A stretch of DNA of 42,700 nt from Schwartzia sp. (in: firmicutes). GTDB lineage: Bacteria; Bacillota; Negativicutes; Selenomonadales; Selenomonadaceae. The translations under genes were made by a program, and so were the position numbers. The notes beneath the pieces were generated by a model. That model searched no databases and had not been told where the DNA came from. It worked only from the letters and a program-made list of their open reading frames with translations. The stretch's first letter is position 1. Every line of letters begins with the position of its first letter. Below are positions 1 to 42,700 of the stretch, piece by piece. Location: contig JAFTAB010000177.1 of NCBI GenBank assembly GCA_017458745.1, forward strand, positions 1 to 42,700, read 5' to 3'.

Positions 1-378
1 ATCGGCGGCATACAGCATGACACGGTCGATGCCGTCGAGGCGATGCAGAAGAGCAACGATGCGGTGCAGTCGAGCAGGGAAGTCGTCGCTGATGCCGGCG
101 CGGCATTCGCAAAGATCAATGACCTCGTCCAGAAGCTTTATGCTCACACGCAGAGTTCCATCGAGAGCATCAACGACGCGACCTCCAGCAGTCAGGCGGT
201 CATGGAGGCCGTGGAGAAGATAAAGACGGTCAGCAGCAAGACGGCGAACGAGGCACAGACAGTCTCGGCGTCGACCGAGGAGCAGGCGAGCATGATGCAC
301 GAGATGAGCGAGGCAGCGCATAGCCTTGCGGACATGGCTCAAAACCTCAGAGGCGATATAGCAAAATTCAAGCTGTAA
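1..378 (+). CDS. methyl-accepting chemotaxis protein, C-terminal part
   Basis: The reading frame is open from base 1, so the gene starts outside the window. The visible 125 residues are a long amphipathic helix rich in Ala, Ser, Gln and Glu. It contains a typical second methylation helix (TVSASTEEQASMMHEMSEAA) and ends in LADMAQNLRGDIAKFKL. Chemoreceptors transmit ligand binding at the membrane to the CheA/CheW array through such cytoplasmic four-helix bundles. The hairpin tip that binds CheW lies upstream of the window. No CheR/CheB-tethering pentapeptide is visible at the C terminus. A strong terminator follows, so this is the last gene of its unit. The sensed ligand cannot be told. Confidence 0.9.
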   Translation: MGGIQHDTVDAVEAMQKSNDAVQSSREVVADAGAAFAKINDLVQKLYAHTQSSIESINDATSSSQAVMEAVEKIKTVSSKTANEAQTVSASTEEQASMMHEMSEAAHSLADMAQNLRGDIAKFKL

Positions 379-399
379 ATCCAATACGTCATAATAGGC

Positions 400-443
400 A
401 AAAAAAGAGATTGTCACGCGAGAGTGGCAATCTCTTTTTTTTT
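400..443 (+). terminator. intrinsic terminator behind the chemoreceptor gene
   Basis: A perfect 12-bp stem pairs 406-417 with 424-435 around a 6-nt loop, followed by eight T (436-443). The A run at 400-406 makes it able to work on the minus strand as well. Confidence 0.93.
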
Positions 444-483
444 CAAGTAGACTCTAACTGATATGGGGAAAGAGGGAAATGTT

Positions 484-630
484 TATCTGATGCTAACGGG
501 TTAATTCGACTGGATTCAGTTATTGGAGCCTCTTATGAGCAAAGCGAATTAGAGGCTCCTTAATGCATGGGGACGCGAAAGCGTCCATCGCAGGGAGTCT
601 AAAACTCCCACTGAATAAGTCTCGTTTTAT
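484..630 (+). repeat. hairpin-rich interspersed repeat, copy 1
   Basis: Member of the repeat family also seen at 4118, 6595, 12207, 26278 and 33999. It starts with a degenerate TCTGATGCTAACGGG, followed by AATTCGACTGGATTCAGT. Three hairpins follow, and the copy closes with ACTGAATAAGTCTCGTTTTAT. The hairpins are GGAGCCTCT/AGAGGCTCC (535-572), GGACGC-GAAA-GCGTCC (580-595) and GGGAG/CTCCC (597-609). The outer TTCAGT/ACTGAA halves can pair to close a multi-branch structure. No protein is encoded. Confidence 0.8.
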
Positions 631-660
631 TACCCGAGGAGAAAATGCCCGATATGTTAC

Positions 661-689
661 TTGATTTGCAGATATTTTCCTGTTACAAT
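661..689 (+). promoter_or_regulatory. sigma-A type promoter for the first acetyltransferase
   Basis: TTGATT at 661-666, a 17-nt spacer and TACAAT at 684-689. Transcription would start near 696 and leave a leader of about 155 nt. Inside that leader GGGAGG (779-784) can pair with CCTCCC (811-816), so some post-initiation control is possible. Confidence 0.7.
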
Positions 690-850
690 GTGATGAGTTG
701 AGCCGACGGGCTCGAAAAATATGGTTTTTTAGGAGATTGCTGTTTGAAGAACAACACCTTGGAGATTGTAGGCTGACCGGGAGGTTTGCGTCGTACAGTC
801 TCGCACGAGCCTCCCTGCATTGCGGTAAACAATCATCGGGAGGAAAAACA

Positions 851-1477
851 ATGAGAAAAAATGAATACATAATCCGTTTGGAAAAAGAAAATGAATACCG
901 TGAAGTTGAAAACCTTGTACGGGAAGCGTTCTGGAATGTCTACCGTCCCGGCTGCTTGGAGCATTTTGTCCTGAATCAGTTGCGCGATGACCCTGCCTTT
1001 GTGCCGGAACTGGATTTCGTCATGGAAATGGACAATCGCTTGATTGGCCAGAACATTTTTATGCGGGCAAAAATCCATGCCGACGACGGGCGGGATATTC
1101 CCATCATGGCAATGGGCCCCATTTGCATCATGCCCGCGCTCCAAGGGAAGGGACTCGGCAAAGTCCTGCTGGACTTCTCGTTGGATAAGGCTGCCGAATC
1201 GGGATGCGGCGCATTGTGCTTTGAGGGCAATATCGGTTTCTACGGAAAGAGCGGCTTTTCTTATGCGAGCAATTTCGGCATTCGCTATCACGGATTGCCG
1301 GAGGGCAGCGACTCTTCATTCTTTCTTTGCAGGGAATTGATACCGGGCTATCTTGACGGCATCACCGGCGAGTATGCCACCCCGCCGGGATATTTCGTTG
1401 ACGAAAATGCAGCCGCCGAATACGACAAGACATTTCCCCGCAAGGAGAAATTGGTGCTTCCCGGTCAGATTTTCTGA
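851..1477 (+). CDS. GNAT family N-acetyltransferase
   Basis: A 208-residue protein of the GNAT fold, which moves an acetyl group from acetyl-CoA to an amine. Motif A, the acetyl-CoA pyrophosphate loop, is seen as MPALQGKGLGKVLLDFSL, and the following GNIGFYGKSGF matches the motif B region of the YhbS-like subgroup. The ATG at 851 is chosen because GGGAGG lies 7 nt before it; the frame is open further upstream (to 698), but that part has no ribosome binding site. It is a single-gene unit with its own promoter and terminator. The substrate is unknown; antibiotics, small amines or protein N termini are all possible for this family. Confidence 0.85.
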   Translation: MRKNEYIIRLEKENEYREVENLVREAFWNVYRPGCLEHFVLNQLRDDPAFVPELDFVMEMDNRLIGQNIFMRAKIHADDGRDIPIMAMGPICIMPALQGKGLGKVLLDFSLDKAAESGCGALCFEGNIGFYGKSGFSYASNFGIRYHGLPEGSDSSFFLCRELIPGYLDGITGEYATPPGYFVDENAAAEYDKTFPRKEKLVLPGQIF

Positions 1478-1498
1478 GCGTGTGTTTCCTTAAATACG

Positions 1499-1532
1499 AG
1501 AGGGATATGCCTATGCGGCATATCCCTCTTTT
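1499..1532 (+). terminator. intrinsic terminator behind the acetyltransferase
   Basis: A 13-bp perfect stem (1499-1511 with 1517-1529), a 5-nt loop and a short T run. Confidence 0.9.
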
Positions 1533-1717
1533 GCAATGAATAGTATAAAAAACTGTCGAAAGGTAAAAATTGTAGCGCGATTCTCATGGGAATTTTCGGA
1601 TGGCTCTTCGAACATCGGACAAGCCCACTGATTCTAAGGTGATAGCGTCGCGCCGCAGCTATCACTTCAGCGGCTGGCGTTCGTGCTCGGTCAGCCTGCC
1701 GCCGGGGCCGAGGCCAA
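1533..1717. other. intergenic stretch with one hairpin
   Basis: No convincing gene. An 8-bp inverted repeat GTGATAGC (1639-1646) / GCTATCAC (1658-1665) lies downstream of the leftward TSCPD gene. It lacks a T run on either strand, so its role as a terminator is doubtful. Confidence 0.4.
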
Positions 1718-1990
1718 CTAATTCACAGCTGCATTCTCTTCTTCGAGGGCTGCCGTCAATGCAATGGAAAGCTGGTCGGCGCAGGACGTGCCGCGCCCCC
1801 TGCAATCATTGCCTCTCAGGATGCTTGCCACATTTCGTGGGTCTGCTCCCTCCACCAATTTGCCGATAGCCAAGAGGTTGCCGGGGCAACCGCCCGTAAA
1901 GCGCACATCGCGGAGCTTGCCATCATCGTCGATTCCAAATGTTATCTGGCGGGCGCATACGCCTTGGGGCTTAAAAGAATAGTTCTTCAC
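1718..1990 (-). CDS. TSCPD domain protein (TIGR03905-like)
   Basis: A 90-residue protein made of a single TSCPD domain. The domain is named after the Cys-containing motif visible here near the C terminus as GTSCADQLSIAL; a second conserved stretch is FTGGCPGNLLAIGKLVEG. The same domain occurs at the C terminus of B12-dependent ribonucleotide reductases, and free-standing copies are common in anaerobic Firmicutes. The function of the free form is not established. The start is GTG (1990) with GAGG upstream and a near-consensus promoter 55 bp before it. Four Cys residues (C12, C35, C63, C70) could bind metal; that is inference. Confidence 0.85.
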   Translation of the reverse strand: MKNYSFKPQGVCARQITFGIDDDGKLRDVRFTGGCPGNLLAIGKLVEGADPRNVASILRGNDCRGRGTSCADQLSIALTAALEEENAAVN

Positions 1991-2044
1991 TTTGGATCCT
2001 CACTTTCTGTGTGTGTCTGCTTATGATTTTCTGTCGATAAGTAT

Positions 2045-2072
2045 ATTATAAGTGATATAAAAAACTTATCAA
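2045..2072 (-). promoter_or_regulatory. promoter of the TSCPD gene
   Basis: On the minus strand TTGATA (2072-2067), a 16-nt spacer and a perfect TATAAT (2050-2045). Confidence 0.75.
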
Positions 2073-2261
2073 GCATGCGGATTATATGAGGTCATGAATT
2101 TTTCTTAAAATCTATGCACTCGCCTTATTTCGGGGCGCATTTTCACTCGCGGTGTAATCAATCGTCCACCCCATACACGGGACGCGGGATAATGACCCAA
2201 TGCATAAGCTCGCCCAAAGGGAAATAATGCATACTCTGCGTCGATCTCCGCGCTCATTAAC
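2073..2261. other. intergenic stretch, no gene recognised
   Basis: Both strands have short open frames here, but none has a ribosome binding site or a recognisable product. The rightward gdx promoter starts at its right edge. Confidence 0.4.
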
Positions 2262-2290
2262 TTGACACAAATACATTTCTTTGCTATAGT
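2262..2290 (+). promoter_or_regulatory. promoter of the SMR exporter
   Basis: A perfect TTGACA (2262-2267), a 17-nt spacer and TATAGT (2285-2290). It sends transcription into the structured leader at about 2297. Confidence 0.85.
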
Positions 2291-2307
2291 TGCAACAGAA
2301 TAAAATT

Positions 2308-2380
2308 TAGTGCCGCCGGGTACATACTGCGCTTGCCCCATTAGGCCACAGAAGGAGCACGCCGTATGCGCCCTTTTTTT
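2308..2380 (+). promoter_or_regulatory. structured leader with terminator stem, candidate guanidine riboswitch
   Basis: The leader of the exporter gene holds GCCGCCGGGTACATAC and, about 45 nt later, GTATGCGCCC followed by seven T. GGG(TA)CATAC and GTATG(CG)CCC pair to a terminator-like stem that ends just before the ribosome binding site, the layout of a transcriptional riboswitch. The gene behind it is of the guanidinium-exporter type, whose relatives are often controlled by guanidine riboswitches. It does not show the ykkC (guanidine-I), ACGR-hairpin (II) or class III signatures. The small class IV (mepA motif) is the best remaining candidate but was not verified. Confidence 0.5.
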
Positions 2381-2399
2381 ATTCCAAGGAGATATTTTT

Positions 2400-2723
2400 A
2401 TGCATTGGGTGTACCTCATAGCCGCCGGACTTTTTGAAACCTTTTGGGCTGTCTCGCTAAAAATGTCGCACGGCTTCAGCCGCGTCTTTCCCACAATCAT
2501 GACCGTCGTTGGAATGGCCGTCAGCTTCTATCTGCTTTCCAAGGCTTTGAAATTTATCCCGTTGGGGATGGGGTATGCTGTCTGGACAGGCATCGGCGCA
2601 GTCGGCACTTTCGTTTCCAGCATCATTTTGTTTCACGATTCCTGCACCATAGGGCAAGGATTATGCGTTTTCCTGATACTTGCCGGCATTGTCGGTTTGC
2701 GTGTCCTCAGCCCGCCCTCGTAA
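2400..2723 (+). CDS. gdx: SMR family guanidinium exporter (Gdx/SugE type)
   Basis: A 107-residue protein with four membrane helices, the standard size of small multidrug resistance transporters, which work as antiparallel dimers. The central Glu in helix 1 is present (AAGLFETFWAVSLK, E13). The stretches following it, SHGFSR and YAVWTGIGAVGT, are the signature that sets Gdx/SugE guanidinium exporters apart from EmrE-type drug pumps. The ATG at 2400 follows AAGGAG by 9 nt; an open frame continues upstream through the leader without a start signal. A single-gene SMR fits the homodimeric Gdx form. Its role would be proton-driven export of guanidinium. Confidence 0.88.
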   Translation: MHWVYLIAAGLFETFWAVSLKMSHGFSRVFPTIMTVVGMAVSFYLLSKALKFIPLGMGYAVWTGIGAVGTFVSSIILFHDSCTIGQGLCVFLILAGIVGLRVLSPPS

Positions 2724-2848
2724 GCGCGCGATCGGGAAATGTTCATAAATACATGCCAACGGGCTTGTCCAGTGAGCGAAAGATCAAAACGTAAATTCAC
2801 ATGAGTATCACGCTGCTTTTGAATATTTGCAGACCGGGAGGGTGTTTT

Positions 2849-3331
2849 ATGGTTGTCAGACATTATGATCAGCAGGATTTGCAAGCAATGATTGCAATAT
2901 GGAACGAAATAGTGGGGGACGGCGTTGCGTTCCCGCAAGAAGAAATACTTGATTTGCATACAGGAGCGGATTTCTTTTCCGCTCAGAGTTATGCGGGCGT
3001 AGCCGAAGATGATGAGCTTGGCATTGTCGGGCTGTATATTCTTCATCCCAACAATGTCGGTCGATGCGGTCATATCTGCAATGCCAGCTACGCGGTAAGC
3101 TCATCCTGCCGCGGGAAACATATCGGCGAGGCTCTTGTAAAGGATTGCATTGAGCAAGCCAAGGCGATAGGGTTTGCTATACTGCAATTCAACGCTGTCG
3201 TGGAAAGCAATATTCACGCCAGGCACCTTTATGAGCGGCTGGGGTTCGTGCAAATTGGCACAATCCCTAAAGGGTTCAGAATGAAAGACGGGCACTTTGA
3301 AAATATATGCCCTTATTACTATATGCTATAG
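2849..3331 (+). CDS. GNAT family N-acetyltransferase
   Basis: A 160-residue acetyltransferase. Motif A appears as ASYAVSSSCRGKHIGEALVKD and motif B as NAVVESNIHARHLYERLGF, the classic N-x-x-A-x-x-L-Y-x-x-x-G-F pattern of GNAT enzymes. The start at 2849 follows GGGAGG by 7 nt; the frame extends to 2801 without a ribosome binding site. It lies 125 bp behind the exporter gene and runs the same way, but there is no evident promoter or terminator between them, so co-transcription is possible. The substrate is unknown. Confidence 0.88.
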   Translation: MVVRHYDQQDLQAMIAIWNEIVGDGVAFPQEEILDLHTGADFFSAQSYAGVAEDDELGIVGLYILHPNNVGRCGHICNASYAVSSSCRGKHIGEALVKDCIEQAKAIGFAILQFNAVVESNIHARHLYERLGFVQIGTIPKGFRMKDGHFENICPYYYML

Positions 3332-3381
3332 CGAATATCTTTGCAGAAGAATAATGACTTTCTCCTATTACCCGCTATATA

Positions 3382-4011
3382 TTAGGCTTTTACTGCACAA
3401 ATACGGCTCTGAATGTGATTGCCCTTTGTCGCCTCGTCTACCATGGCTATTGCATAGTCCGCATAGCTGATGACGCTTTCCCCTGCCTCGTTGAGTGTCA
3501 GCTCCTCGCCGCCAAGGAGGTACTTGCCCGTGCGCTCCCCGTCGGCTTGGAAGTCGGCGGCGGGGCTTACAAACGTCCATTTCACGTCGCTTCTCTTCCT
3601 GAGCTCGTCCAGTTCCTTGCTTTGGGCTTTGGCAAGCGGCAAATAATCGGCCGGGAAGTCGGGCGCTTCGAGTAATTGCATTTTATGGGACTTGTCCGTG
3701 TAGAGACTTCCTGCGCCGCCGACAATCAAAAGACGGGTATCGGTGTTGCTCAGAATATCGCAGAGATGCTTTGAGGTTACCGAGTGCAGGGATAGCTTAT
3801 CCGGGTCAAACACGCCGTAAGCGTCGATGACCACATCAAAATCCTTGAGGTCGTCTTTTGTTAAATCCATCAAATCCTTTACCAAAGATTTGGCAGCAGC
3901 CGAGCGGTTTTCGCCGCGCACGACGGCGGTCACGTCCAGCCCGCGATCCACGGCTTCCTTCGTGATGAGTTTTCCGGCTTTTCCGTTTGCACAAATAACA
4001 GCGATTTTCAT
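3382..4011 (-). CDS. NAD(P)-binding Rossmann protein, YwnB-like
   Basis: A 209-residue atypical short-chain dehydrogenase. The N terminus MKIAVICANGKAGKLITKEA carries the GxxGxxG nucleotide-binding loop after the first strand. LLIVGGAGSLY and WTFVSPAADF match conserved strands of the NAD(P)H-binding (NmrA/YwnB-like) group. The start at 4011 has GGAGG 8 nt upstream; an earlier in-frame ATG at 4026 lies within the ribosome binding site and is unlikely. In Bacillus subtilis ywnB is next to ywnA, an Rrf2 regulator. Here an Rrf2 gene is 2 kb away and the promoter carries the same operator as the sirtuin operon. Likely a redox-linked oxidoreductase; the substrate is unknown. Confidence 0.85.
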   Translation of the reverse strand: MKIAVICANGKAGKLITKEAVDRGLDVTAVVRGENRSAAAKSLVKDLMDLTKDDLKDFDVVIDAYGVFDPDKLSLHSVTSKHLCDILSNTDTRLLIVGGAGSLYTDKSHKMQLLEAPDFPADYLPLAKAQSKELDELRKRSDVKWTFVSPAADFQADGERTGKYLLGGEELTLNEAGESVISYADYAIAMVDEATKGNHIQSRICAVKA

Positions 4012-4039
4012 TTTACATACCTCCAAAATGTTTTATGTG

Positions 4040-4061
4040 ATGTAATCGTGTTGATTACAAT
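4040..4061. promoter_or_regulatory. operator A, inverted repeat ATGTAAT-N7-ATTACAAT
   Basis: ATGTAAT (4040-4046), seven bases, ATTACAAT (4054-4061). It lies 4 bp past the -10 of the leftward ywnB-like promoter. The same arms with the same spacing recur at 6017-6038. It is the best candidate binding site for the Rrf2 regulator encoded at 6102. Confidence 0.75.
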
Positions 4062-4065
4062 AAAA

Positions 4066-4094
4066 AGAATAACACGATTAAGATGTAATGTCAA
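4066..4094 (-). promoter_or_regulatory. promoter of the ywnB-like gene
   Basis: On the minus strand a perfect TTGACA (4094-4089), a 17-nt spacer and TATTCT (4071-4066). The segment from GTACC to ATTACATC around the -35 is identical to that of the sirtuin promoter at 6041-6069. A second inverted repeat, AATCGTGTT (4044-4052) / AACACGATT (4071-4079), spans the -10. Confidence 0.8.
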
Positions 4095-4117
4095 TAGGTA
4101 CAACTAAAAATTTTCTT

Positions 4118-4265
4118 TACCCATTGCCTTATGGGTAAATTCGACTAGATTCAGTTATTGGAGCCTCTTATGAGCAAAGCGAATTAGAGGCTCCTGTATG
4201 CATGGGGACGCGAAAGCGTCCATCGCAGGGAGAATAAAACTCCCACTGAATAAGTCTCATTTTAT
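4118..4265 (+). repeat. hairpin-rich interspersed repeat, copy 2
   Basis: Nearly identical to copy 1 from AATTCGACTAGATTCAGT to its end, with the same three internal hairpins including the GAAA-loop hairpin. It carries an extra CCCAT/ATGGG hairpin (4120-4135) at its left. Its right end, read on the minus strand as ATAAAATGAGACTTATTCAG, supplies the TGA stop codon (4259-4257) of the macrodomain gene. Confidence 0.88.
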
Positions 4266-5090
4266 GCCCAGAACCTTACGATAAATCTCCAGATCCTCAT
4301 CTTTGAAGACATTGAACACGACTGCCATGCCATTGTCGTGGCGTGTCAGCCAGTCCGATACGGTTTTGACAGCGATATGCGCCGCCATCTCCCCGGGGAA
4401 ATGAAACTCCCCCGTGGATATGCAGCAGAAGGCAAGGCTTTGAAGCCGATGCTTTGCCGCAAGCTCCAGGCAAGAAATGTAGCAATCAGACAAAAGGCTC
4501 TTTTCTTCTGCGGTTGGGTTCCCTCCGGCGGCAATGATAGGGCCCACTGTGTGAAGGATATAACGGCCGGGAAGGTTGAATGCCGGAGTGATTTTTGCTT
4601 TGCCGATTGGTTCTTCATGCCCTTGCTCTTTCATAAGGCGAGCGCAGTCATTCCGCAGCTGGACTCCTGCCGCCGAGTGGATGGCATTGTCAATGCAGGA
4701 GTGGCAAGGCACGAAGCACCCCAAGAGTGCGCTGTTGGCGGCATTTACAATGCCGTCTGCTGCCAATCGGGTGATGTCGCCTTGCCAAAGAATCATCTTG
4801 TCGGCAGGAATTTCGCGTCTCGTGATGTCGCCTTTTAGTTGCGTGGCAACAGTGGGGAGATCGGAAAGAAGGACAACGCCCTTTTCCTTCGATTCCTCCT
4901 TCAGCAGAATATCTTGTTCCCGCAAGAAATCCTCGGAAATTTCTCCGGCAGGGCGCACGTTCATCAATGAGCGCAGGAGGCGTCGCTGGGCCGGCGCGGT
5001 CTTGGGGAAGGCAGCGGCATCTTCTCGATAACGGGGCATTTCGGTAAGCAGGATATTGTTGAGAAAAAGCAGTCGTTCCAAGCGTGTCAT
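4257..5090 (-). CDS. zinc-containing macrodomain ADP-ribosyl hydrolase
   Basis: A 277-residue protein. After an N-terminal helical part (1-95) comes a macrodomain: LWQGDITRLAADGIVNAANS (101-120) is the ADP-ribose-binding core, and GCFVPCHSCIDNAIH holds the Cys/His/Cys residues that bind zinc in the Zn-macrodomain branch. This branch removes ADP-ribose placed on proteins by the partner sirtuin of class M. The gene starts 18 bp behind the sirtuin gene, so the two form one operon, as in Staphylococcus and Streptococcus. Unlike there, no lipoylation genes (GcvH-like, LplA-like) are in the operon. The stop codon lies inside a repeat element. Confidence 0.92.
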   Translation of the reverse strand: MTRLERLLFLNNILLTEMPRYREDAAAFPKTAPAQRRLLRSLMNVRPAGEISEDFLREQDILLKEESKEKGVVLLSDLPTVATQLKGDITRREIPADKMILWQGDITRLAADGIVNAANSALLGCFVPCHSCIDNAIHSAAGVQLRNDCARLMKEQGHEEPIGKAKITPAFNLPGRYILHTVGPIIAAGGNPTAEEKSLLSDCYISCLELAAKHRLQSLAFCCISTGEFHFPGEMAAHIAVKTVSDWLTRHDNGMAVVFNVFKDEDLEIYRKVLGIK

Positions 5091-5108
5091 TATGTATTCT
5101 CTCCCCTT

Positions 5109-5957
5109 TCATGCCTTATGCTCTGCCAAAATTGCGAGCACTTCACGAATGTCGTCTTTTATGGAGATGCTTTGTGATTCGATTTCCTCAGGCACATAGG
5201 CGTCTTCTTGATTGACCGTGGCAAAGACAGCGACAGGATTCTCCGCCGTCATGCGCCAAAAAGGAAACTTTATGATGCCGGGAGTGTTCATCCCGACGCC
5301 CAATTCCAGATAAAGAATACGGCTTTTCTTGTGACGGTCCAGAAACTCCAGGTAACGCTTGGAGGCTTTCCGCCAGCCGTCGTCTTCCACAAATGTATCG
5401 TCGCAGCGCAGATTCATTTCCATTGCCCCGCCGCATACGGGGCATTTTGGCACGAGCTCCGTCGGAATGCGCATATCGCGCTCTTCTCGTCTCATGCGGC
5501 GCACAGCTTCCTCGTTGTCGTATGTCTTGCCATGGCAGGGAGTCTTGCATTGCCACAGGCCGTAATCCCCTTGGGTGTAGAAAAGCCGATTTTTATCAAA
5601 ACCATTGTTTTGGAAAAGATGATCCACATTGGTGGTAAGCACAAAATAATCTTTTTCCTGCACGATGCGGAGCAAGTCCTCGTGCACCGTGCTTTTCGGT
5701 TGGTCATAACGATTGCAATAAATATTGCGGCTCCAAAACGCCCACTTTTCCTCCTCGGTGGGGTAGGGAAAGAAACCGCCGGAATACATATCGTGGAAAT
5801 GATACTTCCGGGCAAAATCGGCAAAGTGTTTTTGAAACCGCTCTCCTGTGTAAGTATAGCCCGCCGCCGTGCTCAGTCCGGCGCCTGCCCCGATCATGAC
5901 GGAATCCGAGTCTTCAATGGCTTTTTTCAGTCGAAAAATATCCTTTGATGATTTCAT
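5109..5957 (-). CDS. class M sirtuin (SirTM), protein ADP-ribosyltransferase
   Basis: A 282-residue Sir2-fold protein. GAGAGLSTAAGY (23-34) binds NAD and TTNVDH (108-113) carries the Asn and Asp of the active site. The catalytic His of deacetylating sirtuins is replaced by Gln (YTQGDYG, Q129), the mark of SirTM enzymes that ADP-ribosylate proteins instead. Cys137, Cys141, Cys172 and Cys175 form the zinc site. AGGAGG precedes the ATG at 5957. It is the first gene of a two-gene operon with the macrodomain hydrolase, which suggests reversible ADP-ribosylation. In characterised systems this couples to oxidative stress and lipoylated targets; the target here is unknown. Confidence 0.92.
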   Translation of the reverse strand: MKSSKDIFRLKKAIEDSDSVMIGAGAGLSTAAGYTYTGERFQKHFADFARKYHFHDMYSGGFFPYPTEEEKWAFWSRNIYCNRYDQPKSTVHEDLLRIVQEKDYFVLTTNVDHLFQNNGFDKNRLFYTQGDYGLWQCKTPCHGKTYDNEEAVRRMRREERDMRIPTELVPKCPVCGGAMEMNLRCDDTFVEDDGWRKASKRYLEFLDRHKKSRILYLELGVGMNTPGIIKFPFWRMTAENPVAVFATVNQEDAYVPEEIESQSISIKDDIREVLAILAEHKA

Positions 5958-5999
5958 GACAGCCTCCTACGGGCAAAGCCCCAATACACTCATCATTCA

Positions 6000-6028
6000 T
6001 TGACAAAAACCAATAGATGTAATAACAT
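6000..6028 (+). promoter_or_regulatory. promoter of the Rrf2 gene
   Basis: A perfect TTGACA (6000-6005), a 17-nt spacer and TAACAT (6023-6028). The -10 falls inside operator B, so the regulator would repress itself. Confidence 0.6.
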
Positions 6029-6038
6029 ATATTACAAT
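6017..6038. promoter_or_regulatory. operator B, inverted repeat ATGTAAT-N7-ATTACAAT
   Basis: ATGTAAT (6017-6023), seven bases, ATTACAAT (6031-6038), matching operator A in arms and spacing while the spacers differ. It lies between the divergent sirtuin and rrf2 promoters and touches both. Confidence 0.8.
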
Positions 6039-6040
6039 CG

Positions 6041-6069
6041 ATTATATGCCATGCTTGATGTAATGTCAA
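6041..6069 (-). promoter_or_regulatory. promoter of the sirtuin/macrodomain operon
   Basis: On the minus strand TTGACA (6069-6064), a 17-nt spacer and TATAAT (6046-6041), a fully consensus promoter. Such a strong promoter would need repression, in keeping with the operator directly downstream. Confidence 0.88.
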
Positions 6070-6101
6070 TAGGTACATCGAATAATCAGGAGGGGCGCAA
6101 T

Positions 6102-6530
6102 ATGCAATTTTCGGTTCGTCTTCCCGTGGCCACACACATCTTGCTGTGTATCGAGAAATTTCACGGAGAGTGCAAGACCACATCCACTTTCCTGGCCGGG
6201 AGCGTGAATGTCCATCCGGTCATAATACGCAAGACGCTTGGGCAGCTCAGAGCGGCGGGGTTGGTGGAAGTCGCAGCGGGAGTGGGTGGAGCAAAGCTCA
6301 CAAAAAGCCCGAATGACATCACGTTGCTCGATGTCTTTCGGGCTGTGGAAGAAGATGAAGATCTGTTTCACTTCCAAGAAAATCCAAACCCCAAATGTCC
6401 CGTGGGCAGGAATATCCATCAAGTGCTGGGAACAAGGCTTGAAAAGATAAAACAGCACATGGAGGATGAATTGGCGAGGATAACCTTGGAGGAACTATTA
6501 AATGCGGTCAATGAAAATGAAGGGGGATAA
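6102..6530 (+). CDS. Rrf2 family transcriptional regulator, YwnA-like
   Basis: A 142-residue winged-helix protein of the Rrf2 family. FSVRLPVATHILLCIEKFHG begins the domain, and the recognition helix region is TSTFLAGSVNVHPVIIRKTLGQLRAAGLVEV. The wing follows as GVGGAKLTKSPNDITLLDVFRAVE. Only one Cys (PNPKCPVG) remains in the region where Fe-S-binding Rrf2 proteins (IscR, NsrR) carry three, so an iron-sulphur cluster is unlikely; a single redox-reactive Cys is possible. AGGAGG lies 8 nt before the ATG at 6102. Divergent from the sirtuin operon with a shared operator, it probably represses that operon, the ywnB-like gene and itself. Confidence 0.88.
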   Translation: MQFSVRLPVATHILLCIEKFHGECKTTSTFLAGSVNVHPVIIRKTLGQLRAAGLVEVAAGVGGAKLTKSPNDITLLDVFRAVEEDEDLFHFQENPNPKCPVGRNIHQVLGTRLEKIKQHMEDELARITLEELLNAVNENEGG

Positions 6531-6607
6531 GTCTCATCTTATCGTGAAGTGACCCAATAAATTGCCGGATGACCCAATAAAAAGGCACGATACAATGAGA
6601 CTTATTC
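6525..6607. repeat. long imperfect inverted repeat flanking two 12-bp direct repeats
   Basis: Arms 6525-6546 and 6586-6607 pair with two mismatches and consist of the ATAAGTCTCAT end of the interspersed repeat facing its own mirror image. The 39 bp between hold TGACCCAATAAA twice (6550-6561 and 6570-6581). The left arm contains the TAA stop of rrf2. Confidence 0.75.
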
Positions 6608-6795
6608 AGTGGGAGTTTTTAGACTCCTGCGTTAGACTCCTGTGATGGACGCTTTCGCGTCCCCATGCATACAGGAGTCTCTAATTCGCTTTGCTCATAA
6701 AAGACTCCAATAACTGAATCTAGTATTGCCTAACGGGTGCTTATCTCCCGCTTTAGAAGGGGGAGTCTTAGCGCCCGTTAGCATCGGATGAAATA
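6595..6795 (-). repeat. hairpin-rich interspersed repeat, copy 3, inverted and most complete
   Basis: Runs opposite to copies 1 and 2. It begins ATGAGACTTATTCAGTGGGAG, contains the GGACGC-TTTC-GCGTCC hairpin (6647-6662) and the AATTCGCTTTGCTCAT segment, then CTGAATCTAG. It ends with a nested stem that includes CTCCCGCTT and the closing AGCGCCCGTTAGCATCGGAT. It is 201 bp and non-coding. It fills the gap between rrf2 and the convergent lysR gene and may terminate both. Confidence 0.85.
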
Positions 6796-6806
6796 TGAAG
6801 GTGGTT

Positions 6807-7697
6807 TTAAGAAAACTCGTACCTGCTCCGCACGAACTCCAGAAAATGTATCGTGGCCTTTGAGAGGGCGTGGCTTTTTTTCCAAGCCAGCACATGACCC
6901 GTGGTGCGCTCCGGCAAGAAAGGACGGAAGCAAAGCCCGGCCATGGGGCGCACGGCAAAAGCGCCCTCAACACAAATGAGGTAGCCGATGCCTTGCCGCG
7001 CAAGGAGCAGACCGTTGGTGGGGAGATTGTGGGAGGCAACTATGTTCAGGCTGTCTTCCTCTACGCCCAGCCATTTGGAAATCTCTTCAATGACGATGGT
7101 GCGGCGCGGAATGATTATAGGCAGCCCCTGTATGTCCTCAGTTGCAATCGCCTCTTTTCGGACGAGAGGCGAATCTTCCCTCATGACGACCCCCCATTTT
7201 TCATAGCAGGGCAGGCGAAGGAAATTGTACTTTGCTACTTCGACCGGCTCCAGCAGTATGCCAAGGTCGATATTGCCGCGGTCGATTTTCTCGCGGATGT
7301 CGTTGCCGTCGGCGCTGTAAATCTCATATTTGACGGACGGATACTTTTTGCTGAACTCCGATATGATTTCTGGCAGCAGAAGCGATGCGACGCTTTCCAC
7401 GCAAGCGATGGTGACGATTCCCCCGATATGTGACTTTTGCTCGGCAAGCTCCCGGCAGGCTTTGTCGGCAAGCTGGGCGATTTCCTTTGCCCTCTGCTGA
7501 AACAGGAAGCCGCTGTCGGAAAGGGTAAGCTGCTTATGTTTTCGCACGAAAAGTTCGGTTCCCAGGTTTTTTTCCAAGTCCATTAGCTGGCGGGAAAGTG
7601 TGGGCTGCGTTATGTGAAGGTCTTTGGCTGCCTGCGTCATGTTGCCCGCCTTGGCAACAGCGAGAAAATATTTCAACACGCGGATATCGAGTTCCAT
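6807..7697 (-). CDS. LysR family transcriptional regulator
   Basis: A 296-residue LysR protein. The N-terminal winged helix-turn-helix is plain: MELDIRVLKYFLAVAKAGNM, then TQAAKDLHITQPTLSRQLMDLE (recognition helix TQPTLSRQ). The effector-binding domain starts near residue 90 (GGIVTIACVES) and shows two alpha/beta lobes, ending with FLEFVRSRYEFS. Length is normal. AAGGAG precedes the ATG at 7697. It is divergent from the CMD-like/cupin gene pair, 187 bp apart, and a 20-bp palindrome in that gap overlaps its own -35. It most likely controls the pair and itself. The effector is unknown. Confidence 0.93.
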   Translation of the reverse strand: MELDIRVLKYFLAVAKAGNMTQAAKDLHITQPTLSRQLMDLEKNLGTELFVRKHKQLTLSDSGFLFQQRAKEIAQLADKACRELAEQKSHIGGIVTIACVESVASLLLPEIISEFSKKYPSVKYEIYSADGNDIREKIDRGNIDLGILLEPVEVAKYNFLRLPCYEKWGVVMREDSPLVRKEAIATEDIQGLPIIIPRRTIVIEEISKWLGVEEDSLNIVASHNLPTNGLLLARQGIGYLICVEGAFAVRPMAGLCFRPFLPERTTGHVLAWKKSHALSKATIHFLEFVRSRYEFS

Positions 7698-7735
7698 GTA
7701 TAAAGTCTCCTTCGGCGAAGTTTGTGCCTGCCGTT

Positions 7736-7764
7736 ATAATAGCACATTTCTGCATTATCATCAA
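7736..7764 (-). promoter_or_regulatory. promoter of the lysR gene
   Basis: On the minus strand TTGATG (7764-7759), a 17-nt spacer and TATTAT (7741-7736). The -35 lies within the left arm of the palindrome at 7748-7794. Confidence 0.65.
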
Positions 7765-7794
7765 TGCTTAAAAGGCATTGATGATAATGCAGAA
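7748..7794. promoter_or_regulatory. perfect 20-bp inverted repeat between lysR and its target genes
   Basis: Arms 7748-7767 and 7775-7794 are perfectly complementary around the 7-nt centre TTAAAAG. It contains TGCATTATCATCAATGC and its mirror image. It is much longer than a usual T-N11-A LysR box, and the absence of a T run argues against a simple terminator. It may hold paired LysR sites. Confidence 0.75.
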
Positions 7795-7800
7795 TAAGTA

Positions 7801-7830
7801 TTGGACAGGAAAACCGTTTATTTCTATACT
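7801..7830 (+). promoter_or_regulatory. promoter of the CMD-like/cupin genes
   Basis: TTGGAC (7801-7806), an 18-nt spacer and TATACT (7825-7830), directly beside the palindrome, the place expected for a LysR-activated promoter. Confidence 0.5.
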
Positions 7831-7884
7831 ATAATCAATCAATCGATAAGTGCAGGATATATAAAATATTAGGGAGGGCATGAA

Positions 7885-8322
7885 ATGAAACTGTGTGGAA
7901 GGAAACTCATTGCCGCCTTGTGCGGCGCGGCTTTTTTGGCATCAAGCATGGTGCAGGTGTCGGCGGCTAGCCCGGAAGGCGAGAAGCCCGTGCCAAAGAA
8001 GATTGTGCAGACGGCGGGGAGGGACGCGCTGGGGGATTTCGCCCCGGATTTTGCCCGATACAACGATGATATTTTGTTCGGCGAGGTCTGGTCGAGGAAC
8101 GATGTGCTTTCACTCCATGATCGCAGCCTCATCACGATTTCCGCATTGGTGGCCAGCGGAGTCATCGACAGCTCCCTGAAGTACCATATCATGACAGCCA
8201 AGACGAACGGCGTGACCAAGGACGAGATGGTGGAGGCCATCACCCAGCTTGGATTCTATGCGGGCTGGCCGAAGGCTTGGGCGGCTTTCCGCATGGCGAG
8301 GGAGGTTTACGAGGCGGAGTAA
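7885..8322 (+). CDS. exported carboxymuconolactone decarboxylase family protein
   Basis: A 145-residue protein with a clear signal peptide (KLIAALCGAAFLASSMVQVSA, cleavage near 28). One CMD domain follows: DRSLITISALVASGVIDSSLKYHIMTAKTNGVTKDEMVEAITQLGFYAGWPKAWAAF. The family includes gamma-carboxymuconolactone decarboxylases and AhpD-type peroxidase reductases. The AhpD CxxC pair is absent, so a peroxidase-reductase role is unlikely. Exported CMD proteins are often next to cupins, as here. AGGGAGG lies upstream of the ATG. The reaction is unknown; the LysR neighbour suggests catabolism of a small molecule in the envelope. Confidence 0.85.
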   Translation: MKLCGRKLIAALCGAAFLASSMVQVSAASPEGEKPVPKKIVQTAGRDALGDFAPDFARYNDDILFGEVWSRNDVLSLHDRSLITISALVASGVIDSSLKYHIMTAKTNGVTKDEMVEAITQLGFYAGWPKAWAAFRMAREVYEAE

Positions 8323-8374
8323 GGAATAGTATGATATTAAATTTTGATATGGAAATAAGGAGGAAATGAAATTG

Positions 8375-8899
8375 ATGAACAAAACGGGACGCGCATTGCT
8401 GGTTGCGGCAGTCTTTGCGGGCATGACTGCGCTTGCCATGCCGGCTGCCGACGCGGCGAATAATATCAAGGACTTGTCCACGCCGGAGGAAATTGCGGCA
8501 GAACTTCAGAAAGAGGGCGGCGCGGTCTATCCAATCGGCGAGCCGAACACCGGCTACTCAAAATATTTCACGGGCAGGAGCTTCCTCTATCCCATGGAGG
8601 GCAAGTTCGTGAATGTCGCCAACGTGACCTTCGAGCCGGGCTGCATCAATTTCTGGCACAAGCATCACGGGAGCTGCCAGGTGCTTGCGGGCGTGTCGGG
8701 CAAAGGCTACTACCAGATTTGGGGCGAGGAGCCGAAAGAACTTCTGCCGGGCGAGAGCGTCACGATCCCGGAGAATGTGAAGCATTGGCACGGCGCGCAG
8801 CACAACAGCTGGTTCCAGCATCTTTCCATCATGCGGGAAGGGGCTTCCACCGAATGGCTGGAGCCGGTAGACCCCGCGGAATACGCCAAGCTGAAATAA
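8375..8899 (+). CDS. exported cupin domain protein
   Basis: A 174-residue protein with a signal peptide (RALLVAAVFAGMTALAMPAADA) and a single cupin barrel. Cupin motif 1 is GCINFWHKHHGSCQVLAGVSGKG, with His residues for the metal. Motif 2 is PENVKHWHGAQ, with a further His. ATG 8375 is preferred because GGAGG at 8359-8363 is 11 nt away; the ATG at 8366 is only 2 nt from it. It follows the CMD-like gene by 52 bp, so the two are probably an operon. Such cupin/CMD pairs occur widely with LysR regulators, but their substrates are poorly known. Confidence 0.87.
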   Translation: MNKTGRALLVAAVFAGMTALAMPAADAANNIKDLSTPEEIAAELQKEGGAVYPIGEPNTGYSKYFTGRSFLYPMEGKFVNVANVTFEPGCINFWHKHHGSCQVLAGVSGKGYYQIWGEEPKELLPGESVTIPENVKHWHGAQHNSWFQHLSIMREGASTEWLEPVDPAEYAKLK

Positions 8900-8920
8900 A
8901 ACGATTGAGAAAGCCATAAA

Positions 8921-8956
8921 AAAGGAGCCGCCGCTTAAAAAGCGGTGGCTCCTTTT
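8921..8956. terminator. bidirectional terminator between the cupin gene and cstA
   Basis: A 16-bp stem (8921-8936 with 8940-8955, one G-T pair) and an AAA loop. T runs follow on both strands, serving the converging cupin and cstA genes. Confidence 0.92.
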
Positions 8957-9015
8957 GCTATGAAGCGGTAAACTGATTGCAAATCATTGATATTTTTGCG
9001 TGCGTTGTTCAATTA

Positions 9016-10455
9016 TCATTGTGTCAGTACGCTGGCCCGCGAGCCGTTCCAGAAAGTGGATTTCATGAAGAGCAGCAGGAAAACCACGGCAAACACCACT
9101 CCGGCGGGATAGCTCACGGTTGTGGAAAGCCGGAGCCCTTCCTGAGCCTGAAGGATATAGGTGGTTGTGACCGCCGACATAAATGTGGCAGGGACAGCCG
9201 CGATGAGCGAGACCATTTTGTTTTCCATCTTGCGGTAGAGATATACGGCTCCCGTCCAGAGCACAATCATCGCAAGCGTTTGGTTTGTCCAAGAGAAATA
9301 GCGCCAAACGATATTGAAATTGATCTGGGAAAGCACGCCGCCGGCAGCGAGAAGCGGGATAGCGAACGCAAGCCTCTTGCCCCATTCCTTTTGCTGCACT
9401 CCGAACCAGTCAGCCAGCGTCAGCCTCGCTGAACGGAAGGCAGTGTCGCCTGATGTAATCGGGCAGGCGATAACGCCAAGCATCGCGAGGGTCGCGCCGA
9501 TTCCCGTGCCCAAGAAACCGACACAGATGTCATAGACCGCCCCTCCGGGCCCGCCCTTTGCGAGGACGGCCGAAAGACCTGCTGTTCCGTCATAGAAAGT
9601 AATTCCGGCCGCCGCCCAAATCAAGGCGATGATGCCCTCCGCGACCATCGCTCCGTAAAATACGGGACGCCCCAGCCGCTCGTCTTTCAAGCAGCGCGAC
9701 ATAATTGGCGACTGTGTGGCATGGAACCCCGAAATTGCGCCACAGGCTACGGTAATAAACATGAGCGGCCAGATTGGCATAGCCGCTCCCTGCGGGTGAA
9801 GATTTTCAAGTGCCATCTCCGGCATTGTGTGGCCGCCAACGCCCGTAAGCATTCCGACCATAATCCCGAGAGCCATGACGATGAGGCAGATTCCGAAGAG
9901 AGGATAAAACTTCGCGATGATTGTGTCGATTGGCAGCAACGTCGCGAGAAAATAATAGGCGAGCACGATAATGAGCCATATAGTGAAATCCATCGACGTC
10001 AGCTTTGCGAGAAGCATCGCGGGGCCCGTCATGAACACCGTGCCGACCAGCACCAGAAGCACGACGGAGAACACGCGCATGATGGAAAGCATAGTCGGCC
10101 CCATATAGATGCCGACCACTTCGGAAATGCTCTTGCCGTCTTCCCTGATGGAAATCATGCCGGAAAGATAGTCATGGACGCCTCCCGCGAAAATCGTTCC
10201 GAGAACGATCCAAAAATAAACGCTGGGTCCCCAGAGCGCGCCGCCCAGCGCCCCGAATATAGGCCCGAGTCCCGCGATATTGAGGAGCTGAATCATAAAG
10301 ACCTTCCATGTGGGCAGCGGCGTGTAATCCACGCCGTCGTTGAGCCTGATTGCCGGGGTCGACCTGTCCGTAGGTCCAAACGCGGAATCCACAATCTTGC
10401 CGTAAACCGCGTACCCGATTACAAGCGCCGCAAGAGCTGCCAAAAATGCTGCCAT
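9016..10455 (-). CDS. cstA: carbon starvation protein CstA family permease
   Basis: A 479-residue integral membrane protein with many hydrophobic segments. Conserved CstA sequence includes FQLLNIAGLGPIFGALGGALWGPSVYFWI-like stretches: here QLLNIAGLGPIFGAL, FAGGVHDYLSGMISIREDGKS, GAISGFHATQSPIMSRC and PITSGDTAFRSARL. The family imports peptides or pyruvate when carbon is scarce. At 479 residues it is the short form, shorter than the roughly 700-residue enterobacterial CstA. The ATG at 10455 follows GAAGGAAGG. It is a single-gene unit with an extended -10 promoter. No partner sensor gene is nearby. Confidence 0.9.
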   Translation of the reverse strand: MAAFLAALAALVIGYAVYGKIVDSAFGPTDRSTPAIRLNDGVDYTPLPTWKVFMIQLLNIAGLGPIFGALGGALWGPSVYFWIVLGTIFAGGVHDYLSGMISIREDGKSISEVVGIYMGPTMLSIMRVFSVVLLVLVGTVFMTGPAMLLAKLTSMDFTIWLIIVLAYYFLATLLPIDTIIAKFYPLFGICLIVMALGIMVGMLTGVGGHTMPEMALENLHPQGAAMPIWPLMFITVACGAISGFHATQSPIMSRCLKDERLGRPVFYGAMVAEGIIALIWAAAGITFYDGTAGLSAVLAKGGPGGAVYDICVGFLGTGIGATLAMLGVIACPITSGDTAFRSARLTLADWFGVQQKEWGKRLAFAIPLLAAGGVLSQINFNIVWRYFSWTNQTLAMIVLWTGAVYLYRKMENKMVSLIAAVPATFMSAVTTTYILQAQEGLRLSTTVSYPAGVVFAVVFLLLFMKSTFWNGSRASVLTQ

Positions 10456-10489
10456 AAAAATCGCCTTCCTTCAATTTATATGCCTCTTG

Positions 10490-10498
10490 ATTATAGCA
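10490..10498 (-). promoter_or_regulatory. extended -10 promoter of cstA
   Basis: On the minus strand TGC-TATAAT (10498-10490), an extended -10 element. No good -35 is present, which fits an extended -10 or an activator-dependent promoter. An ATGAAA/TTTCAT repeat lies at 10514-10531. Confidence 0.55.
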
Positions 10499-10612
10499 TA
10501 TTTCAAAAGCGGAAATGAAATTTTTTTCATGCCCGTGATTAAATTTTAACGGCGGGGCTTTGGTTGCGCCGATTTTTTCGTTGTGCCCGGTTATGCGCGG
10601 CGTAGATTTTTA

Positions 10613-10683
10613 TATAGTATCTTTTTGGGTACTATATTACTTGAAAGTGCGTACTTGTTATTTATCCTTGATTGCTGTAAAAT
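10613..10683 (+). promoter_or_regulatory. promoter and operators of the glyoxalase/hxlR unit
   Basis: TTGTTA (10655-10660), a 17-nt spacer and TAAAAT (10678-10683). Upstream are TATAGTA-N10-TACTATA (10613-10636) and AAGT-N4-ACTT (10645-10656), which overlaps the -35. CCTTGATT-N18-AATCAAGG (10666-10699) surrounds the -10. GTAC/AGTA-type half sites are typical of HxlR regulators such as the one encoded downstream. Confidence 0.65.
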
Positions 10684-10745
10684 GAAACCGTAATCAAGGA
10701 GACATCAATTCTCCCGCTGTACCACGGAAAGGAGCGACAATTATC

Positions 10746-11102
10746 ATGTTTCGTTTTGCCCACAACAATATCAATGTGCTTGACCTTAAACGCAGCCTGT
10801 CCTTCTATGCGGAGGCATTGGGACTGAAGGAGGTTCGCCGTATTGATGGCGGCGACTTCACGATTGTCTACTTGGGCGACCCGCACCAGAGCCGGCATCT
10901 ATTGGAGCTGACTTGGCTCAAGGATCGCAAGGAGCCGTACAACTTGGGGGACAACGAGTTTCATCTGGCTTTCACGGCAGACGATTTCGATGCGGCCCAC
11001 GAAAAGCATAAGAAGATGGGATGCATTTGCTACGAGAATCCCGGCATGGGCATTTATTTCATCAATGACCCGGACGGATACTGGCTGGAAATCCTGCCAT
11101 GA
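10746..11102 (+). CDS. glyoxalase/VOC family protein, lactoylglutathione lyase-like
   Basis: A 118-residue protein made of two beta-alpha-beta-beta-beta units of the vicinal oxygen chelate fold. The expected four metal ligands are visible: His6 (RFAHNNINV), Glu57 (HLLELTW), His75 (EFHLAFT) and Glu114 (GYWLEILP). FINDPDGYWLEI is the glyoxalase I signature. Such enzymes convert methylglyoxal adducts or related reactive carbonyls. The upstream AAGGAG and the ATG at 10746 fit. The hxlR gene follows at 50 bp. HxlR regulators frequently respond to aldehydes or electrophiles, so the pair is probably a carbonyl-stress unit. Confidence 0.88.
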   Translation: MFRFAHNNINVLDLKRSLSFYAEALGLKEVRRIDGGDFTIVYLGDPHQSRHLLELTWLKDRKEPYNLGDNEFHLAFTADDFDAAHEKHKKMGCICYENPGMGIYFINDPDGYWLEILP

Positions 11103-11152
11103 GGCGGTGGTAGTTTCGACCCGGGCGACGAGTTAAAGGAGGCGCAGGGAGA

Positions 11153-11497
11153 ATGAGCGATAAAAAACGAATATACAACTGCCCGGTGGATGCCGTCCTT
11201 GGCATCATCGGCGGCAAATATAAGCCTATCATTTTGTATCACCTGATTGACCGTACGCTCAGATTCAGCGAACTGCGCCGCTTTCTTCCTCAGACCACGG
11301 CCAAGATGCTGACCCAGCAATTACGAGAACTGGAAGCGGACGGCATCGTTCACCGTGAGGTCTATCCCGTTGTTCCGCCGCGGACGGAGTACAGCCTTAC
11401 GGAGTTCGGCAGGACGCTCACGCCCGTTCTGACCGCTATGTGCGACTGGGGAAAGAAATTCATGGGTCAATATATCCGGCAGGAAAACATCGGATAG
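11153..11497 (+). CDS. HxlR family transcriptional regulator
   Basis: A 114-residue winged-helix regulator. CPVDAVLGIIGGKYKPIILYHL at the start is the HxlR signature with its conserved N-terminal Cys (C11). LRFSELRRFLPQTTAKMLTQQLRELEADGIVHREVYPVVPPRTEYSLTEFGRTL covers the recognition helix and the wing. The Cys may sense electrophiles, as in YodB/HypR relatives; that is inference. It is transcribed with the glyoxalase gene and the promoter has matching repeats, so autoregulation is likely. AAGGAGG is 12 nt before the ATG. Confidence 0.92.
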   Translation: MSDKKRIYNCPVDAVLGIIGGKYKPIILYHLIDRTLRFSELRRFLPQTTAKMLTQQLRELEADGIVHREVYPVVPPRTEYSLTEFGRTLTPVLTAMCDWGKKFMGQYIRQENIG

Positions 11498-11510
11498 CTC
11501 GAATCAAGGA

Positions 11511-11867
11511 ATGGGGAGGAAATTAAGGGAAGGCATGGTATATGTGACCGCCGGGGCGCGCAGCCGTGATGCCGTGGACGCGAACGGAATCCACACCGGC
11601 AAGGCTCCCACGCAGATGGCGGATTTGAAATCCGGCATTATCGCCCTTCGCGCCAATGCAGCCGTCCTGCCGGGGGACAAGGAGCGAATCATATCCGTCG
11701 GCACTTCAGGCGGAGGCCAGATGAGTTCCATCCTCGGCGCCTCCGGCGATATGAAAGAATATTATCCGTACCTGTACGAATCCGGCGCGCTGGGGGTCAC
11801 GAAAAATGACGACGGAAGCTACGATGTAATACAAACATTACTTCGGTATCACAGCATCATGTTGTAA
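11511..11867 (+). pseudogene. fragment of an alpha/beta-hydrolase esterase (tannase-like)
   Basis: The 118 codons encode only the middle of a much larger esterase. YVTAGARSRDAVDANG is followed by KAPTQMADLKSGIIALRANA and the nucleophile elbow SVGTSGGGQMSSILGASGD. Similarity stops after YPYLYESGALG. The N-terminal strands and the C-terminal half with the catalytic Asp and His are missing. No ribosome binding site is well placed for the ATG at 11511. A remnant rather than a working gene is the simplest reading. It lies 13 bp behind hxlR and starts the scar region that continues to 12332. Confidence 0.7.
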
Positions 11868-11968
11868 TGCACCCACCCGTTAATATCTGATGTGAAGGTG
11901 CGCCTTGGTTTTCAAGGTGGGAATATTTTTCACATAGGTTCACAATGTAGGCTTATTTGTTGCTTCTG

Positions 11969-12005
11969 TAGGCAAAAATCCTATGATTTTTGCCTATTTT
12001 ATATT
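11969..12005 (+). terminator. intrinsic terminator in the scar region
   Basis: A 12-bp perfect stem, TAGGCAAAAATC (11969-11980) with GATTTTTGCCTA (11985-11996), a 4-nt loop and TTTT. It ends transcription coming from the glyoxalase/hxlR unit. Confidence 0.88.
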
Positions 12006-12006
12006 C

Positions 12007-12195
12007 TTTCACGCTATCTCCGCCAATAACCAATTATTGACCGAGAAGAAGAAAATCATTGCCAATGCGCAGCTTATCCGCAGGACGCTTTGCAATACCG
12101 ACACCTAGCGGGAGGGAAAGCGGCGGCTCGAGAGAGAGATGGCGGTGTCGGTGGACATGGCGGACAACTTTCAGGTGCAGGGCTATGGCTCTGCA
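12007..12195 (+). pseudogene. remnant of a large serine recombinase, C-terminal region
   Basis: The frame starting at 12007 reads NQLLTEKKKIIANAQLIRR, then a TAG stop (12106-12108), then KRRLEREMAVSVDM. This is the coiled-coil-like tail seen in zinc-ribbon site-specific recombinases of Tn916/Tn5397-like elements. There is no start codon, the frame is interrupted and the catalytic domain is absent, so this is a decayed piece of a mobile element. Recognition rests on this tail alone. Confidence 0.55.
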
Positions 12196-12206
12196 CTCAT
12201 TTTTTT

Positions 12207-12332
12207 ATCCGATGCTAACGGGCGCTAATACTCCCGCTTCTTAAGCGGGAGATAAGCGCCCATAAGGCAATGGGTAAATTCGACTAGATTCAGTGGGAGT
12301 ATAAAACTCCCACTGAATAAGTCTCATTTTAT
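12207..12332 (+). repeat. hairpin-rich interspersed repeat, copy 4
   Basis: Opens with ATCCGATGCTAACGGGCGCT and a nested stem, GGGCGCT / AGCGCCC enclosing CTCCCGCTT / AAGCGGGAG. A CCCATAAGGCAATGGG hairpin and AATTCGACTAGATTCAGT follow. The middle hairpins of copies 1-3 are missing: ATTCAGTGGGAG pairs directly with CTCCCACTGAAT (12289-12316). It ends in AAGTCTCATTTTAT. Confidence 0.85.
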
Positions 12333-12341
12333 ATTGACTCC

Positions 12342-12371
12342 TTGACAATATCAATATTTGTATGATAGATT
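12342..12371 (+). promoter_or_regulatory. promoter of the manganese riboswitch transcript
   Basis: A perfect TTGACA (12342-12347), an 18-nt spacer and TAGATT (12366-12371), placing the start at about 12378, at the foot of the aptamer. Confidence 0.6.
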
Positions 12372-12377
12372 ATTTAT

Positions 12378-12572
12378 TGTGCTGAAGGGGAGTAGCCTTT
12401 AAGGATTTATTTCCGGAGTCGGTATGCCAACATGCATGTCTCGGTTTTTGGGGCTGGCGCCGACGTTGAGCTTTTTGCATATTAAGAGTTCGATGGTCAG
12501 ACTTTCAGTGCGGTTTTGGGTGACGCTTATTTTATCGGCGTTTCCTTTATCCGCGCTGAAAGTCTTTTTTTA
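12378..12572 (+). promoter_or_regulatory. yybP-ykoY manganese riboswitch with transcription terminator
   Basis: The hallmark GGGGAGTAGCC (12387-12397) is followed by the second conserved segment, GCCAACATGCATG, about 30 nt on. An expression platform comes next: a 15-bp stem (12499-12513 with 12551-12565, one G-U) and a T run form a strong terminator just before the ribosome binding site. In this class Mn2+ binding stabilises the aptamer and lets transcription continue into a metal exporter gene. The antiporter gene at 12601 therefore probably exports Mn2+ or is induced by it. Confidence 0.9.
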
Positions 12573-12600
12573 TTATTTTTTTATAAGGAGAGTGCATATC

Positions 12601-13629
12601 ATGAACCCTGTTTTTAATTTTTTGATTGCGGCCGGCGTGCTCGCCGTCGGTTTTGTGATGCTCATAAAGGGAGCTGACGCATTCGTTGACGGCAGCTCAT
12701 CCATCGCGAAGAGGCTTCGCGTGCCATCGCTGGTCATAGGGCTCACCATCGTCGCGATGGGGACGAGCCTGCCGGAGCTGGCGGTGAGCGTCACGGCATC
12801 TCTGGCGGGGAGCAATGAGATAGCCATCAGCAACGTGACCGGCTCCAATGTTTTTAATCTTTTGGTGGTCTGTGGCATATCGGCACTTTTCGTGCCGCTG
12901 AAGGTCTCGCGTGCCAGCCTCACGCACGAGTTTCCTTTCTCGGTCTTTTGCGCGGTGCTTCTTGCGGTTTTTGGAGCGACCGGCGAGGTCACGAGGGAGG
13001 GCATGGGCTCTATAGGGCGCGCCGAGGGAGTCGTGCTGCTGACGCTTTTCGTGTTGTTCCTCTTGTGGACTGTGCGCTCCGCGATGGAGGCAAGGAAAGC
13101 GGGGGAGATCGAGGAGGAGGACTCGGGCGAGATTCTCTCGGTTGGCAGCAGCGTTTTGAGGATATTGCTCGGAATGGCGGCGATAAAATTCGGCGGGGAT
13201 TTCGTCGTCGGCGGGGACGCGGAGCTGATGGGCGTGGAGTTCTCGTATGGCGCGGTCGCTATGGCTCGCCTGCTTGGCATGAGCGACACGCTGATTGGGC
13301 TCACGATTGTCGCTGTCGGTACCAGCCTGCCTGAGCTTGTGACCTCGATTGTCGCCGCGAGGAAAGACGAGGTCGATATGGCGGTGGGCAATGTCATCGG
13401 CTCAAATATTTTCAACATTCTCTTTATACTCGGCACGGCAACGGTCATCATGCCCGTCGATTTCATATTTGATAATCTTGTCGATACGATTTTGCTGATA
13501 ATATTCAGTTTGATGATGTGGGCGTTCGCTTGGACTCGCGGCATGATCGTCAGATGGGAGGGCGCGGTGATGATAGCCTGCTATGTGGCTTTCGTCGGCC
13601 ACGCGATATTCAGAGTGTACGGGGTATGA
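12601..13629 (+). CDS. calcium/cation antiporter, CaCA family (YrbG-like)
   Basis: A 342-residue membrane protein built from two homologous halves. Each half has an alpha repeat: GTSLPELAVSVTASLAGSNE with NVTGSNVFN, and GTSLPELVTSIVAARKDEVD with NVIGSNIFN. The Glu in GTSLPE and the Asn/Ser in GSN are the ion ligands. A charged loop (EIEEEDSGE) separates the halves. The ATG at 12601 is preceded by AAGGAG at 13 nt; the frame is open upstream through the riboswitch but is not translated. Family members exchange Ca2+ for Na+ or K+. Control by a Mn2+ riboswitch points to Mn2+ efflux. Confidence 0.92.
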   Translation: MNPVFNFLIAAGVLAVGFVMLIKGADAFVDGSSSIAKRLRVPSLVIGLTIVAMGTSLPELAVSVTASLAGSNEIAISNVTGSNVFNLLVVCGISALFVPLKVSRASLTHEFPFSVFCAVLLAVFGATGEVTREGMGSIGRAEGVVLLTLFVLFLLWTVRSAMEARKAGEIEEEDSGEILSVGSSVLRILLGMAAIKFGGDFVVGGDAELMGVEFSYGAVAMARLLGMSDTLIGLTIVAVGTSLPELVTSIVAARKDEVDMAVGNVIGSNIFNILFILGTATVIMPVDFIFDNLVDTILLIIFSLMMWAFAWTRGMIVRWEGAVMIACYVAFVGHAIFRVYGV

Positions 13630-13707
13630 TATAATATATTTAGATAATATCCGTTGTATTTTTTTACTCTGTTTGTATTGTTTTCTTGTTTTTTGAGGTC
13701 ATGGCGC

Positions 13708-16131
13708 ATGAAGACAGTTGACGTGTATGTGAATATCCCGGTGAAGAGCATAGCGCGGTCATATACTTACCGCGTTCCTGATGGGCTGTCCAAAGTCGGC
13801 GTGGGCTGGCGAGTGATTGTGCCTTTCGGCGGGCGGCGCGTCGAGGGATTCGTGCTGGGCGAGCATGAGCCTGGGGAAATCGGCGACGCATCGTATGAGA
13901 TGAAGGACATCGTCGGCACGGCTGATGATGAGGCGTGGTTCACCCCGCAGATGATAGAGGCGGCGAGGTGGCTGTCGGAGTTTTATCTTTGCTCGCTCGC
14001 GGAGATGATGCGGCTTTTCATGCCGGGCAAGAGCGGGGTAGTGATAAGTGTCCGCTATTCCGCGCTCCCGAGTGATGATGATATGCTCTCGGCCGAGCCT
14101 TACGCGTCGATTCATGCGGCTCTTAGCGAGCGAGGCGCCCTGACGGCGGGCGAGATAAAAAATGCGCTGCCGGATTTGATGTCGAGCGCGGGGGAATACG
14201 ATGAAGCGATAAACGATATGCTGCGGAGGAAGTGGATAAAAAAGGAATACGCCGCGAGCGCGCGAGAGAAAATCCGATATGAGGAAATTTTCTCGCTGAA
14301 ATGCGAGCCGAGCGATGAGCTTTTGTCGTCATATAATCGCAAGAGGGCGCAGAAAAAGCTGATAGAGCTGCTGCGTGACGGCGGGCGGACGGGCGCGGAG
14401 CTGAAATCGCTCGGCGTGTCGCGTGCCGTCATAAAGGCGGTGAAGGATGACGGACTGCTCGCCGTGACGAGGCGGCGGATTTTTCGCGACAGCTATCATG
14501 ACCACTCGGCGGGCGGTCAATCGGCGGGGGCGCTCACTGAAGAGCAGAGAGCCGCGCTTGATGCCGTCATCCCGTCGGTGAGGAATCGTGAGGGAGGGAC
14601 ATTCCTGCTTCACGGCGTGACGGGCAGCGGCAAGACACGGGTATATATAGAGGCGGCTCGGGTCGCGCGGCTTTCGGGCCGCGAGGTCATAGTGCTCGTG
14701 CCGGAGATTGGGCTGACTGGGCAGCTCGTGAGCTCGTTCAAGCAGTATTTCCCCGATGACATCATCACGATTCACAGCAGGCTGACGCTCGCGGAGCGCA
14801 ATGACGCTTTTGGCAGGATAAGGCGGGGCGAGTCCGGCATAGTCATAGGAGCGAGGTCGGCTCTTTTCACGCCCATGACGAATCTCGGGCTCATCGTGAT
14901 GGACGAGGAGCAGGATATGTCATACAAGCAGGACGAGGCTCCACGATACAGCGCGAGGGTGGTCGCGGCGGAGCTGGCGAGGATTCATGGCGCGACTCTG
15001 CTCCTCGGAAGCGCGACGCCGTCATTTGAGACATATCACCGTGCGCTGGAAGGAAACGTCGTGATGCTGCCGATGCCCCATCGAATAGGCGCGAGGACGA
15101 TGCCCGACGTGGAGGCGGTGGATATGCGCGAGGAACTGAAAGCGGGCAACCGCCATGTGATGTCGCGCGCATTGCAGGACATGATACGCGAGACGATAAA
15201 AAATCATGAGCAGGTAATTTTGATGCTCAATCGTCGGGGCTACTCGACTTTCGTGATGTGCCGCTCGTGCGGTCATGTGATGAAGTGCAGGTTTTGCGGG
15301 ACGCCGCTGGTCTATCATCGTGACAAGAGGCTCGCGTGCCATCATTGCGACGCGAGCGAGACGGTGCCGAGCGTGTGCCCCGAGTGCGGCTCGCATTTCA
15401 TAAAGTATTTTGGAACGGGCACGGAGAAGCTGGAGCAGGAGCTGCGCGAGCTGATCCCGGAGGCGAGAGTGGTGCGCCTCGACCGCGACACGACGACGAG
15501 GAAATTCGCCCACACGGAAATATTAAGCGCGTTCAGAAATGGCGAGTACGACGTGCTGCTCGGCACGCAGATGGTCGCCAAGGGGCACGACATCCCGAAT
15601 GTGACGGCAGTCGGTATCATAAGCGCGGACTCATCGCTGAATATGCCGGATTTCCGCGCGGCGGAGCGGTGCTTTATGCTGATAACGCAGGCAGCTGGCA
15701 GAGCGGGACGGGGAGAAAAAAAAGGACGAGTCATAGTACAGTGCTATGACCCGTCGCATTATGCCGTGACCTCGGCTCTGAAGCAGGACTACAAGCGATT
15801 TTATGACGAGGAAATCATCATGCGCCGCAATCTTTATTTTCCGCCATTTTGCCGCATCGTGAAGCTCACGTTTTTGAATGAGGACGAGGAAAAGGCAAGA
15901 ACGGAAGCGGAGCGGATAAAAAAAATATTTGCGGCGAAATTCGCAGGGGAGGAGCGAACAGAGCAGGCGATAGGCCCCGCGCCCGACATAATCTCAAATT
16001 TCAGGGGCGTGTATAGATTTTGCTTGATGGTTAAGACGAGAAAGTTGACGGCGCTCCAAGGCTATATGAGGGAAGAAGGACTGGAGCGTCGCACTGACGT
16101 GCTGATAGACATAGACCCGATAATGATATGA
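13708..16131 (+). CDS. priA: primosomal protein N' (PriA helicase)
   Basis: An 807-residue replication-restart helicase. The N-terminal 3'-DNA-binding domain includes VDVYVNIPVKSIARSYTYRVP. Walker A is HGVTGSGKTRVY and motif II is VMDEEQDMSYKQ. Motif III is LLGSATPSFE. The zinc-binding insert has paired Cys (CRSCGHVMKCRFCG, CHHCD, CPECGS), and DVLLGTQMVAKGHD and QAAGRAGRG are motifs V and VI. PriA reloads the replisome at stalled forks. The ATG at 13708 follows TGAGGT. An oddity is motif II, which reads DEEQ where PriA proteins usually have DEEH. It is a single gene between the antiporter and hicAB. Confidence 0.96.
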   Translation: MKTVDVYVNIPVKSIARSYTYRVPDGLSKVGVGWRVIVPFGGRRVEGFVLGEHEPGEIGDASYEMKDIVGTADDEAWFTPQMIEAARWLSEFYLCSLAEMMRLFMPGKSGVVISVRYSALPSDDDMLSAEPYASIHAALSERGALTAGEIKNALPDLMSSAGEYDEAINDMLRRKWIKKEYAASAREKIRYEEIFSLKCEPSDELLSSYNRKRAQKKLIELLRDGGRTGAELKSLGVSRAVIKAVKDDGLLAVTRRRIFRDSYHDHSAGGQSAGALTEEQRAALDAVIPSVRNREGGTFLLHGVTGSGKTRVYIEAARVARLSGREVIVLVPEIGLTGQLVSSFKQYFPDDIITIHSRLTLAERNDAFGRIRRGESGIVIGARSALFTPMTNLGLIVMDEEQDMSYKQDEAPRYSARVVAAELARIHGATLLLGSATPSFETYHRALEGNVVMLPMPHRIGARTMPDVEAVDMREELKAGNRHVMSRALQDMIRETIKNHEQVILMLNRRGYSTFVMCRSCGHVMKCRFCGTPLVYHRDKRLACHHCDASETVPSVCPECGSHFIKYFGTGTEKLEQELRELIPEARVVRLDRDTTTRKFAHTEILSAFRNGEYDVLLGTQMVAKGHDIPNVTAVGIISADSSLNMPDFRAAERCFMLITQAAGRAGRGEKKGRVIVQCYDPSHYAVTSALKQDYKRFYDEEIIMRRNLYFPPFCRIVKLTFLNEDEEKARTEAERIKKIFAAKFAGEERTEQAIGPAPDIISNFRGVYRFCLMVKTRKLTALQGYMREEGLERRTDVLIDIDPIMI

Positions 16132-16178
16132 GCATGTGATTTTTCATTATGCGATATTTCGTTTGCTCATTTTTCTCT
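16128..16178 (+). terminator. possible terminator behind priA
   Basis: ATGAGCA (16128-16134) pairs with TGCTCAT (16164-16170), followed by a T-rich tract. The loop is long, so this is weak. Confidence 0.4.
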
Positions 16179-16249
16179 TTGAGTTGACTGATATATGACA
16201 TATAACTTTTTTACAAACGAAATTCAACCCAAAGCAGATTTTTTCTAGC

Positions 16250-16278
16250 TTGAAATACGTGTAAATGCGTATTATAAT
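16250..16278 (+). promoter_or_regulatory. hicAB promoter with internal operator
   Basis: TTGAAA (16250-16255), a 17-nt spacer and TATAAT (16273-16278). Between them lies AATACG-N8-CGTATT (16254-16273), a likely binding site for the HicB antitoxin in autorepression. Confidence 0.75.
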
Positions 16279-16305
16279 AAAAGTGTTAATTAGAGGCGAT
16301 TAGAT

Positions 16306-16488
16306 ATGATGCCGAAAGATTTATTGAAAAAATTACAAGCCGATGGATGGAAAGTGGTTAGTGTAACCGGCTCGCATCATATTTTGAAACACCCAACAAA
16401 GCCGGGGCGGCCGGTAGTGCCAATGCACAATAAAGAATTGAAGCCCGGAACCCTCGATACTATATTGAAGCAGGCGGGACTTAAATGA
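16306..16488 (+). CDS. hicA: HicA mRNA-interferase toxin
   Basis: A 60-residue protein of the YcfA/HicA family, a small double-stranded RNA-binding-like fold that cleaves mRNA. LLKKLQADGWKVVSVTGSHHILKHP contains the active-site His (GSHHILKH), and PVVPMHNKELKPGTLDTILKQAGL completes the fold. Length is normal. GAGG precedes the ATG. hicB follows after 13 bp. Both genes appear intact, so the system is probably active. Confidence 0.95.
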   Translation: MMPKDLLKKLQADGWKVVSVTGSHHILKHPTKPGRPVVPMHNKELKPGTLDTILKQAGLK

Positions 16489-16501
16489 GGAGGCGGATAA
16501 T

Positions 16502-16906
16502 ATGGAGAAACTGATTTACCCTGCGATTTTCCACCCTGAGCCGGAGGCAGGAGGATATTCCGTATATTTTCCGGATTTACTGGGCTGCGTTACCGAAGGG
16601 GACACACTTCAAGAAGCTCTCACAATGGCGGAGGATGCGCTTGGGCTTTATCTCCAAACTTTAAAAGAGGACGGAGAGCCTTTTCCTTCTGCAAGCAATC
16701 CCTCCGGTCTCAAGCCGAATGGCGATGATTTTGCCACTCTCATCGAATGGGATGAAGCCGCCTATTTAAGACGCACGGACACGAAAGCTGTCAGAAAAAC
16801 TTTGACAATCCCCGGTTGGCTTGATACTTTAGCTAAAGACCGGAATATTAATTTTTCCCAGGTACTTCAAAACGCTTTGATGGACACTTTAGGCGTTCGG
16901 GTTTAA
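16502..16906 (+). CDS. hicB: HicB antitoxin
   Basis: A 134-residue antitoxin. The N-terminal degraded RNase H-like domain reads YPAIFHPEPEAGGYSVYFPDLLGCVTEGDTLQEALTMAEDALGLYL. The C-terminal part (TLTIPGWLDTLAKDRNINFSQVLQNALMDTLGV) looks like a ribbon-helix-helix DNA-binding domain, so autoregulation through the promoter repeat is expected. GAGGAGG precedes the ATG. A clear terminator ends the unit. Confidence 0.95.
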   Translation: MEKLIYPAIFHPEPEAGGYSVYFPDLLGCVTEGDTLQEALTMAEDALGLYLQTLKEDGEPFPSASNPSGLKPNGDDFATLIEWDEAAYLRRTDTKAVRKTLTIPGWLDTLAKDRNINFSQVLQNALMDTLGVRV

Positions 16907-16930
16907 GCCGCTCATTGGCGGCTTTTTTTG
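16905..16930 (+). terminator. terminator of hicAB
   Basis: AAGCCGCT pairs with GGCGGCTT (8 bp including one G-T pair) around a short loop, followed by seven T. Confidence 0.85.
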
Positions 16931-16972
16931 TTCCGGAAAAAGATGGCACTTTTTTGAGCTTGAAATGTGATG

Positions 16973-16978
16973 TATAAT
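16973..16978 (+). promoter_or_regulatory. -10 element of the ecf operon
   Basis: A perfect TATAAT. The -35 is poor. The upstream AGCTTGAAAT resembles the hicA promoter, but the spacing from a TTGA core is too short. Confidence 0.45.
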
Positions 16979-17041
16979 GTGGGTATTGTTTTTTCGACGC
17001 TCACTTTTTTGTTCCTTTTATCCATTGCGATTTTGAGGTGA

Positions 17042-17878
17042 ATGTTTTTGTCTTTCATTGAAATAAATGATTTGTCCCACGTTTATCATCGCGGGCAGGC
17101 AGATGAGATTGCGGCGCTCTCGCATGTCTCGCTGAAAATAGATGACGGGGAGTTTGTCGCGGTGCTCGGAGCCAATGGCTCCGGAAAGTCAACGCTCGCA
17201 AAGCATCTGAATGCGATTCTGCTCCCCACCGGCGGCTCCGTCGTCGTTGATGGGATGGACACGCGCGATATGGCGCATCTCTGGGACATCAGGCAGGAGG
17301 TCGGGATGGTCTTTCAGAATCCTGACAATCAGATTATTGCCGCCGTCGTTGAGGATGATGTCGCTTTCGGGCCGGAGAATCTCGGCGTGCCGTCAGATGA
17401 GATCAGAAAGCGTGTGGATGATTCGCTTGCGCTTGTCGGAATGTCTGACTTTGCAAGGTTCGCGCCGCATCTCCTGTCGGGCGGTCAGAAGCAGCGCATC
17501 GCCATAGCGGGGGCACTGGCCATGCACACCCGCTGCCTCGTGCTAGATGAGCCGACGGCGATGCTCGACCCCGTCGGACGCGCGGAGGTGCTGAATGCCG
17601 TGCGTGAGCTGCATGAAAATGAAAAAATAACCGTGATATATATCACGCATTTCATGGAGGAGGCCGCGGCCGCGAGCCGGGTCGTCGTGATGGAGCGCGG
17701 GGAGGTCGTCGTGGACGATGAGCCTCATGGGGTATTCCCTTGCGTCGAGGAAATGAAAAAGCGCGGGCTTGATGTGCCTCTCGCGTCGGAGGTTGCATGG
17801 CGTCTCAGAAAGCAGGGCGTCAAGCTGCCCGACAATATTATTTCTGATGATGAGCTGGTGGCGGCGATATGTCGATAG
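17042..17878 (+). CDS. ecfA1: ECF transporter ATPase EcfA1
   Basis: A 278-residue ABC ATPase of the energy-coupling factor type, which powers vitamin and metal uptake with EcfA2, EcfT and exchangeable S components. Walker A is GANGSGKST, the Q-loop MVFQNPDNQI, the signature LLSGGQKQR and Walker B CLVLDEPTAMLDP. The last is followed by the switch His region VIYITHFMEEA. ATG 17042 is within 2 nt of GAGGTG, so the TTG at 17048, 8 nt from it, may be the true start. The gene overlaps ecfA2 by 10 bp. No S component is in the window, which suggests a shared (group II) module. Confidence 0.93.
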   Translation: MFLSFIEINDLSHVYHRGQADEIAALSHVSLKIDDGEFVAVLGANGSGKSTLAKHLNAILLPTGGSVVVDGMDTRDMAHLWDIRQEVGMVFQNPDNQIIAAVVEDDVAFGPENLGVPSDEIRKRVDDSLALVGMSDFARFAPHLLSGGQKQRIAIAGALAMHTRCLVLDEPTAMLDPVGRAEVLNAVRELHENEKITVIYITHFMEEAAAASRVVVMERGEVVVDDEPHGVFPCVEEMKKRGLDVPLASEVAWRLRKQGVKLPDNIISDDELVAAICR

Positions 17879-18732
17879 AATTGAAAAACGTCACATACAC
17901 ATATATGCGGGGGACGGCGTTTGAGCGCACCGCGCTGAAGGACATCACGCTCACGCTGAAAGAAAATTCGCTGACGGCCATCGCGGGGCATACAGGCTCG
18001 GGGAAATCGACGCTCGTCCAGCATCTGAACGGGCTGCTCCATCCCACGTCTGGCGTGGTGACGGTGGACGGCACGGACATAGCGGGGAAGAGCAAGGAAG
18101 CTGTCGACGCGCGCCGCAAGGTCGGGATGGTGTTCCAATATCCGGAGCATCAGCTTTTTGAGGAGACAGTTGAAAAGGATGTCGCCTTTGGCCCAAAGAA
18201 CATGGGGCTTTCTTCTGATGAGGTGACGCGGCGTGTAAAGAATGCGCTGGGCTTCGTCAATATTGACTACGATAATTACAAGGATCGGTCGCCCTTTCAG
18301 ATGAGCGGCGGGCAGATGAGGCGAGTCGCGATAGCGGGCGTGCTGGCGATGGAGCCGAAGTATCTCGTGCTCGATGAGCCGACGGCGGGGCTTGACCCTC
18401 GGGGCAGGGATGAGCTTATTGCCGGAATAATGCGTTTTCATCGCGAGCATAATATGACTATTATCCTCGTCTCGCACAGCATGGACGATATTGCCCTGAT
18501 GGCCGACAGGGTTGTATTCATGCACGACGGGCGTGTGCTGCTCGATGCCCCGCCGACCGAGGCGTTTTTCGCAAAAGACGCTATAAAGGAAGCGGGACTC
18601 AATCAGCCGCGCACAGTGACGCTCCTGAATAAACTGAAAGAGCATGGGCTGGATGTCGATGTCGCCTCATTCAAGGTCGATGACACTGTGAAGAGAATAA
18701 TGAGCGCCATCAAAAGGAGGAAATCATGCTGA
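17869..18732 (+). CDS. ecfA2: ECF transporter ATPase EcfA2
   Basis: A 287-residue ABC ATPase, partner of EcfA1. Walker A is GHTGSGKST, the Q-loop MVFQYPEHQLF, the signature MSGGQMRR and Walker B YLVLDEPTAGLDP. LVSHSMDDIALMADRV holds the switch His. EcfA proteins carry the Q-loop variant seen here, in which QYPEHQLF contacts EcfT coupling helices. Start and stop overlap with both neighbours, indicating translational coupling. Confidence 0.94.
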   Translation: MSIELKNVTYTYMRGTAFERTALKDITLTLKENSLTAIAGHTGSGKSTLVQHLNGLLHPTSGVVTVDGTDIAGKSKEAVDARRKVGMVFQYPEHQLFEETVEKDVAFGPKNMGLSSDEVTRRVKNALGFVNIDYDNYKDRSPFQMSGGQMRRVAIAGVLAMEPKYLVLDEPTAGLDPRGRDELIAGIMRFHREHNMTIILVSHSMDDIALMADRVVFMHDGRVLLDAPPTEAFFAKDAIKEAGLNQPRTVTLLNKLKEHGLDVDVASFKVDDTVKRIMSAIKRRKSC

Positions 18733-19529
18733 CGGACATCACTATCGGGCAGTTTTTCCCCGGCGGCTCGTTCCTTCACCGCATGGACGCGCGTGTAAAG
18801 GTCATACTGCTCTTTTTATTTATTGTCGCGATTTTTATATTCGACACGCCGGGCGGCTATGCAGCCATGTGCGCCATGACGCTCGGGCTGGGCATCGCGT
18901 CGGGCGTGCCGCTCGGAATGTTGGCAAGGTCGATAAAGCCGCTGTGGTGGATACTTGCCTTCACTTTCCTCATTCATCTTTGCAGCGTGCCGGGCGAGGT
19001 CATCGCAAGGGCGTGGATATTTGAGATGACGAGGGAAGGCATGGTGCGCGGATTTTTTCTGTGCCTGAGGCTGGTGCTGCTCATACTTCTCTCGTCACTT
19101 TTGACATTCACCACTTCGCCTCTCGCGCTCACGGATGCCATCGAGGCATTGCTGCGCCCACTGAGGTCGGTCGGCGTTCCGGCGCATGAGCTGGCGATGA
19201 TGATGACGATCGCGCTGAGGTTCGTGCCGACGCTAATCGAGGAGACGGACAAGATAATGAAGGCTCAGCAGTCGCGCGGCGTCGATTTTGAGTCAGGCAA
19301 TTTTATAAAGCGCGTAATGGGGATGGTGCCTATTCTTGTGCCTCTCTTTATATCGGCTTTTCGCCGCGCCGATGAGCTCGCGATGGCGATGGAGGCCCGA
19401 TGCTATCGCGGCGGCGAGGGGCGCACGCAGATGAAGGTTCTCCGCGTCACGCATATTGATTACACGGCAATCGCTGCCACGGTGATATTTTTTGTTGTTT
19501 TGACAGTGCTGAAGGTGATGGGCATCTGA
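18726..19529 (+). CDS. ecfT: ECF transporter membrane component EcfT
   Basis: A 267-residue membrane protein with several hydrophobic helices and the start GQFFPGGSFLHRMDARVKV typical of EcfT. The C-terminal coupling region carries the Ala-Arg motifs: AQQSRGVDF and AMEARCYRGG (the A-R-x-R/Y boxes) bind the two ATPases. It overlaps ecfA2 by 7 bp and truA by one base. Confidence 0.94.
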   Translation: MLTDITIGQFFPGGSFLHRMDARVKVILLFLFIVAIFIFDTPGGYAAMCAMTLGLGIASGVPLGMLARSIKPLWWILAFTFLIHLCSVPGEVIARAWIFEMTREGMVRGFFLCLRLVLLILLSSLLTFTTSPLALTDAIEALLRPLRSVGVPAHELAMMMTIALRFVPTLIEETDKIMKAQQSRGVDFESGNFIKRVMGMVPILVPLFISAFRRADELAMAMEARCYRGGEGRTQMKVLRVTHIDYTAIAATVIFFVVLTVLKVMGI

Positions 19530-20308
19530 TGAAATCCGCGCACAAGGAAATGATGAAGGCGAGGAGGCGAAATATCTGCCTCGTTGTCTCGTATGACGGC
19601 ACGAATTATCACGGGTTTCAGCGTCAGACGCCGCCCGTCATTGCCGTGCAAAATGTTTTGGAGAGGACGCTTGAGAAAATATTCGGCGATGAGATTGAGC
19701 TTGCGGCGGCCGGCCGCACTGACGCGGGCGTCCACGCAATCGGGCAGGTGGTTAATTTTTTCACTGACGGCTCTATCCCGATTGAGCGGGTCGCGCGGGC
19801 GGCAAACGGACTCCTCCCCCCCGACATCGTGATAAATAATGCGAGCGAGGCGAGCCGCGATTTCAGCGCGCTCCACAGCGCGAGCAGGAAGACGTATCGT
19901 TATCGCATATATAATTGTAGCGTGATGAGCCCGTTTGAGCGAAACTATGCCTGGCATATAGCAAAGCCTCTTGACTGCGGGGCGATGCGCGAGGCGATGG
20001 GGCATCTTGTGGGCGAGCATGATTTCTCGTCGTTTCGCGCGGCGGGCGGGGCCGACATCAGCCCCGTGCGGGAGATGGACATCGCGTCGATCAGCCGCGA
20101 GGGGAAAATAATCACGATGATATTCCGCGCTGACGGATTTTTATATCACATGGTGAGAAACATCGTCGGCACTCTGAAGGATGTCGGCTCGGGACGGCTC
20201 ATGCCCGACGACTTCAGGAGCATAATGGACGCAAGGAATCGAGGCAAGGCGAGCCCGACAGCGCCCGCGCATGGGCTGTGCCTCATGCGAGTTGATTACG
20301 AAAAGTAG
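19529..20308 (+). CDS. truA: tRNA pseudouridine(38-40) synthase TruA
   Basis: A 259-residue pseudouridine synthase for positions 38-40 of tRNA anticodon arms. AAGRTDAGVHAIGQVVNF contains the catalytic Asp. SYDGTNYHGFQRQ and FLYHMVRNIVGTL are further conserved blocks. The ATG overlaps the ecfT stop (TGATGA), and an alternative ATG at 19550 gives the more usual N terminus. The ecf-truA order is common in Firmicutes, and translational coupling is expected. Confidence 0.95.
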   Translation: MKSAHKEMMKARRRNICLVVSYDGTNYHGFQRQTPPVIAVQNVLERTLEKIFGDEIELAAAGRTDAGVHAIGQVVNFFTDGSIPIERVARAANGLLPPDIVINNASEASRDFSALHSASRKTYRYRIYNCSVMSPFERNYAWHIAKPLDCGAMREAMGHLVGEHDFSSFRAAGGADISPVREMDIASISREGKIITMIFRADGFLYHMVRNIVGTLKDVGSGRLMPDDFRSIMDARNRGKASPTAPAHGLCLMRVDYEK

Positions 20309-20350
20309 AAACTGCCAGTGGAAAATGATTTTTCATGGCAGTTTCTTTTC
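20308..20350 (+). terminator. terminator of the ecf-truA operon
   Basis: GAAACTGCCA (20308-20317) pairs perfectly with TGGCAGTTTC (20336-20345). An inner GAAAA/TTTTTC stem and a T-rich tail are also present. Confidence 0.9.
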
Positions 20351-20426
20351 ATTTTGATTTATTATAATTTCAAAAATGAATCTTGGATTTCGGCATTATC
20401 ATACATTCACACGGGAGGCATAAAAT

Positions 20427-21596
20427 ATGGCAGATGTCACGCTTGATGATTTGCTCAACAAAAAAGGCGGCAACGTGAGTGACGCGCCGAGGCTCGACGG
20501 CGGGAATGATATTCCTGTTGAGGCGGAGGTGGAGCGCATCACCCGCGCTATTGAAAATCTCACGCCGGAGGAGCGAAGGAAGGTTGAAGCAATAAAGGAG
20601 AATATCGACCTCACCGACTCGGGCACCTCGATACAGTACGGCGTGCCCGCGCAGAAGGACATCGCGGATTTCTCGGACAGCGTCCTGTCGAATGTCAGGA
20701 TGAAGGACAGCGGCGAGGTCGGCAAGATACTCGGCGAGCTGGTGACCAAAATCAAGGGATTTGAGCCAGCGGGCGAGCAGGGGGGCTTCCTATCTAAAAT
20801 ACCTCTCGTCGGCTCAATTACGAAAAAAGCGGACAACATTATGGAGCAGTACCGCGATCTCTCGACGCAGATCGACAGAATCGGCGCGTCGCTCGACCGC
20901 TCGCGTGCCGACATGATGAAGGACATCGCGACATTTGATGTGCTCTATGACAAAAATCTTGAATATTTCAAGGCGCTGGAGCTGTATATCGTCGCCGGCG
21001 AGGAGAAGGTCAAAGAGATGCACGAGACGACGCTGCCGAAGCTGCGGAGCGACGCCGCGAAGTCGGCTGACCCAATGGCAGCTCAGGTCGTGAATGACTT
21101 CGAGGAATCGGTGAAGCGGTTTGAGAAGAAAGTGCATGACCTCAAGCTCTCCAAGATGATCGCGATACAGACTGCGCCGCAGATCAGGCTCATCCAGAAC
21201 AGCGACAAGGATCTCGTCGACAGGATTCAGAGCGCCATCTACAACACGATACCTCTTTGGAAAAATCAGATGGTAATCGCGCTTGGACTCTCGCGCCAAA
21301 AGCTGGCAATAGAGCAGACGCGAGCCGTGAACGACACGACGAATCGTCTGCTCACGCGCAACGCGGAACTTTTGAAGCAGAACACGATCGAGGTGGCGAA
21401 GGAGAACGAGCGGGGCATCGTCGATATAGAGACCGTGAAGAAGGTCAATGAAAATCTGATATCGACCATCGAGGAGACGATGAAGATACAGCAGGAGGGC
21501 AGAGCAAAGCGCGTGGCGGCGGAGAAGGAGCTGGCGCAGTGCGAGGACAAGCTGAAAAAGGCGTTGCTCGCCGCGAGCAATAAAAAAATCAATTAA
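20427..21596 (+). CDS. TelA/KlaA family toxic anion resistance protein
   Basis: A 389-residue mostly helical protein of the TelA family (YaaN-like). Typical stretches are VDRIQSAIYNTIPLWKNQMVIALGL, RQKLAIEQTRAVNDTTNRLLTRNAELLKQNTIEVAKENERGIVDIETVK and NLISTIEETMKIQQEGRAKR. Long coiled-coil-like helices cover most of the length, and there is no signal peptide or membrane segment. Members were named for tellurite resistance, but the usual role is in envelope stress responses often tied to Ter-type proteins. Here it is a single gene between two terminators, with no ter genes near. GGGAGG precedes the ATG. Confidence 0.9.
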   Translation: MADVTLDDLLNKKGGNVSDAPRLDGGNDIPVEAEVERITRAIENLTPEERRKVEAIKENIDLTDSGTSIQYGVPAQKDIADFSDSVLSNVRMKDSGEVGKILGELVTKIKGFEPAGEQGGFLSKIPLVGSITKKADNIMEQYRDLSTQIDRIGASLDRSRADMMKDIATFDVLYDKNLEYFKALELYIVAGEEKVKEMHETTLPKLRSDAAKSADPMAAQVVNDFEESVKRFEKKVHDLKLSKMIAIQTAPQIRLIQNSDKDLVDRIQSAIYNTIPLWKNQMVIALGLSRQKLAIEQTRAVNDTTNRLLTRNAELLKQNTIEVAKENERGIVDIETVKKVNENLISTIEETMKIQQEGRAKRVAAEKELAQCEDKLKKALLAASNKKIN

Positions 21597-21622
21597 AAGT
21601 TTACATATTTACAAAAAACTTC

Positions 21623-21651
21623 TTGCAATTATTTTTCAATCATGCTATTAT
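21623..21651 (+). promoter_or_regulatory. promoter of the T-box leader and pheA
   Basis: TTGCAA (21623-21628), a 17-nt spacer and TATTAT (21646-21651). Confidence 0.75.
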
Positions 21652-21654
21652 TAG

Positions 21655-21936
21655 CGTCGATATGGCAAAGGCGATGAACGGGAAAAGTACCATGTGTTTA
21701 GCCGCGCAGAGAGCCCCGTATGGTGCGAGGGGGTCGGGGAGATGCATGGGAAGTTCACCCGGGAGCTTCGCGCTGAAGCGTCGAGATGGCGTGTAGGCGA
21801 CGACGGCATCTCACCGTTAAATGAGAAGCCCATCGATGTTTTTTCATCCGTGGGATTGAGATGCCCGGTTTCGGGCAAATAAGGTGGTACCGCGAGCAGG
21901 CCTCGTCCTTTTATGGACGAGGCTATTTTATTTTTG
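21655..21936 (+). promoter_or_regulatory. T-box leader with Phe (UUC) specifier
   Basis: The T-box sequence AAGGTGGTACCGCG is at 21881-21894. A terminator follows (21900-21908 with 21915-21923, 9 bp, then T-rich). The Stem I features GATGAACGGGAAAAGTA, AGAGAGC and GGTGCGAGGGGG are in the usual order. On the 3' side of Stem I the segment GAAGTTCACCC presents TTC (21754-21756) as specifier codon followed by A, reading phenylalanine. Uncharged tRNA-Phe would stabilise the antiterminator and switch on pheA. The specifier was placed by eye. Confidence 0.92.
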
Positions 21937-21952
21937 GGAGTGACATATCATT

Positions 21953-22813
21953 ATGGTGATTGGATTCTTGGGCCCGGAGGGGACTCACAGCGAGGCGGCG
22001 GCCATGTGGCTCAATGAGCGCATGGGCAGGAGATCCGAGCTTCGGGCGTTTCCCGATATTTTTTCCGCTATACAGGCAGTGGAGAATGGCGAGATTGAGA
22101 GCGCGCTAGTGCCCGTCGAAAATTCTATCGAGGGCGCGGTCAATGTGACGCTCGACACGCTCGCGCAGAGCGAGAATATCTCCGTCGTGCGCGAGGTGGT
22201 GTGGGATGTCAGCAATTATCTCATGGGTCGCAATCCCTCCGCGGAAATCACTGCTATATACTCGCACCCTCAGCCGCTTGCCCAATGCCGCAGATTTTTG
22301 AAGGATCACTATCCGAATGCGAGGCTGATCGCCACGGCGAGCACTGCTGAGGCGGCGCGCATTGTCTCGTCGCCCGGCGCGGGTCGGGGCGGCGCGGCGG
22401 CGATATGCACCGCCAGGGCAGGGGCGATAAACGGGCTCGTGACCATCGCGGAGGACATACAAGACAGCAACTCGAACAAGACGAAATTCTATGAGCTGAG
22501 GCGGAGTCGGGCGGCGGAGCTGCCGATGGACGAGGCGGGCACCGCGCTCATAATTTTCCAGATCGACGGCGCGAAGTCGGGCGCGCTTTATGAGGTTCTA
22601 GGCGAGCTCGCAAAGCGCAAAGTGAACATGACCCGCATCGAGTCGCGTCCGCCTCGCGAGGGCATGGCAGGCTTCTATGTGTTCTTCGTGGATATCGAGA
22701 TAGAGCGCGGGCGTTCGCGTGAGCCGGTGGATGAGGCTATCGCCGCCATCAGGGAGAGAAGCCTGTGGGTGAAGGAGCTTGGGCGATACCCGAAGATAGA
22801 GGCAAGGCAATAA
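21953..22813 (+). CDS. pheA: prephenate dehydratase
   Basis: A 286-residue enzyme that converts prephenate to phenylpyruvate, the committed step to phenylalanine. The catalytic domain shows FLGPEGTHSEAA, VPVENSIEGAVN, SHPQPLAQCRRF and SNSNKTKFYEL, where the Thr of NKTKF is catalytic. From about residue 190 an ACT domain follows with the Phe-binding motif ESRP (TRIESRPPREG), so feedback inhibition by phenylalanine is expected. There is no chorismate mutase domain. Control by the Phe T-box agrees with the function. Confidence 0.96.
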   Translation: MVIGFLGPEGTHSEAAAMWLNERMGRRSELRAFPDIFSAIQAVENGEIESALVPVENSIEGAVNVTLDTLAQSENISVVREVVWDVSNYLMGRNPSAEITAIYSHPQPLAQCRRFLKDHYPNARLIATASTAEAARIVSSPGAGRGGAAAICTARAGAINGLVTIAEDIQDSNSNKTKFYELRRSRAAELPMDEAGTALIIFQIDGAKSGALYEVLGELAKRKVNMTRIESRPPREGMAGFYVFFVDIEIERGRSREPVDEAIAAIRERSLWVKELGRYPKIEARQ

Positions 22814-22865
22814 GCCGTGGCTATGCTTGAGAAAAAATTGTTTTCAATTATGAAGCACTAAAAAT

Positions 22866-22940
22866 TTGAACCGAGATACGCCTGATGAGCAGGCTCGGCA
22901 AAAAAGCAACTGATACTGGTAAAACGGAGCCCAGTCTATT
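22866..22940 (+). promoter_or_regulatory. structured region before the DAHP synthase gene, class unknown
   Basis: CCGAG (22871) pairs with CTCGG (22894-22898) around CCTG/CAGG (22881-22884, 22890-22893) with a bulged ATACG. A second hairpin, ACTGG/CCAGT (22915-22919, 22931-22935), follows. It fits none of the riboswitch signatures checked. It may be a leader, or simply the end of the pheA transcript. Confidence 0.35.
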
Positions 22941-22988
22941 TGTTTGTCATTTATTTATTATAAATTATTTGTTGAGGAGGATTTTATT

Positions 22989-24026
22989 ATGGTTATCATC
23001 ATGAAGCCGGAGGCAAGCGCACAAAACATCAAGGGGGTCATAGAGGTAATCCAGAACGCGGGGCTCACCGCGAAGGTCACCGAGGGCGTGCAGCAGCAAA
23101 TCGTCGCCGTCATAGGCGACAAGTCGAAGGTCTCGAGCGTGCCGTTTGACGCTATGCCGGGCGTGGACCACAGCGTCGCCATCTCAAAGAGCTACAAACT
23201 CGCTAGCCGTGAGTCGCACCCGATGGACAGCGTCGTGGATGTCGACGGCATCGAGATAGGCGGCGGGAATTTTGTCGTGATGGCGGGGCCGTGCGCCGTG
23301 GAGTCACGCGAGCAACTGATGGAGGCTGCGGAAATCGCGAAAAAGGGCGGGGCGCAATTCCTTCGCGGAGGCGCGTACAAGCCGCGCACGTCCCCTTATT
23401 CGTTTCAGGGACTTGAGGAGGAGGGCCTGAAATATCTCGCGGAGGCGAAGGAAAAGACGGGGCTTCGGATTGTCACCGAGGTCACTCAGGTCGAGTCAGT
23501 GGAGATTGTCGCGAAATATTCCGACCTGATGCAGGTCGGGGCGAGGAATATGCAGAATTTCAGCTTGCTGAAGGAAGTCGGCAGAGCAAATAAGCCGGTC
23601 ATGCTGAAGCGCGGTCTCGCCGCGACGCTTGACGAGTGGCTGAACGCCGCCGAGTACATCCTGAGCGAGGGAAATGACAAAGTCATACTCTGCGAGCGCG
23701 GAATCAGGAGCTATGAGACATACACGCGCAACACGCTCGATTTGGCTGCCGTCGCTGCGGTGAAGCACCTCTCGCATTTGCCTATAATAGTGGATCCGAG
23801 CCACGGCACTGGCAAGTGGCGTCTGGTGAAGCCGATGGCGCTTGCCGCAGTGGCAGCGGGCGCCGACGGCATCATCATGGAGATGCACCCGAACCCGGCA
23901 AAGGCTCTCTCGGACGGGGCTCAATCGCTGACACCCGAGCACTACTATGACCTGATGCGCGACGTGAACAAGCTCGCGAAATTCATGCGCGATGAGGACA
24001 TAAAAAGCATAGATTTGGAAGGCTGA
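22989..24026 (+). CDS. aroF: 3-deoxy-7-phosphoheptulonate synthase (DAHP synthase, type I-beta)
   Basis: A 345-residue enzyme joining phosphoenolpyruvate and erythrose 4-phosphate, the first step of aromatic amino acid synthesis. An N-terminal ferredoxin-like regulatory domain (MVIIMKPEASAQNIKGVIEV, about 1-70) precedes the barrel. The barrel shows VVMAGPCAVES, FLRGGAYKPRTSPYSFQG and IIVDPSHGTGK, the last carrying a metal-binding His. The form with this front domain is usually inhibited by tyrosine or phenylalanine. ATG 22989 follows AGGAGG; the frame extends upstream to 22944 without need. It lies 175 bp behind pheA. Confidence 0.95.
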   Translation: MVIIMKPEASAQNIKGVIEVIQNAGLTAKVTEGVQQQIVAVIGDKSKVSSVPFDAMPGVDHSVAISKSYKLASRESHPMDSVVDVDGIEIGGGNFVVMAGPCAVESREQLMEAAEIAKKGGAQFLRGGAYKPRTSPYSFQGLEEEGLKYLAEAKEKTGLRIVTEVTQVESVEIVAKYSDLMQVGARNMQNFSLLKEVGRANKPVMLKRGLAATLDEWLNAAEYILSEGNDKVILCERGIRSYETYTRNTLDLAAVAAVKHLSHLPIIVDPSHGTGKWRLVKPMALAAVAAGADGIIMEMHPNPAKALSDGAQSLTPEHYYDLMRDVNKLAKFMRDEDIKSIDLEG

Positions 24027-24070
24027 TAATTTCAAAATGCACCGATGAATTTTCCGCTCATATAAAATTT

Positions 24071-24113
24071 GCCCGCTGTTGTGAATATAATTTTGCACGG
24101 CGGGCATTTTTTG
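24071..24113 (+). terminator. terminator of the DAHP synthase gene
   Basis: GCCCGCTGT (24071-24079) pairs with ACGGCGGGC (24097-24105), one G-T pair, followed by ATTTTTT. Confidence 0.8.
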
Positions 24114-24133
24114 CCGTCAAAAATTTCTTTTTT

Positions 24134-24162
24134 CTGACATTTTTTGGATTTTATGGTAAAAT
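24134..24162 (+). promoter_or_regulatory. promoter of the VWA gene
   Basis: CTGACA (24134-24139), a 17-nt spacer and TAAAAT (24157-24162). Confidence 0.6.
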
Positions 24163-24198
24163 TATAATATCTGATTATATGGTTACGAGGTGATTATA

Positions 24199-24957
24199 AT
24201 GAAAAAGTTTTATGTGCGCGGTATCCGTTTTTTGTTGTGCGCTTTTGCTTTGGCGATGATAATGACGGGCACGGTTTTAGCCAAGCCCGCCGCGGACGAG
24301 CCGAAACCGAAGGAGGAGACGGCCGCCTCGGCTTTGCCGCGCCATGAGCACAGTGATGCTTGCGGCAATACGACGGAGGAGCCGGTAGAGATTATATGTA
24401 TACTTGACCGCTCCGGGTCAATGCAGAATCTCTCGCAGGATACCATCGGGGGATATAATTCTTTTGTGGCGCAGCAGCGGGAAAAAGAGGGGAGCGCAAC
24501 TATAACGACGGTGCTCTTTGATGACAAGTATGAGAAGATTTTTGACAGTGTGCCTCTTGACGAAGTGCCCGAGCTCACGTCTAAGGAGTACTACGCGCGT
24601 GGCACCACGGCACTTCTCGATGCCGTGGGCAAGACGATTATGAGCACGCTGGGAAGGATGGAGCGCGACGGCGTCTGCCCGGCGCGAAGGAGTGTCATCG
24701 TTCTCATAATGACCGACGGGCTGGAGAATGCGAGCAGGGAATACAGCAGGGAAATGGTAAAGCGGCTCATCGAGGAGACGACCAAGGAATACAAATGGCA
24801 ATTTGTTTTCATGGGCGCGAATATTGACTCGGTTAGTGAGGCGCAGTCGATAGGCATAGCGGCATCCAACGCGCATGACTTTGACGCAAGCGGGGATGGC
24901 GTTGCGACATCGTTTGAGCGCATGGGAGAAGCAGTAGACAGGGTAAGAGAAAGGTAA
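24199..24957 (+). CDS. exported von Willebrand factor A domain protein
   Basis: A 252-residue protein. A signal peptide (IRFLLCAFALAMIMTGTVLA, cleavage near 28) and a short charged linker with PRHEHSDACGN lead to a VWA domain starting at about 64. The metal-ion-dependent adhesion site is complete: DRSGS (D70), the Thr of GTTALLDAV and the Asp of IMTDGLEN. Ca2+/Mg2+-dependent protein binding in the periplasm is therefore likely. The ATG at 24199 is 6 nt behind GAGGTG; a GTG at 24190 lies within that site. No partner secretion gene is nearby. Function unknown. Confidence 0.85.
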   Translation: MKKFYVRGIRFLLCAFALAMIMTGTVLAKPAADEPKPKEETAASALPRHEHSDACGNTTEEPVEIICILDRSGSMQNLSQDTIGGYNSFVAQQREKEGSATITTVLFDDKYEKIFDSVPLDEVPELTSKEYYARGTTALLDAVGKTIMSTLGRMERDGVCPARRSVIVLIMTDGLENASREYSREMVKRLIEETTKEYKWQFVFMGANIDSVSEAQSIGIAASNAHDFDASGDGVATSFERMGEAVDRVRER

Positions 24958-24980
24958 GAAACCAAAATGAAATAAGTCGT

Positions 24981-25095
24981 GCAAGTGGCGCAGAACAAGC
25001 TTTCATTGGCAATGCGGAGGAAGGAGGCGCAGAGGTGCTGCGCCGACCGGCGACAACGCAGCCAATGGGAATCTGGGAAAGCAAGATGTATAACT
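24981..25095 (+). ncRNA. rod-like structured RNA in the DUF362 leader, class unknown
   Basis: A continuous set of nested stems. GCTTTC (24999-25004) pairs with GAAAGC (25077-25082), ATTGGC (25005-25010) with GCCAAT (25061-25066) and TGCG (25013-25016) with CGCA (25057-25060). The terminal hairpin is GGCGCAG (25026-25032) with CTGCGCC (25038-25044). Purine-rich GAGGAAGGA faces GACCGGCGACAA across an internal loop. The segment has no plausible protein and lies directly before the DUF362 gene. A cis-regulatory element or small RNA is likely; it matches no class I could recognise. Confidence 0.5.
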
Positions 25096-25135
25096 TGTTT
25101 CGTGACAGTTCCAATTATTTCCGGGAGGGGAAAAC

Positions 25136-26260
25136 ATGGAAAAGGCAAAGGTTTATTTCACGGATTTTCGCACGGTGGTCGGAACTCCTCTGACAGAGAA
25201 ACTGCGGAAGCTGTGCATCATGGCGGGATTCAAAAAAATTGACATGGAGGGGAAATTTGTCGCCATAAAGATGCACTTCGGCGAGCTGGGAAATCTCGCT
25301 TTTATTCGCCCGCAATACGCCAAGGCGGTGGCTGACATGGTAAAGGAGCAGGGCGGCATACCTTTTTTGACTGACTGCAACACGCTCTACCCCGGCAGCA
25401 GAAGACACGCGGTTGAGCATATGGACTGTGCGAATCTCAACGGATTCACGCCGCTCGTCACGGGGTGTCAGGTCATCATAGCCGATGGTCTGCGCGGAAC
25501 CGACGAAGAGGAGGTGCCCGTGAAGAATGGGGAGTATGTGAAGACGGCGAAAATCGGTCGCGCTCTGATGGACGCTGATATTGTCATAAGCCTCGCGCAT
25601 TTCAAGGGGCATGAGATGACGGGGTTCGGCGGCGCGATAAAGAATCTTGGCATGGGAGGCGGCAGCCGCGCCGGCAAGATGGAGCAACATTCGTCGGGCA
25701 AGGTCTCGGTCGATGAATCCAAGTGCCGCGGATGCCGTCGCTGCGCCCGTGAGTGCGGGTCAAACGCCATAACGTATGAGAACAACAAGGCGCATATAAA
25801 TCATGACCTTTGCAAGGGCTGCGGTCGCTGCATAGGGGCGTGCGCTTTTGACGCGATAGCAAACGACCAATGGGATGCCAGCGATCTGCTCGACCGCAAG
25901 ATGGCCGAGTACGCGCAGGCGATATGCCAGGATCGCCCGACATTCCATATCAATATGGCTATGGATATATCGCCGAATTGCGACTGCCACGGGGAGAATG
26001 ATGCGCCGATTCTGCCGAATATCGGTATGTTCGCCTCTTTTGACCCGGTTGCGTGCGATCAGGCGGCAGTGGATGCCTGCCAGAATGCGACTCCAATAGC
26101 GAACAGCCAGCTCGGGGAGAATCTCTCGAACAAAAATTTTGCAAAGAAGAACGACGTGTTCCTCGACAATAACCCCAACGTGAACTGGGAAGAGACTCTG
26201 GTTCATGCCGAAAAAATCGGTCTCGGCACGCGGGAGTATGAGCTGGTCACGATGAAGTGA
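25136..26260 (+). CDS. DUF362 domain protein with two [4Fe-4S] motifs
   Basis: A 374-residue protein. The N-terminal DUF362 part (1-195) includes VAIKMHFGELGN, ISLAHFKGHEMTGFGGAIKNLGMGGGSRAGK and similar conserved blocks. A ferredoxin insert follows with two complete Cys sets, CRGCRRCARECG and CKGCGRCIGACAF, each able to hold a [4Fe-4S] cluster. The C-terminal part resumes the DUF362 fold (CDCHGENDAPILPNIGMFASFDPVACDQAAVD). Such proteins are common in strict anaerobes and are thought to pass electrons; the reaction is not known. GGGAGGGG precedes the ATG. The structured leader upstream suggests specific control. Confidence 0.92.
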   Translation: MEKAKVYFTDFRTVVGTPLTEKLRKLCIMAGFKKIDMEGKFVAIKMHFGELGNLAFIRPQYAKAVADMVKEQGGIPFLTDCNTLYPGSRRHAVEHMDCANLNGFTPLVTGCQVIIADGLRGTDEEEVPVKNGEYVKTAKIGRALMDADIVISLAHFKGHEMTGFGGAIKNLGMGGGSRAGKMEQHSSGKVSVDESKCRGCRRCARECGSNAITYENNKAHINHDLCKGCGRCIGACAFDAIANDQWDASDLLDRKMAEYAQAICQDRPTFHINMAMDISPNCDCHGENDAPILPNIGMFASFDPVACDQAAVDACQNATPIANSQLGENLSNKNFAKKNDVFLDNNPNVNWEETLVHAEKIGLGTREYELVTMK

Positions 26261-26277
26261 TTTTTAGTTGAGTTTTT

Positions 26278-26351
26278 ATCTGATACTTATGAGTAAATTG
26301 GACTAAATTCAGTGGGGGGGTAAAACTCCCACTGAATAAGCCTGATTTTAT
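26278..26351 (+). repeat. hairpin repeat, copy 5, degenerate and minimal
   Basis: AAATTGGACTAAATTCAGTG pairs back with CTCCCACTGAATAAG and ends GATTTTAT. The internal hairpins are gone and several bases deviate from the other copies. It lies right behind the DUF362 gene and may act as its terminator. Confidence 0.7.
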
Positions 26352-26414
26352 GGACGGTTTTTTGTGGAATTTAACTTTTCTCTTCAATATATTATGAATT
26401 TCAGCCAAATTTTA

Positions 26415-26474
26415 TTGCAATGATGACCGCTTTACGATAAAATTATTTCGTGTGGCTGTCAAAAATTTTGACAG
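26415..26474 (+). promoter_or_regulatory. mreB promoter and adjoining palindrome
   Basis: TTGCAA (26415-26420), a 17-nt spacer and TAAAAT (26438-26443). From about +6 a palindrome CTGTCAAAA-A-TTTTGACAG (26456-26474, 9-bp arms) lies in the transcribed region. This is a possible operator. Confidence 0.65.
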
Positions 26475-26502
26475 TTCCCTGGTTTGGAGGTTATTGCATA
26501 GC

Positions 26503-27528
26503 ATGTTTGGCATGAATATGGATATTGGCATTGATCTTGGCACAGCGAATGTGCTGGTCTATGTCAAAAACAAGGGCATAGTTCTCCGGGAGCCTTCAGT
26601 CGTCGCGGTGAATCGCGACACGAATCAGATTCTCGCGATTGGCGCGGAGGCAAAGAATATGCTCGGGAGAACGCCGGGAGACATAATAGCGATTCGCCCG
26701 CTGCGTGACGGCGTGATTGCCGATTACGAAATCACGGAGACCATGCTCCGTTATTTCATAGAGAAGGTCATAGGCCATAGCTTCGTTTTCAGGCCGCGCA
26801 TAATGATCTGCATACCGACGGGCGTGACGATGGTCGAGAAGCGCGCGGTGCAGGAGGCGGCGGAGCAGGCGGGCGCAAGAAAGACCCATCTCATTGAGGA
26901 GCCGATGGCTGCCGCTATTGGAGCAGGGCTGCCCGTTGACGATGCTACCGGCTCGATGGTAGTGGATGTGGGCGGCGGCACGACCGATATTGCCATCATA
27001 AGTCTCGGCGGGATAGTGGTGAGCGACAGCCTGCGGGTGGCCGGCGATAAATTCGACGAGGAGATTATCGCGTATGTGCGCAGGACGGCTAATATGCTGA
27101 TAGGAGAGCGCACGGCTGAGAATATAAAAATGCAAATCGGCGGGGCGTACGGCAATGCGCGTGAGCTGCAGATGGAGGTCAAGGGTCGCGATCTTTTGTC
27201 GGGCCTGCCGAAGAGCATAATCCTCTCGACGGCTCAGGTAGCGGAGGCGCTTGCGCCGTCAGTTTATCGCATAGTCGAATGCGTGAAGAAGGTGCTGGAG
27301 GAGGCACCGCCGGAGCTGGCGGCAGACATAATGGATCATGGCATAGTGCTGACGGGAGGCGGGGCAATGCTCTATGGGCTCGATGAACTGATTCACCATG
27401 AGACAGGTATCCCGACCATTCTCGCGGATGACCCGCTTTCCTGCGTTGCGATTGGCACGGGGAAGGCTCTTGACTTCGCCGATCATTTCAAGGACGGACA
27501 GGAAATGACGAGTGTACTGTCACAATGA
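26503..27528 (+). CDS. mreB: rod shape-determining protein MreB/Mbl
   Basis: A 341-residue bacterial actin that guides side-wall peptidoglycan synthesis. Phosphate-1 motif: [21 protein letters not shown]. Phosphate-2 motif: [19 protein letters not shown]. The adenosine motif is [15 protein letters not shown]. The ATG at 26503 gives the usual [16 protein letters not shown] start; GGAGG is 12 nt upstream, and an in-frame TTG at 26494 or the open frame up to 26452 are less likely. The mreCD genes are not adjacent. Placing mreB before flagellar flgF/flgG genes is a known arrangement in Firmicutes. Confidence 0.95.
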
Positions 27529-27655
27529 TTTTGAATAAAAGACGGCGGCATAGGCGTTGCCGTTGTTCAATTATCATCGTGCCGGCACATGGGCACGCTA
27601 AAAGATGATTGATTTGTTGTTATAGTATAATGACGTATTTTAGGAGTGACTTATT

Positions 27656-28453
27656 ATGTGGCGTGGGCTTTATACGGCGGCTACCGGCATGATGACCGAG
27701 CAGAATCGAACCAACGTGATTGCGAATAACCTTGCCAATGCGAATACGACAGGCTATAAACGTGACCGCGCAGTCGATGAGGAATTCAGCCCGATGCTGA
27801 TTCGTCGCATAAACGACACCAAGCAGTACAAGGTGACGGATTTCAAACAGTTCTCGATTGACAGGCGGCCGCCCAGAGTCGGGACGCTTGGGCTCGGCTC
27901 GTACACGGCGGAGATTGCCACCGACCATGCCCAGGGCAATATGATGACTACCGGCAATCCGCTTGACCTTGCAATTTCCGGCGAGGGGTACTTTGTCATT
28001 AACACGCCCGATGGCGCGAGGTACACCAGAAATGGCAATTTTTATCTTACGCGTGATGGCCGCTTGGTCACGTCAAACGGTCAGGAGGTCGCAGCGCGAG
28101 GGGGACGCAATATAAGGATTCCTGAGGGCACAAGGGAGATAGTGGTCGGCGCGCAGGGGCAGATTTGGGCAGATCGCCAGCAAGTGGGGCAGCTTGAGTT
28201 CGTCCAATTTAATGACAGGCGGGCTGTTCTGAAGCAAGGCGACAGCCTTTATTACCCGCAGGAGGGAGCGCAGCCCCAGCCGGCGACGGGAGAGATTAAT
28301 CAGGGGCTTTTGGAGCGATCTAATTCCAATGTCATAGACGAGATGGTGGAGCTCATCAATAATTTCCGCATTTATGAGGCCGACTCGAAGGCGGTCACGA
28401 CGCAGGATTCGATGCTCGACAAGTCGGTGAATAATATCGGGCTCGTGCAGTAG
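27656..28453 (+). CDS. flgF: flagellar basal-body rod protein FlgF-type
   Basis: A 265-residue rod/hook family protein. The N-terminal motif MWRGLYTAATGMMTEQNRTNVIANNLANANTTGYK is the family signature with the ANNLANxNTxGYK block. NPLDLAISGEGYFVINTPDG opens the central domain. The C-terminal helix SNSNVIDEMVELINNFRIYEADSKAVTTQDSML completes the rod fold. FlgF forms part of the proximal rod. It differs from the following flgG in the shorter, more variable centre. TAGGAG precedes the ATG. First gene of the flagellar run. Confidence 0.9.
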   Translation: MWRGLYTAATGMMTEQNRTNVIANNLANANTTGYKRDRAVDEEFSPMLIRRINDTKQYKVTDFKQFSIDRRPPRVGTLGLGSYTAEIATDHAQGNMMTTGNPLDLAISGEGYFVINTPDGARYTRNGNFYLTRDGRLVTSNGQEVAARGGRNIRIPEGTREIVVGAQGQIWADRQQVGQLEFVQFNDRRAVLKQGDSLYYPQEGAQPQPATGEINQGLLERSNSNVIDEMVELINNFRIYEADSKAVTTQDSMLDKSVNNIGLVQ

Positions 28454-28496
28454 CGTGAAAATAGGACTTTTTTAAAAAAATAGGTCTTTTTTCCGT

Positions 28497-28523
28497 TAAG
28501 AAAAATGGGATATTTGACGATAA
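28497..28523 (+). promoter_or_regulatory. candidate sigma-28 (flagellar) promoter before flgG
   Basis: TAAG (28497-28500), exactly 15 nt, then GACGATAA (28516-28523). This differs by one base in each box from the sigma-28 consensus TAAA-N15-GCCGATAA. It lies in the 123-bp gap before flgG. Confidence 0.5.
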
Positions 28524-28576
28524 ATATAATAGCGTTAAGTATATCTGCATATTAATTAGATTGGAGCGATGTTATT

Positions 28577-29365
28577 ATGATGAGGGCTCTTTGGTCGGCG
28601 GCGTCCGGCATGAAGACTCAGCAGCAGAATATGGACGTCGTGGCTCATAACCTTGCGAACGTCAACACGTTCGGCATGAAAAAGATTCGCGCCGAGTTCC
28701 ATGACCTTCTTTATCAGACATTGAGAACGGCGGGCGCGGAGAGCGGCGCTGATTCGCAGTACCCGACGGGGCTTCAGATAGGTCTGGGCGATAAGCTGGC
28801 GGCGACCCAGCGCATTTTCTCGCAGGGCAATCTTCAGGCGACTGACAATCCGACTGACATAGCCATCGAGGGCGAGGGCTTTTTCCAGATTGAGTTGCCT
28901 GACGGCACCATCGCCTATACGCGTGACGGCTCGTTCAAGCTCGATCAGGATCGCCGCCTTGTGACTACGGACGGATACCCAGAGGCTGACAATATCACTT
29001 TCGACCAAAACGCGTCAAGTGACTCCATTGTCATATCGTCGGACGGTCGAGTGGCTGACCAGGTAGACGGGCAGATCAACCAGATCGGCCAGATTCAGAT
29101 TGCCCGTTTTGTCAACCCGGCAGGTCTCACGGCAATCGGCAAGAATCTTTTCATCGTCTCGGAGTCATCGGGCGATGCGCTCCTTGGCAACCCCGGAGAG
29201 GACGGGGCGGGCACGCTGGTTCAGTCCGTCATAGAGATGAGCAATGTTCAGGTAGTCGAGGAAATGGTCAACATGATTGTGGCGCAGCGCGCGTACGAGT
29301 CTGACGCGAAGGCCATCACGACATCTGACTCGATGCTTGAAATTGCGAACGGGTTGAAGCGTTGA
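28577..29365 (+). CDS. flgG: flagellar distal rod protein FlgG
   Basis: A 262-residue protein of the normal FlgG length. It starts MRALWSAASGMKTQQQNMDVVAHNLANVNTFGMKK; the centre shows NPTDIAIEGEGFFQIELPDG, and the end is the standard VQVVEEMVNMIVAQRAYESDAKAITTSDSMLEIANGLKR. FlgG builds the distal rod that passes through the peptidoglycan and carries the P and L rings encoded downstream. The spacing to flgA is 16 bp, so the genes from here on are one operon. Confidence 0.95.
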   Translation: MMRALWSAASGMKTQQQNMDVVAHNLANVNTFGMKKIRAEFHDLLYQTLRTAGAESGADSQYPTGLQIGLGDKLAATQRIFSQGNLQATDNPTDIAIEGEGFFQIELPDGTIAYTRDGSFKLDQDRRLVTTDGYPEADNITFDQNASSDSIVISSDGRVADQVDGQINQIGQIQIARFVNPAGLTAIGKNLFIVSESSGDALLGNPGEDGAGTLVQSVIEMSNVQVVEEMVNMIVAQRAYESDAKAITTSDSMLEIANGLKR

Positions 29366-29381
29366 TAGCGCATGATATTTT

Positions 29382-30182
29382 ATGAGATCAGGATTTGACT
29401 GCATGGAGGCGGTGCGTTTTTGGCGTGTCGCCTATCCTTGTTTTTTCAAGAAAATATTCTCTCTCATTTTTGTAATGGCTTTGGCGGTTCCTGCCACGGC
29501 AAACGCCGTAGGCATGACGCGTGAGCAGAAATATCCGCAGGTGATAACGCCGTCAACGGTCGAGAGCCTCATAATGGAGCACGTTGATGAGCTGATGGCT
29601 GAGGCGCATGAGACGAGGCGTTATACCGTTGACGTGGTGCATATTCCCAAAAATATCAGGGCGCCCGAGGGAGAGCTTTCGTACTCGGTGACGACGCCGA
29701 ACGGCCTTCGTTATTCGTCTAATACAGCGGTATACGTTGAAATTTTTGTCGACGGCGTGTCTTTCAGGAAGGTAAGCTGCAAGGCATCGGTTCATATCTA
29801 TGACATGGTTTGCGTCGCGGCTCGCCCGATTCAGCCGAACACCCCGATCACGCGGGAGGATGTGCGACTTGAGGAGCAGGATATCGGCTCCCGCGGGAAA
29901 AATTATTTTTTGACCATAGATGAAGTCATCGGCAGGGTGGTCTCGCGAAGGATGAACATAGGGCAGCCGATGACGCAGGCGATGCTGAAATGGCCCGAAT
30001 TGATAGAGCCCGGCGCTCCGATAACAATCATCACGGATATGAAGGGCGTGAAGATAAAGACGGAGGGGACTGCTTTGGAGGCGGGGCGTCTCCATGAGCG
30101 AATAAGGGTGAGGAACAATAACTCGCGCAAGGTGATAAGGGCGCGCGTGATTGATGCAAATACGGTTGAAGTTGAGAATTGA
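29382..30182 (+). CDS. flgA: flagellar P-ring assembly chaperone FlgA
   Basis: A 266-residue exported protein with a late hydrophobic segment (KKIFSLIFVMALAVPATANA) that fits a signal peptide. The C-terminal two thirds holds the SAF-type FlgA domain: VAARPIQPNTPITREDVRLEEQDI, IGRVVSRRMNIGQPMTQAML and GVKIKTEGTALEAGRLHERIRVRNNNSRKVIRARVIDANTVEV. FlgA chaperones FlgI subunits in the periplasm. The exact start is uncertain: ATG 29382 has no good ribosome binding site, while GTG 29412 lies just behind GGAGG and would give a standard signal peptide. Confidence 0.9.
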   Translation: MRSGFDCMEAVRFWRVAYPCFFKKIFSLIFVMALAVPATANAVGMTREQKYPQVITPSTVESLIMEHVDELMAEAHETRRYTVDVVHIPKNIRAPEGELSYSVTTPNGLRYSSNTAVYVEIFVDGVSFRKVSCKASVHIYDMVCVAARPIQPNTPITREDVRLEEQDIGSRGKNYFLTIDEVIGRVVSRRMNIGQPMTQAMLKWPELIEPGAPITIITDMKGVKIKTEGTALEAGRLHERIRVRNNNSRKVIRARVIDANTVEVEN

Positions 30183-30193
30183 AGGTGAATGGC

Positions 30194-30796
30194 ATGAATG
30201 GTAGTTTGAAAAAGATTGTGGCCGCGTCTTTTTGCGCCGTCATTATGACAGGCGTGTCGCCTGCGGCGGCTGACGCTCAGTCGCTTTGGACTGACGGCCC
30301 GCACAATGAGAGCGTGCTTTTTGCCGACAAGAAAGCACGAAATGTCGGTGATATTTTGACAATCGTGATAAGCGAGAGTGCCACCACATCGATGAATAAA
30401 TCATCGAGCAACAGCAAGGAGGGCAACACGAACCTCAATACCGGCATTGGTATTTTCCATTTCCTCGCTGCGGCTTCCGCCAGTGCCTCGGATGACTGGA
30501 AGGCCGACGGATCGACATCCAACACCAACAGGGCTAACGGCCGCGTGACGGTCACGGTCGTTGAGGTTGAGCCAAACGGCAACATGGTCGTCGAGGGCAC
30601 GCAGTCGATATGGCAGAACAACAATGAGCACAAGATTACTCTGCGCGGCGTGGTGCGCCGTGATGACGTGTCATACAACAACACTGTCCCTTCGACGCAG
30701 GTCGCCGACGCGACAATCAAGTTTGACGGCAAGGGCCCAATCAACGCGAAGCAGCGTCAGGGCATTTTAACGCAGATATTCAATTTCTTGTTCTAG
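30194..30796 (+). CDS. flgH: flagellar L-ring protein FlgH
   Basis: A 200-residue protein forming the outer-membrane ring of the flagellar basal body, direct evidence for a diderm cell. ADKKARNVGDILTIVISESATTSMNK is the conserved start of the mature domain. NGRVTVTVVEVEPNGNMVVEGTQSIWQNNNEHKITLRGVVRRDDV and ATIKFDGKGPINAKQRQGILTQIFNFLF follow. ATG 30194 is 6 nt behind AAGGTG. The signal peptide ends MTGVSPAAADAQSLW and has no lipobox Cys, unlike the lipoprotein FlgH of proteobacteria. Confidence 0.93.
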   Translation: MNGSLKKIVAASFCAVIMTGVSPAAADAQSLWTDGPHNESVLFADKKARNVGDILTIVISESATTSMNKSSSNSKEGNTNLNTGIGIFHFLAAASASASDDWKADGSTSNTNRANGRVTVTVVEVEPNGNMVVEGTQSIWQNNNEHKITLRGVVRRDDVSYNNTVPSTQVADATIKFDGKGPINAKQRQGILTQIFNFLF

Positions 30797-30841
30797 TTCT
30801 TTGAGCCGCCGTGAGCGGCGGAGGGGTAGGGTGTATCGCTG

Positions 30842-31954
30842 ATGAAAAAAGTATTATCCCTTTTTCTCGCAGTTTTTTGTGTGCTGACATTCGATGGCGG
30901 AATAGTAAATGCTGAAGCATCAATGACGCGCATCAAGGACATCGCGAGGGTGCAAGGCGTCCGTTCAAACCAGTTGGTCGGATACGGCCTTGTTGTAGGC
31001 CTAAACGGCACGGGCGACTCCAATAAGACTATAGAGACGCTGCAATCGGTGGCCAACATGCTGCGTCAGTTTGGCGTTCTGATAAATCAGGACGATCTCA
31101 AGACAAAGAATGTGGCGGCTGTCATGGTCACCGCGACGCTTCCTCCATTCGTGCGCGAGGGAGACACAATAGACATCACTGTGTCGTCAATGGGAGATGC
31201 CAAGAGCATACAGGGCGGTGAGCTGGTTCAGACTCCGCTGCAGGCCGGAAACGGGGAGGTTTATGCCGTGGCTCAGGGCGCGGTCTCGACGGGCGGATTT
31301 ATGGCCGGCAACGGAGGCAACACGCGTCAGAAGAATTTCCCGACAGTCGGAACTACTCCCAATGGCGCCATTGTGGAGCGAACGGTCGAGGATGACATAG
31401 GTGCCAACGGCAATATGTCTCTTTCGCTGATGAGCCCGGATTTCACGACGGCATCGCGTATCGTCGATGTGATAAATCTGCGCTTTGGTCCGGTTGCCCG
31501 TGCCGCAAATGCCGGGAGAATAGACATATCTATTCCGTCATATTACCGCGGCAATGTGGTCGGTTTTGTGGCCGGCCTTGAGGAGCTGTCTATCATGCCG
31601 GACAATATCGCAAAGGTAGTGGTGAGCGAGCGCACGGGGACCATAGTCATGGGCGGCGATGTGTCTGTGGATGAGGTCGCCATTACTCAGGGAGGTCTTT
31701 CCATAAGCGTAGAGGAGGACACGGAGACGGATCAGCCTGCGCCGTTCAGCTATGGCAGCACGGTCGTATCAAAGCAATCCGATGTCGAGGTGAATGAGGC
31801 TCCGGCTAGCTCCATAATTCTCCCCGCGACGGCAAATGTCAGCGACGTAGTGGGAGCATTGAACGCGGTCGGAGCGACGCCGAGGGATATAATTTCGATT
31901 CTTCAGGCGATAAAGGCATCCGGAGCGCTCCACGCGGAGCTTCAGATTATATGA
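30842..31954 (+). CDS. flgI: flagellar P-ring protein FlgI
   Basis: A 370-residue periplasmic ring protein with a signal peptide (VLSLFLAVFCVLTFDGGIVNA). Typical sequence runs throughout: RIKDIARVQGVRSNQLVGYGLVVGLNGTGDSN, NVAAVMVTATLPPFVREGDTIDITVSSMGDAKS, RTGTIVMGGDVSVDEVAITQGGLSISV and VVGALNAVGATPRDIISILQAIKASGALHAELQII. Length matches the family. It lies 45 bp behind flgH and 13 bp before the flgJ-type gene. Confidence 0.96.
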   Translation: MKKVLSLFLAVFCVLTFDGGIVNAEASMTRIKDIARVQGVRSNQLVGYGLVVGLNGTGDSNKTIETLQSVANMLRQFGVLINQDDLKTKNVAAVMVTATLPPFVREGDTIDITVSSMGDAKSIQGGELVQTPLQAGNGEVYAVAQGAVSTGGFMAGNGGNTRQKNFPTVGTTPNGAIVERTVEDDIGANGNMSLSLMSPDFTTASRIVDVINLRFGPVARAANAGRIDISIPSYYRGNVVGFVAGLEELSIMPDNIAKVVVSERTGTIVMGGDVSVDEVAITQGGLSISVEEDTETDQPAPFSYGSTVVSKQSDVEVNEAPASSIILPATANVSDVVGALNAVGATPRDIISILQAIKASGALHAELQII

Positions 31955-31967
31955 TGAGGTGATACAT

Positions 31968-32405
31968 ATGATTGACGCGCTGAATGGCATTGACAGACTT
32001 TCATCCATGGCCGACAACAACAGGGCGAATCTCAATATAGCCAAGGCGCGTGCCGAGGCGGCGGAATTTGACCGCGTGCTTCATGAGGTGCAGCGCAGGG
32101 CAGAAGAAAAAAAGACCGGGGAAAACGAAATCGATCCCAAGAAGGATAGAGAACTGCGTGATGCGTGCGAGGGGTTTGAGGCGATGTTCCTCACGCTGAT
32201 GTATAAGGAAATGAGAAAGACGGTTCCCGAGAATAAGTTGTTCGGTCAGAGCCACGGCGAGAAAATTTGGCATTCCATGCTTGACGAGGCGATGATGGAT
32301 GACGCGGCAAAATCCGGAGGGGTCGGCCTTGCCGATATGCTCTACGAACAGCTGTCCCCGCAGGTGCTTGGAACCGATGGCACAAAGATACAAAAAATGA
32401 AGTGA
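31968..32405 (+). CDS. flgJ: FlgJ-type rod-binding protein without muramidase domain
   Basis: A 145-residue protein equal to the N-terminal rod-capping half of FlgJ. The key block is LRDACEGFEAMFLTLMYKEMRKTVPENKLFGQSHGEKIWHSMLDEAMMDDAAKSGGVGLADMLYEQL. The C-terminal glucosaminidase domain found in enterobacterial FlgJ is absent, as in many other phyla, so another enzyme must open the cell wall for the rod. GAGGTG precedes ATG 31968 by 6 nt. Last gene of the flagellar run. Confidence 0.9.
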   Translation: MIDALNGIDRLSSMADNNRANLNIAKARAEAAEFDRVLHEVQRRAEEKKTGENEIDPKKDRELRDACEGFEAMFLTLMYKEMRKTVPENKLFGQSHGEKIWHSMLDEAMMDDAAKSGGVGLADMLYEQLSPQVLGTDGTKIQKMK

Positions 32406-32413
32406 TGATATTG

Positions 32414-32446
32414 AAAAAACGCTGAGATAATCGGCGTTTTTTATTT
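32414..32446 (+). terminator. terminator of the flagellar operon
   Basis: AAAAAACGCTGA (32414-32425) pairs with TCGGCGTTTTTT (32431-32442, one G-T pair) around a 5-nt loop. Confidence 0.85.
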
Positions 32447-32471
32447 TTGTCATAAATTTTTGAGAAACGGT

Positions 32472-32480
32472 TGATATAAT
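32472..32480 (+). promoter_or_regulatory. extended -10 promoter of the glycosidase gene
   Basis: TGA-TATAAT (32472-32480), an extended -10; no clear -35. Confidence 0.5.
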
Positions 32481-32523
32481 CACGCATCATCATTCTATCT
32501 TTTTTTGAGAAGGGGTTTAATCA

Positions 32524-34002
32524 GTGGATTCATTCATGCGCAGGTTTTCTTCCCGGGCGGCAGTTTTGCTGGCCGTATTTATTTTTGTCATTTCGCAGTT
32601 CTCCGTAACGGGGGCTGCTCGCCGTGCGCCGTCGGACAATCGCGCGGCGCAGACGCAGAATGCGGATAGGAGCAATAAGCAATCTTCATCGGCGACGCTC
32701 AGCGCGATTCGATTTGGCAGCAACGATGAACGTGACCGTATTGTTTTTGATTTGTCAGCTATTCCGAAGTATGATGTCAATTCTTTGAACGGCGGCAAGC
32801 GAATAGTGCTCACCATGCGGGGGCTCAAGGACAAATCAAAAACGAAGCCGACTATAAAGAGCGACATGGTAAAAAGAGCTGCGTTTCAGACGCTCGACGA
32901 TGGGCTGCGAATCACGATTGATTTAGCCGAGCCTCTCGGATATGAGGTCAAGACGCTAAAGAATCCTAACCGGCTCTTTATAAATTTTTCTAAAGTGTAT
33001 GAGCATGAGTATCGCTCGGACAAGGCGGAAGGCCTCACGTTTATTGATTACGTGCGTCGGGACAAGCGCGGCAGGTTTAATGCGTACCTTCTCGACGTTG
33101 ACATGAGTAAATATCGCCTTGAGCCGATACTGGCGAATGGCGTGGTGCAGGGGCGAGAGACGGTGAGCGAGATGAGCGACGACATGAATGCCGTTGCAGC
33201 CATCAATGCGACGTATTTTGAGCGCAACGGGGAAATCATCGGGCTGCTCAGGATGAATGACACGATTGTCGGCACCACTTATTTCACTCGCTCGTCGCTC
33301 GGCATAAAGAAAAATGGCAATGCCATCATAGAGCCGGCGAGCTACACGGGGCTGGTGACCATCGGCAAAGCGTCGCACTATGTGGCGGGAGTCAATGTGG
33401 AGCGAGGCGAGGACAGTCTCGTAATATATAATAGCTACTATGGCACCACGACAGGCACAAATAAATATGGTCGAGAGTTTACCGTGCGCAACGGAAAGGT
33501 GACGAATATACAGCAGGCTGACTCGGCAATCCCCGAGGACGGATATGTTATATCGGTTCATGGCAAGGCGAGGAATGATTTCGTGCGCGTGCGCGTCGGG
33601 GACAAGGTGACTTTTGTCGAGGACATCGGCAAGAAGCTGAAAAATGTGCCCGACATCATAGGCGCTGGCCCAACGCTCGTGAAAAACGGCAAGGTGGATG
33701 TGACCGCAGCCAAAGAAGAATTTCCCGATGACATTGCGGTTGGTCGTGCGCCGCGCACCGGGGTCGCCATACTCCCGAATAATCACATGATGCTCGCGGT
33801 GGTCGATGGCCGTCAGGCTCACAGCATAGGAGCGACACTCACTGAGTTCGCGGAGCTTCTCATAAAGTATGGCGCACGCGACGCGATAAATTTTGACGGC
33901 GGCGGCTCATCCGAGATGGTAATAGGCGGCGAGATAGTGAACAGTCCGTCTGATGGTCAGGAAAGACCGGTGGGAAGCGCGCTCGGTGTATTCAAAAGAT
34001 AA
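32524..34002 (+). CDS. exported AMIN/phosphodiester glycosidase (NAGPA) domain protein
   Basis: A 492-residue protein with a signal peptide (AAVLLAVFIFVISQFSVTGA). The N-terminal part (about 58-165) looks like an AMIN domain, which binds the cell wall: SAIRFGSNDERDRIVFDLSAIPKYDV and GLRITIDLAEPLGYEVKTLKNPNRLFINFSK. A phosphodiester glycosidase domain follows, with AAINATYFERNGEIIGLLRMND, GRAPRTGVAILPNNHMMLAVVDGR and the catalytic-type block YGARDAINFDGGGSSEMVIGG. It probably trims a phosphodiester-linked sugar on envelope polymers. The start is GTG 32524 with GAAGGGG 8 nt upstream. Its stop codon touches repeat copy 6. Confidence 0.88.
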   Translation: MDSFMRRFSSRAAVLLAVFIFVISQFSVTGAARRAPSDNRAAQTQNADRSNKQSSSATLSAIRFGSNDERDRIVFDLSAIPKYDVNSLNGGKRIVLTMRGLKDKSKTKPTIKSDMVKRAAFQTLDDGLRITIDLAEPLGYEVKTLKNPNRLFINFSKVYEHEYRSDKAEGLTFIDYVRRDKRGRFNAYLLDVDMSKYRLEPILANGVVQGRETVSEMSDDMNAVAAINATYFERNGEIIGLLRMNDTIVGTTYFTRSSLGIKKNGNAIIEPASYTGLVTIGKASHYVAGVNVERGEDSLVIYNSYYGTTTGTNKYGREFTVRNGKVTNIQQADSAIPEDGYVISVHGKARNDFVRVRVGDKVTFVEDIGKKLKNVPDIIGAGPTLVKNGKVDVTAAKEEFPDDIAVGRAPRTGVAILPNNHMMLAVVDGRQAHSIGATLTEFAELLIKYGARDAINFDGGGSSEMVIGGEIVNSPSDGQERPVGSALGVFKR

Positions 34003-34114
34003 AATGAGACTTATTCAGTGGGAGTTTTAGCGCCCATTAGCATCGGATAAAATGAGACCGGATGCAGAGGGAGCTTTAGACTCCCTCTGTATTTATCCGT
34101 TGGCATCGGATAAA
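33999..34114 (-). repeat. hairpin repeat, copy 6, two short tandem units
   Basis: ATAAAATGAGACTTATTCAG begins at 33999 and includes the TAA stop of the preceding gene. The left end is joined directly to the right end, AGCGCCCATTAGCATCGGAT. A second, diverged unit follows (AAAATGAGACCGGATGCAGA up to TTGGCATCGGATAAAT) with a GCAGAGGGAG/CTCCCTCTGT hairpin (34064-34090). The repeat fills the gap before the next promoter. Confidence 0.78.
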
Positions 34115-34118
34115 TATC

Positions 34119-34148
34119 TTGATATTGGAAGTGTTTTGTCTGTATAAT
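34119..34148 (+). promoter_or_regulatory. promoter of the small barrel-sandwich protein gene
   Basis: TTGATA (34119-34124), an 18-nt spacer and TATAAT (34143-34148). Confidence 0.75.
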
Positions 34149-34163
34149 AGGGGGTAAATATTT

Positions 34164-34457
34164 GTGAGAAAATATATTGCCGCCGGTTTTTTGATTATTG
34201 TATTTGCGGCAGCGGCGCTGTTGTCGCGCTATGTGCTGATAAGGCAGGACGCGGTGATGGGCGGCAGGGTGACATGGGTGATTGAGCTCGGCGAGAATGT
34301 GAACGAGGGGGACGCGATTTTGAAGGTCGCGGCACTCTCGGGCGGCGATGTCGTCGCATCGCGTGCCACGGCCGCGGGCACCGTGGAGGAAGTCAATGTC
34401 AAGGTCGGCGATAATATAAAGTCGGGGACAATGATTTTGAGGCTAAAGAAACGCTAG
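34164..34457 (+). CDS. small membrane-anchored biotinyl/lipoyl-like domain protein
   Basis: A 97-residue protein with one N-terminal membrane helix (YIAAGFLIIVFAAAALLSRYVL). The rest resembles a barrel-sandwich hybrid domain: GRVTWVIELGENVNEGDAILKVAALSGGDVVASRATAAGTVEEVNVKVGDNIKSGTMILRL, with the two symmetrical G-x-N/D-V-x-x-G turns. The lysine hairpin of true biotin or lipoyl carriers (MKM, DKA) is replaced by SRATAAG, so it is unlikely to be modified. It is more like the adaptor domain of HlyD-type proteins. Start is GTG 34164 with GGGGG upstream. It probably precedes the S55 gene in one transcript. Role unknown. Confidence 0.75.
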   Translation: MRKYIAAGFLIIVFAAAALLSRYVLIRQDAVMGGRVTWVIELGENVNEGDAILKVAALSGGDVVASRATAAGTVEEVNVKVGDNIKSGTMILRLKKR

Positions 34458-34528
34458 GGAACCTTAATGATGTTTTTGAAATTATAATGATAATTTTTAA
34501 TATTAAATGAAATAATGAGGTGACTCTT

Positions 34529-36652
34529 TTGAAAAAATATACAGGACGTATTAAGAAAATGGTCGCAGCGGTGCTGGCATCTGCTTCATTTGCCTTTGCC
34601 GCTCCCGCTATGGCTGTGCCGGATATAATGCCGCTCGCTGATGTCTCGGAGGGAATGACGGGGACACTCTACACCGTCGTCAACAGCACGGGAGCCATAG
34701 AGAGCTTTGACGCTGAGGTGGTCGGCGTGATGCGCGGCGGCAATGGGGCCATGCCGTATATCATAGCCCGCAGCGAGGGCGCTTTTGCCGACACGGACGG
34801 CGGCCTGATGCAGGGAATGAGCGGCAGCCCCGTGTATATTGACGGGCTTCTCATCGGGGCCGCATCGGCAACGCTGGAGAAAATGGACCCGCACACGTTC
34901 CTGATTACTCCCATTGAGGAGATGCTCGCGATATGGGATTTGCCCGATTACAAGAATCAGATGAAGCCAAAGCCGATTGACCTGAAGCAGGACAAGAAAG
35001 AGGAGGACAAGAACGCCGAGGAAGCGAAAGAAGATTCCGGGAATGGCGATAATGCTTCCGATAAAGCCGATAACGAAAAGGATACTGACAAAGACAAAGA
35101 TAAAGATAAGCCAAATGAAGAGCCGGAGAAGGTTGCCGATGATGCAGCGGGAGACAAGGGCAAGGGCGACAAAGCCGGCGATGCCGCTGATGATAATAAG
35201 CGGGACAACGGCGGCGAGGAAAAGGATAAGTCGGGTGAGCGTGATAAAAAGGATGAGATAAAGGAAGATAAAAAAGAAACAAAGGAAGATGGGAAAAAGA
35301 CGTTCCCGTCTGTGGGCAAGGAGCCGGAGTACAAGGCTACATTTTACGCCTCGGGATTCGGGGACAGGGGATTCGCGGAACTCCAGAAGAAGCTGAATCC
35401 CATGGGCTATCGGGCACTCCCCTATGGCGGAATTGATTATGATTACAACCAAACGGAGTACAACGCGGAGCTTTCCCCCGGCGATGCGGTCGGAGCGGCG
35501 CTTGTTTATGGCGACTTTTCGTTTGTTGCGACCGGCACGGTGACGGCTGTCGATGAGGGCCGCATACTTGCATTTGGCCATCCGTTCCTTCATCGCGGCA
35601 ATGTCAATTATTTCATGACGGACGCGACAATACTCGGCATGGTAAATGGCGTGAGCGATGGTCTGAAATTCGCGAACACGGGCAAGGTCATCGGTCGCAT
35701 CAATCAGGACAGGAGCGCAGGAATCGGCGGCGAGATAGGCGTTTTCCCCATGGTCGTGCCGCTCAGGATGAATGTCAAGGACGCGACTTTGGGGCGTGAT
35801 AATTCGTACTCCGCGATGATGGCGTATGACGAGGATTTCTTGCCGATACTGGCGCCTGTCATCTCGTACGCGGCGCTCGGTCGCACTTCCGACACGGCGG
35901 CGGGAAGCACGGTGAAGGTTCATTTCGTTGTCCGCACCAACGCGACTGAAAAAGGCACTGTTGAGCGCACGAATCTTTTTTATTCGCCGGCGGACACGGG
36001 GCAGTTTGCTTTCAATGACATGAACAGGGTATTGAGCATCATAACTTCTGACACGGAGCGCGAGGCGGACATATATGATGTGAGCATAGATATTACATCC
36101 GAGCTTGAGAGGAAGACGGCGTCGCTCATATCCGCTATTCCCGACAAGCCTGAGGTCCAGCCGGGGGACACGGTCAATTTCACTGTGACGCTGAAACCGT
36201 ACCGCGCGGAGAAAGTGAAGCTCACGGTGCCGTATGTGGTACCGAAGACGCAGAGAACAGGCACGATGAACCTCGATATACATGGCGGCGGTCTCGTCTC
36301 GATAGAGCAGCTGCTCGCAGCGGCTGATGCCGCGGCGGGCGTTGACGCATCAGCGACGGAGGACAAGACCAAGACGACGGAGAGCAAGCTGCTGGAGATT
36401 GAGAAGGAGCCGGCGAATAATGATATTGTTATTGAGCCGGGAGCGGGCCCCGTCATGACGGAGGCGGAGCAGAAAAAAGCTGTCAGGGACGCTGTCAAAG
36501 CGCAGGACAGGGCGGCAGATGAAGCGCAGGATCATGTCTTTTTGCCTTCTTTCAACAAGAAAGAGCCGCCGTCGCCGCGCAAAACTTTCACGACCGATTA
36601 TGTGATTGACAATGTGATTCATGCAACGCTCCATATAAAGGATAAAGAATAA
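34529..36652 (+). CDS. exported SpoIVB peptidase S55-like protein with charged insert
   Basis: A 707-residue protein with a signal peptide (KKMVAAVLASASFAFAAPAMA). IMPLADVSEGMTGTLYTVV begins the S55-type region and LMQGMSGSPVYIDGLLIGAA (around S98/S100) is the Ser motif. Residues about 145-263 form a Lys/Asp/Glu-rich low-complexity insert. The domain then resumes, with LAFGHPFLHRGNVNYFMTDATI giving the His (H351). A C-terminal Ig-like part (VQPGDTVNFTVTLKPYRAEKVKLTVPYVVPKT) follows. SpoIVB itself is a sporulation protease with His before Ser; here the order is reversed. The TTG at 34529 is 6 nt behind GAGGTG; GTG 34520 overlaps that site. Function outside sporulation is unknown. Confidence 0.8.
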   Translation: MKKYTGRIKKMVAAVLASASFAFAAPAMAVPDIMPLADVSEGMTGTLYTVVNSTGAIESFDAEVVGVMRGGNGAMPYIIARSEGAFADTDGGLMQGMSGSPVYIDGLLIGAASATLEKMDPHTFLITPIEEMLAIWDLPDYKNQMKPKPIDLKQDKKEEDKNAEEAKEDSGNGDNASDKADNEKDTDKDKDKDKPNEEPEKVADDAAGDKGKGDKAGDAADDNKRDNGGEEKDKSGERDKKDEIKEDKKETKEDGKKTFPSVGKEPEYKATFYASGFGDRGFAELQKKLNPMGYRALPYGGIDYDYNQTEYNAELSPGDAVGAALVYGDFSFVATGTVTAVDEGRILAFGHPFLHRGNVNYFMTDATILGMVNGVSDGLKFANTGKVIGRINQDRSAGIGGEIGVFPMVVPLRMNVKDATLGRDNSYSAMMAYDEDFLPILAPVISYAALGRTSDTAAGSTVKVHFVVRTNATEKGTVERTNLFYSPADTGQFAFNDMNRVLSIITSDTEREADIYDVSIDITSELERKTASLISAIPDKPEVQPGDTVNFTVTLKPYRAEKVKLTVPYVVPKTQRTGTMNLDIHGGGLVSIEQLLAAADAAAGVDASATEDKTKTTESKLLEIEKEPANNDIVIEPGAGPVMTEAEQKKAVRDAVKAQDRAADEAQDHVFLPSFNKKEPPSPRKTFTTDYVIDNVIHATLHIKDKE

Positions 36653-36701
36653 GGGATAAGGAATAAATCTGACAATAAAAATCATGCGGGAGGCGCATCA
36701 A

Positions 36702-37949
36702 ATGCCCACAAAATTTCCAATATCAAAGTCGCGTCTGGAGGAAATCATTCGCGAGTATCCGACGCCATTTCACATATACGACGAGGCGGCCATACGCTCT
36801 AACCTTCGCAGGCTCTTCAAGGCGTTTTCATGGGCTCCCGACTTTCGCGAGCATTTTGCGGTGAAGGCGACGCCGAACCCATATATTCTTGAGATAATGC
36901 GAGAGGAGGGGGCGGGCGCTGACTGCTCGTCTCTCGCGGAGCTGTGCCTTGCCGAGATGGCGGGCATAAAAGGCGAGAAGATAATGCTCACCTCAAATGA
37001 CACTCCCGCCGATGAGTTTCAGAAAGCGCGCGAGCTCGGCGCAATAATAAATCTCGATGACATTTCTCACATTGATTATCTTGAGAAAAATGCGTCGTTC
37101 CCCGATTGCCTGTCGTTTCGCTATAATCCCGGGGCGGGCGTCGCGGGCAATGATATAATCGGAAAGCCGGAGGAGGCAAAATATGGCCTGATGCACGGTC
37201 AGCTCCTCCAGGCTTACAAGATAGCGCGTGAGAAGGGCGTGAAACGCTTCGGCCTTCACTGCATGGTTATTTCAAATGAGCTTCATGCGGAATCTTTTAT
37301 AAACACGGCGCGCCTGATGTTCAACACGGCTGTCGAGATTTACGAGAAGCTCGGCATTCGTCTTGAGTTTGTCAATCTCGGCGGCGGCATCGGCATACCG
37401 TATCATCCCGAGGAAAAACCCGTGGATCTCGAATTTGTCGGCGAGGGAATAAAAAAGGTATATGATGAGATTATAGTGCCGGCGGGGCTCGACGGGCTGG
37501 CTATCGCGATGGAGTCCGGGCGTGCCGTCACGGGGCCGTATGGATATCTTGTCGCGACGGTGCTCCATGAGAAAAAAACCTACAAGGATTACATAGGCCT
37601 TGATGCCTGCATGGCCAATCTGATGCGCCCTGCCATGTACGGCGCGTATCATCACATAACGGTGGTCGGAAAGGAAAACGACACGTGCGATCATGTTTAT
37701 GATGTGACGGGCTCGCTATGCGAGAATAATGACAAATTCGCGATTGACAGGTGGCTGCCGGAGATAAGCATAGGGGATCGGCTGGTAATCTATGACGCGG
37801 GCGCGCATGGCCATGCCATGGGCTTTAATTATAACGGGAAGCTGAGGAGCGCGGAGCTGCTGCTGAAAGAGGATGGCAGCGTGAAGATGATTCGCCGGGC
37901 GGAGACGCTCGATGATTATTTTGCAACGCTGGATTTCAAAAAAGTCTAA
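36702..37949 (+). CDS. lysA: diaminopimelate decarboxylase
   Basis: A 415-residue PLP enzyme of the fold-III (alanine racemase-like) decarboxylases. The PLP lysine is K55 in EHFAVKATPNPYIL. LEFVNLGGGIGIPYHPEE is the phosphate-binding glycine loop, AMESGRAVTGPYGYLV follows, and VTGSLCENNDKFAIDR has the Cys of the dimer active site. GAHGHAMGFNYNGKLRSAE is at the C terminus. It makes L-lysine from meso-diaminopimelate. Selenomonas-type bacteria also decarboxylate lysine/ornithine with a related enzyme for cadaverine in their cell wall, but sequence blocks and length here favour LysA. ATG 36702 is 8 nt behind GGGAGG. Confidence 0.85.
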   Translation: MPTKFPISKSRLEEIIREYPTPFHIYDEAAIRSNLRRLFKAFSWAPDFREHFAVKATPNPYILEIMREEGAGADCSSLAELCLAEMAGIKGEKIMLTSNDTPADEFQKARELGAIINLDDISHIDYLEKNASFPDCLSFRYNPGAGVAGNDIIGKPEEAKYGLMHGQLLQAYKIAREKGVKRFGLHCMVISNELHAESFINTARLMFNTAVEIYEKLGIRLEFVNLGGGIGIPYHPEEKPVDLEFVGEGIKKVYDEIIVPAGLDGLAIAMESGRAVTGPYGYLVATVLHEKKTYKDYIGLDACMANLMRPAMYGAYHHITVVGKENDTCDHVYDVTGSLCENNDKFAIDRWLPEISIGDRLVIYDAGAHGHAMGFNYNGKLRSAELLLKEDGSVKMIRRAETLDDYFATLDFKKV

Positions 37950-37969
37950 GGTAAGGACGGCTTATTGTC

Positions 37970-39187
37970 ATGGCTAAATTCCCTATAGAATATTTTTTTG
38001 CAACGAATTTCAAGGAATTTGACCCTAAGGGGATGCTTGAGGAGGCTGCAATGACAGGTCTCGCGATAGGCCCTGTCAGAGGCGAGACGAAAATATATGG
38101 GGTAAAGCTGGATTTCAACAACGGGGTGCGCGTCGAGGTGCCCAAGGGCAATTTCAGGCTTCGCATCTCGGACGATGACACGGGCGATGTCTTTTATGAC
38201 AGCGAAGTGTCGGAAAAAATAGTCGTTTCCTACGAGAAATACTTTGTACGATGGAAGATTGAGCTTTATAAAAAGCGCAAGCCGGTATTGGTTCATGTGT
38301 TTGACCCAACAAAGAGGCGAGTGCATTTTGTCTTCACGAGCATGGCTTTGGGCGATACGCTCGTGTTTCTGCCGTATGTCAGAGAGTTTCAAAAAATTTA
38401 TGACTGCCCTGTTTCTTACTATGTGCCTGAGCACTTGCGGGAGCTTTGCCATGAATTTTATCCCGATATTGAGATTCGTGAGGAGCTTTGCCCAGACACA
38501 TACGCGACATTTTATTTCAGCGCGGGCATAGAGCACCCGGGGAGGCTCCCGATTGACAGGCGCATCATGCCGATGGAGGATTTCGGGCGCGTCATTCTTC
38601 GCCTCGCGCATAGGCCTGGCAGGCTCATGTGGCGTGAAAATGAGCGAGTGATAAAGGAGCCGTATGTCTGCATAGCGGTGCAGGCCTCGATGCTCGAAAA
38701 ATGCTGGCTGCATGACGGCGGATGGGATGAGGTGGTGGCGCATCTAAAGGGGATGGGCTATCGCGTGATATGCATAGACCAGCATAGAGTCCGTGAAAAC
38801 GGCGGGCTGAGGGCTGCAATGCCCGAGGGCGCGGAGGACATGACGGGGGACAGGCCTCTGGTTGAGCGTGCCGATATGTTGTCCCATGCTGATTTTTTTA
38901 TAGGGCTGCCGAGCGGACTGGCGTGGCTCGCTGACGCAGTGCGCTGCCCGGTGGTGCTGATCGGCGGATTTTCATATTTCTGGTATGAGTTTGCGACGCC
39001 TTATCGGGTGTATAATCGTCTGGCGTGCACGGGCTGCTTCAATGACACGCGGTGCGACTATCAGCGCGGCAGTTGCCCGCGCCACGGCAAGGACAGCGAG
39101 CACTATCTGGAATGCTCTTATCTGATCACGCCGTTCATGGTGAATGAGGCGATAGACAGGCTGATCCATGACAGGAAGATGGGGTGA
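37970..39187 (+). CDS. autotransporter strand-loop-strand O-heptosyltransferase
   Basis: A 405-residue GT9-like glycosyltransferase of the bacterial autotransporter heptosyltransferase (TibC/Aah) group. HFVFTSMALGDTLVFLPYVREFQKIY is the first Rossmann half. In the second half FIGLPSGLAWLADAVRCPVVLIGGFS resembles the ADP-heptose-binding region of LPS heptosyltransferases. Near the C terminus CTGCFNDTRCDYQRGSC gives the Cys set that binds iron in the TibC group. The family adds heptose to Ser on autotransporter passenger domains. The N-terminal beta-rich domain (1-125) fits too. No autotransporter is in the window. RBS is AAGG. Confidence 0.85.
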   Translation: MAKFPIEYFFATNFKEFDPKGMLEEAAMTGLAIGPVRGETKIYGVKLDFNNGVRVEVPKGNFRLRISDDDTGDVFYDSEVSEKIVVSYEKYFVRWKIELYKKRKPVLVHVFDPTKRRVHFVFTSMALGDTLVFLPYVREFQKIYDCPVSYYVPEHLRELCHEFYPDIEIREELCPDTYATFYFSAGIEHPGRLPIDRRIMPMEDFGRVILRLAHRPGRLMWRENERVIKEPYVCIAVQASMLEKCWLHDGGWDEVVAHLKGMGYRVICIDQHRVRENGGLRAAMPEGAEDMTGDRPLVERADMLSHADFFIGLPSGLAWLADAVRCPVVLIGGFSYFWYEFATPYRVYNRLACTGCFNDTRCDYQRGSCPRHGKDSEHYLECSYLITPFMVNEAIDRLIHDRKMG

Positions 39188-39188
39188 T

Positions 39189-40439
39189 ATGATGCGGGAC
39201 ATGATTCATGTCGCTTATGCCGTTCACGATGAGCACGGCTCATTTTCAAAATTCACAGGGACAAGCATCGCCTCGATTTTTATGAATACGTCATCGAGGG
39301 TTGTCATTCATATACTGCATGACGAGTCGCTGTCAAAGGAAAACAGAGAAAAATTTGAGGCTCTCGCGGAAAAGTATGGTCAGGAGATACGCTTTTATGA
39401 CGTGGAGGAACTGGCGACAAGGGATCTAATCAAGGTACTTGAGGCTATGCCTGAGATGAGCGAATCTCGTTTCTCGGTCGGCGCTTTTTACAGGCTGCTC
39501 GTGGGAAGGGTAATACCTCATGAAGTAAAAAAACTTATTTATCTTGACTCGGATATAATTGTAAATCTCGATATAGCGGAGCTCTATGCCGAGCCTGTCG
39601 GCGCGAATGGAATCGCCGCCGTGATGGAGCACGCCCTGACGCACGGAAAGCCTGCGCCGCAGCCGCTTGTCGAGTCGGGCGAAGTGCCAAGGGACAAATA
39701 TTTTAATTCCGGCGTCATGGTCATGGACATGGACAAATTTCGCTCTCATGAGAGCATAGTCGATGACGGGCTTTTGATGCTGAAAAATCATCCCGATTCT
39801 TTTTGCTATGACCAGGACGTATTGAATTACTTTTTCCATGAGGGCTATCGCGAGCTTGACATACGATATGACAGATTCGTTTCCATAGAGAGGCATCATG
39901 GTTTTCCGGTGTCGGCGGGGATATATCATTTCGCCGGTCACGCGCTCGATTTTTTCCTCAAAAATGACAGCTATAATCGCCTGTTCATAAACGCTTTCGT
40001 GCAGACGCCTTGGTTCTCTGCCGAAATGCTGGAGCAGATTTTCGGCGGCATATTCAATGCCTATGGCGTGTGGCGTGACAGCGGGCGCAAGGCAATAAAT
40101 GCTTTCTCCGGCAAGTCGAGGGTTTTCTGCGGCGAGGCCAATAAAGAGCGGCTAATCAGAAAGCTGTTTGAGGCGAGGGATGATGAGGAATATCGCGCTG
40201 TTGCGGTTGCAGGCGGAAAGATATTTGTGCAAAAATTGCTTGATGAGATGAAAAACAGTAAGAGCAAGAGAAAAAAGGTCATATATGTTTTGTGCCTTGC
40301 GGGTATAAATGGGCTGCGTCGGTTTATGGATGAGGCGGGGCTCGTTGAGAATGAGGATTATGTAGACGGCGGCCGTTTTATCCCCGAGAGCGACGGCGGC
40401 TGGCAGCTTTCAAGCGGCGACTTTTTTTCTAAAATATGA
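39189..40439 (+). CDS. GT8 family glycosyltransferase
   Basis: A 416-residue retaining glycosyltransferase of the lipopolysaccharide galactosyl/glucosyltransferase type. HVAYAVHDEHG begins the fold, and KLIYLDSDIIVNLDIAELY has the metal-binding D-x-D. KYFNSGVMVMDMDKFR, DQDVLNYFF and IYHFAGHALDFF (last metal His) are the other GT8 blocks. The C-terminal 130 residues are helical and Lys-rich. It starts one base behind the heptosyltransferase stop (GGGTGATATGATG), so the two are coupled. It may extend the sugar on the same protein or act on surface glycans. Confidence 0.88.
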   Translation: MMRDMIHVAYAVHDEHGSFSKFTGTSIASIFMNTSSRVVIHILHDESLSKENREKFEALAEKYGQEIRFYDVEELATRDLIKVLEAMPEMSESRFSVGAFYRLLVGRVIPHEVKKLIYLDSDIIVNLDIAELYAEPVGANGIAAVMEHALTHGKPAPQPLVESGEVPRDKYFNSGVMVMDMDKFRSHESIVDDGLLMLKNHPDSFCYDQDVLNYFFHEGYRELDIRYDRFVSIERHHGFPVSAGIYHFAGHALDFFLKNDSYNRLFINAFVQTPWFSAEMLEQIFGGIFNAYGVWRDSGRKAINAFSGKSRVFCGEANKERLIRKLFEARDDEEYRAVAVAGGKIFVQKLLDEMKNSKSKRKKVIYVLCLAGINGLRRFMDEAGLVENEDYVDGGRFIPESDGGWQLSSGDFFSKI

Positions 40440-40455
40440 TATGAGGTGAGCGACA

Positions 40456-40902
40456 ATGAGAGCATATCGGATACACGAGCTGAACGGGTTCATGTTTGAT
40501 GACACGGAGCCGAGAAAATCATGCACGTATGACATAGTGAATCTAAAGTTGCCCGAGGGGGCGCAGATTTTTGACTTTGGTGGGGCACCTGACGTGCTGA
40601 GGCGCATAAGGCTGCCCGGCAATGCCTACACTCATCTTGAGACGCGCGACGACAGGCCTGTGCTCGTGCACGAGGCCATAAAGGACGGCGTCGGCATCAG
40701 CACGACTGACTGGGTTGACCTCGACTATGAGCTGGTGGAGGAAAATCTTCGCTGTGATTTTGAATGTCTTGTGAGCCGAGTTGCGCCCGACAATATTTTC
40801 CGTGTGAATTACGCTAATGGAAAATATTGGCTCACCGACCTATACGAGAGAAGGATAATATCAAAGCAAGAGGCTATGAAGTATCAGGCGCAGTGGGGAT
40901 AA
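40456..40902 (+). CDS. hypothetical protein, third gene of the glycosylation cluster
   Basis: A 148-residue soluble protein without a recognisable domain. It has no signal peptide and no membrane segment; it is acidic in the middle and rich in Asp and aromatic residues (STTDWVDLDYELVEENLRCDFECLVSRVAPDNIFRVNYANGKYWLTDLYERRI). GAGGTG lies 8 nt before the ATG at 40456, and the gene follows GT8 by 16 bp, so it belongs to the same operon. Its codon use matches its neighbours. A modification partner, sugar-supply or substrate-linked role is possible from context only. Confidence 0.65.
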   Translation: MRAYRIHELNGFMFDDTEPRKSCTYDIVNLKLPEGAQIFDFGGAPDVLRRIRLPGNAYTHLETRDDRPVLVHEAIKDGVGISTTDWVDLDYELVEENLRCDFECLVSRVAPDNIFRVNYANGKYWLTDLYERRIISKQEAMKYQAQWG

Positions 40903-40944
40903 TAAAGCGGCTCACATCCGCGGCAGAGATTTTTGGGGGAGCGT

Positions 40945-41874
40945 ATGCAGTTAAGAGGCAGTCTTTGTTTGTTGGGAGCCGCGTTCCTGTGGGGGACTAC
41001 TTTCGTCGCCCAGTCTGTGGGAATGGACAGGCTCGGCCCTTTCACATATATGTCGGCGCGATTCTTTCTCGGAGGGCTCGCGCTTTTTTTGCTCTATCTG
41101 ATTGTGAGAAGAAAAATATTATCATGGAATTTTTGGAAACATGAAAGAGGCCGCGTTTCAAAAATTAGTCCGTTGAGCGACGGCGGGCGAAAGGCCGACG
41201 GCTGGAAAGCGGGCGCGGGAGCGGGGCTTATCATGTTCTTCGCGGCGGCTTTGCAGCAGTACGGGATACAGTACACCACGGCATCGAAGGCGGCTTTTCT
41301 CACCTGCATGTATCTTGTTATTGTCCCGATAGGCGGAGTGCTGCTGCGTCAGCGTATAAAAGTCCCGCATATCATCGGTGGCGTTTTCGCGCTCGCGGGG
41401 CTTTATCTTCTTTGCATCACCGACGGGCTCTCGCTTGCTTACGGCGATGCGATCGTCTTTATCGGCTCGTTTTTTTGGACGGCGCATATTCTTTTCACGG
41501 ATCGTTTCGCGTCGGATGTCGATGTAATCGAGATGTCGCTCGCTCAGGTTATCGTCGTTTTCGTTTTGTCCACGGTGGCGGCGCTCGCTTTTGAGGTGTG
41601 GGTGTGGGCCGATGTTTTTGGCGCATGGGTTGCAATCGCATTCGGGGGAATCCTTTCGACCTGCGTGGCATTCACGCTCCAGATTGTGGGGCAGCGGTAT
41701 GCCGACCCCGCTCCGGCCGCAATAATCATGAGCCTGGAGTCGGTCTTTGGGACTCTCGCTGGCTGGCTGATACTCGGGGAGACTATGTCGGCCCGCGAGG
41801 CGTGGGGATGCTCTTTGATGATGACGGGTATGCTCACGTCGCAATTGGGCGGTCTTTCACGAAAGAAAAAATAA
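40945..41874 (+). CDS. EamA/DMT superfamily permease
   Basis: A 309-residue membrane protein with ten hydrophobic segments in two EamA halves. The first half begins GSLCLLGAAFLWGTTFVAQSVGMDRLGPFTYMSARFFLGGLALFLL. The halves end with the usual ASKAAFLTCMYLVIVPIGGVLL and DPAPAAIIMSLESVFGTLAGWLILGETMSAREAWG. Drug/metabolite transporters of this type export amino acids or other metabolites; the substrate is unknown. ATG 40945 is placed behind GGGGGAG. It follows the glycosylation cluster by 42 bp. Confidence 0.92.
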   Translation: MQLRGSLCLLGAAFLWGTTFVAQSVGMDRLGPFTYMSARFFLGGLALFLLYLIVRRKILSWNFWKHERGRVSKISPLSDGGRKADGWKAGAGAGLIMFFAAALQQYGIQYTTASKAAFLTCMYLVIVPIGGVLLRQRIKVPHIIGGVFALAGLYLLCITDGLSLAYGDAIVFIGSFFWTAHILFTDRFASDVDVIEMSLAQVIVVFVLSTVAALAFEVWVWADVFGAWVAIAFGGILSTCVAFTLQIVGQRYADPAPAAIIMSLESVFGTLAGWLILGETMSAREAWGCSLMMTGMLTSQLGGLSRKKK

Positions 41875-41964
41875 ATATGGACTTTTGCAGGAATATTCGC
41901 TTTTATATCGAATAATATATTCGTTGATGAAAATATAAAAAATATATTTATCACATATTGACGG

Positions 41965-41994
41965 GCGATATTGCTCCCGCTTTCGGAGTTTTTT
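41965..41994 (+). terminator. weak hairpin with T run behind the permease gene
   Basis: CTCC (41974-41977) pairs with GGAG (41985-41988), followed by seven T. The stem is short, so termination may be partial. Confidence 0.4.
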
Positions 41995-42014
41995 TATTCA
42001 AGGAGGCAGCCGCT

Positions 42015-42700
42015 ATGGATTATTTCAGGGATAATCGAATAATAAATTCCATAGTCCGCATAAAAGTTGTAGGTGTAGGCGGCGGCGGCAACAGTGTCCT
42101 CATGCGTCTCGCCGAGGAGCGCATACCCGGCATAGAGCTCCTCGGGGTGAATACCGACACGGCGCAGTTGTCACGCCTCCAGCAGATGGGTATCCCCACG
42201 CTCCCGATAGGGACGACTATCACGCGAGGGAGGGGCACAGGCGGCTCCGCGAAGACAGGGGCGGAGGCGGCGATGCTCGATAAAAATGTTATCGCGCGTG
42301 AGCTGCGCGACGTTGATCTCGTATTCATAACGGCAGGGCTCGGCAGCGGTGTCGGCACAGGCGCCGCCCCAATAGTGTCGCAGATAGCGCATAATCTTGG
42401 AATACTCACCATCGGAGTGGTGACGGCTCCGTTTTCTTTTGAGGGCAAGCGAAAGATGCAGACAGCCGAGGTGGGCATCCGCCAGCTCAAGGCATCGCTT
42501 GACGGCCTCCTGGTCATACATAATGACAATCTGATGAAGCTGGAGGGCAATCGCCGTCTCTCCCTCGCCGATTCCTTCAAGGCGGCGGACAATGTGCTTC
42601 GCCATGCCATAATAGGCATATCCGAGCTGATTTTGACACCCGGCGTAATCAATGTGGATTTTGCTGACGTGACATCAATTTTCCGTCAGAGCGATTCGAG
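42015..42700 (+). CDS. FtsZ-family tubulin homologue, divergent paralogue (cut by window end)
   Basis: The first 228 residues are in the window, starting at ATG 42015, 9 nt behind AGGAGG. IKVVGVGGGGNSVLMRLAEE and GVNTDTAQL are the first FtsZ blocks. The tubulin signature loop reads FITAGLGSGVGTGAAPIVSQIA, where FtsZ normally has AGMGGGTGTGAAP. GVVTAPFSFEGKRKM and FKAADNVLRHAIIGISELI are well kept, while VIPNDRLL is changed to VIHNDNLMKL. It is an FtsZ-family GTPase, but these changes and the lack of ftsA beside it suggest a second, specialised FtsZ. The C-terminal half lies outside the window. Confidence 0.85.
   Translation, partial: MDYFRDNRIINSIVRIKVVGVGGGGNSVLMRLAEERIPGIELLGVNTDTAQLSRLQQMGIPTLPIGTTITRGRGTGGSAKTGAEAAMLDKNVIARELRDVDLVFITAGLGSGVGTGAAPIVSQIAHNLGILTIGVVTAPFSFEGKRKMQTAEVGIRQLKASLDGLLVIHNDNLMKLEGNRRLSLADSFKAADNVLRHAIIGISELILTPGVINVDFADVTSIFRQSDS

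Follow-up and report, generated by a model that had tools for sequence, protein, structure and literature searches.

A putative guanidine-IV-type riboswitch whose expression platform overlaps its first hairpin, before a predicted guanidinium exporter gene in Schwartzia

The leader and the genes behind it

The stretch of DNA analysed here, hereafter the window, comprises 42,700 nucleotides of a Schwartzia sp. contig. A leader of about 100 nt (2297-2399) lies directly 5' of a Gdx-type SMR gene (2400-2723). The elements of this region are as follows, with the evidence for each in brackets:

2262-2290, + strand: promoter-like site TTGACA-17-TATAGT, with TG before the second hexamer (11/12 matches)
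2310-2314, + strand: 5' strand GUGCC of P1, the anti-terminator hairpin (conserved; helix paired in the fused set)
2315-2318, + strand: P1 loop GCCG, of which GCC is the kissing strand (GCC/GGC or ACC/GGU covariation in 101 RNAs; compensation in L050)
2319-2323, + strand: P1 3' strand GGUAC, the segment common to the 5' strand of the terminator (overlap and folding)
2318-2380, + strand: intrinsic terminator, hairpin 2318-2373 and U tract 2374-2380 (sequence, fold, covariation)
2334-2359, + strand: upper stem of the second hairpin, 2334-2339 with 2354-2359, present in both states (two-sided changes in 4/6 pairs)
2341-2354, + strand: second-loop motif UUAGGCCACAGAAG, with kissing strand GGC at 2344-2346 (kissing covariation)
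2386-2392, + strand: ribosome binding site AAGGAGA (sequence)
2400-2723, + strand: Gdx-type SMR (SugE) transporter, 107 aa (profile matches, residues, solved relatives)
2849-3331, + strand: GNAT acetyltransferase, possibly co-transcribed with the SMR gene (profile matches)

A preliminary description of this DNA had pointed to a promoter, to a leader of about 100 nt containing GCCGCCGGGTACATAC and to a terminator-like pairing followed by seven T. All three were located: the promoter-like site as listed, GCCGCCGGGTACATAC at 2312-2327, and the pairing of GGG (2318-2320)-TA-CATAC (2323-2327) with GTATG (2364-2368)-CG-CCC (2371-2373), ahead of the T run at 2374-2380. Although its stated elements stood, that description overlooked the informative parts, which are a small hairpin (2310-2323) and the partner with which its loop kisses. 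In the window this hairpin, P1, reads GUGCC-GCCG-GGUAC, and the terminator stem begins at 2318, within the P1 loop. Six bases (2318-2323) are thus common to P1 and terminator, and since the entire 3' strand of P1 belongs to the 5' strand of the terminator, the two helices are mutually exclusive. Leaders with this arrangement are called fused below, and those in which P1 stands apart from the terminator are called separate.

The promoter score by itself is no proof, because the 900-base region that was scanned holds four promoter-type sites against a shuffle mean of 1.8; on reading the sequences, similar TTGACA...TATATT sites precede the leaders L004, L033 and L034. The segment 2297-2381 folds at -21.6 kcal/mol (z -0.54), an ordinary stability that is no sign of function, so that the case rests on comparison. 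The combination of an NCCG-loop hairpin, a compatible AGGY and a T run occurs at exactly one site on both strands of the 42.7-kb window; in 60 shuffles the mean was 0.12, with at least one site in six of them.

The SMR product matches PF00893, and SugE is its top NCBIfam model, yet under the curated cut-off (108 vs 126 bits). Among proteins of known structure, Gdx-Clo (6WK5) matches it best (E 5.6e-29; EmrE, 1.2e-12), and the translation has E13, W16, S42, Y59, W62 and the GIG fulcrum, each of them named for Gdx-Clo in the accessible text of PMC9574504. This best match and the presence of these residues, both read from the sequence, support a predicted guanidinium exporter and bear out the earlier Gdx-type assignment. 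The closest named SMR relatives come from Anaerovibrio lipolyticus and an uncultured Veillonellaceae genome. Between the SMR and GNAT genes (2724-2860), no promoter- or terminator-like site was found. A search of 13 relative loci, with limited flank at each, found no GNAT gene beside the SMR gene.

The SMR/GNAT region is flanked on both sides by a dispersed repeat of about 127 nt with stem-loops, present in the window at 505-632 (+), 4140-4265 (+) and 6590-6724 (-). Among the 40 genome matches listed for it, some 25 are nearly full length, at 84-100% identity, and it resembles a REP-like or small mobile element. Further along the window, a T-box leader (RF00230, 128.3 bits) at 21665-21913 (+) precedes an ORF at 21953.

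Relation to the guanidine-IV RNAs

Rfam 15 returned no guanidine class for the whole window at the gathering score, and no Guanidine-I, -II or -III match in 2230-2430 up to E 10; weak matches to SNORA5 and lncRNA models were discarded as chance. Of these classes, Guanidine-I alone was confirmed to be present in the library, through its detection at a Paraclostridium SMR locus (L204). Guanidine-I (ykkC) RNAs resemble the leader in being transcriptional ON switches acting via a terminator before SMR genes, but they differ in that their model, found at this control, has no match in the window. The preliminary description had counted the lack of an Rfam hit against a guanidine riboswitch. There is indeed no hit, but this is uninformative because canonical-looking guanidine-IV loci also returned nothing, while the Guanidine-I control was found; the Rfam 15 copy is apparently without the guanidine-IV class. 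A search of plasmid sequences for a named guanidine-IV reference gave none, and the one SMR locus inspected (L204) carries Guanidine-I.

Relatives were compared directly, and the leader proved conserved before SMR homologues of several genera. The leader block GUGCCGCCGGGUACGUC ... UUCCAUUAGGCC..AGAAGGAACA ... GACGUACCC-U precedes the SMR gene in a genome of the same genus (G001), in G016 and in RUG13093, as well as in three Anaerovibrio lipolyticus genomes, and a diverged form stands before the SMR gene in another family (G039). A covariance model of seven fused leaders (R1) gave matches in 32 of 380 class genomes at E <= 0.1 and recovered SMR leaders outside its training set (G151, G280, G157, G245, G338 and G341). 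Its weaker matches, which precede MATE, PPOX-like, EamA-like and SMR genes, have the same core with P1 apart from the terminator. A second model (R2) was built from eight separate-P1 relatives and no fused sequence, its training set having itself been found with R1; built without the window, it recovers it at 34.3 bits (E 2.5e-5 for the genome). At E <= 0.01, R2 matches 75 of 380 class genomes and 22 of 398 phylum genomes, its canonical members having been identified in this analysis rather than drawn from a published alignment. No fused form was seen outside the class among the R1 matches examined from 378 phylum genomes, where strict filters may lose weak ones. A loose core pattern, which matched 190 of the 398 phylum genomes, was too unspecific and was discarded.

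The R1 and R2 searches yielded 120 tabulated matches, eight of which (L121, L194, L195, L198-L201 and L203) were set aside for want of a kissing-loop motif or because they are other terminators; L066 and L067, one degenerate and one a chance match, were left untabulated, and a few weak R1 matches that had no locus were left aside. The folding classification covers 102 RNAs, 17 fused and 85 separate, and the kissing count covers 101, leaving out nine without a strict P1 and two without AGGY. As seven of the 17 fused RNAs trained R1 and eight of the 85 separate ones trained R2, these counts depend in part on the models, and the 17 include L053, likely a decaying copy. L053, which has a broken kissing pair and a polA-like gene downstream, and L066 are apparent decaying fused leaders of one genus.

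Among the genes that follow the family are those for SMR, MATE, PPOX-like, radical SAM and GNAT-like proteins and for one DUF1989 protein; two loci appeared PnuC-like and three GNAT-like by eye, one fragment of each being scanned with no Pfam match. Fourteen of the 17 fused RNAs precede SMR genes. The accessible text of PMC7736828 and PMC9788692 reports MATE, PnuC, GNAT and sugE as guanidine-IV gene contexts. In Anaerovibrio lipolyticus (L033, L034), the SMR gene (3001-3315) is followed about 32 nt downstream by a PPOX-like gene of the FRxMRR family. That family has its own separate guanidine-IV-type leader in other genomes, and the two observations together suggest an enzyme family linked to guanidine. 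Guanidine-IV-type leaders also occur before a radical SAM gene in Negativicutes (L058, L111, L113, L175, L179, L187 and L192).

Like guanidine-IV RNAs (GGAM-1, mepA motif), the window leader has two hairpins, a loop-loop pseudoknot, a second hairpin that is a Rho-independent terminator, AGGY...GAAG residues in the second loop, a sugE/Gdx gene downstream and an expected ON switch by read-through. The guanidinium KD reported for the class is about 60-260 micromolar. For the L. lactis RNA, the available text of PMC7736828 names G62, U63, G66, U67, A71 and G72, with the G62C mutant impaired and binding abolished by G72C; our link to the published RNA rests on the residues and spacing given there. 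With the numbering set by this spacing, G2345, C2346 and G2351 would correspond to G66, U67 and G72. G66 and G72 would then be kept, the base at position 67, where the tested L. lactis RNA has U, is a C matched by a G in the P1 loop, and position 62 is a U. All six named residues are in register in seven of the 85 separate RNAs. Among the 16 fused RNAs with a readable loop, five have no G at the 72 register, with length changes in four. In L044, from the same genus, an A replaces the essential G72 in an otherwise intact leader, perhaps through decay or altered specificity. On structure, loop residues and gene context, the window leader is predicted to be of the guanidine-IV kind; the guess of a small class IV (mepA-like) switch in the preliminary description is supported by the held-out R2 model, the pseudoknot, the loop residues and the gene contexts.

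A guanidine-IV-derived switch for another ligand, like the Gd4v variants or the orphan GGAM-6, is in our estimate unlikely. In the published accounts accessible to us, Gd4v RNAs occur in Mitsuokella jalaludinii and Dialister succinatiphilus, where those tested gave no guanidine response, and the GGAM-6 RNA of Selenomonas ruminantium showed no guanidine binding in initial tests. The C at position 67, and the A at 72 in L044, point the same way. However, Gd4v RNAs, which share the overall fold and the kissing contact, are described there as carrying an extra hairpin on the terminator, as never preceding sugE and as binding guanidine weakly or not at all, whereas most fused RNAs precede SMR genes and the window combines a 14-nt loop (2340-2353) lacking the extra hairpin, a Gdx-type SMR gene at 2400 and intact G66 and G72. 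GGAM-6, described from eight sequences of one species, shares with our leader the Selenomonas lineage, a downstream sugE and terminators, a likeness drawn from its description only. Identity of the two seems unlikely because Anaerovibrio lipolyticus also has the fused form, while GGAM-6 is listed for a single species. Were they identical, the lack of binding could be due to the use of a full-length construct caught in the terminator fold.

Overlap of the first hairpin with the terminator

The kissing contact is conserved with compensation: the first P1-loop base and its second-loop partner form G-C in 46, A-U in 45 and G-U in 10 of 101 RNAs, and A-C in none, these RNAs being related and hence not independent events. 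One fused RNA (L050) has the compensated A-U pair. Across the 17 fused RNAs, 95.8% of anti-terminator cells are paired, with two-sided changes at five pairs (as high in 1 of 500 shuffles) and in 14 cells (as high in none of 500). The terminator is paired in 94.9% of cells, with two-sided changes in nine of its 16 pairs, a number reached in none of 500 shuffles. Covariation among relatives, on which the preliminary description had made its guess depend, is present in both folds. The P1 helix taken alone, paired in 95.3% of cells of the fused set, shows only one-sided changes, with none of its five pairs altered on both sides, as expected for a helix whose 3' strand has a second partner in the terminator, though changes of this kind are weaker evidence. 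GUGCC is present in 9 of 17 fused RNAs and other forms mostly keep the helix. P1 rests mainly on the conservation of its 5' strand, the family-wide helix and the exclusivity of the two folds.

It is very improbable that the leader is a ligand-free intrinsic terminator or attenuator conserved through the common descent of SMR operons. Such an element could have an ordinary folding energy and a terminator that covaries well by itself, as observed, but GUGCCGCC (2310-2317) lies outside the terminator stem and, in 17 RNAs that come from several families, is nearly invariant or shows compensation. The absence of A-C from the kissing pair and the unrelated gene families that follow the same core also speak against it.

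In folding predictions for the lengthening window leader, the mean P1 probability lies at 0.61-1.0 between nt 27 and nt 75; it is at least 0.91 at 15 of the 17 sampled lengths, the dips being 0.61 (nt 48) and 0.75 (nt 54). As the terminator completes, from nt 78, where the U tract begins, it is about 0. Between the stage before terminator completion and the U tract, the median P1 probability of the 17 fused RNAs goes from 1.0 to 0.0, all 17 ending below 0.2, whereas in the 85 non-fused RNAs it stays at 1.0, with none below 0.2 and 81 above 0.8. Forcing P1 gives a fold 3.5 kcal/mol worse than the terminator fold in the window and 6.3-11.0 kcal/mol worse in 16 relatives (kissing energy excluded); all of this folding is predicted without pseudoknot energies. 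The clean split between the two forms is that of the folding classification, the estimate of the terminator start being rough with A-rich linkers, for which positive linker values vary.

Overlaps of 4-8 nt between P1 and terminator recur ahead of radical SAM genes (L052, L058) as well as in two clades of the SMR tree. In a tree of 37 SMR proteins encoded 3' of these RNAs, the 13 with fused leaders are split between two clades; given the well-supported branches, a minimum of two changes is needed, and one change suffices in no bootstrap tree. Five genomes (G016, G280, G039, G338 and G341) have both a fused and a separate copy. We lean towards the view that guanidine-IV comprises two wirings, the fused one having arisen at least twice and being able to share a genome with the separate one; an exchange of leaders between genes could mimic such a repeated origin.

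The same data bear on whether the leader is a guanidine-IV switch working by the published steric mechanism, with an incidental overlap of P1 and terminator. The kissing loop and upper stem are as in canonical RNAs, which would suit this explanation. We nonetheless consider it improbable, as the predicted P1 is fully lost on terminator formation in 17/17 fused and 0/85 non-fused RNAs and as the overlap is recurrent in the SMR clades and radical SAM contexts just described.

The window thus departs from published guanidine-IV RNAs in having the 3' strand of P1 within the 5' strand of the terminator, where the published P1 is separate. In the accessible parts of PMC7736828, PMC11611296 and PMC12186494, the class is described without such an overlap, the separate P1 being a described property rather than a stated requirement. 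The overlapping expression platform appears to be what is new here: the literature examined has no account of it, and no description of the fused form was found in the open-access literature searched. Fused sequences may already be present, unremarked, in the published GGAM-1 alignment.

A predicted ON switch and its implications

We favour, with a probability of roughly 75%, the interpretation that this leader belongs to the guanidine-IV-type riboswitches, that its expression platform overlaps the sensor hairpin and that it would act as a kinetic ON switch for a predicted guanidinium exporter. RNA polymerase would make P1 (2310-2323) first, followed by the upper part of the second hairpin. 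Guanidinium would then bind at the kissing contact between GCC 2315-2317 in the P1 loop and GGC 2344-2346 in the second loop, and hold P1. With P1 held, GGUAC would be kept out of the terminator, allowing read-through into the Gdx exporter gene. Without ligand, the 3' strand of the terminator, GUAUGCGCCC, complete at 2373, would strip the shared strand from P1, and transcription would end in the U tract. The conservation, the covariation, the exclusivity of both folds and the relation to guanidine-IV on which this model draws are computed results, whereas guanidinium as the ligand, the stabilisation of the kissing state by it and the ON direction are inferred.

According to the literature accessible to us, guanidine-IV has been singled out for its non-overlapping aptamer and expression platform, and how binding prevents termination is still argued. 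The published wiring lets sensor hairpin and terminator exist side by side, with the ligand exerting its effect through strain; the fused one would be a conventional, kinetically decided anti-terminator. Genomes that harbor both forms would allow a direct comparison of the two wirings. Because the terminator is favoured by the 3.5 kcal/mol (window) and 6.3-11.0 kcal/mol (16 relatives) given above, a full-length fused RNA should sit locked in the terminator fold, and binding assays on it could give false negatives. For the Negativicutes, the leader marks a predicted guanidinium export gene that Rfam leaves unflagged.
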